Assembly: GCA_018970145.1 (NCBI GenBank)
Contig: JAGWWY010000011.1
Coordinates: 1 to 64,000 of the forward strand
DNA from: Gammaproteobacteria bacterium
Lineage (GTDB): Bacteria > Pseudomonadota > Gammaproteobacteria > Steroidobacterales > Steroidobacteraceae
Direction: 5' to 3'
Length of the DNA: 64,000 nt
Numbering within the stretch: the first letter of the stretch is position 1; each line of letters starts with the position of its first letter. The notes under the pieces were generated by a model, which did not search any database, was not told the origin of the DNA, and saw only the letters and a program-made list of their open reading frames with translations. Shown here piece after piece: positions 1 through 64,000 of the stretch. The translations under genes were made by a program, and so were the position numbers.

Positions 1-183
1 CGAGGGACGTACGTGCTGCGCCTCGAACCAGCCCTCCAACGATCGCCGATTCGGACTTTTCTCGGTCGGCAGCAACATCGGTGCGCCATCCACACTCTGG
101 GGAAACCCCCGCCTCAACTTGCGTGCCAGCGCCGCCAAGTCGGCGAGCAAGCCGGCAAGCGGCGAGTTGCGATACCCCGAGCG
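1..183 (-). pseudogene. NhaR-type LysR regulator fragment, running off the left edge
   Basis: Read leftward from about position 183 to the edge, one frame encodes a piece of the effector-binding domain of an NhaR-like LysR regulator. Recognisable elements are ALARKLRRGFP, then DGAPMLLPTE, then RRSLEGWF, which match in order the usual LRRGFP / GAPxLLPT / RRSLxxWF pattern of that family. The DNA-binding helix-turn-helix and linker should lie to the right, but that space is occupied by the start of the rightward cysteine synthase gene. The frame stays open there without any LysR-like sequence. The gene therefore looks 5'-truncated, although only about 60 recognisable residues are visible and the rest lies outside the window. 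The identification is from motif memory and is moderate. Confidence 0.42.
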
Positions 184-318
184 GAATAAGCCAGAGGATC
201 GCAAAAATCGACCAAGTTTGATTGGATATTGTGCAGACAGCGCGACATAAGCATCGGTTATCGCCATATGCCGATCTGGTGTTGGAGGCCTGAGTCTCGC
301 TATCAGACCATTAGGGTC

Positions 319-1284
319 ATGATCTACGACAGCATACTCGGCACGATAGGCAACACGCCGATCGTTCGGATCAATCGCCTTGCGCCCCCACACGTGACGA
401 TGTTTGTCAAATGCGAGGCGTTCAACCCCTTGCATTCCGTCAAAGATCGGCTGGCCATCGCAATCATCGAAGACGCCGAGCGTCGGGGCACTTTGCAGCC
501 GGGCCAAACCGTCGTCGAGGCGACCTCGGGAAATACCGGTATCGCACTCGCCATGGTCTGCGCCGCCAAAGGCTATCCTTTTGTGGCCGTGATGGTCGAA
601 ACCTTTTCGATCGAGCGCAGAAAGATCATGCGGGCACTCGGAGCCAAGGTGATCCTCACGCCCGCCGCCGAACGCGGCAGCGGTATGGTCAGAAAGGCCG
701 AAGAGCTTGCTCAGAAACACGGCTGGTTTCTCGCGCGCCAATTCGAGAACGAAGCCAACCCCGCTTATCATCGCAGCACCACCGGCCCGGAAATCCTGCG
801 TGATTTCGCTGGTAAGCGGCTTGACCATTTCGTGTCGGGCTGGGGTACGGGCGGCACACTCACCGGCACCAGTCAGGTTTTGAAACTCGCTCGTCCGGAA
901 GTCGAGATCGTCGCAACCGAACCGGAAGGTGCTGCCCTGCTCTCCGGTAAGCCCTTCGCGCCGCACAAGATCCAAGGCTGGACACCCGACTTCGTCCCGA
1001 AGGTCCTTGACGCCAACGTCGTCGACCGGATCGTCACCGTGACGGACGATGAAGCCCTGAGTACCGCGCGGGCACTGGCAAAGCAGGAGGGCATCTTTTG
1101 CGGTATCTCGTGCGGTGGCACCTTCGCCGCAGCCCTCAAAGTTGCAAAACAAGCGCAAGCGGGCGCCGTGATCCTCGCCATCTTGCCCGACACAGGCGAG
1201 CGCTATCTTTCCACGGCGTTGTTTGCCGACCTGCCGGACGGCAGTGACCCGGAGCCCGGAGCCCAGAGCCCTGAACTCCGATGA
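319..1284 (+). CDS. cysK: PLP-dependent cysteine synthase (O-acyl-serine sulfhydrylase)
   Basis: 321 residues, fold-type II PLP enzyme. It replaces the acyl group of an activated serine with sulfide to give cysteine. The Schiff-base lysine is K42 in SVKDR; the cofactor-phosphate and substrate loops are TSGNTG (69-74) and GTGGT (about 180); the C-terminal motif PDTGERYLST is also typical. The ATG at 319 is chosen because the protein then begins MIYDSILGTIGNTP, the standard CysK N-terminus. An in-frame upstream start at 229 would add 30 unconserved residues overlapping the LysR remnant. The stop overlaps the ATG of the next gene (1281), so the two are translationally coupled. That partner resembles serine O-succinyltransferases, so the natural substrate here may be O-succinylserine rather than O-acetylserine (inference). 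Cystathionine beta-synthase is the main alternative, but there are no CBS domains. Confidence 0.88.
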   Translation: MIYDSILGTIGNTPIVRINRLAPPHVTMFVKCEAFNPLHSVKDRLAIAIIEDAERRGTLQPGQTVVEATSGNTGIALAMVCAAKGYPFVAVMVETFSIERRKIMRALGAKVILTPAAERGSGMVRKAEELAQKHGWFLARQFENEANPAYHRSTTGPEILRDFAGKRLDHFVSGWGTGGTLTGTSQVLKLARPEVEIVATEPEGAALLSGKPFAPHKIQGWTPDFVPKVLDANVVDRIVTVTDDEALSTARALAKQEGIFCGISCGGTFAAALKVAKQAQAGAVILAILPDTGERYLSTALFADLPDGSDPEPGAQSPELR

Positions 1285-2306
1285 CCTATCAGGCACCGCT
1301 GCTGCCCTCGCCTTTTCGTTGCCATCGCGGTGGTGAGATCGTCGGCGGTCAAATCGCCTATGAGACCTGGGGCACACTGAATCCGACCAAGAGCAATTCG
1401 GTCCTGATTTTCACAGGGCTCTCGCCCTCCGCGCACGCCGCCTCCTCACCCGCCGATGCTGACAGCGGCTGGTGGGAGCAACTCATCGGCGCAGGCGCAG
1501 CACTCGATACCCATCGTTTTCACATCATCTGCGTGAATTCTTTGGGTAGCTGCTTCGGCTCAAGCGGCCCGGCATCGATCAATCCGCTGACCAGCGTTCG
1601 TTACGGCGATACCTTTCCGGACATCTCAATCGAAGATGTGGCAGCCGGAGGCCGAGCCGTTCTCGATCACCTCGGCATCGAACGAGCGGCTCTCATCGTC
1701 GGCCCTTCTCTCGGCGGCTCTGCAGTGCTGGCGTTCGCGGCGCTCCATCCCGGTCGCGCCCGCCGGTTAATCAGCATCTCCGGGACGATGGCGGCCTCAG
1801 CGCATGCCATCGCGCTGCGCAGCATCCAGCGCGAGGCCGTTCGAAACGACCCGATCAAGGGTCTGCGTCTGGCGAGAAAACTCGGCACGGTCACCTATCG
1901 ATCCGCTGCAGAACTTGCGGCGCGCTTCGGTCGAGCAGCCTCGAGCGGCGGCCACGATTTTGCAGTTCAGGATTATCTCGATCAACAAGCCGACAAGTTT
2001 ACCAAGACATTTGATGCCGATAGCTATCTAACCCTTTCCAGAGCAATCGATTTGTTTGATCTAAACGCTCACGGCGATCCGACAGTGCTATTCCAACGTG
2101 CCGAACTCGAGTCCGCCTTGGTGATCGGTGTCGAACAAGATGCCTTGTTCACGATCGACGAGCAGACGCGGATCGCCGCAGCACTGCGGGCCGGCGGCAT
2201 TCCAACGCAACTCGAACGCGTCGACAGTGTCGCCGGCCACGACGCCTTCTTAGCAGATCAACCTCTTTTTGCCGCGATCATTGCCCGATGGTTGCAAGAC
2301 ACCTGA
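1281..2306 (+). CDS. MetX-family acyltransferase, probably serine O-succinyltransferase
   Basis: 341-residue alpha/beta hydrolase of the MetX family. The nucleophile is S143 in GPSLGG; the other triad members are D287 (EQDALF) and H320 (GHDAFL). The segments GSCFGSSGPASINP (89-102) and RSIQREAVRNDP are the pattern I associate with serine O-succinyltransferases of Xanthomonas-like gammaproteobacteria rather than with homoserine acetyltransferases. Those enzymes activate serine for cysteine synthesis where CysE is missing. Coupling to the upstream cysteine synthase by a 4-bp ATGA overlap supports a two-gene cysteine pathway: serine to O-succinylserine to cysteine. At 341 residues it is somewhat shorter than common MetX proteins (about 370). 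If the specificity call is wrong, it would be a homoserine O-acyltransferase feeding methionine synthesis. Confidence 0.8.
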   Translation: MTYQAPLLPSPFRCHRGGEIVGGQIAYETWGTLNPTKSNSVLIFTGLSPSAHAASSPADADSGWWEQLIGAGAALDTHRFHIICVNSLGSCFGSSGPASINPLTSVRYGDTFPDISIEDVAAGGRAVLDHLGIERAALIVGPSLGGSAVLAFAALHPGRARRLISISGTMAASAHAIALRSIQREAVRNDPIKGLRLARKLGTVTYRSAAELAARFGRAASSGGHDFAVQDYLDQQADKFTKTFDADSYLTLSRAIDLFDLNAHGDPTVLFQRAELESALVIGVEQDALFTIDEQTRIAAALRAGGIPTQLERVDSVAGHDAFLADQPLFAAIIARWLQDT

Positions 2307-2339
2307 TCACATCCCCATCGAACTTCACGGAGAAAGACC

Positions 2340-2972
2340 ATGCCACCGTCCGTCACGGACCAACTTATCGACAACAACCGGCGCTATGCCGCAGGCGAGG
2401 CACGCCACGATGCACGCCATCCGGGTAAGCAGGCCATCAAGCCATCGCGACGTATTGCCGTACTCGGCTGCATGGACGCGCGCCTCGATATCGAGGATTT
2501 GCTGGGCTTGCAAACCGGCGAGGCGCATATCATCCGCAATGCGGGAGGCGTGGTCAGCGAAGATGCGATCCGAAGCCTGCTGATATCGCATCACCTGCTC
2601 GATACCAAAGAATTTATCGTCATTCAGCACACCCGCTGCGGTATGCTCGCTTTCACGGATGATCTGCTGAAGTCAGCACTCGAAGGCGATCGGCAGGCCG
2701 GCGAGCTCGTCTCGAAAGCAACGTCACGCCAGTTCGTTTGCCGAGCCGTCGCCTCGAGCAGCCCCTCGACCTTTCACGCGTTTCGCGGCGCGCCTGAGGC
2801 GCTCGACTCACCGCCCGATGTCACCAATCTCGGCCGACTCGCCGACAGCGTCAGTCGCAGCTTGTCCGCGATCAGGAATCACCCCTGGATTCCACTCGAT
2901 GGCGACGATGCGATCTCGGCGCGAGGGTTCATCTACGACGTCGACACCGGGTTATTGCAAGAGGTCCTCTGA
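2340..2972 (+). CDS. Beta-class carbonic anhydrase
   Basis: 210 residues. It interconverts CO2 and bicarbonate using zinc. The expected ligands are C44 and D46 in GCMDAR, H97 and C100 in QHTRCGM; R48 forms the usual Asp-Arg dyad. The spacing and the sequences HIIRNAGG and [11 protein letters not shown] are those of the short beta-CA branch that includes mycobacterial Rv1284. At 210 residues it is longer than the common ~165-residue members. The extra length is a segment of roughly 35 residues after about position 120 (rich in Ser, Ala and Pro) before the conserved C-terminal [21 protein letters not shown]-type end. It starts 33 bp after the acyltransferase in the same direction and may share its transcript. 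No signal peptide, so cytoplasmic. Confidence 0.85.
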
Positions 2973-2986
2973 CGCGGGGCGGCTAC

Positions 2987-3018
2987 AAAAAAACGGCGGC
3001 CCTTTTCAGGACCGCCGT
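2987..3018 (-). terminator. Rho-independent terminator of katG
   Basis: An inverted repeat with arms ACGGCGG (2993-2999) and CCGCCGT (3012-3018), extended by two further pairs after one mismatch, is followed on the minus strand by seven T residues (the A-run 2987-2993 on the plus strand). It lies between the convergent carbonic anhydrase stop (2972) and the katG stop (3045). The T-run is on the katG side. The same hairpin could weakly stop the rightward transcript. Confidence 0.8.
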
Positions 3019-3044
3019 TGCCTTTGCACGCAGTGCAGCGGGTC

Positions 3045-5341
<2,297 letters not shown>

Positions 5342-5346
5342 GACGA

Positions 5347-6942
5347 TCAGCCGGATGCCTGGAGGATCCATTCGGCCGCTCGTTCGGCGATCATGATGGT
5401 CGGCGCGTTGGTGTTCCCGCCGATCAATCGCGGCATTACCGATGCATCGACGACCCGCAATCCGTTGATTCCGCGCACTTTAAGCTGCGGATCGACGACC
5501 GACTCAGCGTCACTACCCATGCGGCAGGTACCGACCGGGTGGTAAATCGTCTCGGCCTTTTCGCGGATGGCCGCAGTGAGCTCGGCCGCCGATTGACGGC
5601 TCGATCCTGGATAGATTTCGGCTCCGCGGTACCGATCGAATGGCGCCGCAGCGAAGATCTCGCGCGAGACGCGCACCCCCTCGATTAGGCCACGCAAATC
5701 TTCGGGCTCGGAGAGATAGTTGGCGAAGACACGTGGCGGATCGGCCATCGAGTTCGATCGCAAACCGATGTGCCCTCGGCTGCGCGGCCGCAGCACACAC
5801 GCATGCAGGGTGTAACCATGCCCGGGTAATCGGTTGCGGCCGTGATCATCGAGCTGCGCCGGTACGAAGTGAAACTGCAAATCAGCACGCCCGTCTGGCG
5901 CATGGGTCGAGCGCAGGAAGCCTCCAGCCTCGGCTACGTTCGATGCGCCCGGGCCGCTGCCCGTTATCCAATATCGCAGACCCTCGAGCGCTTCGCGCAC
6001 TACGCCAAAATCATAGGTGTTCGTCGCACGACTCTTTTGCAACACGCAGTAATCGAGATGGTCGTGAAGGTTGGTACCAACGCCAGCCGCAGCGACGCGA
6101 ACCGCGATACCCTGAGCTTCGAGCTCCCGCGCAGGACCAATCCCTGAGCACATCAACAATTGTGGAGAAGCGACGCTGCCGCCCGAGAGCAGTACTTCGC
6201 GAACAGCCCGGACCTGCTGAATATGGCCCCGTCGCGAGAACTCGACACCTACCGCGCGATCACCCTCGATCAACACACGCTGCACCTGCGCCTTGGTGAT
6301 CACCGTCAGATTCGAGCGATCGAGAGCGGGTCGAAGATAAGCAACGGCCGTGCTACTCCGACGCGCTTGCCACTGCGTTACCTGATAAAAGCCGAAGCCC
6401 ACTTGGGATTCGCCGTTGAAGTCGTCGTTACGCACATAGCCACAGGCGGTCGCCGCATCGAGGAATACGCTCGATAGCGGATTGCGGTAGCGCAGGTCTT
6501 CGACTCCGAGCGGACCCTCGACGCCGTGATAGCGAGACGCGCCGCGCGCTTGTCGCTCCGCCTTGCGAAAGTAAGGCAGCACAGCATCGTAGTTCCAGCC
6601 ATGGGCTCCGAGCGCCGCCCATTCGTCGTAATCGGCCGCATCGCCACGGATGTAGCACATCGCGTTGATCGAACTACTGCCGCCCAACACACGACCGCGC
6701 GGCCAATACAAACGTCGACCTTGAAGCTCAGGCTCAGGCTCGGTGTAGTAATCCCAATTGATGCGCGGGTTACCGACGAGCTTCGAGATACCCGCAGGCA
6801 TATGGATGAAAGGATTGATATCCCGACCGCCTGCCTCGATCAGCAAGACGCGAAGGTCACCGCTCGCGCTCAGGCGGTTGGCAAGCACGCAGCCGGCCGA
6901 GCCAGCGCCGATGATGATGAAGTCGTAGTCGCGGATCGTCAT
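5347..6942 (-). CDS. GMC-family FAD oxidoreductase (choline dehydrogenase-like)
   Basis: 531 residues, the usual size for the family. It has an N-terminal FAD-binding GAGSAG (12-17) followed by the acidic LLIEAGG strand, GMC signature 1 (GRVLGGSSSINAMCYIRG), signature 2 (GGSVASPQLLMCSGIGP), and the C-terminal catalytic pair H468 (YHPVGTCRMG) and N510 (GGNTNAP). These enzymes oxidise primary alcohols or aldehydes with a quinone, oxygen or another carrier as acceptor. The substrate cannot be told from sequence, and no betaine-aldehyde dehydrogenase is adjacent, so a choline role is not supported. There is no signal peptide. It lies 30 bp after the ParA-like gene in the same direction and 85 bp ahead of katG, and could generate peroxide if it acts as an oxidase. 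Confidence 0.88.
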   Translation of the reverse strand: MTIRDYDFIIIGAGSAGCVLANRLSASGDLRVLLIEAGGRDINPFIHMPAGISKLVGNPRINWDYYTEPEPELQGRRLYWPRGRVLGGSSSINAMCYIRGDAADYDEWAALGAHGWNYDAVLPYFRKAERQARGASRYHGVEGPLGVEDLRYRNPLSSVFLDAATACGYVRNDDFNGESQVGFGFYQVTQWQARRSSTAVAYLRPALDRSNLTVITKAQVQRVLIEGDRAVGVEFSRRGHIQQVRAVREVLLSGGSVASPQLLMCSGIGPARELEAQGIAVRVAAAGVGTNLHDHLDYCVLQKSRATNTYDFGVVREALEGLRYWITGSGPGASNVAEAGGFLRSTHAPDGRADLQFHFVPAQLDDHGRNRLPGHGYTLHACVLRPRSRGHIGLRSNSMADPPRVFANYLSEPEDLRGLIEGVRVSREIFAAAPFDRYRGAEIYPGSSRQSAAELTAAIREKAETIYHPVGTCRMGSDAESVVDPQLKVRGINGLRVVDASVMPRLIGGNTNAPTIMIAERAAEWILQASG

Positions 6943-6972
6943 GAATCACGGCACGATACCGCGACGAGAGCC

Positions 6973-7617
6973 TTAGCGTCGAATCCAGTCGATCAAGCCG
7001 CTCCAAGCGAGCTCCTCCCGTTGGCGCGCTGCGTCGGGCAAGTCGGCAATACCTAGACCACCGGCCGCGCAGGCAACATACACTTGCGAGTCACGGATGG
7101 TAGCGACCAGCGGGATCTCGAGCACCGCTAGAAACCGCTCCAACTGACGAAAAGCAATTGTCTCGCGACGCACCCGATTGGCTACGACGGCCACACGGCC
7201 ATCGCCGCGTTTCACGCCGCCATACACGTGTAAGTTACGTATCAATCTTGCACAAACGTCGATATCTATTTGCGAAGGCGTTACGGGGACGATGAGCTTG
7301 TCGGCGTCTCGACAGAAGTAGATCAACTGGGTAGGCGGAATCGCCGCCGGGGTATCGATAACCACGTTCCGCACCCCAAGACCCTCGGTCAGACGATACA
7401 ATCGGACATTACGTATTTCATTGGTCTTGCCGCTAACACCGTGAATACTTGGCAAGCCTTTAGGCCTACGCCGCAGCCACGCCATCGCCGACTCCTGCGG
7501 ATCGTAATCCACGAGCGCAATCCCACCGTCCGAACGCGCTAACCATGTAACCAGATTCGTCGCTAGCGTCGACTTGCCGGAACCACCTTTCGTATTGAGG
7601 AACGCGACGTACGCCAT
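6973..7617 (-). CDS. Orphan ParA/MinD-family ATPase
   Basis: 214 residues, close to a minimal ParA ATPase. A deviant Walker A KGGSGKST (10-17) carries the signature lysine; the VDYDPQESAMAW strand is the switch I / Walker A' region, and VVIDTPAAIPP is the Walker B region. These proteins bind DNA or membranes as ATP dimers and position plasmids, chemoreceptor arrays, carboxysomes or similar cargo. There is no N-terminal DNA-binding domain and no ParB, McdB or other partner nearby, so the cargo is unknown. The following gene, 30 bp downstream, is an unrelated GMC oxidoreductase. The chromosomal setting argues against a plasmid partition function. Confidence 0.85.
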   Translation of the reverse strand: MAYVAFLNTKGGSGKSTLATNLVTWLARSDGGIALVDYDPQESAMAWLRRRPKGLPSIHGVSGKTNEIRNVRLYRLTEGLGVRNVVIDTPAAIPPTQLIYFCRDADKLIVPVTPSQIDIDVCARLIRNLHVYGGVKRGDGRVAVVANRVRRETIAFRQLERFLAVLEIPLVATIRDSQVYVACAAGGLGIADLPDAARQREELAWSGLIDWIRR

Positions 7618-7691
7618 GCGTACGTAGCTAGCGCGATAAACATGACCAAGATAATCACTGCGCTGTGAACTACATCCGAAGCGGGGGCGAA

Positions 7692-8942
7692 TCAGCCTTG
7701 AGCGATCCGTCTCATTGCCCCCACGAACCGATGGATATGTTCGGGCCGAGTAAAGATCGCTGGACTGATGCGGACAACCGATCCCGCTGCCGCACCGGCG
7801 CGGTGAACCGTCATGACGCCGAAGTCCTCACGCAATCGCTTCGCCAAGAGAAAGTTATCTCGCTCCGACGTTTTGCCTTGTAAGCGTAGCGCGCCAATAC
7901 CGGCATACAAGCGCGGATCGTTTGAATCGAGCACCTGGACACCAGGCTCCGTCTGCAACTCGGTAACCCAACTACGGCGCAAATGCCGAAGCCGGGCTTC
8001 GATCAACGCACCACCGATACGCTCCCGGTAGTCGAGCGCTGCCGGTACGGTCAGCGTCGCGGCGAAATTGGCGGTGCCAGCATGTACGAGACCGCGAATA
8101 TCCTGCAGCTCGGTCTCCGCGCTCATGTGCGCCCGCATATCGCCATGTCGCTGCTTAGCAACATATAAGCCGCCACAGCCGATCGGCGCACCAAACCACT
8201 TGTGCAGATTGAAACCCACGAAATCGGCACCGAGACCCGGGATCGTGGTGTTCAATTGTCCAAGCGCATGCGCCGAGTCGACGATACAATCAACGGAGCG
8301 ACGACGCGCCATCTCGATGATTTCTTTGATTGGCAAAATCAACCCGGTTCGATGTCCGAGCTGGGTCAACAGCATGAGGCGTACTCTCGGGTGCTTGCGC
8401 AGCGCGGACTCGTAAGCATCAATCAAGCCCTGCCAACTGGCCGGCTCTGGCAAGTCGATCGTTACGAGCCCCACCTGCCGCTCGCGCTGCAACCAGCGCA
8501 TGGCGTCTTGCATCGCCGGATAGTCGAGGTCGGCCATCAGAATCTCATCACCCGCACTCAACTTCCCGTAGCCCGCAATCAGCGCCTGTAAGGCTTCGGT
8601 CGCATTTCGCGTCAAAGCGATTTCATCGACCTCGACACCGAGAGTGCGCGCGACGCGCGCGCGTACTCGCTCGAGGTCGGCTGGATACTCGCTGCGGGCA
8701 TACAGAGTGTTGCGTCGATTGACCATCTCGGTATGAGCGAGATAGTGCTGCAACACGGGACGTGCCATCACACCCCAGTTGCCGTTCTCGAGCGGGATCG
8801 GATCTTGGACAAGATCGAAATCGGCCGCGATGCGCGCCCAGTAATCTTCGTCGGTCACCGTATCGATCGAGAGTTGCGAGGCGAACCCACGATCGGCGAC
8901 GAGCGCCGCAGCCGAGATGAGAAAGCTGCGGCGCTCTAGCAT
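7692..8942 (-). CDS. Tat-exported class V aminotransferase-fold PLP enzyme
   Basis: About 416 residues, related to isopenicillin-N epimerase, cysteine desulfurase and PvdN-like enzymes. The PLP lysine is about K249 in FNLHKWFG; the cofactor-stacking and Asp regions are TRNATEA (112-118) and VDSAHALGQ (222-230). The N-terminus ERRSFLISAAALVA is a twin-arginine signal, so the folded holoenzyme should be exported to the periplasm, as is known for pyoverdine PvdN. It is the last gene of a five-gene operon with phoX. The start is ATG 8942 (a TTG at 8945 is also possible), only six bases after the TonB receptor stop and without a clear ribosome site, implying translational coupling. The substrate is unknown. 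An imported amine, amino acid or aminophosphonate would fit the context but is inference. Confidence 0.82.
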   Translation of the reverse strand: MLERRSFLISAAALVADRGFASQLSIDTVTDEDYWARIAADFDLVQDPIPLENGNWGVMARPVLQHYLAHTEMVNRRNTLYARSEYPADLERVRARVARTLGVEVDEIALTRNATEALQALIAGYGKLSAGDEILMADLDYPAMQDAMRWLQRERQVGLVTIDLPEPASWQGLIDAYESALRKHPRVRLMLLTQLGHRTGLILPIKEIIEMARRRSVDCIVDSAHALGQLNTTIPGLGADFVGFNLHKWFGAPIGCGGLYVAKQRHGDMRAHMSAETELQDIRGLVHAGTANFAATLTVPAALDYRERIGGALIEARLRHLRRSWVTELQTEPGVQVLDSNDPRLYAGIGALRLQGKTSERDNFLLAKRLREDFGVMTVHRAGAAAGSVVRISPAIFTRPEHIHRFVGAMRRIAQG

Positions 8943-8948
8943 CAAAGA

Positions 8949-11378
8949 TCAGAACTGGTATTTGAGACGAACGTAGTACTGTCCACCGTCGGTATCGTAC
9001 GGAGCATTGCGCGAATAAATCAAACCGCGATTGGCCTGATTGACCGCCTCATCGGGGTAGGCATCGAACACGTTCTCAGCACCGAGCTTCACCGCCAGAC
9101 GATCGGTCACTTGGTAATCAAATGCAATGTCGACCAACGTCATGCTGCCGAAGTCTTGGAAGAGCTCACCCGTCGAATTACCCGTCACGTCCAACCAAGG
9201 CCCGTAATAGCGACCCCGGACCGAAAGCTCCCAAGGACCGTTCTGTACGATCGCTGATGCCGTACCGTTCAGTTTCGGGCGGGCTTCCTCGAATACACGA
9301 CGGGTGGTGACACCCGTCGGATTGAGGACCGCACCGCTCAGAACGGTGGTCTCGTTGTGGTTGATGCCGGCCGTCAAGGTCAGACGGGTTGCATCGAAGC
9401 TGTGCGAATAAGAACCGATCAAGTCCACGCCCTCGGTGCGAGTGTCGTAGTCGTTGGTAAAGAAGGACACGCGGGTCAGCGTCGAGGCGCCGGGGATACC
9501 ACCCGCGACCAGTGCGGCACGCACTGCATCGGTTACCGCGAACGAACCGGTCTGACTGAAACGATCCTGCACCTCGATTCGATAAGCATCAAGCGTCAAA
9601 GATAACCCCATCGCACTACGCCACGCGAGGCCCACGCTCAGGCTGTCACTCGTCTCAGGTGTCAGGACAGCAGGTGCAGGCGATAACCCGGCGACACCAG
9701 CCAACACGCCCGGCGGTACACGGCCGCTCGTGAATACTTGCAATGTCGCTACATCCAGACCCTGCACGATCTGCGAGGTGTTTTGCTGACCCGGCGTGGG
9801 CGCGCGGAATCCGGTCGATACCGTTGCACGCAAGGCGAGATCGTCGGTGAGTTCGTAACGAGCGCCGAATTTGTAGTCGAAGTTGTCGCCGAAATCGTCG
9901 TAGTCTTCGAAGCGACCAGCCAACGCCAAGCGCAGCTTGTCGGTGACCGGCAAATCGATGTCGATAAAAGCAGCCGTGTTCTTGCGCGGAAACTCGCCGG
10001 ACTGCGTCGGAGTGAATCCCGGAAATCCATTGGCATTAGCTGCCAAACGTGCAGGGGGCGCCGCACCCGGACCTACGGCATAAGACGCGGGATCGCCCGG
10101 CGAAATGTTGTAGGTTTCCTCGCGTGCCTCGAAACCGAACGCGACCGTCGTCTTCTCATCTGCAACCAGACCACCCAACGTCCACGTGAAGTCGGCGTTG
10201 AGATTCAGCTCTTCTTGGGCGATCCGTCCGAGATAAAAGAAAGTCGGGCTCGTCGGTCCCAGAGAGGCGTTGATGGTTTCGCTCAAGGTGTAGTCGATAC
10301 CGCTACGTCCGGAGGAGGCGCTGAAATCGTAAGCGAACGTGTCGGTCCAATTGCCCCGCGCGCCGACGACGAGTTGGTAGTCCTGATCTTCCGAGCCAAA
10401 GCGCGGCGTGAAGCCGGCCGGATAAATCGAGCGCAGATCAAACCCGGGGAACGCGGGGCTACTGCCATAAACGGTGGGATTGCCCACGGGATTACGCCAG
10501 TTGAAATCGCTCAGGCCGTTACCCTGCCCGGCCGTTCCGAACAGGTAAAACTCGGTGAAGTCGAGTGGCACCTTCGCATTGACCGCGGCGCGCCAGGTTC
10601 GCAGATCGGGCTGACCCCAGCGCTGTACGGGGTTCGGCACCACTAACGAGGGGAATGCCTGTTGCAGCGCAAGTGCATCTGGACGCTGCCGGGTACGCGA
10701 AGTCAGCTCCTGATCGTTCCATTCGAAGGAGGCCGAAAAATGACCGCCAGCATCCAACGCTGTACCCCCGCGGATACTGTAGCTTTGGGTCGCACCATCG
10801 CCTTCAAAGTATTGACCCATCTGCGCCGTCGCCTCGAAGCCCGTCGACTCATCGAGGATGATGTTGATGACGCCGGCGATCGCATCGGAACCATACTGAG
10901 CCGAGGCACCGTCGCGCAGCACCTCGACGCGTCCGATGGCGCTCGTCGGAATTTGCGACAAGTCCGGGCCCTGCGCGCCGCGCGATCCGAGCAATGCCGA
11001 GCGGTGAAAGCGCTTGCCATTGAGGAGAACGAGCGTTTGGTCGGGCGATAGACTGCGCAGCGTAGCCGGACGGACAAACACCTGTCCGTCAGCCATCGGC
11101 AAGCGCTGTACGTTATACGAAGGCACGAGCTGTGCAAGCACGTCTGTCAGATCGCTCGATATCGAGGATTCGATCGCCGCGTCAGTCAACAAGTCGACCG
11201 GCGCGAGTGTTTCAAACACCGTTCTCTCCGCCGCACGCGTGCCGGTCACGATCACTTCATCCAATCCACCCTCATCAGCGGGTCCCGTGGAGCTGTTCTG
11301 TGCAAACGCCGGTACGGCAGATACTAAAAAGCAAAGAATTGCTACCGACTGCGGAGCATCGACAAGTTTCGTCATCAT
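8949..11378 (-). CDS. TonB-dependent outer-membrane receptor
   Basis: About 809 residues. A signal peptide ending AVPAFA is followed by a TonB-box-like segment DEVIVTGTR and a plug domain containing LNGKRFHRS, IGRVEVLRDGASAQYGSDAIAGVINI, and then a beta-barrel that closes with the typical C-terminal aromatic YYVRLKYQF. Such receptors import scarce ligands across the outer membrane using ExbBD-TonB energy. I chose ATG 11378 because GAGG lies seven bases upstream; a TTG precedes it. It is fourth in the phoX operon, 23 bp after another receptor. The barrel shows no motif that fixes the ligand; the company of PhoX and a periplasmic hydrolase suggests an organophosphate or its product. Confidence 0.93.
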   Translation of the reverse strand: MMTKLVDAPQSVAILCFLVSAVPAFAQNSSTGPADEGGLDEVIVTGTRAAERTVFETLAPVDLLTDAAIESSISSDLTDVLAQLVPSYNVQRLPMADGQVFVRPATLRSLSPDQTLVLLNGKRFHRSALLGSRGAQGPDLSQIPTSAIGRVEVLRDGASAQYGSDAIAGVINIILDESTGFEATAQMGQYFEGDGATQSYSIRGGTALDAGGHFSASFEWNDQELTSRTRQRPDALALQQAFPSLVVPNPVQRWGQPDLRTWRAAVNAKVPLDFTEFYLFGTAGQGNGLSDFNWRNPVGNPTVYGSSPAFPGFDLRSIYPAGFTPRFGSEDQDYQLVVGARGNWTDTFAYDFSASSGRSGIDYTLSETINASLGPTSPTFFYLGRIAQEELNLNADFTWTLGGLVADEKTTVAFGFEAREETYNISPGDPASYAVGPGAAPPARLAANANGFPGFTPTQSGEFPRKNTAAFIDIDLPVTDKLRLALAGRFEDYDDFGDNFDYKFGARYELTDDLALRATVSTGFRAPTPGQQNTSQIVQGLDVATLQVFTSGRVPPGVLAGVAGLSPAPAVLTPETSDSLSVGLAWRSAMGLSLTLDAYRIEVQDRFSQTGSFAVTDAVRAALVAGGIPGASTLTRVSFFTNDYDTRTEGVDLIGSYSHSFDATRLTLTAGINHNETTVLSGAVLNPTGVTTRRVFEEARPKLNGTASAIVQNGPWELSVRGRYYGPWLDVTGNSTGELFQDFGSMTLVDIAFDYQVTDRLAVKLGAENVFDAYPDEAVNQANRGLIYSRNAPYDTDGGQYYVRLKYQF

Positions 11379-11401
11379 CAAAAATCCTCGATATGAGTCG
11401 A

Positions 11402-13900
11402 TCAGAAACGATAAGTTGCAGAGATTCGATACGAGCGACCCAAGATCGGCCGCGCGGTGTAGAACCGCGCACCGGCATCGCCAGAAACGAACTGGCCAGC
11501 GCGGGGATTGCCCTCCGTCAGGCCGATTTCATTTGTCAGATTCACACCGTGGAAGCCGACGGTCAGTTGATCGGTCGCCTTCCATGTGACGTTAGCACCG
11601 AGCACCTCATAGGCCGGCAGCGACTGCGAGTTGGCCGCATCCGCGTAGCGCTTCGAGTAGTGCTCCGCGTCCAGTTCCGCACGCAGACGCCCGCCCATTA
11701 ATTTCAGACCCGGGTTGAGACGCGCCGATACCTCGGGAACACGAATCAACTGGTTGCCGTTGAAGGTCACCACCACGGGCTGTCCACCGACGTTATTGGT
11801 GAATGTGAAGCTCTCGTACTCAGGCTGCTGCCACGTCAGTGCACCACCGACATAGAACATCTCTCCGAAGCTGACATTGCCCTCAACTTCGACGCCGACC
11901 GTTTTGGTGTCGGCATAGCCGACACGTGTGGTGAAACTGTTGGTCGCGTTGTTGAACACGTTGTCAGTGAAACGCACGCCCTCGAATTTCGACTGGAACG
12001 CGGTCGCGTATAGGGAATAATTGCTCCCCTCCAGCTTGAGGCCCGCCTCCAGCATGGTGATCGGCGTGACACGTATGTCGGTACGAGCGGCATCGCCGGC
12101 GCTACCTTGAAACTCCGAGGGTGACGGCAATCGTCCCGTGTCGGTCACGCGCAAAAAGGCGCCGAAACCGTCGTCGAACTGATAATTTAAACCGAGCGTG
12201 AAGCTGGTCTGGTCGTAGGTACGCGCAAAGCCCTGGAAAACGCCCGTGCCCGTGATCACCTGGTTATCAGCCAAAGTTCCCGCGACGCCAAGATCCACCG
12301 TCTTTTTTCCCTCGACGGCGCCGGAGAAGTCGATCTCCTCGTAGCGAACGCCGAGGTCGAGGCGCAATGTCTCGCTGAGCTTCCACTCATCGGCGAGGTA
12401 GAGCGCAGTGCTGCGCGCCTCGACCGTGGCGTTGTCGAACAAGGAGCCATAACGCAGGATGCCGTTATCGGTCACCTTGCCGACGATCGCGCCGTTGCCG
12501 CCAACGGCGAGTACATCGACGCGTCGCGCCTGATCGCGCAGCTCGAGATTGGCGGTCGCCATGAAACGATCGTAGTCATAGGAGTAATCGGCGAGATAAG
12601 CGCCGAGCGTGACATCGTGGGTTGCACCACCGAGCTCAAACTGCTTGGAAACCCTTAAGTCGTTTGCGAACTCGCGCAGCGGAACGATCACGGTGAGCAG
12701 ATTTCCGCTGATCATCAGTCCGTTGCCATTCGCGCCGTCGAGATTGAAGGCCTCGCCGGAGGTCGCATACACCATACGTAAATCGGCGCCGGGATACGCA
12801 GTCTGCGCAGCAGCTCGCAGCGACGCCAGTCGTGCCCGTGCCGTTTCCACATTGCCGGTCGGGAAAAGACCGTTGCGGGTGATCTCGGAGTCGCGAAGTC
12901 GCGCAATGTTACGCAAGCGCCAACCATCGCCGAGGCCCACATCGAGTTTTGCCGTGAGCTGCGTCAGCTTGACGTCGGTTCCGCGGCGCAAGTCAAACGC
13001 ATAGGGTCCATTGACGTTCAAGAAGCTCAGCAAGCGATTATCTGGACCCGCGAGCGTTCCGAAGTTGGGATCGAATCCCGAGATGGCGGCGACATCTCCA
13101 GATGAGTCGAACGTCAGCGGTACTGGCAACAAGAACCCGACGTTGTCGTCGATGTGCTTGAGATTCACGTCGATTCGACCGTCCACCAAATCGTGGCCGA
13201 TTGCGACACGGAACTGACCGCCTTGATTCTGGCGGAAGCCCGGCGGACGAATGCCATCGTCACTGCGGAAAAATCCGCCAACAGACATATCCCACGACTC
13301 ACCGAGGGGCGCACCATAGTAGAAATCGGTGCGATACATGTCGTAGTCACCAACCTGAACCTTCACTAGACCCTCAGGCTTGTCGCTTGGGCGTCGGGTG
13401 ATGAAATTGACAACGCCACCTGGCGAGTTGGCTGCGAAAATTGCCGACGGACCGCCGCGCACCGCTTCCACGCGACCGATCGTTTCATCGAGACGGAAAG
13501 ACTGATCCGCATTCAACCAACCGAGGCCACCATCGTGCTGAATGGTCAGTCCGTCTTCCTGAATCGTGACCGACGAATAGCCATCGGTCGGAATGCCACG
13601 CGAGCGGACGTTGTTGGACGCTTCACCACCGGACGCCTCAACCCAAAAACCCGGGACCGACTTGAACACCTCCGCGGTGCTGAGCGGCGCAACGAAGCGT
13701 AAGCGCTCTGCATCGAGTGAGGTCGCTGCGTAGCTGACGTCGACTTTCGCCAACTGACCGAGGCCAGCGCGTCCGGTGACAATTACCTCTTCAAGGGCTT
13801 GCTCGCGATTCGACTCAGAAGTCTGCGATACAGCCGCGGATGCAGCGATCAACATCGACACCGTTGCGGCAATCGACCAGCGGACATCTCGGTTGCTCAT
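11402..13900 (-). CDS. TonB-dependent outer-membrane receptor
   Basis: 832 residues. It has a signal peptide (MSNRDVRWSIAATVSMLIAA...), TonB-box-like LEEVIVTGRAG at about 36-46, a plug with VEAVRGGPSAIFAANSPGGVVNFITRRP, and a barrel ending RSYRISATYRF. The plug sequence GGPSAIFAANSPGG differs clearly from the DGASAQYGSDAIAG of the next gene, so the two receptors belong to different subfamilies and probably take different ligands. A strong ribosome site (GGGAG, eight bases) precedes the ATG. It follows the PHP hydrolase gene by 34 bp and precedes the second receptor by 23 bp. Confidence 0.93.
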   Translation of the reverse strand: MSNRDVRWSIAATVSMLIAASAAVSQTSESNREQALEEVIVTGRAGLGQLAKVDVSYAATSLDAERLRFVAPLSTAEVFKSVPGFWVEASGGEASNNVRSRGIPTDGYSSVTIQEDGLTIQHDGGLGWLNADQSFRLDETIGRVEAVRGGPSAIFAANSPGGVVNFITRRPSDKPEGLVKVQVGDYDMYRTDFYYGAPLGESWDMSVGGFFRSDDGIRPPGFRQNQGGQFRVAIGHDLVDGRIDVNLKHIDDNVGFLLPVPLTFDSSGDVAAISGFDPNFGTLAGPDNRLLSFLNVNGPYAFDLRRGTDVKLTQLTAKLDVGLGDGWRLRNIARLRDSEITRNGLFPTGNVETARARLASLRAAAQTAYPGADLRMVYATSGEAFNLDGANGNGLMISGNLLTVIVPLREFANDLRVSKQFELGGATHDVTLGAYLADYSYDYDRFMATANLELRDQARRVDVLAVGGNGAIVGKVTDNGILRYGSLFDNATVEARSTALYLADEWKLSETLRLDLGVRYEEIDFSGAVEGKKTVDLGVAGTLADNQVITGTGVFQGFARTYDQTSFTLGLNYQFDDGFGAFLRVTDTGRLPSPSEFQGSAGDAARTDIRVTPITMLEAGLKLEGSNYSLYATAFQSKFEGVRFTDNVFNNATNSFTTRVGYADTKTVGVEVEGNVSFGEMFYVGGALTWQQPEYESFTFTNNVGGQPVVVTFNGNQLIRVPEVSARLNPGLKLMGGRLRAELDAEHYSKRYADAANSQSLPAYEVLGANVTWKATDQLTVGFHGVNLTNEIGLTEGNPRAGQFVSGDAGARFYTARPILGRSYRISATYRF

Positions 13901-13934
13901 TTTGTCGTCTCCCTCAGGTTAGATTGGAAGTACA

Positions 13935-15521
13935 TCAGGGTTTTCCTGCAGGACCCTTGCAGGTGGGTTGCGATTTCATGTCGGTGACGAAATAAATCGG
14001 GTTCGAGATCAGCAACAGACGTCCTGTTACCGGTTCTCGAACATCAGCTCTGAGCCAACGCTCACAACCGCTCGTCTTGAGTGGGAGCGTCATGACGGCG
14101 TTCGAGATCGCGTGCGACTGAACGATGCGTCCACGGATTGAATCGCCAATCGTCACGATCAGCTGCTGACCCAGTACGTCGCGAGTTGCAACCTCGAGCG
14201 AGAAATCCGTCTCGGACGCGAGCTGCACCGAGCCGCCCATCGCGACGTTCTGCCTCGCGGTAATCACGTTCAGATCGACATGGCGCGTCTGCGTACCGTC
14301 GACATCCACGAACGCGCGACCTTCACGCACGCTCGAAAAAAGCGCGCGTTGCGAGAGCTGCGTCGCGTACACGACACTTCGTGGCCGTCCTAATGGCACC
14401 TGTCGATCAGCCGCTGCGGCTGGATCGTGCGAGTCACTGCCGGCAATCGCCGTCACACGCACACCGCGATCCAATAACCTCTGCCAATACTCGAGCGCCG
14501 AAAAAGGACCCTCGGCACTGGCAAAGCGCAGCAGTGAGCCGCCGTTGACGACCTCAACGGCGTCGACCTCGCCCCAGCCGGTTTGACCCGACCATCCGCA
14601 ACCCATGCAATCTTCGTTGGCAGGTAAACCGGGATGGTTGACGATGACGAGACCGCGTCGTCGCCGCGCTTCGCTGAAAACGGCTGCGATATCGAGCGCG
14701 CTCGAGTCTGGCTTGAGGAACGCTGGCCACTGGTCGATACCCAACACGTTGGCATGACCACCGAACGTCGTCATCTCCATGCCAGGGATGATCAACACTT
14801 GATCGAAGTAGGCTTGGAGTTCACGCAACCCGTTGTAGTGGGCGTTGGTGTTGTGATCGGTGATCGCAATGAAATCCAGCGCCTCGCGGTCGACCGCGAG
14901 CAAGGTTTTGAAAATGGGACAGGGTACGCGGCGTCCCGTGCGGCTCTCGCAGCTCCCGTCGCTATGCGCGGTGTGAGCATGAAAATCGCCGCGATACCAT
15001 CTCGCCTCTCCCCGTAACGCGCCGGCGACGAAGGCCGATTCGGGTAATTCATACCCTCGGCGGTGAAGACGAATTCGTACCTCGTAGTTGGTCGGCGGCA
15101 TTCCGCGCCCAGGCAGACCCACGGTCGCTCGCACATTCGGAAACCCCATCACGAGGCGCCAAACACCCGATCTAATCGGACCGGGCAGATACGATGGCGT
15201 GGCGTCCACCGCACCGATCGTCAGTGACGTTTTGTTACTCCCGCTCGCACCCCGAAACCCCGTCTCGTCGTATAAAGCGAGATCGACTACTGTCCGCACG
15301 CCTTGGCCGTCGTGAGAAAAATCGATGTCGATCCGGTCGATCCCAGTTGGGACTTCGAATTCCACCGCGCGGAAACGCTGATGGTCAACACCGGTGATGG
15401 TGCCAACTCGTCGTAGCTCGATGGCATCGGCGGCCGCGGGCGGTGGCGGGGAAGCCATCCCCACCACCGCAGAGAGCCACATTCCGAGCAGCCAACCGAT
15501 CAGGGTTGGTCGATGCGTCAC
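13935..15521 (-). CDS. Exported CehA/McbA-family PHP-domain metallohydrolase
   Basis: 528 residues. A hydrophobic N-terminus ending near PPPPAAADA is probably a Sec signal. Residues 35-165 form a beta-rich domain with a FDLALYDE-like pre-peptidase flavour, then a PHP metallohydrolase domain: DFHAHTAHSDG (179-189), TDHN (221-224), the NHPG motif and GSDSHD near 370. These His and Asp residues bind the metals. Characterised relatives hydrolyse carbaryl (CehA, McbA) and other esters; many PHP enzymes are phosphoesterases. The ATG overlaps the phoX stop by 4 bp (ATGA), so the two proteins are made together. Periplasmic hydrolysis of a phosphorus-containing ester is the inferred role. Confidence 0.85.
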   Translation of the reverse strand: MTHRPTLIGWLLGMWLSAVVGMASPPPPAAADAIELRRVGTITGVDHQRFRAVEFEVPTGIDRIDIDFSHDGQGVRTVVDLALYDETGFRGASGSNKTSLTIGAVDATPSYLPGPIRSGVWRLVMGFPNVRATVGLPGRGMPPTNYEVRIRLHRRGYELPESAFVAGALRGEARWYRGDFHAHTAHSDGSCESRTGRRVPCPIFKTLLAVDREALDFIAITDHNTNAHYNGLRELQAYFDQVLIIPGMEMTTFGGHANVLGIDQWPAFLKPDSSALDIAAVFSEARRRRGLVIVNHPGLPANEDCMGCGWSGQTGWGEVDAVEVVNGGSLLRFASAEGPFSALEYWQRLLDRGVRVTAIAGSDSHDPAAAADRQVPLGRPRSVVYATQLSQRALFSSVREGRAFVDVDGTQTRHVDLNVITARQNVAMGGSVQLASETDFSLEVATRDVLGQQLIVTIGDSIRGRIVQSHAISNAVMTLPLKTSGCERWLRADVREPVTGRLLLISNPIYFVTDMKSQPTCKGPAGKP

Positions 15522-17704
15522 GCTGCGACGATGCCGCCGTCGTCGCGTTGGATCACGATCGTGGCCGATCGCGGTCGCGTCAGACCACCATCCGGCCAGT
15601 GCGACGGATACTTGCTCGGGTTGGACAGATCGGCGAGCGGCATGTCCTCGCCTGGGTGCTGAATGTTGACGAACAGCGCTTTACCGTCAGGTGACTCGGT
15701 GATCCCAGTGATTTCGCACTGTGCGGGCCCAACCAAGAAGCGCTTGAGCTTCGTCGTGCCGGGAGCGGCGCCAACATAGGTTTGCACGGTTTTCGTAGCA
15801 CCACTCGCATCGGTATTGGTCACGGTTCGCGCGGCACCATCACCAACCGTGCCCGGCAGGGCAGCGAGCAGCATGCAGTTGGTGACATCCGTGTAGGCAC
15901 CGTCATCGGTCTGGATCCAGAAGATGCCATTCGAGCCGAACCACGCGCCGTCCGGGCTCGAGAAATCGTTCTCGGCGGTGAGGCCGGACAAATTCACGTT
16001 CGCTGCATCCGCCGTCGCGCGCGCACCAAACAAATACACATCCCAACGGAACGTCAAGGCGGAGGGCTCCGCTTCCAGCCAGCGGATGATGTGACCGTTC
16101 GGATTACCCCGCTGCGCGGATCCGTTGGTACGTGCGTCGTTGTAATGACGGGGATTGGCCGCGTCGGTCGAGGCCAATGTCCGCAGTGACGAGTTGCTGT
16201 TGGTCAAGGTCATGTAGACCGCGCCCGTGAAGGGATCCACCGCACCCCACTCGGGGCGATCCATCTTGGTCGCACCTGCTGCATCGGCTGCCAGTCGCGC
16301 ATTGACCAACACATCGGCCTGATCCGCAAACGCATAGGGGGTGTAACCCGCGTTCACCGCACCCGAGTTGAAAGTGAGTTCCACCCAGCGCCCGGTTCCG
16401 TCGGCACTGAAAATGGCGGCATACAACTTGCCGTTATCGAGATACTTATCGCCGGCCGCCAAACCGCGGCTGGCATCAGCCGGGTCCCAGACGGCGGTTG
16501 ATACGTACTTGTAAATGTACTCGTTGCGCGAGTCGCAACCCATGTAATAAACGATCGGCTTGCCAGCGACTGCCTTCGCCGGCCAAGCGCCCTCGTGAGC
16601 GAAGCGGCCCATCGCGGTGCGCTTCTTCGGCACAGACGACGGGGCGTAGGGGTCGATCTCGACGTTCCAACCGTAGGTGTTCGGCGCGTTACGATAGTCG
16701 TCCGAGCCGTCGGTCGAAGTGCCCAACGCTTCCGCGTTCCAACGACCATAGAGGTTGTCCGCGGTGTCAGGCGTCGGGGTCGCCCACAGTTCGCGACCGG
16801 CACCCGCTACGCCGTAGCGTGCGAACGACGTGAGTTCCTTGGCGGTTCGCTTGGCGTTATCCGTCGCCGTGGTGCGGCGGAAGTAGCCGGCCCAGTTCTC
16901 TTCGCAGGTCAGATATGTTCCCCACGGCGTGTAACCGTGCGCACAGTTGTTCACCGTACCGCGTGTGGTGACACCGGTTGGCGAGAATTTGGTGACCATA
17001 TAACGCGAACCGGCAGCGGGTCCGGAGAGTGTCATCGGGGTCAGCGTGTGGATGCGACGATTGAAAGCGGAATCTTGCTTGTATGTCCAGTTACCCGCCT
17101 GCTTGACGACCTCGACGACTGAAACACCGTGCACATAGAATTCTTTGAGAACCTCGCTGCTGACCGTGCGCGCCCCATTGACGATCGTCTGACCATTGGC
17201 GTGCAGAAACGACGGTGTGATCGCTTCGTGATTCATCACGAGCAGCGCGCGATCCGTCGCAGTGGCTGAATACTTGCCGTCGGCACCCAGACCGAAATAC
17301 TGAATTGCGTCGTGGTGATCTCCAGCGCGTCGATCGAACGTACTGGCATCGTCGGTGCCGTCGTTTTTGAACGCTGCGACGCTGGCTGCCATCGGATCAC
17401 CAAGGCGGAAGAGAACCGTTGCGTAATAACCGCTCGGAACCCGAACAGCATCGGCGACCGATTTAGCAACCGGATTGAAAGACAGGGTGGTTGCTCGCGG
17501 GGGTGCGACGCCGGACGGTGTGGCGCCGATCGCATCGGGTGTCGACGAACCGACATCATCGCCGTTGCAACCGGCAAGGGCACCGAACACAGACAATGCC
17601 GCAAGACCAGCACCGCCTTTGAGCAGCATGCGGCGCGCGATAATCGCGCTCATCTCAGGATTGGGCGAAACGTTGGTAACGAGATCTTGATCGTGATCGG
17701 ACAC
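15518..17704 (-). CDS. phoX: PhoX-family alkaline phosphatase (DUF839)
   Basis: 728 residues. A twin-arginine signal (ARRMLLKGGAGLAALSVFG, Arg 24-25), with a Cys at the end of the hydrophobic stretch (AGC), exports it folded. The body has PhoX landmarks: GYYATVLFRLGDP, GDHHDAIQYFGL, MNHEAITPSF, GYTPWGTYLTCEENWAGYF, GRFAHEGAW and the C-terminal CEITGITESPDGKALFVNIQHPGED. PhoX enzymes are iron/calcium phosphomonoesterases that release phosphate from many organic esters and are normally under PhoB control. The start is GTG 17704 with GGAGG six bases upstream; no ATG fits better. It leads a five-gene operon. A Pho-box-like repeat lies about 65-85 bp upstream. Confidence 0.93.
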   Translation of the reverse strand: MSDHDQDLVTNVSPNPEMSAIIARRMLLKGGAGLAALSVFGALAGCNGDDVGSSTPDAIGATPSGVAPPRATTLSFNPVAKSVADAVRVPSGYYATVLFRLGDPMAASVAAFKNDGTDDASTFDRRAGDHHDAIQYFGLGADGKYSATATDRALLVMNHEAITPSFLHANGQTIVNGARTVSSEVLKEFYVHGVSVVEVVKQAGNWTYKQDSAFNRRIHTLTPMTLSGPAAGSRYMVTKFSPTGVTTRGTVNNCAHGYTPWGTYLTCEENWAGYFRRTTATDNAKRTAKELTSFARYGVAGAGRELWATPTPDTADNLYGRWNAEALGTSTDGSDDYRNAPNTYGWNVEIDPYAPSSVPKKRTAMGRFAHEGAWPAKAVAGKPIVYYMGCDSRNEYIYKYVSTAVWDPADASRGLAAGDKYLDNGKLYAAIFSADGTGRWVELTFNSGAVNAGYTPYAFADQADVLVNARLAADAAGATKMDRPEWGAVDPFTGAVYMTLTNSNSSLRTLASTDAANPRHYNDARTNGSAQRGNPNGHIIRWLEAEPSALTFRWDVYLFGARATADAANVNLSGLTAENDFSSPDGAWFGSNGIFWIQTDDGAYTDVTNCMLLAALPGTVGDGAARTVTNTDASGATKTVQTYVGAAPGTTKLKRFLVGPAQCEITGITESPDGKALFVNIQHPGEDMPLADLSNPSKYPSHWPDGGLTRPRSATIVIQRDDGGIVAA

Positions 17705-17768
17705 GGCAGCCTCCGGCGATGGTGTGGTGTAGTCGATTTATCGTTAGCGTCCCTCCGAGATGTGTGAA

Positions 17769-17790
17769 ATTGATGAAGAGTTGATGTCAG
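17769..17790 (-). promoter_or_regulatory. Candidate Pho box upstream of phoX
   Basis: On the minus strand CTGACAT and TCTTCAT are spaced four bases apart, giving an 11-bp period; both spacers begin CAA (CAAC, CAAT), so ACATCAA / TCATCAA recurs exactly one helical turn later. PhoB sites are 7-bp half-sites resembling CTGTCAT with 4-bp A/T-rich spacers. The first half-site matches 6/7, the second 4/7. It lies about 65 bp upstream of the phoX start, in the correct orientation. Confidence 0.45.
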
Positions 17791-17842
17791 CGAGGTAACA
17801 ATCATCAAGTAGTGCCTTGACGCTAGCTATCTGCAATCGAAT

Positions 17843-17860
17843 CTTCATAAGACCGTCATA
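17843..17860 (+). promoter_or_regulatory. Candidate rightward Pho box and promoter
   Basis: CTTCATA (17843-17849) and CGTCATA (17854-17860) share TCATA at an 11-bp period with a 4-bp spacer, the geometry of a PhoB box. A -10-like AATATG (17871-17876) lies ten bases further on, as at E. coli Pho promoters. It points toward the glycosyltransferase operon beginning at 17959. This makes the 17705-17958 intergenic region a divergent regulatory zone. Confidence 0.42.
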
Positions 17861-17935
17861 ACTTTGATCAAATATGCGACGTCTGGCTGGATGCTTTTCT
17901 TTGCGCCGGCCTCTCACGTACCGCGTTGTGTCCAG

Positions 17936-17969
17936 TACGCCATGATTAGCAATACGCCATGATCAGCAA
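17936..17969 (+). repeat. 17-bp tandem duplication over a start codon, creating a 6-codon upstream ORF
   Basis: TACGCCATGATTAGCAA (17936-17952) is followed directly by TACGCCATGATCAGCAA (17953-17969), differing by one base. Each copy contains an ATG. The second (17959) is the start of the glycosyltransferase. The first (17942) is out of frame and encodes MISNTP, whose TGA (17960-17962) overlaps the real start codon. Whether this mini-ORF is translated is unknown. Confidence 0.7.
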
Positions 17970-19452
17970 ACCCAGATGGTTGAGACTGATCGGTATCGTG
18001 TTGATGGCTCGACTTGCCCTGGCGCTCTTTCTGCCCATCGACCTGGCGGGCGATGAGTCGTACTACTGGGAGTGGGGCCGCAACCTCGACTTCGGTTATT
18101 TCAGCAAACCGCCGCTGATCGGCTGGATGATGTGGGTGCTCGGCGTATTCGGTTGCGATACGGAATCGGGCATCCGTGTCACTGCCGCAATTATCGGCAC
18201 GGGCAGTCTTTACTTTTTGGGAGCGCTCACCGCGGAGATAGCGACGCCCCGAGACGCCTTTCGCGTCGTCGCTTTGCTGGCGAGTGCCCCCTTCGCACTA
18301 CCCGCTAATCTATTTTTGACCATCGATTCGCCGCTGGTTTTTTTCTGGTCTGCCGCCTTGCTACTGACATGGCGCTTACGCGATGCCGCGAGCACTATTT
18401 CGAGATCCGATACCGCCCTCGCTGCCGTTCTGGCGCTCGGCGTGCTGACCAAACAAATCATGCTGACTTTCATCCCCTTGTGGTTCATTTGGCTGGCCAT
18501 CGACCCCAATCGACGTCGTCAACTCTCGACCCTGCGGGTCTACGTCATCGCGGCGGCGCCCGTGTTGGCGTTGACGATCCCGCTGTGGTGGAACGCACAG
18601 GAGAACTGGGTGACCATCCAACACACCGCCAGTCACTTTGCGGCTTCGGCGTGGGGTGTTCGTAAGGCACTCGGCTCGCTCGGCGCGTTCCTCGGCTCGC
18701 AATGGGTGCTTTGGGGAGTGGTGGCAATACCCGTTGCGATCACGGCGTTAACCCGCCGATCGGGTGCCAACCCGAGTGCCGACTCGACTCGCTCTTTCCT
18801 CACGTTGTGGTCATTACCTGTTCTCGCACTCATCCTGCTGCTCTCGTTACGGCAAAACATCCTGCCCAACTGGGCCGCTGTATTCTGGCTGCCGCTGATG
18901 ATCCAAGCGGGAATTTCTTTGAATGAATGTTGGTGGCGACGCGGTATTGCGCTTAACTTGGTCGTTCAGTTCGGTCTCATTGCAGCCATTATCGTGACGC
19001 CCCAGTTGACCTTGGCCAAGACGCCGTTTGATCGAGTCATGGGCTGGGAGAGATACGCGCAACAGATCGCAAGTCAGGATCGATCAATCTGGCCCGAGCG
19101 CGAGGGTGTCGATGCAAGACGCGCCATCATCGTGGTCGGACATCGTTACTCGGCTTCGCAACTGGCTTTCTACCATCCAGAACGTCCGTCCGTCCGACTT
19201 TGGCAACCAAGCGACGAGATCCGCACTCAGTACGGGATCTGGAACCGGCGCCAGCCGATCACGCAAGAGGAGGCTCTGCTAGTGGTGACCGACGACCGAA
19301 CTTCATTGCCACCCGATTTGCGCGCGCGTTGGCCCTGCGTCCGATCGCTCGGCAGCGAGATTATTCCGGTGACAGGGGGTCTCGCTCGAACGGTTCAGCT
19401 CTGGCATGCGCAACGCGAATGTAGGAAATCCGACGTCAGATCGTCACCTTGA
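17959..19452 (+). CDS. ArnT/PMT-like membrane glycosyltransferase
   Basis: 497 residues with about 10-12 hydrophobic segments. The first periplasmic loop has the catalytic acidic pair in GDESYYWEW (31-39) followed by FGYFSKPPLIGW, the hallmark of polyprenyl-phosphate sugar transferases of the PMT_2/ArnT group. LTIDSPLVFFW and LTKQIMLTFIPLW are further family segments. Such enzymes move a sugar from an undecaprenyl-phosphate carrier to lipid A, another lipid or protein on the periplasmic face. Acceptor and sugar cannot be deduced. It heads a four-gene rightward operon containing a PAP2 phosphatase and a second ArnT-like enzyme, so lipid-A or envelope-lipid modification is the likely theme. No strong ribosome site precedes the ATG; the start region is duplicated. 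Confidence 0.83.
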   Translation: MISKPRWLRLIGIVLMARLALALFLPIDLAGDESYYWEWGRNLDFGYFSKPPLIGWMMWVLGVFGCDTESGIRVTAAIIGTGSLYFLGALTAEIATPRDAFRVVALLASAPFALPANLFLTIDSPLVFFWSAALLLTWRLRDAASTISRSDTALAAVLALGVLTKQIMLTFIPLWFIWLAIDPNRRRQLSTLRVYVIAAAPVLALTIPLWWNAQENWVTIQHTASHFAASAWGVRKALGSLGAFLGSQWVLWGVVAIPVAITALTRRSGANPSADSTRSFLTLWSLPVLALILLLSLRQNILPNWAAVFWLPLMIQAGISLNECWWRRGIALNLVVQFGLIAAIIVTPQLTLAKTPFDRVMGWERYAQQIASQDRSIWPEREGVDARRAIIVVGHRYSASQLAFYHPERPSVRLWQPSDEIRTQYGIWNRRQPITQEEALLVVTDDRTSLPPDLRARWPCVRSLGSEIIPVTGGLARTVQLWHAQRECRKSDVRSSP

Positions 19453-19470
19453 GATTCGACACTGCGGAGC

Positions 19471-20208
19471 GTGATCACGCGCGCCCCGTCACGATTTGAG
19501 AAATATCCCGAGCTGATCGTCGTCGGCGTGCTGGTCGTGGTTCTGTTGATCTTCGTCGATTTGCCGAAAACCGATTTGTGGATCGTCGCGCTGGTCTATG
19601 ACCAGAGCACGGGCGAGTGGCCATTCGCCTCATTGCCGCTTTTCGATACCCTGAACCGCCACTTCGAAAGCGTATTCGTAGTCGCCGGAGCGAGCGCCTC
19701 ACTCGCCTGCATTCTCGCGTATCGCCTGGGGTGCGCCTCGCCGCAGTGGCAGCGTGTCGGAGTGTTTCTCCTGTTGTCGCTCGCCGTCGGCCCTGGCCTG
19801 GTCGTCAACGGCGTTTTCAAGAATATGTGGGGTCGTCCGCGGCCGGTCGATACCCTGCAGTTCGGCGGCACACAGGAATTTCGTCGTATTACGAATCCCG
19901 GTGCCGGTGGTGCGCCGGAGCGTGGCGGAGCCGGTCGGTCATTCCCGTCAGGTCATGCTGCCGCAGCGTTCTGGAGTACATCACTGTTTTTTGTCGCGCG
20001 ATATCTTTGGCCGCAGCGTGCGTTGCTGACGCTCGGCTTGACTCTGGGTCTCGGTCTTCTCGTCGGCACGGGTCGTGTTCTCGCGGGTCGGCACTATCCG
20101 TCTGATGTTTTGTGGGCGGGTGTGATCGTATTTTCGATCAGCGGTCTCATCGCCTATCTATGGCTGCAGTTGCCGCGCTGGCGAGCTCACGCAAGCGAAA
20201 CGCCGTGA
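19471..20208 (+). CDS. Membrane PAP2-family lipid phosphatase
   Basis: 245 residues with five or six membrane segments. The three phosphatase motifs are present in order: KNMWGRPRP (KxxxxxxRP), PSGHAAA and RVLAGRHYPSDV (with catalytic His). Relatives remove phosphate from undecaprenyl pyrophosphate, phosphatidic acid, phosphatidylglycerophosphate or lipid A (LpxE). The KNMWGRPRPVD and FPSGHAAAAFW forms occur in LpxE/LpxT-like proteins, but substrate assignment is not secure. Translation starts at GTG 19471, 18 bp after the first glycosyltransferase, and its stop overlaps the next start (TGATG). Sitting between two ArnT-like enzymes, it may act on the same envelope lipid. Confidence 0.86.
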   Translation: MITRAPSRFEKYPELIVVGVLVVVLLIFVDLPKTDLWIVALVYDQSTGEWPFASLPLFDTLNRHFESVFVVAGASASLACILAYRLGCASPQWQRVGVFLLLSLAVGPGLVVNGVFKNMWGRPRPVDTLQFGGTQEFRRITNPGAGGAPERGGAGRSFPSGHAAAAFWSTSLFFVARYLWPQRALLTLGLTLGLGLLVGTGRVLAGRHYPSDVLWAGVIVFSISGLIAYLWLQLPRWRAHASETP

Positions 20209-21848
20209 TGAGCAACCCCATCCACCTCCCTCCCGTCCTACGACTAGCGCTGGTCGTGGTATTCGCGATTTGGGCCCTTGGCACTGGAATCAATTCCGCA
20301 ACCGGTATCACGGGACTTGATGAGTACTGGCATTCGATGCGCACGGCGATTCAATCCTTCGAGCTTGGCGCGTGGTGGCCTCCCGTGCTCGATGGCGAGT
20401 TGCGAGTCGAAAAGCCACCGCTGCTGTACTGGTTGATGATGCTGAGCTTCAGCGCCTTCGGCATCGAATTTTGGACAGCGCGTTTGCCGTCACTGTTGTT
20501 GGGTCTCGGCTTTGCCTTTTTGGTCGCCACGCTCTACTCAGACCTCTTCAGGCGTAGTCGTCTACTGCCTTTTTTGATTGTGCTCTCGCTATTGACCATC
20601 GCGGTCGAGTCCCGTCGAGCGATGCTCGATTTGCCAGTCGCGTTTTGCACGGTAGCCGCCTTGACGGCCCTGTTCCGCCAACAGAGATCACCGAGCTCCT
20701 ATTGGTGGGTCGCTGCGGCGCTCGCCACGGCGGCGGGGTTTTATTTCAAGGGACCGGTGGCGTTATGGTTCATCGTCACGGCCGTGATGGCGTTTCGAGT
20801 CGTAACGCGGCAGTCCGTCAAGCCTGCGCTTGTTTGGTCCACGTCGATTCTCGCCCTCGTACTCATCAGTCTTTGGCCTTTGCTCTTAAGCTTGTCGAGC
20901 CCAGATTGGCTTGATCGTCTTGCAGACGACAGCGCTGATCGAGAGTTCGGTTGGCCAAGTCTGAAGAACCTGCAAGCATTGATTGGCGGGCTCGCTGTGG
21001 CGAGTTTGCCGTGGCTAGTTGTCCTGCTACGCGCGGGGACACGCACTACCATCGAAGCGAAAGATCGCGAAACCACCCGCGCACTGTGGCTGTGGATTAC
21101 TCTGGCACTCATTCCGTTCTTGTTCTTCAGAACCTTCGAGCGATACCTGCTGCCGCTCGCCATCCCTATTGTTCTGCTGACATCTCACGTCTTAGACAGT
21201 CATGCGCCGTCGCGGCGACTCCATTTGATGTCATCGGTGGTCATAACGGCGCTGCCGGTTGTATCGCTGTCCGTTTTTGTTTGCTGGCTCGCGCCCACAA
21301 CGTTCGTCGTTGTTGCGACCATCGTGTCGGTCGCGATGCTATCTGTCGCCAGCATTTGCGCCTGGCGGCGAGAGAATATCGCGACCGTCGTACTGTTGAT
21401 CTCGGCCACGACTGTCACGCTCGGTTATCTCTATCCCCGGCTTGGGGTCAACAGTCTGCCGGCCGAGGTGATCTCAGACTTTGCAACCGGCACCGGTGCT
21501 CATTATGCGAGCCCATATCCGGGCACGCTCTCCATGGTGCTCGGTCGATCCGTACCGATCATCGAGCGTGACGACCGGCGCGCACTTCAGGATCATGCGC
21601 TTAAACACGGTCTTCTCGTTTTGCGTCGAGACGACTGGCGCGCCCTGCAGACCACCGCGCAAAGCGCGAACTGCCTAGTGAAGATCGAGCGTCGCTTTGC
21701 GATGTGGTATTCGCGTGGCGCTTTCCTCAGCCTCGGCAAGCCCGGACTGTCTAAGGAAACGAGCTGGGACGCGATCAAAAATCGCGACCTCAACATTTTG
21801 CAGCCCGAGTTTGTCACCGCTCGTATCTCGATGAGACCCATCCCATGA
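20208..21848 (+). CDS. Second ArnT/PMT-like membrane glycosyltransferase
   Basis: 546 residues, many membrane helices. The N-terminal loop contains TGLDEYWHSM and then LRVEKPPLLYWLMM, matching the Asp-Glu pair and KPPLxYW motif of ArnT-type transferases more closely than the first copy does. The start is ATG 20208, which overlaps the PAP2 stop (TGATG); an in-frame upstream ATG at 20112 would place 32 residues inside the PAP2 gene and is rejected. The C-terminal roughly 130 residues form a soluble periplasmic domain, as in ArnT. Function: transfer of a carrier-linked sugar in the periplasm, acceptor unknown. It is coupled by an ATGA overlap to the phosphatase that follows. Confidence 0.83.
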   Translation: MSNPIHLPPVLRLALVVVFAIWALGTGINSATGITGLDEYWHSMRTAIQSFELGAWWPPVLDGELRVEKPPLLYWLMMLSFSAFGIEFWTARLPSLLLGLGFAFLVATLYSDLFRRSRLLPFLIVLSLLTIAVESRRAMLDLPVAFCTVAALTALFRQQRSPSSYWWVAAALATAAGFYFKGPVALWFIVTAVMAFRVVTRQSVKPALVWSTSILALVLISLWPLLLSLSSPDWLDRLADDSADREFGWPSLKNLQALIGGLAVASLPWLVVLLRAGTRTTIEAKDRETTRALWLWITLALIPFLFFRTFERYLLPLAIPIVLLTSHVLDSHAPSRRLHLMSSVVITALPVVSLSVFVCWLAPTTFVVVATIVSVAMLSVASICAWRRENIATVVLLISATTVTLGYLYPRLGVNSLPAEVISDFATGTGAHYASPYPGTLSMVLGRSVPIIERDDRRALQDHALKHGLLVLRRDDWRALQTTAQSANCLVKIERRFAMWYSRGAFLSLGKPGLSKETSWDAIKNRDLNILQPEFVTARISMRPIP

Positions 21849-22441
21849 ATGATTGGCTTTGGATTCCCGTCACCCTACTCATCGTCGGCGGACTGATCTA
21901 CGCGTGGTGGGTACACCTGCACTCGCGTTTCACCACCGTGTCACCCGGCGTTCTTTTTCAATCAGCTGCGATGCCGCCCTCCAAACTCGCACGGGTGGTA
22001 CAGCGTCGCGGGATACAGACGGTAATCGACTTTCGCAGCGGCCAGGATCTCGAAGTCGCGGCGGAGAAAAAAGCGCTCGCCCGCATCGGCGTGCGGCATC
22101 GCCACTTGCCGACATCGATCTATCCAAGCCAGACGGAGATCGCCGCCTTCGTAGCTGCGATGCAGCAAGAGTTGAGCGAACCCGGCCGGATCCTCATCCA
22201 CTGCAAGGATGGCGAGGGGCGAGCAGTTATGTTTGCCGCGATCTATCGAATCGAATTTGAGGGTTGGGACAATGAACGCGCCTATCACGCGAGCGCACGA
22301 CTGCCCGACGGCCTCCGATTCCTGAACCGGTTACACCCCAGAATCGGCTGCCTGTCGCCGCGAAACGTCAAAACTGGGTTGATCTTGAACTACCGGCGAA
22401 CGCCGATGCCGGTCGCTTACCGCTCGAGCGGTGACCTCTAA
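21845..22441 (+). CDS. Membrane-anchored dual-specificity phosphatase-like protein
   Basis: 198 residues. One N-terminal membrane segment (about 5-24) is followed by a phosphatase domain: FQSAAMPP, TVIDFRSG and the signature HCKDGEGR, in which C120 is the nucleophile and R126 completes CX5R. The bacterial relatives of this FQSA...DFRS architecture dephosphorylate proteins, lipids or inositol phosphates. The predicted Cys thiol chemistry works best in a reducing compartment, but positive-inside topology is ambiguous here (WWVHLHSR follows the helix). It is the fourth gene of the glycosyltransferase operon (ATGA overlap) and likely acts on the same envelope pathway. Confidence 0.78.
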   Translation: MNDWLWIPVTLLIVGGLIYAWWVHLHSRFTTVSPGVLFQSAAMPPSKLARVVQRRGIQTVIDFRSGQDLEVAAEKKALARIGVRHRHLPTSIYPSQTEIAAFVAAMQQELSEPGRILIHCKDGEGRAVMFAAIYRIEFEGWDNERAYHASARLPDGLRFLNRLHPRIGCLSPRNVKTGLILNYRRTPMPVAYRSSGDL

Positions 22442-22485
22442 CAGAACTCAGCGAAAGTTGTTTGAGTCCTGCCTTCGCGACACTC

Positions 22486-23391
22486 TCAGTGAGTCGGCTC
22501 GGTGTACAGGCGCCGTAGTTTTTCGCGATCGGCCGCATCCAGATCAAGCCCCTCTTCAAGGTACTTATCGACGCTACCGAACTCGTCAACCATCCCGGAG
22601 AATGCAGCGTCAAGGTAACTGGGCTCGACACCCATGAAGACCTGAATGACATCCGGAGGAAGGCGCCCGAACAAGCGCGCCGTCGGATCGTCAGCGGCCG
22701 CGGCGGACATCGGCTTGGGCTTGTAGTGCTTGTTGGAGAGCAGATAATCGTCCATGACGCGCTCACGCGGCACGCCAAGTGCGGTCAATATCAACGCCGC
22801 TGCCACGCCCGTCCGATCCTTGCCTGCGGAGCAATTGAACGCGAGGGGCGCGTTACCGGCTAGTAGCTCATCGAACATTTGTCGGTACTGCAGCCGAAAT
22901 TGCTTAGGCAGCTCCCGATAGAAAGACGCAAACGCCGCGCGGGCGGCCGCAGGCGTCGGGGCGTCGCGCATCACGGCGAGAACCTCACCAAACTGCAGCT
23001 CGTAATCGCGTTCGAGCCGACGCGGCGGCGCCGCACCGTCCGGCCAACGCGTCGGTTCGCGCAGACGCTCTTCGGTCGATCGGAAGTCGGCGACGACTTC
23101 GATGTTCAAGGTACGAAGGTATTCGTAATCACTGGCGGTCAAGTCGGTCATGGATCCCGATCGATACAATACGCCGCGTCGCACGAGACGACCGTCAGAG
23201 GTTTCATAACCGCCGAGGTCGCGAAAGTTGACGCCGCCCTGCAGAGGGAGAAGTCGTGCACTGGAATCAACACGGGCCGGGCCAACCGGCGTCGCGTCGA
23301 AAGCAACGGCCGCGCTGATGAGCAGCGCGAAACCCGCTGCGCAAGCGGCCAACCACGACATCGTGCGGCGAAGCCGGCGTGTGCGTGTCAT
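22486..23391 (-). CDS. Exported tyrosine-phosphatase-like protein (Y_phosphatase3)
   Basis: 301 residues. An Arg-rich N-terminus followed by SWLAACAAGFALLISAAVAF is a Sec signal or anchor. The catalytic domain starts at GGVNFRDLGGY, has LYRSGSMTDL and VVADFRSTEER, and carries the P-loop NCSAGKDRTG (C187, R193). This is the family of Listeria LipA and mycobacterial PtpB, which hydrolyse phosphotyrosine and phosphoinositides. An exported copy next to a TonB receptor looks more nutritional than signalling. Its ATG overlaps the receptor stop (TGATG), so it is co-translated with the transporter. Converges with the glycosyltransferase operon 44 bp away. Confidence 0.87.
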   Translation of the reverse strand: MTRTRRLRRTMSWLAACAAGFALLISAAVAFDATPVGPARVDSSARLLPLQGGVNFRDLGGYETSDGRLVRRGVLYRSGSMTDLTASDYEYLRTLNIEVVADFRSTEERLREPTRWPDGAAPPRRLERDYELQFGEVLAVMRDAPTPAAARAAFASFYRELPKQFRLQYRQMFDELLAGNAPLAFNCSAGKDRTGVAAALILTALGVPRERVMDDYLLSNKHYKPKPMSAAAADDPTARLFGRLPPDVIQVFMGVEPSYLDAAFSGMVDEFGSVDKYLEEGLDLDAADREKLRRLYTEPTH

Positions 23392-25640
23392 CAGCGAGAC
23401 TCCCCGAAGCGAAGGCGGAGCTCAAGACCGTAGGTTCTCGGCTCGTTGAAGATACCGTAAGTACCCAAGGTCGAGCTGACGCTCTTGTAGAACAGATACT
23501 CCTCGTCCAACAAATTGCGCGACCACAACGACACTTCACCCGTAGCACCGAGTTGCGGCAGCGCTAAGTCCACCAGTGACAAACGCGCATTCATGGACAC
23601 GGATTTATCGGTCAACGTCTGCTCCAGCTCGCTCGTGTAGGCGCCGTCCGCCCAACTGCCCGAGAGGTGCATTTTCAGTCGGGATTCGCCGAGTGAGATG
23701 GCGTAATCGACCGAGGCGCTGCCCGCATTTCGCGGTGCGTACAACGGCAACACCCGCGCGAGTGGATTACCAGTGACATACGGGTTGGGTGCCAGAATCG
23801 GATCGGCAGTCAGACGCGTATAGTTGAATCCCACCGTCAGATTATCGACGGGGACTGCCATGATCTCGACTTCGAGACCTTTGGACTTACCCTCGGTTGT
23901 CGCGTTGGTTGTGTCGGATACCGTGCGCTGCGAGCCGCCCACGACGAACGGAAAGAAGAAATCCATCTGCTTATCTTTGATCGACGCGTCGAAAAGTGCG
24001 AGATTGAGGCGCAGTCGGTTGCTGAAGAACTCGCTCTTGAGGCCGAGCTCGGCCGCCTCGACCTCCTCGGGCGCGAAGGCGCGATAACTCAAGGAGCGCG
24101 AATTGGCGCCGCCCGCCCGGAACCCGGTGCTCCACTTGGCGTAGCCCATGAGATCGTCCGAGAAGTCCCACGCTACCGTCGCCATCGGATCGACGCGGCT
24201 CCAAGAACTATCGAAGGAAAAGGGTGCTGCAGCACCATTGACGAGGAACAGCTTGCCGTCCTTGGAGTCTTCCGTGTAACGGGCACCTGCCGTCAGATGC
24301 AATTGCGTCAAGGATTCAGGGGTCCATGTCATCTGACCAAACACGCCAATGCTCTCCGTGTTGGCCTTGCTAGCCCGGTCGATCACAATCTTCGTCAAGT
24401 CGAGCGGCGTCGTCGCCGGATTAGTCGTATACGCCGTTCCCGTTGCGTTCCATAAGTTCAGCTGCGGGGATTGCGCGTCGTCGTTGACCGACTCCTCGTA
24501 GAAGAACGCACCGACCACGTACTGCAAGCCGCCGGTGTCACCGATCAACTGCAGCTCCTGACTCGACTGTTCCTGTCCGACATTAGCAACGCTGTACCGA
24601 GCGAACGGTCGATTCGGCGCGAACGTCGAGATGGCATCGATCAAACCCTGATCCAGCTGCGACTGATCAAGCTCTCGGTACGAGCTGATCGAGCGCAAGC
24701 GAGTGGACTCGTTGATGGCCCAGTTGAGTACCAACGTATGGCCGCTGGTTTTACCCACACTGTCGGCTTGCTCACCACCGAGAATGGACTTTTCTCGGCG
24801 CGCGAGCGTGGCGCCGTCTCTCTGCAAGGGGCTCGCGAACGGCCCGGGAATCAGCAGCTGCGCGTGATAGGGCGTGGTGACGTCCTTCGAGTTGTCATAG
24901 GCGTATTGGATATCGAGTTGCTCGGACGGTTTCCACAATGCCGTCAGACGAAACCCGGTCTTATCCCAACTGTTGAAGTCGGTGGTGCCGGCGACCGCAT
25001 TCTCCGTGCTTCCGTCTCGCTCGTTCATCACCCCGTCGATTTTAAAACTCACATCTCCTATCTGTGGTAAGTCGAGATGAACCACGGCGTTCCGGCCGCC
25101 GAAATTCGACGTACCGACTCGAGCATCGAGACGAAAATCACCCGAGGGCGCCCTGGTAACGATGCTGACTGCACCGCCTTGCGTATTACGCCCGAACAGC
25201 GTGCCTTGCGGACCCTTCAACACCTCGATCCGCTCGACATCCAACAGCGCGGTACCCAAACCCTGGGCGCGTCCGAGGAAAACCCCGTCGACGTAGATAC
25301 CGACTCCTGCATCGCGGGCAGGCTGGTTAGCGTCAAACGAAGCGCCAACGCCACGAATGCCGATGTTCAGTGCCGAGGAGCGACCGACAAACGGGGCTAC
25401 TCGGAGCGACGGAATCGCTCCGTCAGAGAGACTGCCGAGAGAAATCGCCTGACGATTCTCGAGGCTTTCGGTCGTGAGGACTGCTATCGAAATCGGCGTC
25501 TCTTGCAAATTAGTTTCGCGTTTCTGCGCAGTGACAACCACCTCATCCAAACCGCTCATCGAACTCGGCTCTTGAGCCTGTGTGACTGACGCAAGACTGA
25601 CTAGGACCAAACTTGAGACCATCGCTTGATTTCGAGACAC
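23391..25640 (-). CDS. TonB-dependent outer-membrane receptor
   Basis: 749 residues. The start is the GTG at 25640, because CGAGGAAGCC immediately precedes it and the product then has a compact signal peptide ending VTQAQ; longer frames reaching 25817 would overlap the divergent nadA. The TonB box LDEVVVTAQKRE, the plug motifs SIAVLTTESLENRQA, VDGVFLGRAQG and VERIEVLKGPQGTLFGRNTQGGA are those of the FecA/sucrose-type receptors abundant in proteobacteria that eat complex organics. The barrel ends YGLELRLRFGESR. It forms a two-gene operon with the exported phosphatase, and the promoter region carries three Pho-box half-sites. Import of an organophosphate or inositol-phosphate product is inferred. 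Confidence 0.92.
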   Translation of the reverse strand: MSRNQAMVSSLVLVSLASVTQAQEPSSMSGLDEVVVTAQKRETNLQETPISIAVLTTESLENRQAISLGSLSDGAIPSLRVAPFVGRSSALNIGIRGVGASFDANQPARDAGVGIYVDGVFLGRAQGLGTALLDVERIEVLKGPQGTLFGRNTQGGAVSIVTRAPSGDFRLDARVGTSNFGGRNAVVHLDLPQIGDVSFKIDGVMNERDGSTENAVAGTTDFNSWDKTGFRLTALWKPSEQLDIQYAYDNSKDVTTPYHAQLLIPGPFASPLQRDGATLARREKSILGGEQADSVGKTSGHTLVLNWAINESTRLRSISSYRELDQSQLDQGLIDAISTFAPNRPFARYSVANVGQEQSSQELQLIGDTGGLQYVVGAFFYEESVNDDAQSPQLNLWNATGTAYTTNPATTPLDLTKIVIDRASKANTESIGVFGQMTWTPESLTQLHLTAGARYTEDSKDGKLFLVNGAAAPFSFDSSWSRVDPMATVAWDFSDDLMGYAKWSTGFRAGGANSRSLSYRAFAPEEVEAAELGLKSEFFSNRLRLNLALFDASIKDKQMDFFFPFVVGGSQRTVSDTTNATTEGKSKGLEVEIMAVPVDNLTVGFNYTRLTADPILAPNPYVTGNPLARVLPLYAPRNAGSASVDYAISLGESRLKMHLSGSWADGAYTSELEQTLTDKSVSMNARLSLVDLALPQLGATGEVSLWSRNLLDEEYLFYKSVSSTLGTYGIFNEPRTYGLELRLRFGESR

Positions 25641-25686
25641 GGCTTCCTCGCACACGAATAAACTACAAATACGGTGCAGGACGCCG

Positions 25687-25715
25687 ATGACGTATTTATT
25701 GAAGGTTTGTGACAG
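25687..25715 (-). promoter_or_regulatory. Candidate three-unit Pho box upstream of the TonB receptor/phosphatase operon
   Basis: On the minus strand the half-sites CTGTCAC (25715-25709), CTTCAAT (25704-25698) and ACGTCAT (25693-25687) are separated by the A/T-rich 4-mers AAAC and AAAT. The 11-bp period is exact, and CTGTCAC is a consensus half-site. The last unit ends 47 bp before the GTG start. This is the best of the three Pho-box candidates here. The site also lies upstream of the divergent nadA. Confidence 0.55.
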
Positions 25716-25757
25716 TTCGAGGAAATGAACCGGGAGAGGTCGTACAATGGTTGCCGC

Positions 25758-26918
25758 ATGGCTCAAATCATCGACACGCTGACCACCGACGCTGAGCGTT
25801 GCGTCATCCCCGGGCATGGTGCGCTAGCCGCCAAACCAGCGGACCGCGAACTCTTCTACTCGGCTGAGGTCGCGCGTGCGACCGATGAACTGTACGTCCG
25901 GGTTCGCGATGTGATCCCAGCCGTCGAGTGGCCGGTTTATGCGCCCTACATCCACGCCATCTCACAGCTGAAGCAAGAGCGCGACGCCGTGGTGCTCGCT
26001 CATAACTACATGACGCCGGAGATCTTTGCCTGCGTCGGAGATATTCGCGGCGATTCTTTGCAACTTGCGCGCGAAGCAGCGCGGACGCCTGCGTCGGTGA
26101 TCGTGCAAGCCGGCGTACACTTCATGGCCGAGACATCAAAGATTTTGAGCCCCGAAAAGACGGTGCTGATTCCAGACATGGCAGCGGGCTGCTCGCTAGC
26201 CTCGGCCATCACCGGTGAGGACGTGCGCCTGATGAAAGCGGCACATCCGAACGTACCGGTGGTTAGCTACGTGAACTCGTCGGCCGAAGTCAAAGCCGAG
26301 AGTGATGTCTGCTGCACGTCATCCAACGCCGTGCAGGTCACCGAGTGGATCGCGGCCGAATGGGACGTCGATCGCGTCATCGTCATACCTGACGAATATC
26401 TTGCCCGTAACGTCGCGACACAAACATCGCTGCGTATCATCACGTGGCAGGGGCACTGCGAGGTACATGAGCGCTTCACCGCATCGGATATCGAGCAACT
26501 GAGAATCAGCTACCCGGGCGCGCTCGTATTGGCGCACCCTGAATGTCCGCCTGATGTGTTGTCCGTTGCCGATTTCGCCGGATCGACAGCCGCACTAGCG
26601 GATTATGTCGAGCGCGAGCGGCCCAAGCGCGTGATCTTGTTGACCGAATGCTCCATGTCCGACAACGTCGCAGTGTCCAACCCCGCCACCGACTTCGTTC
26701 GTCCCTGCAATCTCTGCCCGCACATGAAACGCATCACGCTACAGGGTATCTACGACGCCTTGCTCGAAATGAAGCATGAGGTCGTCGTCGAAGCGCAGAT
26801 CGCACAACGCGCACGCATCGCGATCGAGCGCATGCTGTCGGTTCCGCTCGGTCTGAAACCCCCCGGATTCACGACGGGGCGCGCTGCCGTCGATGTCGAG
26901 CTGATGTCACGAGCTTGA
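25758..26918 (+). CDS. nadA: Quinolinate synthase
   Basis: About 386 residues. It condenses iminoaspartate (from NadB) with dihydroxyacetone phosphate to quinolinate using a [4Fe-4S] cluster. The cluster cysteines are recognisable in DVCCTSSNA, TECSMSDN and CNLCPHM. Family motifs VVLAHNYMTPEI, DSLQLAREAA, VHFMAETSKIL and HPECPPDV are all present. ATG 25758 is favoured; an in-frame ATG at 25725 has the ribosome-like AGGA only one base away. A TACAAT hexamer (25743-25748) lies so close to the ATG that the transcript may have almost no leader. First gene of nadABC; its stop overlaps the nadB start. Confidence 0.96.
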   Translation: MAQIIDTLTTDAERCVIPGHGALAAKPADRELFYSAEVARATDELYVRVRDVIPAVEWPVYAPYIHAISQLKQERDAVVLAHNYMTPEIFACVGDIRGDSLQLAREAARTPASVIVQAGVHFMAETSKILSPEKTVLIPDMAAGCSLASAITGEDVRLMKAAHPNVPVVSYVNSSAEVKAESDVCCTSSNAVQVTEWIAAEWDVDRVIVIPDEYLARNVATQTSLRIITWQGHCEVHERFTASDIEQLRISYPGALVLAHPECPPDVLSVADFAGSTAALADYVERERPKRVILLTECSMSDNVAVSNPATDFVRPCNLCPHMKRITLQGIYDALLEMKHEVVVEAQIAQRARIAIERMLSVPLGLKPPGFTTGRAAVDVELMSRA

Positions 26919-28465
26919 CCGCGCTGCTGCGAACCGAAGTCCTGGTAATTGGGGCGGGTCTTGCCGGCCTGTCTCTGGCCCTGCGGCTTGCGCCGCGCCC
27001 TTGCATCGTTCTGTCGCCTGCGGCACTGGGTCAGGCGGCCGCCAGCGCTTGGGCGCAGGGCGGGATCGCGGCCGCCGTGGCGCCGACCGATACGCCTGCC
27101 GCACACGCCGAGGATACGGTTGCCGCCGGTGTCGGTTTGGTTGATCCGTTGGTAGCCGCCACGATCGCTAGCGAAGGGCCGGAACGGCTGCAAGAGTTGA
27201 TCGATCTTGGCATTCCCTTCGATCGAGACTCGAGCGGCCGTCTGTCCTTGTCACTGGAAGCGGCGCACAGCCATGCCCGCGTCGTTAGGGTATCCGGAGA
27301 TCTCGCCGGCCGCGCCATCATGAATTCTTTGGTCTCGGCGGTACGAGCAGCGCCGCATGTCACGGTGCTTGAGGGAATGCGCGCAGTGGCGCTGCTGTGC
27401 GAAGCGCAACAAGTTCGCGGCGCGTTAGTACGAAGCCCAGCAGGTGAAGGAGTCATCGAGGCAGCCGAGACGGTGCTCGCCTCGGGTGGTGCGGGCGGCT
27501 TGTTCTCGGTCACCACCAATCCCATTGAGGCTCGGGCATCCGCGATGGCGCAGGCATTTTGCGCAGGTGCGTTCATCGCAGACCCGGAGTTCGTCCAGTT
27601 TCATCCCACCGCTCTAGCGAACGGTGGCGATCCGGCACCACTCGTCACCGAAGCTCTGCGCGGCGAGGGCGCGATGCTGGTCGACTCGCGCGGCGTCCCG
27701 TTCATGTCGCGTTACCATTCAAGAGGCGATCTCGCGCCGCGCGATATCGTCGCTAGAGCCATTCACGCCGAGCGACAGACAAACGGCGGTGCCTGGCTCG
27801 ACTGTCGTGACTCCATCGGGCGTCGATTTCCCGAAGCGTTCCCGACAGTGTTTGCCTCCTGTCTGGCCGCAGGCATCGACCCGCGCAGCGAACCGATTCC
27901 CGTCGCGCCGGCTGCGCACTATCACATGGGCGGAGTCGTTACGGATTTGTGGGGACGAACCAATGTGGATGGCCTGTCTGCCTGTGGTGAATGCGCTTCG
28001 ACCGGTGCGCACGGCGCAAACCGCCTCGCCTCGAACTCCCTGTTGGAATCGGTCGTTTTCGCAACGCGAATCGCGACTCGATTGTTAAATGCATCCCTGA
28101 CAACTCCTGCGACGACATCCAACCACTCGCAGGATCTGCCGCCGCGGGTCGCTACTCGAACCTTGACGGCTTTGCGACAAAAAATGTCGTCTGATTGCGG
28201 AGTGCTTCGTAACAAGACCGGGTTGACGTCCCTGCTCGACTGGATCGCTGCGCAATCCACGCTCGGCCCCGCACCGAGCGCTTTGTTGGCGGCACGACTC
28301 ATCGTGACCGCGGCGCTCTGTCGGGAGGAGAGTCGCGGAGGTCATTTTCGAGAGGATTTTCCGATGACGAACCCACTTGCGCAACGCAGTTATCTGTCGC
28401 GCGATTCAGCCGATAGCATTCGGATCGAACTTCGCTCTCATTCCGATACCGGAGCTCCGTCATGA
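26915..28465 (+). CDS. nadB: L-aspartate oxidase
   Basis: 516-residue flavoprotein of the succinate dehydrogenase/fumarate reductase family that oxidises aspartate to iminoaspartate for NadA. The FAD-binding motif is GAGLAGLSLALRL near residues 13-25. AWAQGGIAAAV, SLEAAHSHARVV, EFVQFHPTAL, GEGAMLVDSRG and GANRLASNSLLESVVFA are standard NadB segments. It starts with TTG (26915) in a TTGA overlap with the nadA stop. Its own stop overlaps the nadC ATG. The complete set gives de novo NAD synthesis from aspartate. Confidence 0.96.
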   Translation: MTALLRTEVLVIGAGLAGLSLALRLAPRPCIVLSPAALGQAAASAWAQGGIAAAVAPTDTPAAHAEDTVAAGVGLVDPLVAATIASEGPERLQELIDLGIPFDRDSSGRLSLSLEAAHSHARVVRVSGDLAGRAIMNSLVSAVRAAPHVTVLEGMRAVALLCEAQQVRGALVRSPAGEGVIEAAETVLASGGAGGLFSVTTNPIEARASAMAQAFCAGAFIADPEFVQFHPTALANGGDPAPLVTEALRGEGAMLVDSRGVPFMSRYHSRGDLAPRDIVARAIHAERQTNGGAWLDCRDSIGRRFPEAFPTVFASCLAAGIDPRSEPIPVAPAAHYHMGGVVTDLWGRTNVDGLSACGECASTGAHGANRLASNSLLESVVFATRIATRLLNASLTTPATTSNHSQDLPPRVATRTLTALRQKMSSDCGVLRNKTGLTSLLDWIAAQSTLGPAPSALLAARLIVTAALCREESRGGHFREDFPMTNPLAQRSYLSRDSADSIRIELRSHSDTGAPS

Positions 28466-29319
28466 CCACCATCTTGCCAGGATCCATTCCCGACTTGCTG
28501 ATCGAACCTTTGGTCCGTCTCGCGTTGATGGAAGACCTGGTCCCGGCCGGCGACATCACGTCCGATTCGGTCGTCACTGCCGAAACTCAAATTGAGTTAC
28601 TGATCCGCAGTCGCGAGCACGGCGTTTTAGCGGGGACCGATGCCGCAAGACTTGCCGTCAAACTGATCGATCGTGACGTGGCTTGTGATTGGCGGATTGT
28701 CGAGGGCGCCGCTCTGCAACCGGGCGAGATCATCGGAGTTCTGCGAGGTAACGCGCGCTCCATTTTGATGGCTGAACGTACCGTGCTGAATTTTCTGGGT
28801 CATTTATCCGGTATCGCAACGACGACTGCCAGCTACGCTGCGACGATCGCGGACACCCCAACTCGCGTAACATGCACTCGCAAAACCACGCCCGGTTTGC
28901 GGCTTCTGGAGAAACGCGCCGTTCTGGTCGGCGGTGGCGTCAACCATCGCCACTCTTTGGGTGATGCCGTGCTTATCAAAGATAATCACATCTTTGCAGC
29001 AGGCGGTGTTTCAGCGGCGCTTGAGCGAGCGCATGCTGCTGCCGGACACATGCGAGTCATCGAAATCGAGGTGGACACCCTCGAGCAGCTTGTCGAGGCG
29101 CTGCCCTACAAGCCGCACTGCATCCTGCTCGATAACATGTCGCTCGGCGATCTGCGTGAGGCCGTACGGTTGACGGCCAGACAGAGCATTCTCGAGGCAT
29201 CCGGCAATGTCACGCTCGACTCGATTCGAGACATCGCGATGACTGGTGTGGATTACGTTTCAGTCGGTGCGTTGACTCACCGTCTGCGACGTCTCGATTT
29301 TGGGCTGGACGCGAGTTAA
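28462..29319 (+). CDS. nadC: Nicotinate-nucleotide pyrophosphorylase (quinolinate phosphoribosyltransferase)
   Basis: 285 residues, the normal length. It converts quinolinate and PRPP to nicotinate mononucleotide, CO2 and pyrophosphate. Recognisable motifs: EDLVPAGDITSDSV near the N-terminus, ERTVLNFLGHLSGIAT, TRKTTPGLRLLEKRAVLVGGG with the substrate-binding Arg and Lys residues, DAVLIKDNH, EIEVDTLEQ, ILLDNMS and LEASGNVTLD. It is joined to nadB by an ATGA overlap, completing a nadABC operon. It converges with the DUF4153 gene six bases away. Confidence 0.97.
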   Translation: MTTILPGSIPDLLIEPLVRLALMEDLVPAGDITSDSVVTAETQIELLIRSREHGVLAGTDAARLAVKLIDRDVACDWRIVEGAALQPGEIIGVLRGNARSILMAERTVLNFLGHLSGIATTTASYAATIADTPTRVTCTRKTTPGLRLLEKRAVLVGGGVNHRHSLGDAVLIKDNHIFAAGGVSAALERAHAAAGHMRVIEIEVDTLEQLVEALPYKPHCILLDNMSLGDLREAVRLTARQSILEASGNVTLDSIRDIAMTGVDYVSVGALTHRLRRLDFGLDAS

Positions 29320-29325
29320 GCGCGA

Positions 29326-30993
29326 TCAGCAACGAGACCACGTCTGCTCGCTTTGGCAGAACGCTCGATAGTCGCGTAGCCGCTGCGGGTCACCGCGTAG
29401 CGTCCCTGCCCACAATAGAGCGTCCGCTGATCCATCATTGTCGAGATCGACGAATACCAGCTGCGCAGCCGGTGCGTTACCGCCCGGGTCCAGCACCGCG
29501 GCTGATTGCGAAAACTCCTCACGGATGGCCGACTCGAGCGAGGGACTGATCGGCGTTTCGATCGGCACGACGCGCACTGTCGAGCGCCAAGTTGCATAGC
29601 GCGCTGGTGTCGCTGCCGGATCTACCTTGGAGGGTGATTTCTTTGACTCCAAGTCGGCGATACGACGAGCCTCGATACGCAAAGCCGCATTGCGCGCAGG
29701 CTCATCAGCGGAAATCTCAGCGCGGATGATGGCGTTCAGTGCGTTGCGACCGCGCTCGCTCGAATCGAAGCGCAAAAACTGCAGGGCACTGACTCGCACC
29801 TCGACACTCGATGCGGCGAGTGCCCGCTCGAGCTGGCTCGCCACACTCAAACGCAGCGGGTCCGCAATCGGGGTCAAGCTGATCAACAGCGTTGCCAGCA
29901 GCAGCACAGACACACCGAAATTGACCCGGCTGATGGCCCCAAGCCACGGGCCTGTGCGCAGGCTCGCGTAGGCATATCCCACGGCATAAAGAACCGCGAA
30001 GATCGCTGTGACGAGACCCCAATAGCGAGCCGGCGTCAGGCCTAAATCGGCTAGCCGTACGCTCATCGAGTACAGCGCTGTCAACGCGATCAGTACCAGC
30101 AAGGGCGGCACGATACGCAGCGCTTGCTGCAGCCAGCGCCCATAGCCCGGGTCGAGATCGCCTTCTCGAAAGGCGGCATTGAAGAGCAGCAGGGTCACGG
30201 CGACGAGTGCCAATAGAACAGCACTATTGATGACGCGCTCACCACTACCGAGCAACGCCGGCAGTTTGGGAAGCAAAGCCAACGAAAAGGCAATGACGAT
30301 GAGGCCCGCGAGCGGCAATAACCACTTCATCAAACCGAGCAACTGATCGAGCACGCCGTCGATGAACCGATCGCTGCTACCGACGATCTGGGTCGCCGTT
30401 GCCAATGCCAGCGTGGTGGCGGGATAGACGAAACGCGGATCGCTGAAGAGCGTCTTGAAAAGATCGTTGCCCAAGGTCTCGAACAGCGCCGCCCATAGCA
30501 ACAACAACAACCAGAAAGCGCCGGTGAACAACGCGGACTCGACGAGTGTCAGATAACTGCGCCAAGCACTACGAAACAGTACGGGATACGGCGTACGCCA
30601 CTCACCGACTTCGAGACGCGCGCGCAACATCGGCAGGCCGATGGTCCACGACACGGCCCAAGGTAGCAAGAAGCCCGCCAACCGATCTTCATCGAGGTTG
30701 ATCTCGCCAACCACCGAGGCATCGAAAGACTCGTAACCGGTGAGCACGAGAAACGTCGCCAACACCACGCTCGAGACCCACAGCGTTCGTTGATGGCGAT
30801 GTGACCATAAGACCAACAGGGTCAAGGGGACAAAGACGGCGACGAGATAGGCGGAGACCAGTTCGCCGGGAGCGCTTGCCGGCCACGTGCCAGTATCGAT
30901 GGATTGATGCAGCCACCACAGCGCCAAGGCTTGCAGCGACGCCAACACGAGTGCCCCCTTGGAGAAGGACTCCGAAACCGACTGTGTCGACAT
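29326..30993 (-). CDS. DUF4153-family polytopic membrane protein
   Basis: 555 residues. About 12 hydrophobic helices occupy residues 15-385; the roughly 150-residue C-terminal part is soluble and contains RVSALQFLRFDSSERGRNAL and VFVDLDNDGSADALLW, an FG-GAP/calcium-like DxDxDG loop. The helical part resembles DUF4153 proteins, whose function is unknown. ATG 30993 is chosen (GGGGG seven bases upstream) over an upstream in-frame ATG at 31056 that adds a non-membrane Arg-rich leader. It is transcribed alone, divergent from the flavoprotein gene. Confidence 0.7.
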   Translation of the reverse strand: MSTQSVSESFSKGALVLASLQALALWWLHQSIDTGTWPASAPGELVSAYLVAVFVPLTLLVLWSHRHQRTLWVSSVVLATFLVLTGYESFDASVVGEINLDEDRLAGFLLPWAVSWTIGLPMLRARLEVGEWRTPYPVLFRSAWRSYLTLVESALFTGAFWLLLLLWAALFETLGNDLFKTLFSDPRFVYPATTLALATATQIVGSSDRFIDGVLDQLLGLMKWLLPLAGLIVIAFSLALLPKLPALLGSGERVINSAVLLALVAVTLLLFNAAFREGDLDPGYGRWLQQALRIVPPLLVLIALTALYSMSVRLADLGLTPARYWGLVTAIFAVLYAVGYAYASLRTGPWLGAISRVNFGVSVLLLATLLISLTPIADPLRLSVASQLERALAASSVEVRVSALQFLRFDSSERGRNALNAIIRAEISADEPARNAALRIEARRIADLESKKSPSKVDPAATPARYATWRSTVRVVPIETPISPSLESAIREEFSQSAAVLDPGGNAPAAQLVFVDLDNDGSADALLWAGTLRGDPQRLRDYRAFCQSEQTWSRC

Positions 30994-31067
30994 GAAACCC
31001 CCGTTTAGTAGTCTCGTATGACCTGGCAGGCGGCGCACCGTTCGAAATATGAACATTAAATTAACGT

Positions 31068-31073
31068 TAAAAT
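31068..31073 (+). promoter_or_regulatory. -10-like element just upstream of a GTG start
   Basis: TAAAAT at 31068-31073 sits in the A/T-rich segment 31051-31080, which also contains the palindrome TTAACGTTAA (31061-31070). A start of transcription six or seven bases later would fall at the GTG (31081), giving a leaderless mRNA. No convincing -35 box is seen. Confidence 0.3.
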
Positions 31074-31080
31074 AATCGTT

Positions 31081-32703
31081 GTGATTCGCATAACCGAGCT
31101 AAAACTTCCCCTGACCGAAAAAAGCCGCGAGAACACTCCGGATGAACTTCGGGCTGCCATCCTCAAGCGCCTCGGTATCGCAGCCTCGTCGTTGATCGAT
31201 TTCCATGTTTTCAAGCGTAGCTACGATGCCCGCAAGAGAAACGAAGGCATCTGCTTCGTCTACATCGTCGATGTCACCGCTCGAGACGAAGCCAACATCC
31301 TGCAACGGCACGCCAACGACCCCCATATTCGTCTGGCACCCGACACTCGCTATCAACCGCCACCTCGTGCGCAAACTCAACGGAAAGATCGACCCGTCGT
31401 GGTCGGTTTCGGTCCCTGCGGATTATTCGCTGCGTTGATCCTCGCGCAGCAGGGCTATCGACCGCTCGTTCTCGAGCGCGGCAAGGATGTCCGACGCCGC
31501 ACTCAAGACACGTGGGGTCTGTGGCGCAAGAGCGTGCTCATGCCCGAGTCCAACGTGCAGTTTGGGGAAGGCGGTGCCGGCTTGTTCTCTGATGGCAAGC
31601 TCTACAGTCAAATTAAAGATCCGCGATTTCTCGGTCGCAAGGTAATGCAGGAGTTCATACGTGCAGGCGCGCCGCCCGAGATTCTGTATGTGAGCAAGCC
31701 GCACATCGGCACCTTTCGCTTGACCGGTGTCGTGTCTGCCATGCGCGAGGAGATCATCGCCTTAGGTGGTGCGGTGCGCTTCGAAAGCAAGGTCGTCGAT
31801 ATCACCATCGAGAGTGGGCAGACTCGTGGTGTAACACTGGAATCGGGCGAGTTCATTGCAACCGAGCAGGTCGTGCTCGCACTCGGACATAGCTCGCGCG
31901 ATACCTTCCGCATGCTGCACCGGCGCGGCGTCTTCATGGAGCCCAAACCATTTGCCATCGGATTTCGGATCGAACACCCGCAGTCAATGATTGATCGGGC
32001 GCGCCTCGGTCGATACGCAGGGCACCCCGCACTCGGTGCGGCCGACTATAAACTCGTACATCACGCGAACAACGGGCGCTCGGTTTACAGTTTCTGCATG
32101 TGCCCGGGTGGCACCGTCGTCGCAGCCACCTCGGAGACCGGTCGGGTAGTCACCAATGGGATGAGTCAATACTCACGCAACGAACGCAACGCCAATGCGG
32201 GTATCGTTGTTGGTGTCGACCCCGCGCAGGACTACCCCGGCGGACCGCTCGCGGGCCTTGAACTTCAGGAGCAATGGGAAGCCACCGCGTTCGAGCTCGG
32301 GGGCCGCACCTACCGTGCCCCCGGCCAGCTCGTTGGTGATTTCATTCGTAACGTGCCCTCACAAGCTCTCGGTGCAATCGAGCCGTCTTACAAACCCGGT
32401 ATCACCCTAGGGGACCTCGGACTCGCTCTACCCTCCTACGCGATCGATGCCATCCGCGAAGCGCTACCGGCCTTTGGTAAGCAAATCGTCGGTTTTGACC
32501 GTGAGGATGCCGTCTTGACCGGTATCGAGAGCCGAACCTCATCGCCGCTACGGATCACGCGTGATGCTCGCAGCCTGCAAAGTCTGAACGTTCGTGGTTT
32601 GTACCCTTGCGGTGAGGGCGCAGGCTACGCGGGCGGGATACTCTCAGCGGGCGTTGATGGCATCAAAGTCGCAGAAGCTGTCGTCGCGGAAAGAACGACA
32701 TGA
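31081..32703 (+). CDS. COG2509-type FAD-dependent dehydrogenase, function unknown
   Basis: 540 residues. An N-terminal alpha/beta domain (1-95, beginning IRITELKLPL and containing FHVFKRSYDARK) precedes a Rossmann FAD domain with VVVGFGPCGLFAAL (about 107-120) and GEGGAGLFSDGKL. HNI-like C-terminal segments include FCMCPGGTVVAATSE, GRTYRAPGQLVGDF and GLYPCGEGAGYAGGI. These are the signatures of an uncharacterised but widespread dehydrogenase family. The start is GTG 31081, with no Shine-Dalgarno sequence. It overlaps the following methyltransferase start (ATGA), so the two are co-expressed; the reason is not obvious. Confidence 0.82.
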   Translation: MIRITELKLPLTEKSRENTPDELRAAILKRLGIAASSLIDFHVFKRSYDARKRNEGICFVYIVDVTARDEANILQRHANDPHIRLAPDTRYQPPPRAQTQRKDRPVVVGFGPCGLFAALILAQQGYRPLVLERGKDVRRRTQDTWGLWRKSVLMPESNVQFGEGGAGLFSDGKLYSQIKDPRFLGRKVMQEFIRAGAPPEILYVSKPHIGTFRLTGVVSAMREEIIALGGAVRFESKVVDITIESGQTRGVTLESGEFIATEQVVLALGHSSRDTFRMLHRRGVFMEPKPFAIGFRIEHPQSMIDRARLGRYAGHPALGAADYKLVHHANNGRSVYSFCMCPGGTVVAATSETGRVVTNGMSQYSRNERNANAGIVVGVDPAQDYPGGPLAGLELQEQWEATAFELGGRTYRAPGQLVGDFIRNVPSQALGAIEPSYKPGITLGDLGLALPSYAIDAIREALPAFGKQIVGFDREDAVLTGIESRTSSPLRITRDARSLQSLNVRGLYPCGEGAGYAGGILSAGVDGIKVAEAVVAERTT

Positions 32704-33428
32704 AATTCGACGAACTCAAAAAGCTTCATCAGAAAAAATATCGGGAACAGTTCGGTCACTATCTAATCGAAGGTGAACATCTCGTACTAGAACTCATCAA
32801 GGCAGCTGAAATTCGCGCCGACCTTCGCGCCAGTACGATTTATATCAGCGAGGATCACGCTCCGATCGAGAGCTCGCTGGCAATCCAAGTGATCTCGAAC
32901 AAGCAGATGGCGGAATTGACCGAAACAGACTCGCCCCAGGGTATCGTCGCCCTCGTACCGATCGTGCCGACAACGACTCCCGTCGATGGTCAAACGCGCG
33001 AAACGACGATCTGCCTCTATGAAATTCAGGATCCGGGCAATCTCGGGACCATCTTGCGCAGCCTCGCTTGGTTCGGCGGATTTCGCTGTTTGCTGACAAC
33101 CAACAGCGTCGATCTGTACAACGGCAAAGTGCTGCGGGCGAGCCTTGGCGCTCACTGGCATGTGCCGATCGAAACCGAAGTGAAGGTCGCCTCTTTGCCA
33201 GCGCGCTTTTCTAAAATTGCTCGCCTCGACATGCACGGTAAAAGCACACGGGACGAGAGCTTCCGCGATTTCGACTGCTATCTTTTTGGCAATGAGGCGC
33301 GCGGTTTGCCACGATCGGTTATCGACGGAGTACCGACGACGCCATTCACAATCACCGGCTTGCGCACCATCGAGTCTTTGAATCTCGCCTCGGCCGTCAA
33401 TGTGTGCGCTTACGAGTTACGACGCTAG
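32700..33428 (+). CDS. SpoU/TrmH-family RNA 2'-O-methyltransferase
   Basis: 242 residues. The N-terminal substrate-binding domain (about 1-95) contains LKKLHQKKYREQFGHYLIEGEHLVLE. The SPOUT catalytic domain has motif 1 QDPGNLGTILRSLAWFG, motif 2 FGNEARGLP and motif 3 ESLNLASAVNV. These bind S-adenosylmethionine in a trefoil knot and methylate a ribose in rRNA or tRNA. The DPGNLGTILR form resembles RlmB/TsnR-like rRNA enzymes rather than TrmL, but the target is not certain. ATGA-coupled to the upstream flavoprotein; its stop overlaps the 3' end of the convergent MFS gene. Confidence 0.88.
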   Translation: MKFDELKKLHQKKYREQFGHYLIEGEHLVLELIKAAEIRADLRASTIYISEDHAPIESSLAIQVISNKQMAELTETDSPQGIVALVPIVPTTTPVDGQTRETTICLYEIQDPGNLGTILRSLAWFGGFRCLLTTNSVDLYNGKVLRASLGAHWHVPIETEVKVASLPARFSKIARLDMHGKSTRDESFRDFDCYLFGNEARGLPRSVIDGVPTTPFTITGLRTIESLNLASAVNVCAYELRR

Positions 33429-34702
33429 GCCGTACGACGCCATGTGTAGAGAGACAACAAGCACAGCAACCCGCTGACACAGCCCATGACAATATACGGC
33501 GCCGAAGGTCTCCACGCGTCAAAGAGCGTCCCTCCGACGATCGCCGCAAAGAAAATACCGAGCGAACCGCAGAGAGTGAAGACACCGATGACCGCGCCGC
33601 GACCCCGCTCTGGTGCGACCTGACCCACCAAAGCCTGCGAGGCCAGAATGCCGCTCATCTCACCGACGCCTAAAAATACAGCCGCGACATACATGGCTGG
33701 TTGAAACGGGTTATCGACGAGGCCGAACCAGACGTAGCTGCCACAAGCCAACGCGGATGCGATCGTCATGAACAATACGCGATCAACTCGATCGATGAAG
33801 GTGATGACGATCATGGCCCAAAAGGTCGCCGTGACCTGGATCGCAACAAAGATGCCGCCACCCTCGGATAAGGCCTCCGCCGGTGTCATCCCCTGTTCTT
33901 TGCCGACTTGGACCATCCAAAGGAAGAAGAATGCGCTGATGATCGACAGCGACGCTCGCGATACTGCGGCCGAGGCGTAAGCTAACCGAATGCGCGGATC
34001 CTTGGCGGCATCGATGCCGACTCGCAGCGTCGCAAGTAGCGGCTCTCGCGCACCGATTTGACCGGGAGACTGTCGAGGCAGACCCTTCAAGACGATCACC
34101 ATCGGAATCAGACAAATTGTCGCCACACTCCAATACGCGGCTTGACCAGCTTCGAGCGGATCCATTCCTTGCCCGAGATAGATTTTGGGCAGTTGCGCCG
34201 CAAAACCCACGAGCGAGGCCACCCCGAGCCCGTTGAGGAAGAAACAAATCCCGACCAACTTGCCGCGCGATGTTTCCTGCGGATAGTCGGCGATCACGGT
34301 CGACAACATCGCGGCGATCAAAGACGCCCCGCAGGCGGTAACGAAGATCATCGCGTATAGAGTCCAGTTGAACTCGGCGAACGGGAACAAACAATAACCC
34401 ACTGCCAAGATCGCAAACCCCATGCCGTAGATGATCCGTCGGCCGAGACGATCGGACATCGCACCGACGAGGCCCGACAGCAGGAGCGCGGGAATTTCGC
34501 TGATGACATCCATCGTGCCGCTGACCCGACCTTGGATATCATCTGGAATCCCGAGCATCGAGTTGAACAGGTAGGGACGAAGATTACCGACGAGCGTCAG
34601 CAAGCCGATCGAGAAGAACGCCGTTCCCAACAAGGCATAGAAGTTTGACCGCGCGATGCCCGGCGCAAGATCCCAAATACCCACTCGGATTCCGTTGCTC
34701 AT
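33425..34702 (-). CDS. Major facilitator superfamily transporter
   Basis: 425 residues, 12 predicted membrane helices. The loop 2-3 signature is present as SGLVGAMSDRLGRRIIYG. A longer cytoplasmic loop after helix 6 (GLPRQSPGQIGAREPLLATLRVGIDAA) divides the two halves. ATG 34702 is chosen because AGGA lies eight bases ahead; the in-frame start at 34744 lacks one. No substrate can be inferred: the neighbours are unrelated and convergent or divergent. It resembles drug or metabolite efflux members. Confidence 0.82.
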   Translation of the reverse strand: MSNGIRVGIWDLAPGIARSNFYALLGTAFFSIGLLTLVGNLRPYLFNSMLGIPDDIQGRVSGTMDVISEIPALLLSGLVGAMSDRLGRRIIYGMGFAILAVGYCLFPFAEFNWTLYAMIFVTACGASLIAAMLSTVIADYPQETSRGKLVGICFFLNGLGVASLVGFAAQLPKIYLGQGMDPLEAGQAAYWSVATICLIPMVIVLKGLPRQSPGQIGAREPLLATLRVGIDAAKDPRIRLAYASAAVSRASLSIISAFFFLWMVQVGKEQGMTPAEALSEGGGIFVAIQVTATFWAMIVITFIDRVDRVLFMTIASALACGSYVWFGLVDNPFQPAMYVAAVFLGVGEMSGILASQALVGQVAPERGRGAVIGVFTLCGSLGIFFAAIVGGTLFDAWRPSAPYIVMGCVSGLLCLLSLYTWRRTA

Positions 34703-34911
34703 GGCTTCGATCCTACCGATGACCGCGACTCGAGGCCCACGCACACCGCATCCAACGACCGTTATCAGCGCCCTGCAACATCCTTGTGTCGCTGCCAGCC
34801 TCGCAACGTCATCGCATTGACTTTATCCCCTGCGGCTCCAAACATAGTCGCAGATCAATAATTGAGCATTCTGCGACGCCTAGACGGAATGCCGCTTCGA
34901 CCGGGGGCCCA

Positions 34912-36432
34912 ATGACACTGCTGCAATCCGCTAGATCGGTCGTCTTTACCCACCTGTTCGACGTCGACGGTAAAAGCGCTACGGCGCGTCAGTTCGATAA
35001 AGTCGTCACTTGGTTGATCGTCGCCAATCTGGCGGCGTTGGTGCTGGAACACCTCCCGACGGTCTATGTCGCACACGAGGCCGCATTCGGTACTTTTGAC
35101 CGGCTCTCGATCTATTTCTTCACCGCCGAGTATCTGCTGCGTCTGTTTGCCGCACCGGCAGATCCGGCCTTTAAAGGGCGGCGATTTGCCACTTTACGGT
35201 TCTCAGTAACTCCGTTTGCCTTGATCGATCTGCTCGTAATTGCACCCTACTGGCTGCATCTGCTCGGAATTGTGGACCTCGACCTGCGGATGCTGCGCGC
35301 GCTACGCTTGCTGCGGCTGCTAAAGTTGATGCGCGATTTCGTCCCGGCAGTGAAAGAGTTTCGGCATATGAACGAGGGCCGAACGTTTCGACAAAAGATC
35401 GATGCCTTGATGAACGAAACGCCAACATCCGGTCGTTTGCATGACCAGCTCGATCTGATCTTCATCTTCTTTATCATCACCAGCGTCATCGCGGTATTTT
35501 TGGAGACCATTTCATCGATCCACGAGCCGCTGCGAGCGGAGTTCTATTGGTTTGATTTGGTCGCGATTATTGTTTTCACCGTCGAATTTTTGTTGCGTAT
35601 TTACGCAGCTCCGGAACAGTTTCACGGTAAATCAGCGATCGGTTCTCGTTTCGCATTTCTCAAAAAACCCACCAGCCTCATCGATCTGATCGCGATCGCA
35701 CCTTTCTATTTGCAGTTCCTGATCGCCGTCGACTTGCGGTTCATTCGAGTTCTGCGAGTGCTGCGAATCTTAAAGCTCACTCGATACAACTCGGCACTCA
35801 AAACCTTCGGCATGGTGCTAAACCGGGAGAAGCGCGCTTTCGCGGCGGCGATGTTCATCACCATGCTCATCACGATTCTCTCGGGCGCCATCGTCTACGA
35901 GTTCGAGCATCTTGCTCAACCTGAAAAGTTCGACACCATGCCCCGCGCGATGTACTGGGCGGTGATCACCCTAGCCAGCGTCGGTTATGGAGATATCTCA
36001 CCGATCACGCCCATCGGCCAAGCTTTCACCATGTTTCTCGCGCTCCTCGGGATCGGCATCGTGGCACTGCCCGCGGGTATCCTTGGCTCGGCGTTTTCAG
36101 ATCAATTGCACCAGCAACGCGAAGAAATGCTCAAGGCGGTCGAGGATGCATTCGCCGATGGCGTCTTGACTGAGGACGAGGCTAAACAGCTCGAGGAGGA
36201 GCGCATTCGCCTGCACTTGACGGAGGAGCAATTCGAACGCCTCAAGCAGCGAGCCATGTTGAAGCACGCACACCAGATCAACGCCGCTCAGTCGATGGTT
36301 GAGATCAGTGACAAACTAAACGACCTACGAAAAGCCCTCGATTCCATGCCGAGCGGACTCGCGATTGAGGAGATTCGCAAGCTGCCGTTGTCCGAACAAG
36401 AGAAGGCGGCGCTGATCGTCTTGCTCAAGTAG
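34912..36432 (+). CDS. Voltage-gated K+ channel with two tandem voltage-sensor domains
   Basis: 506 residues. First sensor: S1 31-49, S2 about 65-80, S3 102-119 (ALIDLLVIAPYWL), S4 124-141 with basic residues at every third position (R126, R129, R132, R135, K138, R141). After a linker (142-178) a second complete sensor follows: S1 182-199, S2 214-230, S3 255-271 (SLIDLIAIAPFYL), S4 275-291 (R276, R279, R282, R285, K288, R291). Then S5 about 310-329, a pore with selectivity filter SVGYGD (356-361) and S6 about 370-396. The tail (400-506) is soluble, acidic and helical. Typical bacterial Kv channels have one sensor and about 270 residues before the tail. ATG 34912 follows a G-run and is preferred to an in-frame start at 34786. 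The upstream 34703-34911 gap holds only a possible TTGACT -35 box. Confidence 0.9.
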   Translation: MTLLQSARSVVFTHLFDVDGKSATARQFDKVVTWLIVANLAALVLEHLPTVYVAHEAAFGTFDRLSIYFFTAEYLLRLFAAPADPAFKGRRFATLRFSVTPFALIDLLVIAPYWLHLLGIVDLDLRMLRALRLLRLLKLMRDFVPAVKEFRHMNEGRTFRQKIDALMNETPTSGRLHDQLDLIFIFFIITSVIAVFLETISSIHEPLRAEFYWFDLVAIIVFTVEFLLRIYAAPEQFHGKSAIGSRFAFLKKPTSLIDLIAIAPFYLQFLIAVDLRFIRVLRVLRILKLTRYNSALKTFGMVLNREKRAFAAAMFITMLITILSGAIVYEFEHLAQPEKFDTMPRAMYWAVITLASVGYGDISPITPIGQAFTMFLALLGIGIVALPAGILGSAFSDQLHQQREEMLKAVEDAFADGVLTEDEAKQLEEERIRLHLTEEQFERLKQRAMLKHAHQINAAQSMVEISDKLNDLRKALDSMPSGLAIEEIRKLPLSEQEKAALIVLLK

Positions 36433-36439
36433 AGAACGT

Positions 36440-37672
36440 TCAACGATCGCTAGGAAGACCTCGATCCGGGCTCACCCATGTCGCGGGCTTCCCACGCCGG
36501 CGCATCAATACCAGCGGGTACGCGACGATGGTCGTGGCGAACTGCAACAGCCAGAACGCCAGCGGGTACCAGATCGACCAGACGAGATCTCGGATCACTC
36601 GCTCATCGTAACGTCGGTCGATGATCGCACCGGCCGTGAACTGCACGACACAGCAAGCGCCCAGAATCAGACCGGTCGCCGCCAAAGAAAAAGGTTGATC
36701 GGCCATTACGAGCCGCCAAACGATCGCCGCGAGAAAAGAGGCCGCGAGCAGATAACACCAAGCGACGCTCGCTAGCATCTCGAGCATCAGCGGTCGCATG
36801 CCGTGTGAGCGACAACTCCACAACACATCAATATTGCGGAGCATCACCTGTGCGCCACCCATGGCCCAGCGCAATCTCTGTCGCCAAAGCCCATGCAAGG
36901 TTTCCGGCGTGAGTATCCAAACGAGCGCGTGCGGCTCGAAGGTGGCACGCCAGCCCGCTCGCTGCAGCTTCCAAGTCATGTCGATATCTTCGGTCAGTGC
37001 GTCTAGCGTCCAGTAGTCCACTTGCCGCACCGCCGATTTTCGAAAGGCGGCAATCACGCCCGAAACCGTAAACAAGCGCTTGAGAATGAGTTGTGCCCGC
37101 TTGATGATACCGATCATCGCGGAGAACTCGCCTACCTGCATGCGACCAAGCAGCGTCGAGCGATTGGCAATACGAGGATTACCTGTCAGCGCACCGAGTC
37201 GATCGTCGGCTGCGAACGCGGCGGCGATCCAAGTTGGCGCAAACGGATCGATACAAGCGTCGCCATCGATACAAACGAGAATTCCATGGCTCGCTTCGAG
37301 TGCGCCCGCCTTCAGCGCCGCTGCCTTGCCTTGGTTGAAGGGCTGGCGAACCACCTTCAAACGCCAAGCACTCTCGGCCAACGATTCCAGAATCACCGCA
37401 GTCCCGTCCGTACTGCCATCATCGACAGCGATGACTTCAAAGTCAGGATGGCGAACGGCAAGCGCATGCTTGATCGTCTCCACAACATGCGCCGCCTCAT
37501 TGAAGCAGGGAATGATGATCGACACCGGCGGCAAGTGAGTGGCATCCGGTGGGGCATCGTGCCTGGGCGTGTGCCGCTCGTACCGGAACCACGTATAGAG
37601 CGCGCCCGTCGTCCACAGCAGTGACATGACGAGCGGAAAAAAGAATAGGTAGTCGCCGATCAATGCGTCCAT
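36440..37672 (-). CDS. pgaC: Poly-beta-1,6-N-acetylglucosamine synthase-like GT2 glycosyltransferase
   Basis: 410 residues. One or two N-terminal membrane helices (5-25), then a GT-A domain with VSIIIPCFNE, VDDGSTDGT, the DxD-like VCIDGDACID, the acceptor motif ALTEDIDMTWKLQRAGW and the processivity motif QRLRWAMGG, then three to four C-terminal helices. This is the layout of PgaC/IcaA, which polymerises UDP-GlcNAc into PNAG and threads it across the inner membrane. It follows pgaB by three bases. No pgaD-like two-helix gene follows; instead the convergent K+ channel ends eight bases away. Confidence 0.88.
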   Translation of the reverse strand: MDALIGDYLFFFPLVMSLLWTTGALYTWFRYERHTPRHDAPPDATHLPPVSIIIPCFNEAAHVVETIKHALAVRHPDFEVIAVDDGSTDGTAVILESLAESAWRLKVVRQPFNQGKAAALKAGALEASHGILVCIDGDACIDPFAPTWIAAAFAADDRLGALTGNPRIANRSTLLGRMQVGEFSAMIGIIKRAQLILKRLFTVSGVIAAFRKSAVRQVDYWTLDALTEDIDMTWKLQRAGWRATFEPHALVWILTPETLHGLWRQRLRWAMGGAQVMLRNIDVLWSCRSHGMRPLMLEMLASVAWCYLLAASFLAAIVWRLVMADQPFSLAATGLILGACCVVQFTAGAIIDRRYDERVIRDLVWSIWYPLAFWLLQFATTIVAYPLVLMRRRGKPATWVSPDRGLPSDR

Positions 37673-37675
37673 GAG

Positions 37676-39652
37676 CTAATTCATGGGAGGATCGTTCGGC
37701 TGTCGCGAAAAGATCTGTCGCATCTTGGCGGGCTCGGGATGCGAGTCGAACAGCATGTCGGGGTAATACGCGATATGGATCACGCCCGCGTCATAGAGCA
37801 TGCCGATCGTCGCAACGATATCGTCGGTCGGTATTGCCCGCTGGTCGTGACGCCAATCGACGGTCTGCAGTTCGAAGACGATGCGGTTGCGGGCCTTCGG
37901 AAAGCGCTCGATCCCCGCCAGAATTTGACGCTGGAACGCGATCGGGTCAGACGCTTGCTCCATGTAGGGCATCGCCATGATGGCCGTGAAGTCATAATGG
38001 GCGAGCGAGTTCTCGAGTGCTTGCGCGTACCACACTTCCGCTCGCGGATTGATCGCGACCTGCGCATACAGATTGCGCGCTGTTATCAAAGTGGGTTTAT
38101 ATCGACGAACCGACGAAGAGATCTCAGTCGCAAACTGATCCAGTGCGTTGATCTTCAAAATAGTCCATCGGCCGAGGGTGTCATCGTTTGCACGAATGTC
38201 AGCAATCGAGACCGGTAGACCCCAGGAGCGATACGTCGCGAGCGCATCGGGATGGGCATCCTCGAAATCCGACAGCGTGATGTCGTCATGGTAGATCACG
38301 CCCTCGAACGAAGTCGTTCGGGCAAGATCGTCGAAAATCTCGGTGATGACGTTGCGTGCGGCGGTCGAAAACGGCGATAGACGCTGGTAACCCATATTGA
38401 GCGCGTTAGAGGACTTGCCCGGCAGCGTGACGACTTTGTCACCCGCAACCGGATGGTCTGCTGGCAACTCCCAAGCCAACAGCGGCATCCACGCGTAAAC
38501 GCGTCGGGCCGGAGTACGCGTGCGGATTTCCCATGCGACATAGCTGAACAAGTCCGCTCTGACCGGCACGTGTCGATTCGGGAAATACACGGCATCAGCA
38601 GAACCGTTGGCATCAGGGTCGGCAAAGGCCTGTAGATAGACGGCGTTGACCCCGAGCCAAGTCAGTCGATCAACCAAGTGATTGATGTTGCGGCGCTGCT
38701 GCTCGGGGTCTGGATCGTAAATGTAATCGAGATCGATATGCGCGATTTTCTGCGGGCGATCATTTTCCGTAAAGCCGTGACTGCGGATGTTGATCGCATA
38801 GCGCAGATCGCCGATGTTCATCTTTGATTCGATCAGAATTCGCCGCAGGCGTGACAGCGGTACACCCGCGTGATTATCGCCATCGTCCAAAGTCAGTCCG
38901 ATGTTCATGCCGTACTTTAATGCAGCAGACTCGACCATTTCGTTGTACTTGCCGTAGGGCCACGTCACGACCCGCGGCGCCGTGCCGATACGCTTGCGGA
39001 TGAGGTCCCGACTCAATCGTAGATCTGCTTCGATGCGCTTGAGATACTGAGTTTCGGTTTCGTAACCATGCATGGGGTCGAATCGACGCGCCGTAGCAGC
39101 CGGTTGGGCGCTGCCCTGGGGGTTCGCTTTCAACCCGTGGTGCAGGTCGTGGGTGTGGCTCGCAATCTCGACAAGCCCGGTGGATTGCATCTCGCGCAGC
39201 GCGTCCCACGACAAGAATCGCTCGCGCGGCACCGGCTTACCATCGTAGTCAACCTGCCGGGTGCTCTCCTGCCAGCTCGTCACGACCGAGATGACCGACG
39301 GAATCTTCAGCAGCTTCAGCAACGGCCAAGCGTGCTGGTAAACCGAGGTGTAAGCATCATCGAAGGTCAACAGCACCGCCTTGGGCGGTAGCGGCGCTCC
39401 CCCGTTTTTTGCGCTCAAAACCTGATCGACGGAGACGAATACGAACCCGTTGTTGCGGAGCCAATCGACATGGCGCACAAACATCGTCGGACTGACGGCA
39501 TAGCCGGGAATCAGCGCCCGAGCAGGCTCCTCGATCTCGTGATAGCTGATCACCGTCAAACGATCGACATGGGTGGCGTGGCTGACCAACGGGGCCAACG
39601 CCAAAAACATCCATGACAACCAGACGCGCGAGATGCGATGCACGACGCGCAT
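37676..39652 (-). CDS. pgaB: Poly-beta-1,6-N-acetylglucosamine N-deacetylase
   Basis: 658 residues, the normal size. A signal peptide (to about residue 26, SHATHVD) is followed by the polysaccharide-deacetylase domain: TVISYHEIEEP, LTFDDAY with the catalytic and metal Asp pair, and ASHTHDLHHG with the metal histidines; then the C-terminal glycoside-hydrolase-like domain containing IDLDYIYDPDPEQQ, ALNMGYQRLSPFS and GVIYHDDITLSDFEDA. PgaB partly deacetylates PNAG in the periplasm, which is needed for export, and its second domain can cut the polymer. Usually an outer-membrane lipoprotein; no clear lipobox is seen here. Upstream is terC rather than the expected pgaA porin. Confidence 0.92.
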   Translation of the reverse strand: MRVVHRISRVWLSWMFLALAPLVSHATHVDRLTVISYHEIEEPARALIPGYAVSPTMFVRHVDWLRNNGFVFVSVDQVLSAKNGGAPLPPKAVLLTFDDAYTSVYQHAWPLLKLLKIPSVISVVTSWQESTRQVDYDGKPVPRERFLSWDALREMQSTGLVEIASHTHDLHHGLKANPQGSAQPAATARRFDPMHGYETETQYLKRIEADLRLSRDLIRKRIGTAPRVVTWPYGKYNEMVESAALKYGMNIGLTLDDGDNHAGVPLSRLRRILIESKMNIGDLRYAINIRSHGFTENDRPQKIAHIDLDYIYDPDPEQQRRNINHLVDRLTWLGVNAVYLQAFADPDANGSADAVYFPNRHVPVRADLFSYVAWEIRTRTPARRVYAWMPLLAWELPADHPVAGDKVVTLPGKSSNALNMGYQRLSPFSTAARNVITEIFDDLARTTSFEGVIYHDDITLSDFEDAHPDALATYRSWGLPVSIADIRANDDTLGRWTILKINALDQFATEISSSVRRYKPTLITARNLYAQVAINPRAEVWYAQALENSLAHYDFTAIMAMPYMEQASDPIAFQRQILAGIERFPKARNRIVFELQTVDWRHDQRAIPTDDIVATIGMLYDAGVIHIAYYPDMLFDSHPEPAKMRQIFSRQPNDPPMN

Positions 39653-39676
39653 TCTAGAGGATATTGCGGGCGGCTA

Positions 39677-40696
39677 TCAGGTGTCCGTCGAGTCCGGACC
39701 GCGCGCGCGGTTCCAGGCGATGGAAACGAGGATCGACACGGCGAGGATGGCGCCAATGATGGCGAGCGACCAAGTGATCGGAAACTTGCCGCCAAAGGCA
39801 TGATTCAACCAAACCATCTTCAGGCCGACGAAAACCAAGATCACCCCGAGCCCGTATTTCAAGAATAGGAACGCCTTGACCATGCTTTGCAGCACGAAAA
39901 AGAGCGACCGCAACCCGATGATGGCAAAGATGTTGGAGGTGAAGACGATGAACGGCTCGTTAGTGAGTGCGAAAATTGCCGGCACCGAATCGATCGCGAA
40001 AATGATGTCGCTGAACTCGATGAAGGCGAGCGCCACGAACAGCGGGGTTACCCAAGTTTTTCCGTCGATCTCAACCCAAAACTTGTCGCCGTGGAAGGCG
40101 GGCGTAACCGGGAACAACTTCTTGACCCCGAGGATGATGGGGTTACGCGACGGATCGAGCGGCTTTTCCGGCAGAAACAGAATCTTGAAACCGGTGAGAA
40201 TCAAAAACACACCGAAGATCACCACGATCCACTCGTACTGCATCAGGATCGAGCCGAGCGAGATAAACAGGGCACGGAAGAGGATCGCGCCCATGATCCC
40301 GTAGAACAGGACCTTTTGCTGATACTGCACGGGCACCGCAAAGTACGAGAACACGGCGACGAAGACGAACACGTTGTCGATCGCCAGCGCGTATTCGACC
40401 ACATACCCTGCGAGGAACTCCAAAGAAGTGTCCCGCGCGAGCTGAGCATGGTCCATACCGGTAAGCACGGGGCGGGTCGGCAGGTCGTAAAGCAAGAACT
40501 GATAGAGGCCGTAATTGAAGGCCAACGCCAACGCAATGAAGATGACACTGCGTATCGCGGCGGATTTCAAACTCGGGATCGTACCCGGCTTACTGAAGAC
40601 CCCAAGGTCAAAGGCCAGAACCGCCAAGAGCGCGAGGATGAACCCAACGTAGGCCCACCAATAATCGGCGAAAGGAATCAGCAGTAAGTCTTCCAT
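39677..40696 (-). CDS. TerC/Alx-family membrane protein
   Basis: 339 residues, about nine helices. Family landmarks: SLEFLAGYVVEYALAIDNVFVF (with an acidic metal-facing face), the second repeat ALAFIEFSDIIFAIDSVPAIFA and FTSNIFAIIGLRSLFF. Alx/TerC proteins are linked to manganese export or metal insertion into exported proteins. ATG 40696 is chosen because AGG lies seven bases upstream; an in-frame TTG at 40714 is less likely. The 48-bp gap to the preceding gene is too short for the Mn2+ riboswitch that controls E. coli alx, and none is visible. It precedes pgaB by 24 bp. Confidence 0.88.
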   Translation of the reverse strand: MEDLLLIPFADYWWAYVGFILALLAVLAFDLGVFSKPGTIPSLKSAAIRSVIFIALALAFNYGLYQFLLYDLPTRPVLTGMDHAQLARDTSLEFLAGYVVEYALAIDNVFVFVAVFSYFAVPVQYQQKVLFYGIMGAILFRALFISLGSILMQYEWIVVIFGVFLILTGFKILFLPEKPLDPSRNPIILGVKKLFPVTPAFHGDKFWVEIDGKTWVTPLFVALAFIEFSDIIFAIDSVPAIFALTNEPFIVFTSNIFAIIGLRSLFFVLQSMVKAFLFLKYGLGVILVFVGLKMVWLNHAFGGKFPITWSLAIIGAILAVSILVSIAWNRARGPDSTDT

Positions 40697-40744
40697 GACC
40701 GGCCTATCGAGCAAATCTAAAGTCGCAACAGTTTACTGGTTGGA

Positions 40745-41185
40745 CTACGGGCTGACCAGAACGACGCGAGGGCCATCCGGCCCGGGCTGCGCCAGATAGG
40801 GCACCGTCGCCTCGATCGGGGCGACACCCGGAGTACCAAGGTTAATACGGACCTCGGCTTGGCACGACAGGGCGTCGGTCGTCGAATCCTTGAAGCGGTC
40901 AGTCACCGAGCCGAGGGTGACTTCGACATTGTCTTCGTAGAACGCGCGACAAGCGTCTCGACAGGCCTCCCCGGGTTTGCCACTCGCAAGGCCGCACGCC
41001 GACTCGACCGACGGGGATTCCGGCCAGCGTCCACCGAGACATTGAGACGAAAACTCCGCCACCGCACGTTCCTTCAGGATGTCAGCGACACGGGCGCTGA
41101 CCAACGAATCGTCGCAACTCAAGCGTGGCTCGGAACAGCCGGCCGACAAAACGGATGTCAGCAGGATCAACACGACGAGCCTCAT
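40745..41185 (-). CDS. Putative lipoprotein, unknown function
   Basis: About 146 residues. A signal MRLVVLILLTSVLSAGC has the lipobox LSAGC, so it should be lipidated. The mature part is rich in cysteines (SCDD, SSQCLGG, SACGLASG, EACRDACRAFY, LSCQAEV), which suggests disulfides in the periplasm. I recognise no family. ATG 41185 overlaps the stop of the 56-residue membrane protein upstream (ATGA). A much longer open frame to 41662 runs antisense to the FemAB-like gene and lacks a signal, so it is rejected. Confidence 0.65.
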   Translation of the reverse strand: MRLVVLILLTSVLSAGCSEPRLSCDDSLVSARVADILKERAVAEFSSQCLGGRWPESPSVESACGLASGKPGEACRDACRAFYEDNVEVTLGSVTDRFKDSTTDALSCQAEVRINLGTPGVAPIEATVPYLAQPGPDGPRVVLVSP

Positions 41186-41352
41186 GCCATGCACCATAAG
41201 CCGACGCACCATCCAGTGGACCACTGGATCGCCAGATCGATGAGTGCACCGAGCAGCATCACGGGTACTCCCAGATAGAGGAACAAGTACCATAGCCCCC
41301 AGGCGGTGATTCGCGGCTTGCCGACGTCGATCCCCTTTACCGGCTTGGACAT
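41182..41352 (-). CDS. 56-residue single-pass membrane protein
   Basis: MSKPVKGIDVGKPRITAW starts a 56-residue product with one long hydrophobic segment (about 19-43, GLWYLFLYLGVPVMLLG) and a Trp/Cys-rich tail (QWSTGWCVGLWCMA). AAGG lies eight bases before the ATG. The stop overlaps the lipoprotein start by ATGA. The basic N-terminus predicts an inside N-tail. The start codon (41352-41350) overlaps that of the divergent FemAB-like gene (41351-41353) within one CATG. I know no family for it. Confidence 0.6.
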   Translation of the reverse strand: MSKPVKGIDVGKPRITAWGLWYLFLYLGVPVMLLGALIDLAIQWSTGWCVGLWCMA

Positions 41353-42304
41353 GGCAATACCTTACAACATCAACGTCGTCATCGACGAGCCCGACCAAGA
41401 TCGATGGACCGATTTCCACCATGCAGGTCACGGCGCCTGGGAACAGGCTTGGGCGTATGGCGAAGCGATGCGCTCGCTCGGGTCCGTCGTTCGTCGAGTG
41501 CGTGTGACGACTGACAACGAGACCATCGCGATCGCGCAGATTTTGGAGCGCGGACTGCTTGGCTACCTCGGATTCGCGTCCTGTTCTCGCGGTCCGATCT
41601 GGGGCGTACGCGCGCAAGGCGATGTCGCGTTGCGGAAAGATTGTCTTGTCGCCGTTCGCCAAGCCTTACGAAATCGCCTGCTGCACGTCACGGCCTTCAC
41701 GCCCGAATTCGACGATCGTGCCAGTCACGCGGGCGAAGAATACGCCTGCTTCCGCCAGATCATGACCGGCCTCTCCACCGTGGTGTTGGACCTCACGCGC
41801 CCACTTGCCGACATCCGTTCCGGGATGGAGACTCGTTGGCGCAATCGCTTGAGCTATGCCGAGCGTCACTGGCGCGGCGATCTGAATGTAGGCAGCAGCT
41901 TATCGGGCTTGCGTACCCTGCTCCGACTGGAGGAGCAGCAACGCCGCAGCCGCAAATTCAACGGTATGCCGGTCGCGTTGGTCGAGCGTTATGTCGAGGC
42001 CTCCGGTACAACTCGCCCCTCGTTCGTCATGGCTAGAGCCAATCAAAAAAATGAGCTGCAGGCAGCGATGCTATTCGTACTGCACGCCGATCGCGCCACC
42101 TATCACATCGGGTGGGCCAACGAAGCCGCACGAAAAGTCAATTTGCACAATTTGCTGCTGTGGCGCTCGCTACCCGCACTGTGCGAGCGCGGAGTCATCG
42201 AGCTCGACCTCGGCGTTATCAATACCCAAAGCCTGCCCGGCATTTCACGATTCAAACTGGGTACCGGCGGTAGGGCAATCACACTACCGGGTACTTATGT
42301 TTGA
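41351..42304 (+). CDS. FemAB/BioF2-like GNAT-fold acyltransferase
   Basis: 317 residues. The fold is double GNAT: the N-terminal half contains GYLGFASCSRGPIWG, while ADIRSGMETRWRNRLSYAERH, RRSRKFNGMPV, HADRATYHIGWANE and NLLLWRSLPALCERGVIELDLG are segments typical of FemAB/CelD-like (Acetyltransf_6) proteins. These attach amino acids or acyl groups to peptidoglycan precursors, lipids or polysaccharides. The final motif with SLPGISRFKLGTGG resembles the xxGLYRFKxGFGG end of FemX proteins. No signal peptide. Placement opposite a small membrane protein and a pgaBC operon allows a role in surface polymer decoration, but this is only context. The ribosome site is weak; an in-frame GTG at 41306 is an alternative start. 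Confidence 0.72.
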   Translation: MAIPYNINVVIDEPDQDRWTDFHHAGHGAWEQAWAYGEAMRSLGSVVRRVRVTTDNETIAIAQILERGLLGYLGFASCSRGPIWGVRAQGDVALRKDCLVAVRQALRNRLLHVTAFTPEFDDRASHAGEEYACFRQIMTGLSTVVLDLTRPLADIRSGMETRWRNRLSYAERHWRGDLNVGSSLSGLRTLLRLEEQQRRSRKFNGMPVALVERYVEASGTTRPSFVMARANQKNELQAAMLFVLHADRATYHIGWANEAARKVNLHNLLLWRSLPALCERGVIELDLGVINTQSLPGISRFKLGTGGRAITLPGTYV

Positions 42305-42329
42305 GATGTCACCGCCCGAACGATGATGT

Positions 42330-43022
42330 TCAGGGCGCCATCGTCGCCGCCTCGATCCAGTGCAGCTTGTCTTCACGAATCCACCAAGGAAAGTAAGCCC
42401 GCGGATGCTGTGCGGGAAACAACTGTCCGGTTCCGTGATCCCGCCACTCGCCGCCCAAGCCCAAGCGCTTTAAATCGTCCGCACGCATTCTTCGTTGCAA
42501 CGTGAGCGGTGCCAAGGCTTCGAATTCGTCGCGCGACACGTCACCGGTATAGCAATCGTGGAAGCTCGCCCAGTGATGCCGCTCCAGCAGGCGAGGTAAC
42601 GCCGTCAATATCGCCTCATGATCCTCGCGCTCGAGCGCAAGCTGACCTAGCACATTGCAGAACAAAACAGCTGCATCAGGCCATACCGCCAAACGCGGTG
42701 GCAGCTCGGTGACGAGATCACCGCGTAACCACGTGAGTTCTCTGCAGCGAGGGTGATTCAAAGCGAAGAGCCAACGCGCCAGCGGATCCAAATCGAGGGC
42801 GCAGATTTCGCGAAAGCCTAACAGCCAGGCGCTCGGCAGCGTCCAACCGGCGCTCGGCCCAACCAGAATCAGTCGCTGACCCGGCGGTGACCACTCGGTC
42901 AGCCACGACTCAATCGAAAGGCGAAACGGACGATAGCGCCGCGCCGCGCGCCATGCCCGCCAATGCCAAGCCAACCCGCCGCTCGGCCGCCACAATCGGA
43001 AATCGGGCCTCATAACCACCAT
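42330..43022 (-). CDS. Unknown protein with Rossmann-like methyltransferase features
   Basis: 230 residues. Residues about 50-130 alternate strands and helices: RLILVGPSAGWTLPSAWL could be motif I, EICALDLDPLARWLF the acidic motif II, and WLRGDLV motif III of an S-adenosylmethionine-dependent methyltransferase, but the glycine-rich loop is poor. FHDCYTGDV and HPRAYFPWWI further on are not family motifs I know. The ATG at 43022 overlaps the ATG of the divergent frame at 43021; another ATG lies at 43013. No neighbour suggests a function. Confidence 0.6.
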   Translation of the reverse strand: MVVMRPDFRLWRPSGGLAWHWRAWRAARRYRPFRLSIESWLTEWSPPGQRLILVGPSAGWTLPSAWLLGFREICALDLDPLARWLFALNHPRCRELTWLRGDLVTELPPRLAVWPDAAVLFCNVLGQLALEREDHEAILTALPRLLERHHWASFHDCYTGDVSRDEFEALAPLTLQRRMRADDLKRLGLGGEWRDHGTGQLFPAQHPRAYFPWWIREDKLHWIEAATMAP

Positions 43023-43038
43023 GCTAGTATCGCTCGCC

Positions 43039-43566
43039 GTGGAGACTTCGGCACAACGCTACGCGCGCGCAGCCTTGCTGGCCTGCCTGATCGGCTTGCC
43101 GGCCTGCTCCATCATGCCGAGTTCGACCCAGACGAATGATCGCGTCGAAGCGCCGGCCGATCCAGCGCCGCCTGCGGCAGCTCTCGAGCCGACCGAAGCG
43201 CCATCCAAAAATGCCGCTCCGGCGCAGACCGGCAGCGCGGCATCGGCCTCGGCACTGCCAGCGCCGGCGCCAGCGCCGGCGTTCAAGCCCGTGGCGCGCG
43301 TGCAGCGTATCGCGCCGTTCCGACATGTCTCTGAATTCATGACTGCAGCGGATTGGCAGAACCTCAAGGCCGACACGGTTGGCCTGAAAATCTGTGCCCT
43401 TGCAGAGGCGGCCGAAACAACTGTAGAAGTCGCCGATCCCTCCCCGCTCTCGATGCTCAATGAGGCGGCCATCGCGTGGGGAAAAGCGAGCAGCTGGGAA
43501 GTCGTCAACGCCGAGGGCGCGACCTTCCCGATTTGCACCTTCGTGATCGCGCGCTTCGGGCGCTGA
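43039..43566 (+). CDS. Putative lipoprotein with Ala/Pro-rich linker
   Basis: About 175 residues from GTG 43039, or 181 from ATG 43021. From the GTG the leader METSAQRYARAALLACLIGLPAC is a classic lipoprotein signal (lipobox GLPAC). A low-complexity linker rich in Ala, Pro and Ser (about residues 35-90) is followed by a roughly 85-residue globular part containing FMTAADWQNLKADTVGLKICAL and SWEVVNAEGATFPICTFVI. Family not recognised. An extended -10-like TGCTAGTAT (43022-43030) precedes the GTG. Confidence 0.55.
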   Translation: METSAQRYARAALLACLIGLPACSIMPSSTQTNDRVEAPADPAPPAAALEPTEAPSKNAAPAQTGSAASASALPAPAPAPAFKPVARVQRIAPFRHVSEFMTAADWQNLKADTVGLKICALAEAAETTVEVADPSPLSMLNEAAIAWGKASSWEVVNAEGATFPICTFVIARFGR

Positions 43567-43572
43567 AACGGA

Positions 43573-44103
43573 TCAAAGAATTTCGAACTCGCGCGGCATG
43601 CGGTAGGTCTGCCGATACTGCGCGATAACTTCGTCGGCCTTCGCCGATTCTGCAGCCGTCAAAACGCGGCGCATCAAATTGATGTTGACGACCAAGTTCT
43701 CACGAAAGTCAGTCTCCCACTTCGCTGCTGTCAATCGCGCGATAGACAACCAGACATAAGACTTATAAGCGTTGGGCGCCACGCCCTTACCGTAGGCATA
43801 ACGGATACCGATCTCGGCGCGCCCGCGGGCAAAGCCGCGCAGCGCTGCCGTCAGATACCAACGACTCGCCTGAATCTGATCTTCTTTGATGCAGAGACCG
43901 CGCGAGTATGTCTCAGCAATACCGAAGGCCGATGAAGAGTCTCCATCGGGCTCATTGTCGAGCCACGCTTCACGCGCCTCACAGAACTCGCCTCGCTGGA
44001 AATGATCGAAGCCGTCGAGAAACTGCGCCTGTGCCGTCTGCGGCAACCATAGCCACAGCCACACTACGAAACCCATGGGCTTGATGATCGCGCGCGACAT
44101 CAT
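43573..44103 (-). CDS. Secreted Sel1-like repeat protein
   Basis: 176 residues with a signal peptide ending PQTAQAQ. The mature protein has Sel1/TPR-like helices: AFGIAETYSRGLCIKEDQIQASRWYLTAALRG and AEIGIRYAYGKGVAPNAYKSYVWLSIA show the GxxYxxGxGVxxxxxxAxxWxxxAA pattern. Such repeats mediate protein contacts. The ATG overlaps the motB stop (ATGATG), so it is produced with the stator. A periplasmic partner of MotB or the flagellar basal body is an attractive inference. Confidence 0.72.
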   Translation of the reverse strand: MMSRAIIKPMGFVVWLWLWLPQTAQAQFLDGFDHFQRGEFCEAREAWLDNEPDGDSSSAFGIAETYSRGLCIKEDQIQASRWYLTAALRGFARGRAEIGIRYAYGKGVAPNAYKSYVWLSIARLTAAKWETDFRENLVVNINLMRRVLTAAESAKADEVIAQYRQTYRMPREFEIL

Positions 44104-45125
44104 TCCTGACGGGTCGGGATTTGGCTCGGATCGCGATATAGCACCGTGATACTGATGCGACGATTCTTGGGATCGTACGGATCAGCGGCATTTACCGGCT
44201 GCGAGTCGGCCACACCCTCGATCCGGGCGAATCGCGAATCGTCTACGCCCATGCTGTTCAGAAGTTGCCGTGTCGCGTCGGCACGATTGGCCGACAGACT
44301 CCAATTATTGTTGCCCGAACCTTTGAATTGATGGCTATCGGTATGCCCGCGTACAGCAACTTCGTTGGCGATACCCTTCAAGCTCTCGCCCACCTTCTGC
44401 ATGAGTGCGCGCGCCTCGGGATCCATGGCGTTCGTGCCCGAGGTGAACATCGAGAAACCGGCGTCATCGAGAATCTCAATTCGCAAGCCTTCTTTCTCTT
44501 TGACGAAACTGACGAGGGTCATGAGATCAGCCGTCTTCTCATCGCTCTGGATTTGCTGCTCAAGCTTCTTCTGCAGCGCTTCAAACTGCTTTTCATCCTG
44601 CTCGGCAGCGATTCGCTTGCGCTCCTCCTCGCTCAATCCTTCGGGCATCGCCTCATCCGGATGCGTGCTCTCTTCTTCCTCACGACCCGGCGCCTGCAAC
44701 TGCATCAAGCCCGACTGGGTCATTTGCTGCGGCAACGCCTTGGGATCGATGACCGACATGCCACCAAAGAAACCAGTCGAGCCACCGGATTTGTCCGCCA
44801 TCGTCACGACCGAGGTCGGCTTGAAGTAGTCGGCAATGCTCTTGCGCTGATCGGCATCGGTCGCGCCCAAAATCCACATCAACAAGAAAAAGGCCATCAT
44901 GGCCGTCATCATGTCCGCAAGCGCGATCTTCCAGGCACCGCCGTGACCTCCGGCGTGGCCGTCGGCCATGACCTTCTTGATGATGATCGGCGGCAGCTGC
45001 GCAGCCGCCTCGGCCGCGGTTTGTTCTGCAGCCGGTGCGGACTCGGCAGCGGCTGCTTGCTGAGCAGCCTCGTCGACGGGCGGCGCTTCGGCAGCCGCCG
45101 GCGCGTTACTTGCCTCGGAGGCCAT
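44100..45125 (-). CDS. motB: Flagellar stator protein with OmpA domain
   Basis: 341 residues. An unusually long Ala/Glu/Pro-rich cytoplasmic leader (1-45) precedes the single helix IALADMMTAMMAFFLLMWIL with the proton-carrying D71. A plug/linker region, a charged helical stretch (about 160-200) and an OmpA-like peptidoglycan-binding domain (VRGHTDS, NWSLSANRADATR, DPKNRRISI) follow. MotB anchors the MotA/B ion channel to the cell wall. A perfect GGAGG lies six bases before its ATG, inside the end of motA (20-bp overlap). No other flagellar genes are in the window. Confidence 0.95.
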   Translation of the reverse strand: MASEASNAPAAAEAPPVDEAAQQAAAAESAPAAEQTAAEAAAQLPPIIIKKVMADGHAGGHGGAWKIALADMMTAMMAFFLLMWILGATDADQRKSIADYFKPTSVVTMADKSGGSTGFFGGMSVIDPKALPQQMTQSGLMQLQAPGREEEESTHPDEAMPEGLSEEERKRIAAEQDEKQFEALQKKLEQQIQSDEKTADLMTLVSFVKEKEGLRIEILDDAGFSMFTSGTNAMDPEARALMQKVGESLKGIANEVAVRGHTDSHQFKGSGNNNWSLSANRADATRQLLNSMGVDDSRFARIEGVADSQPVNAADPYDPKNRRISITVLYRDPSQIPTRQE

Positions 45126-45969
45126 CGAATACCTCCGCGAATGACGGTTGCGAGTGGTGGCTGATGGCCGCTCGCGCGCTCTCGATGATCAACGGCACGG
45201 GATAGCCCTGCAAGTGACCGATCAACGCATGCTTGGCGACGTGATAAATCTCGCCGTCTTCGTCGATGATTTGTTTCAGACGAGTCGCCATCGGCTCGAC
45301 GATGCCGTAGGCGAGGAACACGCCCAAGAAGGTGCCGACGAGCGCTGCGCCGACGAGCGCGCCGAGTACCGGCGGTGGCTGATCGATTGCGGCCATGGTC
45401 TTCACGACGCCAAGCACGCAGGCCACGATACCGAGTGCCGGCAATGCGCCAGAGAGCGCTGCCAACGCCTCGGCTGGCTTCATCTCGTTGTGGTGGTGGG
45501 TCTTGATCGCCAAAATGAGCACGTCTTCGACGGCTTCAGGCTTCGGCGGCTGGTTCGACGTGACGAGCAAACGGATCGTGTCGGCGATCATGTTGATCAG
45601 AGAGTGATCTTTCAGCAGCTTCGGATACTCGCCGAAGATCGAGCTCGCTTCGGGGTTCTCGATGTGAGATTCGAGCGCAACCGCGCCCTCCGCCTTGAAG
45701 ACTTTGAAGAGCTTCACGACCAGGAAGATCGTGTCCATGTATTCCTGTTTGTGGTACTTCGGGCCACCGAACACTTTGCCGACGCCCGCACCGACACCCT
45801 TGAGCACATCGAGGCTGTTCGAGATCACCATCGCACCGACACCGGCACCGCCGATGATCAGCATTTCAAACGGTAAGGCCTTGAGAATCGGTGCCATCTT
45901 GCCACCGGCCAAGATGTAGCCACCGAAGACGCAGCCGAACAACACCACCAAACCAATGATCGCGAACAC
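45106..45969 (-). CDS. motA: Flagellar stator protein
   Basis: 287 residues, four membrane helices: two at the N-terminus (MFAIIGLVVLFGCVFGGYI, LPFEMLIIGGAGVGAMVI) and two beyond residue 165 (ALPALGIVACVLGVV, ALVGTFLGVFLAYGIV), with the large cytoplasmic loop between. The loop carries the charged residues that contact FliG (HIENPEASSIF, LKDHSLINMIADTIRLL). The start is GTG 45969 with GGAG seven bases upstream. A sigma-54-like site precedes it. Confidence 0.95.
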   Translation of the reverse strand: MFAIIGLVVLFGCVFGGYILAGGKMAPILKALPFEMLIIGGAGVGAMVISNSLDVLKGVGAGVGKVFGGPKYHKQEYMDTIFLVVKLFKVFKAEGAVALESHIENPEASSIFGEYPKLLKDHSLINMIADTIRLLVTSNQPPKPEAVEDVLILAIKTHHHNEMKPAEALAALSGALPALGIVACVLGVVKTMAAIDQPPPVLGALVGAALVGTFLGVFLAYGIVEPMATRLKQIIDEDGEIYHVAKHALIGHLQGYPVPLIIESARAAISHHSQPSFAEVFDGLRGK

Positions 45970-46001
45970 AGAGAATCTCCAAAACGGAACAGATAGATGC
46001 T

Positions 46002-46017
46002 AGCAAACGCCACACCA
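46002..46017 (-). promoter_or_regulatory. Possible sigma-54 promoter of motAB
   Basis: On the minus strand TGGTGTGGCGTTTGCT has GG and GC separated by exactly ten bases and the downstream TTGCT element of sigma-54 promoters; the CAC of the upstream TGGCAC is replaced by TGT. It would place the transcript start about 20 bp before the motA GTG. A sigma-70-like TAGCAT overlaps, so the call is tentative. Confidence 0.3.
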
Positions 46018-46102
46018 CCACGTGCTTAAGTCGTCGCCAAAAGCCATATTTGAAGTCCACGAAGCCCTAGCATGTACTTTTTATTTCTATATTATTGGAA
46101 AT

Positions 46103-46393
46103 ATGGAACTGAATCAGGCAGCAGAGTCCTTCAACGCGCTCTCCCAACCCAGCCGGCTGGCTATCGTCAGCCTGCTCGGGCAGGCGGGTAACGCCGGGGC
46201 GCGGCCCTCCGACATGGCCGTCTTACTTCGGCTGCCGGCCAATACCCTGTCTTTTCATCTCCGGCAGCTGCGCCACGCGGGATTGGTGACGGAAGAACGC
46301 AGCGGCCGCGACCGCATCTATCGGGCGAACCTCAGCGCGCTACAACAGCTCATCCTCTATTTGGGTGAGACCTCTAGCCGGTCCTCGAATTGA
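46103..46393 (+). CDS. ArsR-family transcriptional regulator
   Basis: 96 residues, a minimal winged helix: FNALSQPSRLAIVSLLG, then the recognition region PSDMAVLLRLPANTLSFHLRQLRHAGLV and wing EERSGRDRIYRANL. No cysteines and no obvious metal ligands, so it is not a classical metal sensor. ATG 46103 begins the conserved MELNQAAESFNAL; a longer frame to 46022 is unlikely. The A/T-rich promoter region holds a partial palindrome ATATTATTGGAAATAT next to the start, possibly an autoregulatory operator. The stop overlaps the TTG of glgP (TTGA), an unusual coupling. Confidence 0.88.
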   Translation: MELNQAAESFNALSQPSRLAIVSLLGQAGNAGARPSDMAVLLRLPANTLSFHLRQLRHAGLVTEERSGRDRIYRANLSALQQLILYLGETSSRSSN

Positions 46394-48810
46394 CACAGCT
46401 TGCCCGCGCCATCGACGAGCGTCTCATCGGCGAGTTCGGCGTCACGCCCGCCGATGCCACCGATACCCAGTGGCTCGCAGCCATCGCCCGTTTGCTGCGC
46501 GAAGACCTGTCGGCCCGCGCCCTGCGCAGCCAGCTGCAGGACCGCGTCAACAAGGCTCGTCGCGTGCATTACCTCTCTATGGAATTTTTGATCGGACGAT
46601 CGCTCACGAATGCGGCTGATGCGTTGGGACTCGATGCGCCGCTGCGTGAGGCATTGGCCGCACGCGGTCGTCATCTCGAGCAATTGCAGGAGATCGAGTC
46701 AGATGCGGGGCTCGGAAACGGTGGGCTCGGACGACTCGCAGCCTGCTTCCTCGACTCGATGGCCACGGTGGACATCCCGGCTTTCGGCTATGGCATACGT
46801 TATCGATTCGGCATGTTCCAGCAACGCATCGAACACGGTGCGCAAGCCGAACTGCCGGACGAGTGGCTGAACGATGGCTCGCCCTGGGAGCATGCGAGAA
46901 CGGATCGGGACGTCGCGGTCGGCTTCGGTGGACGAACAGACCACGACGAGCACGGCCGAGCAATTTGGCTGCCGGAACGACGTATCAATGCCCGCGCGCA
47001 CGATATGTTCGTGCCCGGTCATGCCACCCGTCGAGTGGGTGTGCTGCGTCTGTGGGAGGCCCAGGCCACACCCGCTCTCGACATGTCGCTCTTCAATGCT
47101 GGCGACTTTCACTCAGCCACTGCGATCAAAGGGCGAGACGAAGTGCTCTCCTGGGTGCTTTACCCGAATGACAGCACAGACGCGGGTCGTGAACTGCGGC
47201 TGCGGCAGGAGTATTTCTTCGTCTGCGCGTCAATCACGGACATTCTCCAGCGCCATCTCGAAGAGCATCCGACCCTTTTGAATCTCGCTGATCATGTGGC
47301 GATTCACCTGAACGACACGCACCCAGCGCTCGCGATAGCGGAGTTGATACGCGCGCTCGTCGATCGGTATTCACTAGATTGGGCAATCGCCTGGCAGCTC
47401 ACGCGCGAGATTTTCTCGTATACGAATCACACACTGATGCCTGAGGCACTCGAAACTTGGAACGCCGATCTCCTTCGGCGCGTGCTACCCCGCCATATCG
47501 AGATCATCGAGCGGCTGAACGAAGCGTTGTTAGCCGAGGCGGCCGCGCGCTTTCCAGACGAACCGGAGCGTCTCGCCCGGATGAGCATTGTCAAGACCCA
47601 AGGCGATGCGCCAAGCGAGCATCAGATCCGTATGGCGCATCTGGCGGTCATGGGCAGCCACACCGTCAATGGCGTCTCGGCGCTGCACTCGACACTCATG
47701 GTCGAACACGTCTTCAAAGATTTCGCTGAGCTGTGGCCTCAGCGCTTCACGAACGTCACTAACGGAGTCACTTTACGGCGGTGGCTCTCGCAAGCCAATC
47801 CGGAGCTTGCTCGACTATTGGATCTGAAAATCGGTCGGCAGTGGCGTTTTGAGTCAGAGCGACTCGCACTGCTGAAGAGCCATTCGCACGAGCAGAGTTT
47901 CATCAGCGAGTTTCGTGCTATCAAACGGGAAAACAAGAGTCGCTTGTGCGATCTCATCCGGCGTACGACGGATATCGAAACGGACGCAAATAGTCTTTTC
48001 GATGTGCAAATCAAGCGTATCCACGAATACAAGCGACAGTTACTGAACGTGCTGCATGTCGTATCGCGATATCACGCCATACTCGCCAACCCAACGGCGG
48101 ACTGGGTTGCGCGCACCGTTGTCTTCGCCGGCAAGGCAGCCTCGTCGTATCGCACGGCCAAGCAGATCATTCGCTTGATCAATGACGTTGCTGCCGTCGT
48201 CAATCGCGATTCGACGGTAGCCGGGCGATTGAAGGTCGTCTTTCTACCCAACTACAGTGTCTCGCTAGCCGAGATCATCATCCCGGGCTCGGACCTCTCG
48301 GAACAAATATCGACCGCAGGCACCGAAGCGTCTGGCACTGGCAATATGAAGTTCGCGCTTAACGGCGCGCTGACGATCGGCACCCAAGATGGCGCCACCA
48401 TCGAGATGCGCGAGCGGATCGGCGCAGACAACATGTTCACGTTCGGCTTAAGCAGCGACGAGATCGTGGCGCTCAAAGCAAACGGCTATCGACCAGAGGA
48501 CATCATCGGCGCCGACCCCGATTTGGCCGCCGTACTCGATTCAATCGCCAGCGGTCGGTTCTCGCCGACCGAACCGGAGCGTTATCGCGAACTCATCGAC
48601 GATCTACGCGGCGGTGGCGATCGATACTGCCTGATCGCGGATTTCGCGAGCTATCGTCGAGCACAGCACCAGGCTGATGAACTGTTCCGGCAGCCCTCGC
48701 GCTGGACCTCGGCGGCGATCGAAAATGTTGCAGGTATGGGCTACTTCTCATCTGATCGCGCCATCCTCGAGTACGCCCAGAATATCTGGCGTATCGCCCC
48801 GCAGCGATAA
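46390..48810 (+). CDS. glgP: Glycogen phosphorylase
   Basis: 806 residues, full length. It releases glucose-1-phosphate from alpha-1,4-glucan ends. It contains HYLSMEFLIGRSLTNAA, LGNGGLGRLAACFLDSMAT, FGYGIRYRFGMF, the pyridoxal phosphate region TEASGTGNMKFALNGALTIGT (Lys of NMKF) and FIQRIHEYKRQ-like FDVQIKRIHEYKRQLLN. Starts with TTG 46390 overlapping the ArsR stop; its own end is followed by glgB after 13 bp. ArsR control of glycogen use is implied by position. Confidence 0.95.
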   Translation: MTQLARAIDERLIGEFGVTPADATDTQWLAAIARLLREDLSARALRSQLQDRVNKARRVHYLSMEFLIGRSLTNAADALGLDAPLREALAARGRHLEQLQEIESDAGLGNGGLGRLAACFLDSMATVDIPAFGYGIRYRFGMFQQRIEHGAQAELPDEWLNDGSPWEHARTDRDVAVGFGGRTDHDEHGRAIWLPERRINARAHDMFVPGHATRRVGVLRLWEAQATPALDMSLFNAGDFHSATAIKGRDEVLSWVLYPNDSTDAGRELRLRQEYFFVCASITDILQRHLEEHPTLLNLADHVAIHLNDTHPALAIAELIRALVDRYSLDWAIAWQLTREIFSYTNHTLMPEALETWNADLLRRVLPRHIEIIERLNEALLAEAAARFPDEPERLARMSIVKTQGDAPSEHQIRMAHLAVMGSHTVNGVSALHSTLMVEHVFKDFAELWPQRFTNVTNGVTLRRWLSQANPELARLLDLKIGRQWRFESERLALLKSHSHEQSFISEFRAIKRENKSRLCDLIRRTTDIETDANSLFDVQIKRIHEYKRQLLNVLHVVSRYHAILANPTADWVARTVVFAGKAASSYRTAKQIIRLINDVAAVVNRDSTVAGRLKVVFLPNYSVSLAEIIIPGSDLSEQISTAGTEASGTGNMKFALNGALTIGTQDGATIEMRERIGADNMFTFGLSSDEIVALKANGYRPEDIIGADPDLAAVLDSIASGRFSPTEPERYRELIDDLRGGGDRYCLIADFASYRRAQHQADELFRQPSRWTSAAIENVAGMGYFSSDRAILEYAQNIWRIAPQR

Positions 48811-48823
48811 GCCGGCTAGCCTG

Positions 48824-50998
48824 ATGCGTCGCGATATCGTTCCACCCGTTGCCGATCGCGGACCCCATCGAACTTCGGACGGTTGCACGCTCATCCGAGT
48901 CTTCCAGCCTGATGCTCGAGCGCTCGAGCTGCTCGATTCGCACGGCAAACATTCTTTGGGAGTTTTCTCACAGCTGCATCCCGATGGCTCTTTTCAATTC
49001 ACAGTTGACGGAGCGCTCACCGACTATCGACTGCGAGCCACTTGGAGCGATGGCGGCACGTGGGTATTTGACGATCCTTACCGACACGCACCGAACATTT
49101 CCGAAACAGATCTTTGGCTTTTCGCAGAGGGCACGCTGCTGCGCCCGCAGGAGGTGCTCGGTGCACAACCGGTCCACAGCCAGGGCGTCGATGGCACTCG
49201 ATTTGCCGTGTGGGCACCGAATGCGAGCGGCGTCAGTGTCGTCGGGGACTTCAACTTTTGGGACGAACGACGCCACCCCATGCGGCTTCGTGGAAAAAGC
49301 GGTGTGTGGGAGTTATTTATCCCGGGCGTGTTCGACGGTGCTCTCTATAAGTTTGCGTTGAAAGATCGTCGTGGTCGACGAGTCGGCCAGAAAAGCGATC
49401 CGTTTGCACGGCGCGTCGAACTGCGCCCGTCGAATGCCAGCATCGTGAGTGCCGCCCTCGAACCCATAGAATGTGATTCAACCTCACTGCGACGCAACCG
49501 CTTCGATGCACCGATCAGCATTTACGAAGTGCATGCGAGCTCGTGGCGCTACTCGCGCAAGCCAGGGCGCCGCTTCGCCGACTGGAATGAGCTGCGTGAG
49601 ACGCTGATTCCCTATGTAGCCGATCTGGGCTTCAGCCATATCGAACTACTACCCATCACGGAATATCCACTTGACGAGTCCTGGGGCTATCAACCCACCG
49701 GACTTTACGCGGCGACATCGCGACATGGCGACGCCGAAGATTTTCGCCACTTCGTCGCCGCTTGCCATGCAGCCGGCATCGGCGTCATCGTCGATTGGGT
49801 GCCGGCTCATTTTCCATCCGATGCGCACGGACTCGCACGATTCGACGGTAGCGCTCTTTTCGAATACGCAGACCCACGCGAAGGCAAGCACCCGGATTGG
49901 AATACGCTGATTTACGATTTCAAAAAACCGCAGGTACGTAATTTTCTGCTTGGCAGCGCTCTCTACTGGCTCGAGTCGTTTGATGTCGATGGACTACGCG
50001 TCGATGCCGTGGCATCTATGCTCTATCGTGACTACAGTCGTCGTCACGGGGAATGGCTGCCGAACGAACATGGCGGCAAGGAAAATCTCGAGGCTATCCA
50101 GTTCTTGAGGCAATTGAACGAACTCGTCGGAAAACATCGTCCGGGAGCCATCGTCATCGCCGAAGAATCGACCGCTTTTCCGCAGGTAACCCACCCAACA
50201 TATCTCGGCGGGCTCGGTTTCCACTACAAGTGGAACATGGGATGGATGAACGATACCTTGAGGTATATCAGTCGCGAACCGGTCCATCGCAGACACCACC
50301 ACAATGAGCTGAACTTCAACATCTCTTACGCTTACAGCGAAAACTTCATCCTGCCCGTCTCGCATGATGAGGTCGTGCATGGCAAAGGTTCGCTTCTCGG
50401 CAGAACGCCCGGCACGCGTCAGCACAAGTTTTCCAATCTACGGGCGTACCTCGGCTTCATGTTCGCCCACCCTGGTAAGAAGCTCCTGTTCATGGGCAGC
50501 GAGTTCGCGCAAGAGCGAGAGTGGAACCACGCAGCCGAGCTTGACTGGGACCTGCTCAACGACGACCTGCACCTCGGTGTGAAACGCTTGGTGCGCGATT
50601 TGAACAGGCTCCTGCGCGACCTGCCGCCGCTACACGAGCGTGATCATGACCGCGCCGGATTCGAGTGGTTAGACGTCGACAATCACCAGCAGTCGCTGAT
50701 TGCTTTCTCGCGATCAGGCATTGGCAAAGAATCGGCCGTAATTGTGATTTGTAATTTCACTCCGGCCGCGCGCGAGGGGTATCGAGTCGGTGTCCCGTTC
50801 GCCGGCGTGTACGAGGAGTGCCTCAACACCGATTCCGAGCACTACGGTGGCAAGAATATCGGCACGCCGCTCGGACGGGCTCATTCCGAAAAGAGAGCGG
50901 CGCATGGCAAGAGCCATTCGATCGTCGTGCGCGTGCCGCCGCTTGCGACGATATTCCTATCCAATAAATCGGTCGCTAACGCGCCGCCTGCCGAATGA
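48824..50998 (+). CDS. glgB: 1,4-alpha-glucan branching enzyme
   Basis: About 724 residues. It has the extra N-terminal N1 domain (with DYRLRATWSDGGTWVFDDPYR), the CBM48 domain (GTRFAVWAPNASGVSVVGDFNFWD), and the GH13 barrel: YEVHASSW, GFSHIELLPITEYPLDESWGYQ, DWVPAHFPSD, DGLRVDAVASMLY (nucleophile Asp), VIAEESTAFP (acid Glu) and PVSHDEVVHGKGSL. It forms alpha-1,6 branches in glycogen. ATG 48824 just after the glgP stop is chosen; a frame reaching 48677 would overlap glgP without homology. The 3' end overlaps the convergent winged-helix gene by 23 bp. glgA, glgC and glgX are not in the window. Confidence 0.95.
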   Translation: MRRDIVPPVADRGPHRTSDGCTLIRVFQPDARALELLDSHGKHSLGVFSQLHPDGSFQFTVDGALTDYRLRATWSDGGTWVFDDPYRHAPNISETDLWLFAEGTLLRPQEVLGAQPVHSQGVDGTRFAVWAPNASGVSVVGDFNFWDERRHPMRLRGKSGVWELFIPGVFDGALYKFALKDRRGRRVGQKSDPFARRVELRPSNASIVSAALEPIECDSTSLRRNRFDAPISIYEVHASSWRYSRKPGRRFADWNELRETLIPYVADLGFSHIELLPITEYPLDESWGYQPTGLYAATSRHGDAEDFRHFVAACHAAGIGVIVDWVPAHFPSDAHGLARFDGSALFEYADPREGKHPDWNTLIYDFKKPQVRNFLLGSALYWLESFDVDGLRVDAVASMLYRDYSRRHGEWLPNEHGGKENLEAIQFLRQLNELVGKHRPGAIVIAEESTAFPQVTHPTYLGGLGFHYKWNMGWMNDTLRYISREPVHRRHHHNELNFNISYAYSENFILPVSHDEVVHGKGSLLGRTPGTRQHKFSNLRAYLGFMFAHPGKKLLFMGSEFAQEREWNHAAELDWDLLNDDLHLGVKRLVRDLNRLLRDLPPLHERDHDRAGFEWLDVDNHQQSLIAFSRSGIGKESAVIVICNFTPAAREGYRVGVPFAGVYEECLNTDSEHYGGKNIGTPLGRAHSEKRAAHGKSHSIVVRVPPLATIFLSNKSVANAPPAE

Positions 50999-51338
50999 CC
51001 GCAGCGTATTCCTCAAAATAGCGCAATGCCCGCTCGGTCGGTACCACCAGCTTCACGCGAGAGTCGGACTGCGTGCCCTGAAACTCGACCAAACCGGCAT
51101 CCTTGAGTTGGTGGATACGCTTACGCACCGTGTTGAAGTGACCGATCTCCCGTCGATCGAGCAGTTTGTTGATCGGATAGGGCTCGCCGCTCTTCCACGC
51201 CTGCGTGATATCTGCCAGCAACAGCTCGACATTCGGGATCGAAAGCACCTCCGTCGACGGCAAGTTTTGAAGCCCATCGACGAGCCAGCGAAATCTCAGG
51301 TAGAGATCAAGGAGATTCAGGTTTGGTTTTTCGCTCAT
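50976..51338 (-). CDS. Small winged-helix protein, unknown role
   Basis: 120 residues. PNVELLLADITQAWKSGEPYPINKLLDRREIGHFNTVRKRIHQLKDAGLVEF reads as a winged helix with NTVRKRIHQLKDAGLV as recognition helix, like MarR/Rrf2-like regulators, followed by LVVPTERALRYFEEYA. No metal or ligand site is evident. It is the third gene of a leftward operon with maeB and a membrane protein, overlapping that gene by 32 bp, so it may regulate the operon. Confidence 0.6.
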   Translation of the reverse strand: MSEKPNLNLLDLYLRFRWLVDGLQNLPSTEVLSIPNVELLLADITQAWKSGEPYPINKLLDRREIGHFNTVRKRIHQLKDAGLVEFQGTQSDSRVKLVVPTERALRYFEEYAAVIRQAAR

Positions 51339-51930
51339 GATGAATTGCGTTCGAGGTCAGGTTTCGGAGCAGCCAGATACATCCCTTCAGGATGTAGAGC
51401 AGCAAAAGGGCGCCAAAAAGATCTCCGATGAACATCGCGATCAAAAGTTCAGCCCAATCCTGCACTTCGTTTCCGAGCGCATAACGCGCCATGATGTGCG
51501 ATGTCGAATTCAACGCGGCCGACACGGCGGCGAGCGACAGCAGCGCGCGTGCGTTCAGGGCGGGCCTACCGTTAAAGACCCACGGTTGCAGGCTACGGCC
51601 CGGCCACTGACGAAAAGTCAGCATCACGGCCAGCCATGCGGCCAGCCCTGGAATCACCGCGAGCACCAGATCCAGCCAAGGATCCAGGTGCGGACCGTGC
51701 GCGGAGTACCGGGTGTAAGTCGCCGCGCCGATCGTGAAACCAAGCGCCCCTGCCGGGCCAAATAACAGCACCAAGATCATCCGCAAGCCATGCGGCAAAT
51801 AAATCCAATTGATACCGGGTACATGCTCTGTCCAGGCGAACAGCCAGTCGTAGAGCGGCAAAAATCCGAGCCATAGTGCTACACCTATCACGGTGAACAG
51901 CGCGAATCGACGGTACCGACCGGTTGTCAT
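51307..51930 (-). CDS. Six-helix membrane protein (MASE1-like)
   Basis: About 207 residues with five to six hydrophobic helices. The segment INWIYLPHGLRMILVLLFGPAGALGFTIGA resembles the start of MASE1 sensory membrane domains, but no kinase or diguanylate cyclase is attached. ATG 51930 shares TGATG with the maeB stop and is preferred to a GTG three bases earlier. It ends KTKPESP inside the start of the winged-helix gene. A stand-alone membrane sensor for the following regulator is possible. Confidence 0.55.
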   Translation of the reverse strand: MTTGRYRRFALFTVIGVALWLGFLPLYDWLFAWTEHVPGINWIYLPHGLRMILVLLFGPAGALGFTIGAATYTRYSAHGPHLDPWLDLVLAVIPGLAAWLAVMLTFRQWPGRSLQPWVFNGRPALNARALLSLAAVSAALNSTSHIMARYALGNEVQDWAELLIAMFIGDLFGALLLLYILKGCIWLLRNLTSNAIHHERKTKPESP

Positions 51931-53180
51931 CACTTCCTATAATGAGAGGGATAGGCTTTACCCGCAACACCACTGGCGATCGCCGCTTTGGCCACCGCGC
52001 TCGCCACCACCTCGCGCAGACGAGGATCCATCGGCTTCGGCAGAATGTATTCAGGCCCGAAAGCGAGCGCCGTCACGTCCGGGTAGGCTTGGATCACCTC
52101 GTTCGGAACCGTTTCTTTGGTGAGATTGGCAATCGCGTGTGCCGCAGCAATCTTCATCTCTTCCGTGATCGCATGCGCGCGCACATCGAGGGCGCCACGG
52201 AAGATGAACGGAAAGCACAGTACGTTGTTCACCTGGTTTGGAAAATCCGAGCGCCCCGTCGCGACGATCACATCGTCGCGGATCAGCCGCGCAGCGGCAG
52301 GCCGAACCTCGGGCTCGGGATTGGCGAGCGCGAAAATCACCGGTCGCGGCGCCATCGAACGCAGCAACTCGGCATCGAGCAAGCCGGCGGCCGAGACCCC
52401 GATGAAGACATCGGCACCCTGCAACGCATCGGCGAGCGTGCGATGGGCGCTCTCGTTGGCAAACTCCGCTTTGTAGTCAGGCAAATTTTTCCGCCCGGAA
52501 TGAATGACCCCCTGCCGATCGACCGCCGTCATATTGGCCACCGGAACACCCATTGATCGCAACAAGCGCAAGGTCGCTGTGCCGGCAGCACCGCTGCCAA
52601 GGCACACGATCTTCACCTCGTCGAGGCGCTTACCTTGCAACTCAAGCGCATTCAACAAACCCGCGACCACGCAAATGGCTGTGCCGTGTTGATCATCGTG
52701 AAACACGGGTACCGTGCAGCGCGCTTTCAGCGCCTCCTCGATAGCGAAGCATTGGGGGGCGCCCACATCCTCGATGTTGATACCGCCGAAACTGTCCGCG
52801 ATACGCGCGACCGTATCGATGAAGCTCTCGGCCGTCTCGGCGTTGATTTCGATATCCACACAATCGAGATCCGCGAAGCGTTTGAATAGCAACGCCTTGC
52901 CTTCCATCACGGGCTTGCTTGCCAGCGCACCGAGATTGCCGAGTCCCAAGATCGCCGAGCCATCGGTCACGATGCCGATGAGATTGCCTTTATTGGTGTA
53001 TTCGTAAGCCGCTTCCGGATCGGCAGCGATGGCCAATACCGGCTCGGCGACGCCCGGGCTATAGGCTAGCGCCAAATCGCGGCTCGATTCCGCCGGCTTA
53101 AATACGTGCGTTCCGATCTTTCCCGGCCGCGGCATCGCGTGGTACGCGAGCGCTGCCTCGCGCAAAGCGTCGTCAGACAT
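51930..53180 (-). CDS. maeB: Malic enzyme (short form)
   Basis: 416 residues. Malate to pyruvate plus CO2 with NAD(P). Domains: N-terminal YHAMPRPGKIGT and LAYSPGVAEP, the malate/metal residues in NLGALASKPVMEGKALLFK and INIEDVGAP, FHDDQHGTA, and the dinucleotide-binding VCLGSGAAGTATLR. Unlike E. coli MaeB it lacks the C-terminal phosphotransacetylase domain; such short forms are common in many bacteria. ATG 53180 has GGAG six bases upstream. It starts 127 bp from divergent sthA; the two together could balance NADPH and NADH. Confidence 0.92.
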   Translation of the reverse strand: MSDDALREAALAYHAMPRPGKIGTHVFKPAESSRDLALAYSPGVAEPVLAIAADPEAAYEYTNKGNLIGIVTDGSAILGLGNLGALASKPVMEGKALLFKRFADLDCVDIEINAETAESFIDTVARIADSFGGINIEDVGAPQCFAIEEALKARCTVPVFHDDQHGTAICVVAGLLNALELQGKRLDEVKIVCLGSGAAGTATLRLLRSMGVPVANMTAVDRQGVIHSGRKNLPDYKAEFANESAHRTLADALQGADVFIGVSAAGLLDAELLRSMAPRPVIFALANPEPEVRPAAARLIRDDVIVATGRSDFPNQVNNVLCFPFIFRGALDVRAHAITEEMKIAAAHAIANLTKETVPNEVIQAYPDVTALAFGPEYILPKPMDPRLREVVASAVAKAAIASGVAGKAYPSHYRK

Positions 53181-53222
53181 GTCATCTCCCCCTGATATGG
53201 CCGATCACTATAGAGGCTCGGC

Positions 53223-53258
53223 ATCTCAGCCGGCAGGGGTTTGAATCCCTACCGAGAT
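53223..53258 (+). other. Hairpin in the maeB-sthA intergenic region
   Basis: ATCTC (53223-53227) pairs with GAGAT (53254-53258), and inside it AGGG (53235-53238) with CCCT (53247-53250). The inner part AGGGGTTTGAATCCCT imitates a tRNA T-arm, but no acceptor, D or anticodon arm is present. It could be a weak leader structure of sthA, or chance. Nothing else is seen in 53181-53307 apart from a GGGGA ribosome site ahead of sthA. Confidence 0.25.
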
Positions 53259-53307
53259 CAAACTAGGATCCAAAGCACAACATCAACAAGATCCAAAGGG
53301 GATCAAT

Positions 53308-54723
53308 ATGGGGGAGCGCGGGTTCGACTACGACCTGGTAGTCATCGGATCAGGTCCGTCTGGTCAAAGGGCGGCCATCCAAGCAGCCAAGTTAGGCAAG
53401 TCTGTTGCAATCATCGAGCGGGCTCGGACCGTCGGTGGGATCTGCGTCAACTACGGCACGATCCCCTCAAAGACCTTTCGCGAAGCGGTGCTGCACCTCT
53501 CAGGCTATCGTGAACGCGGCATCTACGGCTCGTCTTACCGAGTGAAGCAAGAGATCACCATTGACGATCTGCTCTATCGCGTGCAGCAAGTCGTTCGATC
53601 GGAGATCGATGTCATCCGTAACCAGATGACACGCAACCGCGTCGAACTCATCGAAGCGACCGCGACGTTTCTCGACCCGCATCTCATCGAGCTGACCACC
53701 GAAGGGCGACACGGCAAACGGCAGATCACCGCTCGAAAGGTCGTGATCGCTTGCGGTACCGAAGCTGCGCGCGACACCCATATTCCGTTCGACGGTCAAC
53801 GAGTCTTCACTAGTGACGATGTGCTTGGACTCGAGCGTCTGCCAAGATCGATTATCGTCGTTGGCGCGGGTGTCATCGGTATCGAATACGCGACCATGTT
53901 TGCGGCGCTCGGTGTCCGAGTCACGGTCGTGGACAAACGGCCGACACTGCTGCCTTTTCTCGATCATGAGATTTCGGCGGCGCTCACCTATGTCGTGCAA
54001 CAGAGCAACGTCACCATGCGGCTCGGCGAAGAAGTCGCCGAAATCGCCATTCTCAATGGCGTTTCGAAACCAGTGGAAGTTCGCTTGAAAAGCGGCAAGG
54101 TGTTGCACGCGGAAGCCGCGCTCTACTCGATTGGTCGCGTCGGAGCGACGGAACGCCTGCAACTCGGCAACGCCGGCGTGCAAGCAGATGATCGCAATCG
54201 CATCCCCGTCAACGAGCACTTCCAGAGCAACGTCGAGCACGTGTATGCCGTCGGCGATGTCATCGGCTTCCCGTCGCTGGCTTCGACCTCGTACGAACAA
54301 GGCCGAGCGGCGGCGCGCCATGCTTTCGGCCTGCGTAACGATCACGAGGGCGGTATCGGTCTCTTTCCATACGGCATCTATACGGTTCCCGAGATCTCGA
54401 CGATCGGCAAAAGCGAAGATGAGCTGACCGCCGCCGGCATCGCCTATGAGATCGGCAAAGCGAACTACCGGGAGATTTCGCGCGGCCAAATCATCGGCGA
54501 TCGAACGGGCTTGCTGAAGATCATCTTCAGCCCGGAATCCCGGCAGTTGCTCGGCGTGCACATCATGGGTGAAGGTGCGAGCGAACTGATTCACATCGGA
54601 CAAGTTTTGATGGCTCATAACGGCAAAATTGATTACTTCGCCGATGCCGTCTTCAACTTCCCGACTCTCGCCGAGTGCTACAAAACCGCGGCGCTCGACG
54701 GACTTAACCGGCTCAGCATCTAA
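53308..54723 (+). CDS. sthA: Soluble pyridine nucleotide transhydrogenase
   Basis: 471 residues, pyridine-nucleotide-disulfide oxidoreductase fold. It transfers electrons between NADPH and NADH. The FAD motif GSGPSGQRAA (14-23) is followed by GGICVNYGTIPSKTFREA, where one of the two redox cysteines of lipoamide dehydrogenases is replaced by Thr, the distinguishing SthA feature. NAD(P)-binding VVGAGVIGIEYATMFA and the C-terminal GASELIHIGQVLMAH complete it. ATG 53308 has GGGGA six bases upstream. Divergent from maeB. Confidence 0.95.
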   Translation: MGERGFDYDLVVIGSGPSGQRAAIQAAKLGKSVAIIERARTVGGICVNYGTIPSKTFREAVLHLSGYRERGIYGSSYRVKQEITIDDLLYRVQQVVRSEIDVIRNQMTRNRVELIEATATFLDPHLIELTTEGRHGKRQITARKVVIACGTEAARDTHIPFDGQRVFTSDDVLGLERLPRSIIVVGAGVIGIEYATMFAALGVRVTVVDKRPTLLPFLDHEISAALTYVVQQSNVTMRLGEEVAEIAILNGVSKPVEVRLKSGKVLHAEAALYSIGRVGATERLQLGNAGVQADDRNRIPVNEHFQSNVEHVYAVGDVIGFPSLASTSYEQGRAAARHAFGLRNDHEGGIGLFPYGIYTVPEISTIGKSEDELTAAGIAYEIGKANYREISRGQIIGDRTGLLKIIFSPESRQLLGVHIMGEGASELIHIGQVLMAHNGKIDYFADAVFNFPTLAECYKTAALDGLNRLSI

Positions 54724-54775
54724 ACTCAGCCTCTAAAAGTAGCCCAAGGCCCGCGAAAGGCGGCAGAATCATCGG

Positions 54776-57319
54776 GTGAGCGATCGCCTGACGATAACGG
54801 GACTGAGTGAGACCGAGGCGCGGCAACGCTTGACCGAAGGTGGGCCCAACGTCATCACCGGACGGGCTCGCCCGCCGACCCTGACGGTTGCGCTCGATGC
54901 TTTGCGTGAACCCATGTTCATCATGTTGGTCGCGGGCGGTGGCCTCTACCTCGCAATGGGCAAGCTCAGCGATGGGCTGCTGTTGTTGAGCTTCGTGCTC
55001 GTTGTCATCGGCAGCACGATTCTTCAGCGTCGTCGTACCGAGAAAGCGCTCGACGCGCTACGTCAAATGTCGAGCCCGCGATGTCTCGTCATTCGTGATG
55101 GCAAAGAAATTCGTCTCTCGGCCACCGAACTTGTATGCGGTGACATCATCGCTCTCGGCGAAGGCGATCGCGTGCCTGCAGACGCGCTGCTGCGTCAATC
55201 TACTCACTTGGCCATCGACGAGTCATTGCTAACCGGAGAATCCGTGCCCGTCAGCAAAGCTCCGTCCATCGGGACAGTTGAACTCGGAGAGCCGGGCGGA
55301 GACCACGCGAGCAGCCTCTATGGGGGGACGCTGGTGACATCAGGTGGTGGCCTCGCCGAAATTGTCGCAACAGGTGCGCGCACCCGTGTGGCGCGAATCG
55401 GGGCGGCTTTGTCTCACATTGACAGCGACCGGACGCCGCTGCAAAAAGAGACCGATCGTCTCGTGCGATGGCTGGCAACGGTCGGTATTGTGGCGTGCAT
55501 CGGGGCGACTGTCGTTTTTGCACTGACGCGCGGGGGAGATCTCGCGGCATGGCGCGAAGGCGGCCTCGCCGGAATCGCGATGGCGATGTCGTTGATACCC
55601 GAAGAGTTCCCCGTTGTGCTCTCGGTATTCCTAGCGGTCGGCGCGTGGCATATGTCAAAGCGCAACGTGCTTACTCGACATATTCCAGCGATCGAAGGCT
55701 TGAGCGCCATGAATGTCCTGTGCGTCGATAAAACAGGCACGCTCACACGTAATCAGCTTCAGTTGGTGCACTTGGCCGATATGAGTCGTGAAGTCGATTT
55801 GGCTGCAGTGGACAATCTCGATTCGCGATTCACCACGCTGCTGACAACCGCCCTCGCTGCAACGAAGCCTCAATCGCAAGATCCGCTCGATAAAGCGATC
55901 CGTCATGCAGCGGAGCGACTGATGGGTGTCAATACATCCGAACAACACGCCCTGCTTCACGAGTACCCGTTGATGGCTGCGCGCCCCGCGATGGGCTATG
56001 TCCGACACGACGGCGAGAACCGCGTTCGACTCGCGAGCAAAGGGGCTCCTGAGGTCGTAGCGCGTCTCTGCAACTTCACGGACCCACAACAGGTTGCACT
56101 GCATGCCGTCGTCAGCCGGCTGGCCGAGCAGGGTTTGCGCGTCATCGGTGTCGCGCAAGCATCCGGCAGCGCCGATCGGCGGTATGTCGATCTACAGACG
56201 GATTTTGGCCGACTCGAGTTTCTCGGGCTGCTCGCTTTTGCAGACCCGCTGCGTGCCGACGTACCGCAAGCGGTAGCGGACTGCCGCGAGGCCGGGATAC
56301 GCGTCGTCATGATCACGGGCGACTATCCCAAGACGGCACTCGCCATTGCGCGTCAAGCCGGCATCGTCGCACCGGATCATCCGTCCGTGCTGACCGGCGC
56401 CGAGATGGACGCACTCGATGAGGCAACGCTCGCCGAACGAGTTCAACAGCACTGCATCTTTGCCCGAGTACGGCCCGAGCAGAAGCTGCGCCTGGTTAAA
56501 GCGTTACAGGCAAGGGGTCATGTCGTGGCAATGACTGGCGACGGCGTCAACGATGCGCCGGCACTGAAAGCCGCGGATATCGGCATTGCGATGGGGCAGC
56601 GCGGCTCGGAGGTTGCACGTGAGGCGTCCGATCTTGTTCTGCTCGACGACGCGTTTCCTTCCATCGTCGCGGCAATCCGTCAGGGTCGAAAGATCTACGA
56701 TAACATCAAAAAAGCGAGCGTCTTCATCATCGCTGTGCACGTGCCCATCGCGGGACTCGCGCTGTTACCTTTGCTCGACTCAGCCGCGCCACTGATATTG
56801 CTCCCAATCCATATCGTCATCATCGAAATGATCATCGATCCCACCTGCGCCTTGGTCTTCGAAGCCGAGCAGCCGGATCGAGACCTGATGCAGCGGCCAG
56901 CTCGATCGCTGGAACAATCACTTTTTTCCTCGCGTGAGGTGATACTGGCGCTGCTGCAAGGACTGAGCGTCCTACTTGCCTGCACGGTAGTCTATGAAAT
57001 TTCGAACACGACGGACGGGTATGAGGTCGCCAGAACTTCGGTGTTCTGCACGTTGATCTCCTCGTTGATTGCGCTGATTTATTTCAATCGATCCTGGTCT
57101 GCTTCGTTGCGCGAAGTGCTCTCTCGGCACAACCCCGCGCTGTATGCCGTTACCGCATTTGCCGTTATCTGTCTGTTGCTGGCATTGTCGGTTCCAATGA
57201 TTCGGGATCGCTTTTCGTTTGTCGTGATCAGCCTAGATCAAGTTCTTTGGAGTTCACTCCTCGGAGTGGCAAGCTTGCTGTGGTTCGAGGCCACCAAGCG
57301 TCGACTTTTAACTCGATAG
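54776..57319 (+). CDS. P-type cation-transporting ATPase (P2 group)
   Basis: 847 residues. Actuator motif LLTGESVPVSK (TGES 153-156), phosphorylation site CVDKTGTLTRN (D318), nucleotide-binding domain, and hinge GDGVNDAPALKAADIG. About ten membrane helices. The fourth-helix motif is PEEFP (275-279) where calcium pumps have PEGLP; the first Glu is kept. The ending has about six C-terminal helices. It most resembles the calcium/magnesium-like HAD-IC cation pumps; the ion is undetermined. GTG 54776 is the start; no good ribosome site is present. Confidence 0.9.
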   Translation: MSDRLTITGLSETEARQRLTEGGPNVITGRARPPTLTVALDALREPMFIMLVAGGGLYLAMGKLSDGLLLLSFVLVVIGSTILQRRRTEKALDALRQMSSPRCLVIRDGKEIRLSATELVCGDIIALGEGDRVPADALLRQSTHLAIDESLLTGESVPVSKAPSIGTVELGEPGGDHASSLYGGTLVTSGGGLAEIVATGARTRVARIGAALSHIDSDRTPLQKETDRLVRWLATVGIVACIGATVVFALTRGGDLAAWREGGLAGIAMAMSLIPEEFPVVLSVFLAVGAWHMSKRNVLTRHIPAIEGLSAMNVLCVDKTGTLTRNQLQLVHLADMSREVDLAAVDNLDSRFTTLLTTALAATKPQSQDPLDKAIRHAAERLMGVNTSEQHALLHEYPLMAARPAMGYVRHDGENRVRLASKGAPEVVARLCNFTDPQQVALHAVVSRLAEQGLRVIGVAQASGSADRRYVDLQTDFGRLEFLGLLAFADPLRADVPQAVADCREAGIRVVMITGDYPKTALAIARQAGIVAPDHPSVLTGAEMDALDEATLAERVQQHCIFARVRPEQKLRLVKALQARGHVVAMTGDGVNDAPALKAADIGIAMGQRGSEVAREASDLVLLDDAFPSIVAAIRQGRKIYDNIKKASVFIIAVHVPIAGLALLPLLDSAAPLILLPIHIVIIEMIIDPTCALVFEAEQPDRDLMQRPARSLEQSLFSSREVILALLQGLSVLLACTVVYEISNTTDGYEVARTSVFCTLISSLIALIYFNRSWSASLREVLSRHNPALYAVTAFAVICLLLALSVPMIRDRFSFVVISLDQVLWSSLLGVASLLWFEATKRRLLTR

Positions 57320-57464
57320 TCGAAGCCAATCCTTGTAGTCGAACATCTCGCGATAACCATGCCACGCCGAATATGCTAGCTACGGCAGCGACTCGATCGG
57401 TATGAGGGCGTCGTCATACACTGCTACGGTACATAAACCGGTCTTACGATACGAGGCAGAGATC

Positions 57465-58910
57465 ATGAGGCGCCTGTCCATCCCGATTCTGATCGTCACC
57501 ATTGGCGCTCTGACACCGAGCCTGGGGTACCCCCAAGCTGATAGAGATGTCGTGAGTGCAGCGGCAATTTGCACGAAGCTGCAGCCTCCCGCTGACGTCA
57601 AACTAATCGGATCGCCGAGATGGACAGACAAGGGCTCGCTACCCGCGCATTGCGAGGTGCGCGGTATCAAAGCACACAAAGTTGAGTTCCTCATACGTTT
57701 ACCGGTCCCATGGAACGGCCGTTTCATGATGGCCGGTTGCGGCGGCTTTTGTGGCGAGTTGCTCGCTGATAAACCCGGCCATAGCAACTCGATCAATGAG
57801 GCGGTCAAACGAGGTTACGCCGCAATCGCTCATGACAGCGGACACAAGGCTGCCAGCTGGGATACGGACTGGGCGGCCGATTCGGAAGCACTCGACATCT
57901 GGGCACACCGGATTTTACCGCTAATGGTCGATGTCGGTCTTGATCTGACTCGACAGGCTTATGGCAAAGATCCCGACTACAAATACTTCTCGGGTTGCTC
58001 TAACGGCGGACGTCTCGGACTGATTGCTGCACAAAGATATCCGCACCTGTTCGATGGCATCGCTGCAGGCGCGAGTATTTTCGATCTGAGCGGTACGGCA
58101 GGGCTATGGGGCAACTGGCTTATCCGTAATGCCTATACAGACAACACGCTCTTGCTGGATTCGACCATTCAGAGCCCCTTGAAGAAGGTTGTCTTGCGGC
58201 AATGCGATACCAAGGATGGTCATACGGACGGCATGATCAGCGAACCGAGACACTGCAAGATCGACTTCGCACAAGATGTTTGCGAAGACTCGAATTGCCT
58301 CAGTCGCGAGCAAGCAACGGCACTGAACGCTCTCTACACGGGCGTCAAAAACCAGCGCGGCCAAATCATCTACCCCGGTGCCGAATTCGGGTCAGAACAC
58401 TATGGGGACATCTGGCTGTTTGGCAGCGCTGAGAAACCTGCCTGGGGTGTTCGTGCCTCAGAGGGGTATCGACGGATACTCGAGCGTAGCGTGCAGCAAG
58501 CACATGCGAAATCGGCGCTGTCGGTCGAGGCTATGCAGAAGTTAATCGCGCGCTCGCCCGTTCCGGCATTAGCCGACGCGAAGAATGCCGATCTTCGGCC
58601 GTTCGTCGATAGTGGTAATAAGCTGCTGATCTACCACGGCTTGGCTGACCCTTTGATCGTTCCCAAACCGTTGGAGGACTACTTCGACGCGGCAGCCGCT
58701 GCCACGGGCGGTCGAGCCAAACTCGAATCGGCGGCGCGACTCTTCTTGATTCCAGGCTGGGGGCACTGTTGGGAAAGGCCTGCTCCTGTGGCTGATCTCT
58801 TCGATCCTCTAGAAGTTCTGGAGCGCTGGGTCGAGGAAGGCCGTGCGCCGGAACAACTCACGCTAAAATCGCGTGACGGTGCACAAACGATGTTGGTACC
58901 TAAACGATGA
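57465..58910 (+). CDS. Exported tannase/feruloyl-esterase-family hydrolase
   Basis: 481 residues. Signal peptide MRRLSIPILIVTIGALTPSLGYPQ. Catalytic Ser in SGCSNGGR, Asp in GLADPLI and His in GWGHCWERP; the flanking Cys residues (GCS and GHC) fit the disulfide of the fungal-type tannase family. These cleave gallate or ferulate esters or related plant phenolics, or terephthalate ester analogues. ATG 57465 has GAGG eight bases upstream; an upstream in-frame start at 57402 has no signal. Its stop overlaps the next gene (ATGA). Confidence 0.88.
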   Translation: MRRLSIPILIVTIGALTPSLGYPQADRDVVSAAAICTKLQPPADVKLIGSPRWTDKGSLPAHCEVRGIKAHKVEFLIRLPVPWNGRFMMAGCGGFCGELLADKPGHSNSINEAVKRGYAAIAHDSGHKAASWDTDWAADSEALDIWAHRILPLMVDVGLDLTRQAYGKDPDYKYFSGCSNGGRLGLIAAQRYPHLFDGIAAGASIFDLSGTAGLWGNWLIRNAYTDNTLLLDSTIQSPLKKVVLRQCDTKDGHTDGMISEPRHCKIDFAQDVCEDSNCLSREQATALNALYTGVKNQRGQIIYPGAEFGSEHYGDIWLFGSAEKPAWGVRASEGYRRILERSVQQAHAKSALSVEAMQKLIARSPVPALADAKNADLRPFVDSGNKLLIYHGLADPLIVPKPLEDYFDAAAAATGGRAKLESAARLFLIPGWGHCWERPAPVADLFDPLEVLERWVEEGRAPEQLTLKSRDGAQTMLVPKR

Positions 58911-59482
58911 TCGACGATCCGAAAAAACCCGAACAACCGCTACAACCGGACTTCTTCAGTTCGGATGCCAAGGTGGCCGAGTGCCGTCGGCAGAGTGACC
59001 AACTCAACTACTTTGCCCACTCTTACTGCAAGATCTACGGCGAGTGGCTGGATGCGATCGCACGCCTGGAAGAAGAACGGCGACGACAACCACTGCTCCT
59101 TTTGCTGATCACGGCGATTGCGGCGGTGCTAATAGCGGCGGTATACGCCGTAACGGATAGCGCCGTACTAGCGTCCACGATCGTCGTCATCGCCCTAGCG
59201 TTGGCGTATGGCATGTTTGAGCGGGTACGTCGCGAGGAAGATCGATTCGATGAAATAAAACGATCAAAAGATCGATTCAGCACCACTTTATATTTGGCGG
59301 GGGTCGATCTACATCTGGCCGTCCTTGAGGACGCTATCACGAAAAACACCGCGGGCGAATGGGTGTTCAACTCGAAGTTCAACGACTGGCGAGTCAATCG
59401 CCTCAATAGCATTTTCTATCGCGTTTACGGCATAGCCGTGCCGAAAAACGTCATCGACAAGATTTGTAGCTACGGCGCGTGA
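58907..59482 (+). CDS. Small two-helix membrane protein, unknown function
   Basis: 191 residues. A soluble charged N-terminus (1-60), two adjacent helices (about 62-100, LLLLLITAIAAVLIAAVYAV and LASTIVVIALALAYGMF) and a soluble 85-residue tail. No recognised family. ATGA-coupled to the tannase gene; its 3' end overlaps the convergent hydrolase gene by 13 bp. Confidence 0.6.
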   Translation: MIDDPKKPEQPLQPDFFSSDAKVAECRRQSDQLNYFAHSYCKIYGEWLDAIARLEEERRRQPLLLLLITAIAAVLIAAVYAVTDSAVLASTIVVIALALAYGMFERVRREEDRFDEIKRSKDRFSTTLYLAGVDLHLAVLEDAITKNTAGEWVFNSKFNDWRVNRLNSIFYRVYGIAVPKNVIDKICSYGA

Positions 59483-61188
59483 GTCACGGGCCTCGTCAGA
59501 TCGAATTCGACTCGAAACAATCGGCCGGACGGTCTTCGCAATTCGTAGACGAGCGTGCGAGCGTCATTCAACTCCAATGACCATATGTTCGGCACGGAGA
59601 CGACCCGATCATGCTTCGTGAAGAGTGCGACAGTCTCTGCATCAGACGGAAAACTTTGACGGCGCACGGTCCCAACGGAAAGCGTGTCACCGCCGTACAT
59701 CGTGAGATCGTCCGGTGTGCCGTCCGCATGCCGATGATCGTGCTTTAAGCGAAGCCCCGCTTCCGTCCGACTGACAATCCAAGTTCGACTGCGATCCTCT
59801 CCGACTATAAAAGGAATGCGCAACTCGCGCGCCCCGCAATCGCGCACGTGCATGAGCAAGCGCTTACCGACGAACGGATCATCTGCCGTAGGCGATGGCT
59901 GATCGACGACGATTTTTCCTTCAAACGTTTTCCCGCACAGTCGCTTTACCCCGTTAAAAAATGCCGCAGCGGCTTCAGTCGACTTTGGTTCCGCCACAGA
60001 TTCCGCTTCGACATCGACAAGCGCACGCACCTGCGCGTAAAACGCCTCACGCGCTTTCGGCTCTGGGCCCAGCGTGGCGCGGGACCAATTCGAGTTGCTT
60101 GCGATGACCAAACGGCGTGAAGGGTCGATGAAGATTCCCTGCCCAAAAATGCCTTGCGCAGCGACCGCGCCGTCGTCATAGGTCCACCACTGAAAGCCGT
60201 AACCGCGCCCCGGCTCGCCGATCTCTTTTTGCTTACGAGTCGCCTGATCGAACCAATCGGCGGGAACCACTTGAACGCCATTGGCTCGGCCGTTGGCGAG
60301 GACAAAAAGGCCGAAGCGAGCAAAATCCCGCGTTGCGGCCTGCAAACAACAACCCGCAATTTCATGCCCCGTCTTGCCCTGCAGCCATGTCGCTTGGGCT
60401 TCCATGCCGGCGGGATGCCAAATTTTCTCCTGCAAGTACTGCGCGAGCGGCTTGCCCGTCGCTGATGACACCAAGACTCCGATCAGATTCGTCTCTCCCG
60501 TGTTGTAGTGCCACACCTCACCCGGCGGATGGGCGCGCGGCAGCTTGCGCATGTAGCTGACGGTGGCGTCGACACCGGAGTCGGGTTTTGCGTTGTTGAA
60601 CTTGGCGACGTCAGCTTGCGGGTCTTCGTAGTCTTCGTTCCAACGCACTCCCGAACTCATCGTCAACAATTGACGGATGGTGACATCGTCGTAGGCGGAC
60701 CCACGCAGATCCGGGATGTACTCGCTGACTTTGTCTTCGAGACTGCGGATAGATCCATCCTGTAAAGCCGCGCCAACCAAGGTCGATGTGAACGACTTGG
60801 CGACGGAAAAGCTGGTCCAACGCCCCCTCGAATCGAACTCTTGTCCGTAACGTTCCAAACGAACCTTGCCATCTTGAATGATGACGAGCCCCGCGGTTCC
60901 CTGCGTCTGAAGATATTGATCGAGGCCCGGGATCACGAGCGGCTCACCGACCGGAAGAGGCATTGGGGTGGGCGATGGCGTCACCACGGCCGCCTTGGCC
61001 AGCAACGGCAGACGATCCATCGCACGAAATGCGGCATGCCGCTGGTCTGGCTCCCAACTCAACACGTCGGCGTTGGTCGGCAACGCCTTCAACAACCCTC
61101 GTGTCTCCCGATCGAGACTTGCGTACCAAGCGCCGCCCGCGAGCGCTGAAACGGAGAGCAATGCCAACACTACGGTTCGAATACGCAT
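59470..61188 (-). CDS. Class-C beta-lactamase-fold serine hydrolase with C-terminal domain
   Basis: 572 residues. N-terminal signal or anchor (MRIRTVVLALLSVSALAGGAW). The catalytic domain (about 85-390) has SxxK as SVAKS, the tyrosine motif YNTGETN, and FGQGIFIDPSRRLVI near the KTG position. A C-terminal domain of about 150 residues (CGKTFEGKIV..., WSLELNDARTLVYELRRP) resembles a lipocalin-like sensor. Usually esterases or D-aminopeptidases rather than beta-lactamases. The next gene upstream is the small broken ORF downstream of kynU. Confidence 0.84.
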   Translation of the reverse strand: MRIRTVVLALLSVSALAGGAWYASLDRETRGLLKALPTNADVLSWEPDQRHAAFRAMDRLPLLAKAAVVTPSPTPMPLPVGEPLVIPGLDQYLQTQGTAGLVIIQDGKVRLERYGQEFDSRGRWTSFSVAKSFTSTLVGAALQDGSIRSLEDKVSEYIPDLRGSAYDDVTIRQLLTMSSGVRWNEDYEDPQADVAKFNNAKPDSGVDATVSYMRKLPRAHPPGEVWHYNTGETNLIGVLVSSATGKPLAQYLQEKIWHPAGMEAQATWLQGKTGHEIAGCCLQAATRDFARFGLFVLANGRANGVQVVPADWFDQATRKQKEIGEPGRGYGFQWWTYDDGAVAAQGIFGQGIFIDPSRRLVIASNSNWSRATLGPEPKAREAFYAQVRALVDVEAESVAEPKSTEAAAAFFNGVKRLCGKTFEGKIVVDQPSPTADDPFVGKRLLMHVRDCGARELRIPFIVGEDRSRTWIVSRTEAGLRLKHDHRHADGTPDDLTMYGGDTLSVGTVRRQSFPSDAETVALFTKHDRVVSVPNIWSLELNDARTLVYELRRPSGRLFRVEFDLTRPVTHAP

Positions 61189-61200
61189 GATCGTCTTACC

Positions 61201-61339
61201 TTACCAGTTGACGTTCTTGGGATCGTTCAGCCACTCGTCCGCTTCGCGCAGATCGGCGGGTATCCTGCAGGTGTTGTAACTCAATCGGTGCGTACAAGCC
61301 CCACGTGAAATCCGGTTTGCCGATGCGTCCCTTCTTCAT
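61201..61339 (-). pseudogene. Small ORF interrupted by a single-base frameshift
   Basis: An ATG at 61339, 10 bp after TAGGGG, opens MKKGRIGKPDFTWGLYAPIE and reads LQHLQ before leaving frame; in the next frame the sequence continues PADLREADEWLNDPKNVNW and stops at 61201. Joined by removing one base near 61255-61267 the product would be 46 residues. It overlaps the 3' end of kynU. I do not know the family. It may be a sequencing error or a decayed gene. Confidence 0.3.
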
Positions 61340-62564
61340 GGCGTGCCCCTAGCTTGTTTTTATCGATAAAAGTTCTGCCGATCTCTTCACCGAGAATCTG
61401 TACGGCGTCCCACACGTCGACGAAGCGCAGATACAGTGGCGTCAGTCCGAACCGAAGCAGATCCGGCGCGCGGAAATCACCAATGACGCCGCGCTTGATG
61501 AGTCGCTGCATCACCGCGCCAGCATCGGCGTGGGCGAAGGACAGATGACTACCCCGCCGCGCGGGATCACGCGGCGAAACAAGATGCAGGGACTCCGCTT
61601 GCGGAAGATCTTCCACGAGCGCGATAAATAGATCTGAGAGTTCAATCGACTTTCGTCTGATGCTCTCGACATCAACACCGTCGAATACATTGAGTGCGCC
61701 CTCCAATGCGGCATATGCCAGCACGGGCGGAGTCCCACACCGATGGCGATCAATGCCCGGTGCCGGTAGGTAATCATCCAGGAAATCGAATGGTCGCGCG
61801 TCGCCGAGCCAACCACTCAAGACGGGCTGTAGTGCAGCCTGGAGATCACGCCGCACGTAAAGGAACCCGGGAGCACCCGGGCCTCCATTCAAGTATTTGT
61901 ACGTGCAGCCCACGGCGAAGTCACCTTCGGAGAGGCCGAGATCAATCGGTAGCGCACCGATGGAATGGGACAGATCCCATACGATGCGCGCGCCAACCGA
62001 ATGCACGTGCGCGGTCATCGCCGCCAAGTCGTACATCTCGGCCGTTCGGTAGTGCACATGGGTGAGCACGACGAGAAGAGTTTCGTGATCGATCGCCGCT
62101 GACAACTCTTCGCGCGGGACAGCGACGACGTCGAGTTCGGGAACGAGCCGTGCAAGTCCCCGCAAAACATACAGATCAGTGGGGAAGTTGCCGAGCTCAG
62201 TGACAAGCTTACGGCGCTTGCCGCGTTGCAGCGCCACCGCCGAGACGATCTTAAAGAGATCAATCGAGGTCGAATCACAGACCAGCACTTCGCCGGGCGA
62301 TGCGCCGATCAAGGGTGCGATTCGATCGCCTAATCGCGATGGATAGTCGAGCCAACCATTTTCGCTCCAACTGCGAATGAGATCGACGCCCCATTGCTCC
62401 TGCATCACGGCCGCGACTTGACGTTCGGCGGAGCGCGTCAAAGCGCCGAGTGAATTGCCGTCGAGGTAGATCACATCCTCGGGAAGTCGAAACTGCTCGC
62501 GATGTGCTGCGAGTGAGTCGACTCGATCCCGCTCGATACACTCCGCTCGACTGCGCGGCTGCAT
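61281..62564 (-). CDS. kynU: Kynureninase
   Basis: About 427 residues, PLP enzyme of the aminotransferase class V group. It cleaves kynurenine to anthranilate and alanine. Motifs: IYLDGNSLGAL near the N-terminus, CDSTSIDLFK, ARIVWDLSHSIGALPIDL, FAVGCTYKYLNGGPGAPGFLYV with the PLP Lys (YKY), and HRCGTPPVLAYAALEGAL. The start is ATG 62564, sharing TGATG with the kynB stop; an in-frame GTG at 62573 is possible. The last 20 residues extend past the usual family end and overlap the small broken ORF. Confidence 0.95.
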   Translation of the reverse strand: MQPRSRAECIERDRVDSLAAHREQFRLPEDVIYLDGNSLGALTRSAERQVAAVMQEQWGVDLIRSWSENGWLDYPSRLGDRIAPLIGASPGEVLVCDSTSIDLFKIVSAVALQRGKRRKLVTELGNFPTDLYVLRGLARLVPELDVVAVPREELSAAIDHETLLVVLTHVHYRTAEMYDLAAMTAHVHSVGARIVWDLSHSIGALPIDLGLSEGDFAVGCTYKYLNGGPGAPGFLYVRRDLQAALQPVLSGWLGDARPFDFLDDYLPAPGIDRHRCGTPPVLAYAALEGALNVFDGVDVESIRRKSIELSDLFIALVEDLPQAESLHLVSPRDPARRGSHLSFAHADAGAVMQRLIKRGVIGDFRAPDLLRFGLTPLYLRFVDVWDAVQILGEEIGRTFIDKNKLGARHEEGTHRQTGFHVGLVRTD

Positions 62565-63229
62565 CAAATCCACTCGCGAAGCACTGCGCGTACGGGTGTC
62601 GCTTCAACGCCGACGACGGGTAACGGCAGAGCGATGAGCTCATACCGTCCCTCAGGAATCCCATCTAGCACCACCCCCTCGAGAATCGCCATATTGGCTC
62701 GATGGCAGGCGTGATGCGAACGGAGCAGCTTGCAGGTCTCGGGATCGATGGACGGCGCGTCCGTTGCAATCAATCGACAACCACGCGCGGCAACCGCCTC
62801 AATGAGTTCTGGATCGAGCGCACGAAATCCAGCTGGCCACACGCTCCAATCGGGATTGGCCAAAGTGCGCAGCACCAATCGCTCCACCCGCGACGGCAAG
62901 CGGTCGAGCACCGCCGATGCCGGAATGACGCCCTGTGACTCGATGTACTGTGACTCGATGTGCTGCGCACGACTAACATCGCGCAGCTCGCACTCGCCCA
63001 TGAAGGCGGCCAAGTCAAGCGTTGCCAAATCGCCGGCATCATCTCTCACGTGACGCGAGCACTCGGCATGGGTACCCGACTGCGTCGAGAACGTGAGCCG
63101 ATGCAGATTGACGCTCGAACCGGCTGCCACTGCACCGGTTACGCTACAGTCGAACGGCACATCACCAGGCCATACGGGGAGATGAGTCCGCAGCGATTGC
63201 GAGATATCCCAGATGCGCCGTTGAGTCAT
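62564..63229 (-). CDS. kynB: Kynurenine formamidase-like cyclase-family hydrolase
   Basis: 221 residues, DISQSLRTHLPVWPGDVPFD at the start as in KynB. It hydrolyses N-formylkynurenine to kynurenine. The usual metal motif HTGTHxDAPxH is changed to QSGTHAECSRH: the first His is Gln, Asp is Glu and Pro is Ser. The remaining GTH and final His are kept, as are LVLRT and LIATDAPSIDP. The operon position before kynU strongly supports the assignment, but activity may need checking. Its start overlaps the stop of the transporter (ATGA). Confidence 0.85.
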   Translation of the reverse strand: MTQRRIWDISQSLRTHLPVWPGDVPFDCSVTGAVAAGSSVNLHRLTFSTQSGTHAECSRHVRDDAGDLATLDLAAFMGECELRDVSRAQHIESQYIESQGVIPASAVLDRLPSRVERLVLRTLANPDWSVWPAGFRALDPELIEAVAARGCRLIATDAPSIDPETCKLLRSHHACHRANMAILEGVVLDGIPEGRYELIALPLPVVGVEATPVRAVLREWI

Positions 63230-64000
63230 GGTGCAATACGGGATACCGACGGTATCCGAGCAAGCCCGTAGGCGAACACGCCCGCTGTCAAAAACATGAT
63301 GATGCTGTAAACGGCGGCGGGGATCGACATCTGCGCGTTCTGCAAAACGTTGAGAGCAATGAAGATCGCCAGGGTGCCATTATGGATGCCGATCTCCATC
63401 GAGATGGCGATGGACTGACTGCGCTCCAGTTTCAGTAGTCGAGGTAAACCGTAACCGACGCCGATACTGAGCAGGTTGAACGCTAGGCAAGCACCGCCCA
63501 CTGCGGCGATAAATCCGGGCAATCGATTCCACTCGGCGCCAATCGCCGCCAGAATCACGGCGAGCAGCACCAATACGGCGAAAATACGGATCGGCCTTTC
63601 CAGACGAGCGGCCGATAGTGGCCGACGAGCGCGTAGCGCCATCCCGATCAGCACCGGCAATACGATGATCACAGCGACCTCGACAATCTTTCGCGTCGGC
63701 GGGGGTACATACTGTTCCTGCCCTAAGAAATGCGCCAAAGAAAAATTGACGATCAGCGGCAAGGTGATAAGTGCCAATGCGCTGTTGATAGCGGTCAGGG
63801 TGATATTGAGCGCAACATCCCCCTTCGCAAGATGACTGTAGATGTTGGCGGTCGCTCCGCCCGGCGAGGCGGCCAGCAGCATCAAGCCGACCGACAACTC
63901 AGGTGAGAGATCAAACCATTGCGTCAGAGCATAGGCAATAGCGACTAAAACGAGAGTTTGTGTCGCAAGTCCAACCAGTACCGCTCTCGGATAGCGAAGG
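63226..64000 (-). CDS. Bile acid:sodium symporter family transporter, partial at right edge
   Basis: At least 257 residues are visible; the N-terminus lies beyond the edge. The frame is open to position 64000 with LRYPRAVLVGLATQTLVLVAIAYALTQWFDLSPELS before the conserved SPGGATANIYSHLAKGDVALN, and the second-half motif AISMEIGIHNGTLAIFIALNVL. These are the paired Na+-site helices of the BASS family. Coupled to kynB by ATGA, so a kynurenine- or anthranilate-related substrate is inferred. Confidence 0.88.
   Translation of the reverse strand, partial: LRYPRAVLVGLATQTLVLVAIAYALTQWFDLSPELSVGLMLLAASPGGATANIYSHLAKGDVALNITLTAINSALALITLPLIVNFSLAHFLGQEQYVPPPTRKIVEVAVIIVLPVLIGMALRARRPLSAARLERPIRIFAVLVLLAVILAAIGAEWNRLPGFIAAVGGACLAFNLLSIGVGYGLPRLLKLERSQSIAISMEIGIHNGTLAIFIALNVLQNAQMSIPAAVYSIIMFLTAGVFAYGLARIPSVSRIAP

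Follow-up and report, generated by a model that had tools for sequence, protein, structure and literature searches.

The window analyzed here, the whole stretch of 64,000 nucleotides of contig JAGWWY010000011.1 from a member of the Steroidobacteraceae, carries an uninterrupted open reading frame for a predicted K+ channel that combines two voltage sensors (VSD1 and VSD2) with a single pore. Relatives align from its ATG, and at locus L023 an in-frame stop codon lies directly 5' of the ATG. The gene and its parts are the following.

34912..36432, + strand: complete coding sequence of the two-sensor K+ channel, from ATG to TAG (506 aa)
34912..34989, + strand: N-terminus, residues 1-26, with a predicted pre-S1 helix (helix 2-16 in the full-length model)
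34990..35343, + strand: VSD1, residues 27-144 (S1 27-48, S2 58-80, S3 101-120, S4 123-143)
35281..35340, + strand: S4 of VSD1, residues 124-143, with R126, R129, R132, R135, K138, and R141
35344..35439, + strand: VSD1-VSD2 linker, residues 145-176, comprising the continuation of S4 and the pre-S1 helix of VSD2 in the full-length model
35440..35793, + strand: VSD2, residues 177-294 (Pfam Ion_trans match at 180-402)
35731..35790, + strand: S4 of VSD2, residues 274-293, with R276, R279, R282, R285, K288, and R291
35794..36117, + strand: S4-S5 linker and pore domain (S5-P-S6), residues 295-402
35977..35994, + strand: selectivity filter SVGYGD, residues 356-361
36118..36429, + strand: C-terminal helices, residues 403-506, helical in the model and matching no Pfam family above the cut-off

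An earlier note on this DNA, made from the letters alone, had described the protein as two S1-S4 modules, each with a basic residue at every third position of S4, placed ahead of one S5-SVGYGD-S6 pore, and had proposed an Ion_trans profile search as a check, with the lack of a second sensor match counting against the claim. That description is borne out. The Ion_trans profile (PF00520) matches both halves of the protein. The score is 50.4 bits (E = 2.2e-13), or twice the curated threshold, for VSD1 by itself (residues 27-142) and 118.8 bits for VSD2 with the pore. A search of the whole genome with this profile returned two matches (E = 8.5e-13 and 9.4e-35), both of them inside this gene. Each sensor has six S4 basic residues in the three-residue spacing, and the protein contains a single SVGYGD filter and a single Ion_trans_2 stretch. 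Voltage sensors are characterized by a charge-transfer center, formed by an aromatic residue of S2 and acidic residues of S2 and S3, and by the basic residues of S4 (PMC13095418); VSD1 has all of these (F70, E73, and D106; basic residues at every third position from R126 to R141) and, when modeled alone, is predicted to be a Kv-type sensor with a fold match of its own. Three lines of evidence confirm the 4+6 helix plan with two complete sensors: the profile search, the structure predicted for VSD1 on its own, and the recurrence of the plan in several genera and in single-contig genomes (see below). Judging from the sequence and the models, VSD2 connects to the one pore as in ordinary Kv channels, and nothing that defines a sensor is missing from VSD1. 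The model of the full-length protein is of moderate quality only (pLDDT 73.9, pTM 0.47) and hence does not fix the placement of VSD1 relative to VSD2. It has one helix spanning residues 125-153, from S4 of VSD1 into the linker, followed by a pre-S1 helix of VSD2 at 159-167; in the VSD1-only model, the S4-linker helix is broken at 137-138 and the tail is of low confidence.

Comparison of 27 aligned two-sensor proteins revealed strong conservation of VSD1. Its hallmark residues, namely E46 in S1, F70, E73, and D106 of the charge-transfer center, D124, and the complete set of six basic residues in S4, show no variation in 26 of these proteins; the single exception, from Gemmobacter, retains three of the six basic residues. 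In a set of 26 proteins, 26 of the 118 positions of VSD1 and 24 of the 118 positions of VSD2 are invariant, and mean pairwise identities are 0.589 and 0.567, respectively, with the linker (0.595) matching the level of the sensors. At the sequence level, VSD1 is conserved to the same degree as VSD2. Across the eight pairs for which it was computed, dN/dS of VSD1 ranges from 0.009 to 0.094; seven pairs gave a value for both sensors, and in five of these VSD1 has the lower one. These ratios are rough, several dS values being close to saturation. By this measure, both sensors are under purifying selection.

Genome samples used for tracing the gene were drawn non-exhaustively, with E limits from 1e-20 to 1e-80, and scoring covered the few best candidates of each genome; misses are therefore likely. 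Within the genus of the window, 10 of 24 genomes match the channel. Complete two-sensor ORFs are encoded in six of them: the window genome, G006 (matching at 96%), G009 and G010 (75%), and G005 and G021 (61-64%). The copies in G012 and G023 are cut by contig ends, and those in G018 and G019 are frameshifted. The other 14 genomes, some of them incomplete, show no channel gene, making the distribution patchy. A sample of the family found the gene in some state in 13 of 200 genomes, adding complete two-sensor ORFs from G075 and G084 and a copy broken in S5 (G066); intact two-sensor genes are present in two genera related to that of the window. In the order sample, all two-sensor matches among 296 genomes (E up to 1e-80) came from genomes of the same family, and the class sample (369 genomes, E up to 1e-20) yielded no further two-sensor match, the match in each of the 73 other matching genomes starting at query residue 143 or later. 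The phylum sample (398 genomes) added one genome, G948, of the distant genus g325. There, the two-sensor gene was detected in 16 of 101 sampled genomes (17 copies) and is intact in 15, of which 10 are single-contig; the copy in G1007 is out of frame near its start. Among 249 genomes of the family that includes g325 (E up to 1e-80), the gene was found in five, all of them g325, including two further genomes (G1153 and G1275) whose copies show both S4s. A gene with the two-sensor plan is also located on a plasmid of Gemmobacter aquarius (HYN69_RS20750, annotated as "ion transporter"); a search of 248 genomes (E up to 1e-40) from a family that may be its kin yielded no two-sensor gene.

Several candidates were rejected. 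The frame of the G1587 match, read by eye, has one sensor, and in the over-long open frames at L068 and L070 the second sensor is absent, again by eye. In the matches on Natrinema and Hymenobacter plasmids (a gene of 867 nt and a match spanning 744 nt, respectively), one sensor matches both halves of the query. A sequence titled Klebsiella pneumoniae (CAMCBU010000004.1) comes from a metagenome bin, and its match equals that of G006 from the genus of the window; the species name looks wrong.

A copy of the gene was also found in a viral sequence. A 6.9-kb viral contig (IMGVR_UViG_3300047512_000173, L089) encodes at positions 1-1434 a two-sensor channel that is truncated by the contig start before most of S1; its neighbors belong by profile match to the portal and endolysin families of phages and, more weakly, to Rz-like spanins. 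This was the sole viral two-sensor case in five scans of viral sequences. A search of the phage collection gave 19 matching records, of which not one covers 80% of the query, and the widest of their best places is 867 nt, one sensor's worth. Two large viral contigs have Kv-like genes whose open frames, 295 aa in L091 (340 kb) and 220 aa in L106 (390 kb), correspond in size to one-sensor channels.

Some copies of the gene are damaged, and some relatives lack VSD1. In G018 (L009), the frame breaks at a run of seven G in the S2-S3 loop of VSD1, a run that may vary in length or may stem from misassembly; at the site of the VSD1 break, G019 (L010) lacks about 14 nt relative to G005, as judged by eye. 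In both genomes, VSD2 and the pore remain open despite the frameshift, and VSD1 may be dispensable there unless the frameshifts are assembly errors. A second copy in G006 (L028, contig C33) is interrupted in S1 of VSD2 and is followed, close to the contig end, by a frame that resembles the start of an IS3-type transposase. The genus g325 also has one-sensor paralogs without VSD1 (L122, L124-L128, and L131). Five of the six paralogs in the g325 sample, as well as L131, sit in genomes that also carry a two-sensor gene, and the three paralogs inspected have a linker-like stretch or motif. Taken together with the weak S4 of the Gemmobacter protein, the frameshifts and the one-sensor paralogs indicate that VSD1 may be dispensable in some lineages.

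Phylogenetic trees were built for VSD2 with the pore (60 rows: 20 two-sensor proteins, six one-sensor paralogs, and 34 one-sensor channels) and for the individual sensors (80 rows, only 121 columns). In the first tree, the two-sensor proteins and the six paralogs form one clade (99/99), apart from the 34 one-sensor channels, and the paralogs are nested beside the g325-type two-sensor group, which includes the phage copy (100/97). The history that best accounts for this is a single gain of VSD1, followed by its loss in the paralogs. In the sensor tree, 19 of the 20 VSD1s group together (100/99), the Gemmobacter one being a long branch of uncertain place. The VSD1s from the family of the window are nested within those of g325 (forks 93/62 and 94/86), whereas their VSD2s and pores are separate in the VSD2-pore tree. 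This nesting misfits simple joint descent and may reflect either noise from the few columns or movement of VSD1 between the groups. The copy in one g325 genome, G974 (L107), falls within the group of the window in both trees, which suggests horizontal transfer between distant bacteria. Approximately unbiased (AU) tests rejected none of the constraints tried: a common clade of the two-sensor family (p = 0.512), a single VSD1 clade (p = 0.478), and a clade of VSD2 with the paralogs (p = 0.472). As for the source of VSD1, it shares 41% identity with its own VSD2 over 118 aligned columns; in a comparison with other sensors, this value is 42%, against an average of 38.7% (maximum, 45.5%) with the 34 single-sensor channels, which is the ordinary level of likeness between bacterial Kv sensors in these alignments. 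Since VSD1 is about equally similar to other Kv sensors, the likeness of the two halves is by itself no proof of an internal duplication; VSD1 may derive either from the gene's own VSD2 or, by fusion, from another Kv gene.

In g325, the channel gene has a neighbor of its own. A conserved gene for a small protein (positions 896-1462 of L094, and at the same place in L108-L121 and L123) precedes all 16 native g325 copies. Where complete, its product is ∼180-200 aa long, contains several cysteines, and has a hydrophobic stretch at the N-terminus. The two genes overlap by 4 nt (ATGA), with the channel ATG in frame, at 14 of these 16 loci; in G1007, the ATGA is present and the channel frame shifts after it, and the second G987 copy shows no overlap. 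The small protein has no Pfam match (two copies searched) and no PDB match (one copy searched), and no relative of it was found in the window, at the locus of the transferred copy (L107), or at the other loci compared. The small protein is a candidate auxiliary subunit.

VSD2 and the pore resemble the corresponding parts of prokaryotic and animal Kv channels of the KvAP, KvLm, Kv4, and KCNQ types in having basic residues at every third position of S4, an S4-S5 linker, and a GYGD filter, with S1-S4 followed by S5-P-S6 in one chain. The best sequence match in PDB is KCNQ2 (E = 5.5e-29), and the best structural matches of VSD2 and the pore are Kv4.2 and Kv4.3. The difference is the second complete sensor, at residues 27-142 of the same chain, which breaks the Kv rule of exactly one voltage sensor per pore domain. 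To our knowledge, all Kv subunits described so far carry one VSD each; among the 60 listed of the 223 PDB sequences matched by the whole protein, each matches in a single stretch. Two-pore channels (TPCs) also have two VSDs per chain; they follow a VSD-pore-VSD-pore plan with two pores and assemble as dimers. In the channel described here, VSD1 lacks S5-S6, and the single Ion_trans_2 stretch and single GYGD rule out a TPC-like plan. In the tandem Kv and CNBD channels of protists, the repeats are whole six-helix units with a pore in each (PMC7576140). The window protein shares with them the presence of sensor repeats within a chain but repeats the sensor alone, and the protist-tandem plan is ruled out by the absence of S5-P-S6 after VSD1. 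Hv1 proton channels and voltage-sensing phosphatases, like VSD1, have a sensor without an S5-S6 pore of its own, but VSD1 precedes a complete Kv subunit in the same chain and has a Kv-like S4. The S4 tryptophan that is totally conserved in eukaryotic Hv1, as stated in PMC10377628, is missing from VSD1, which makes an Hv1-like nature unlikely. The same paper has the known prokaryotic sensors coming with a pore domain. Modular K+ channels are treated in PMC12332018, and the passages of PMC13095418 on sensor anatomy contain neither "two voltage sensor" nor "two VSD". Among the papers listed in searches of an open-licence library, which leaves most subscription papers and preprints outside, no title or abstract opening describes a prokaryotic channel with two sensors per pore; within that scope, this agrees with the earlier note, which knew of no characterized channel with the 4+6 plan.

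We consider it reasonably probable (at about 0.6) that the gene encodes a homotetrameric voltage-gated K+-selective channel, each subunit of which is predicted to have two working sensors in series. Four subunits would form one pore with four VSD2s around it and four VSD1s at the periphery, i.e., eight sensors with 48 basic S4 residues per tetramer. The pore would be gated by VSD2 through the S4-S5 linker. VSD1 has no link to the pore, and its S4 continues, in the full-length model, into the linker and then the pre-S1 helix, so that a sensor in series is the most economical reading. Upon a change of the membrane potential, S4 of VSD1 would move, and the S4-linker helix would push or pull VSD2, whose displacement could shift, sharpen, or condition the opening of the pore. 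VSD1 would be a second sensor acting on the first one, with no role as a second gate on the pore. The functional ideas of the earlier note, eight sensors per tetramer and a possible regulatory role of the first sensor, are compatible with these data.

Other roles of VSD1 deserve consideration. It could be a passenger or scaffold, a sensor fold retained for assembly, membrane insertion, or lipid anchoring whose movement does not reach the pore. Such a role would agree with the paralogs that keep the linker and the channel without VSD1, with the frameshifts within VSD1 in two of the 10 gene-bearing genomes of the genus, and with the weak S4 in Gemmobacter. A scaffold, however, has no need for the full set of S4 charges, the S2 Phe and Glu, and the S3 Asp, yet these are identical in all but one of the aligned proteins, which come from several genera and one phage contig, and we regard this role as unlikely. 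VSD1 might instead sense voltage and report to a partner protein, and the small-protein gene that regularly precedes the g325 copies, mostly with a 4-nt overlap, could encode such a partner. No relative of that gene was found in the window or at L107, where VSD1 is equally conserved, and we regard this role as quite improbable.

Still more improbable is that VSD1 provides a permeation path of its own (a proton or gating-pore current) on a K+ channel. Isolated VSDs can conduct, as do Hv channels and the truncated Shaker VSD (PMC12332018 for the latter). The S4 of VSD1 (residues 123-143), with no tryptophan and six unbroken basic residues, argues against this. So does an invariant Asn in VSD1, N39, at what, in an alignment by eye, we assume to be the place of the Hv1 selectivity Asp. 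Finally, the earlier note had allowed for a sequence error fusing two genes. No observation speaks for two genes joined by sequencing or assembly, and intact two-sensor ORFs in six of the 24 genomes of the genus, in G075 and G084, and in 15 of the 101 g325 genomes (10 of them single-contig), along with the low dN/dS of the computed pairs, rule such an artifact out for practical purposes.

Seen across the sequences compared, a channel of the Kv kind with two sensors per pore is conserved and apparently mobile. A broader proposal can be put forward tentatively, as rather less probable than the serial-sensor reading itself. It holds that these proteins would constitute a natural class of channels with serial sensors, in which VSD1, off the pore, gates VSD2 through the S4-linker helix, yielding an eight-sensor switch (48 S4 charges) that is two-input or unusually steep; the class would have a single origin, be exchanged among freshwater bacteria, plasmids, and phages, and have, in one lineage, a dedicated small membrane subunit. 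Most work on the coupling between sensor and pore has used channels in which each pore domain has a single sensor. The window channel offers a fully equipped natural second sensor without S4-S5 wiring to the pore, and close one-sensor relatives, which mostly share their genome with a two-sensor gene, could serve as natural controls. The action of sensor on sensor, the additivity of gating charge, and the role of the pre-S1 helix would all be directly testable in this system.
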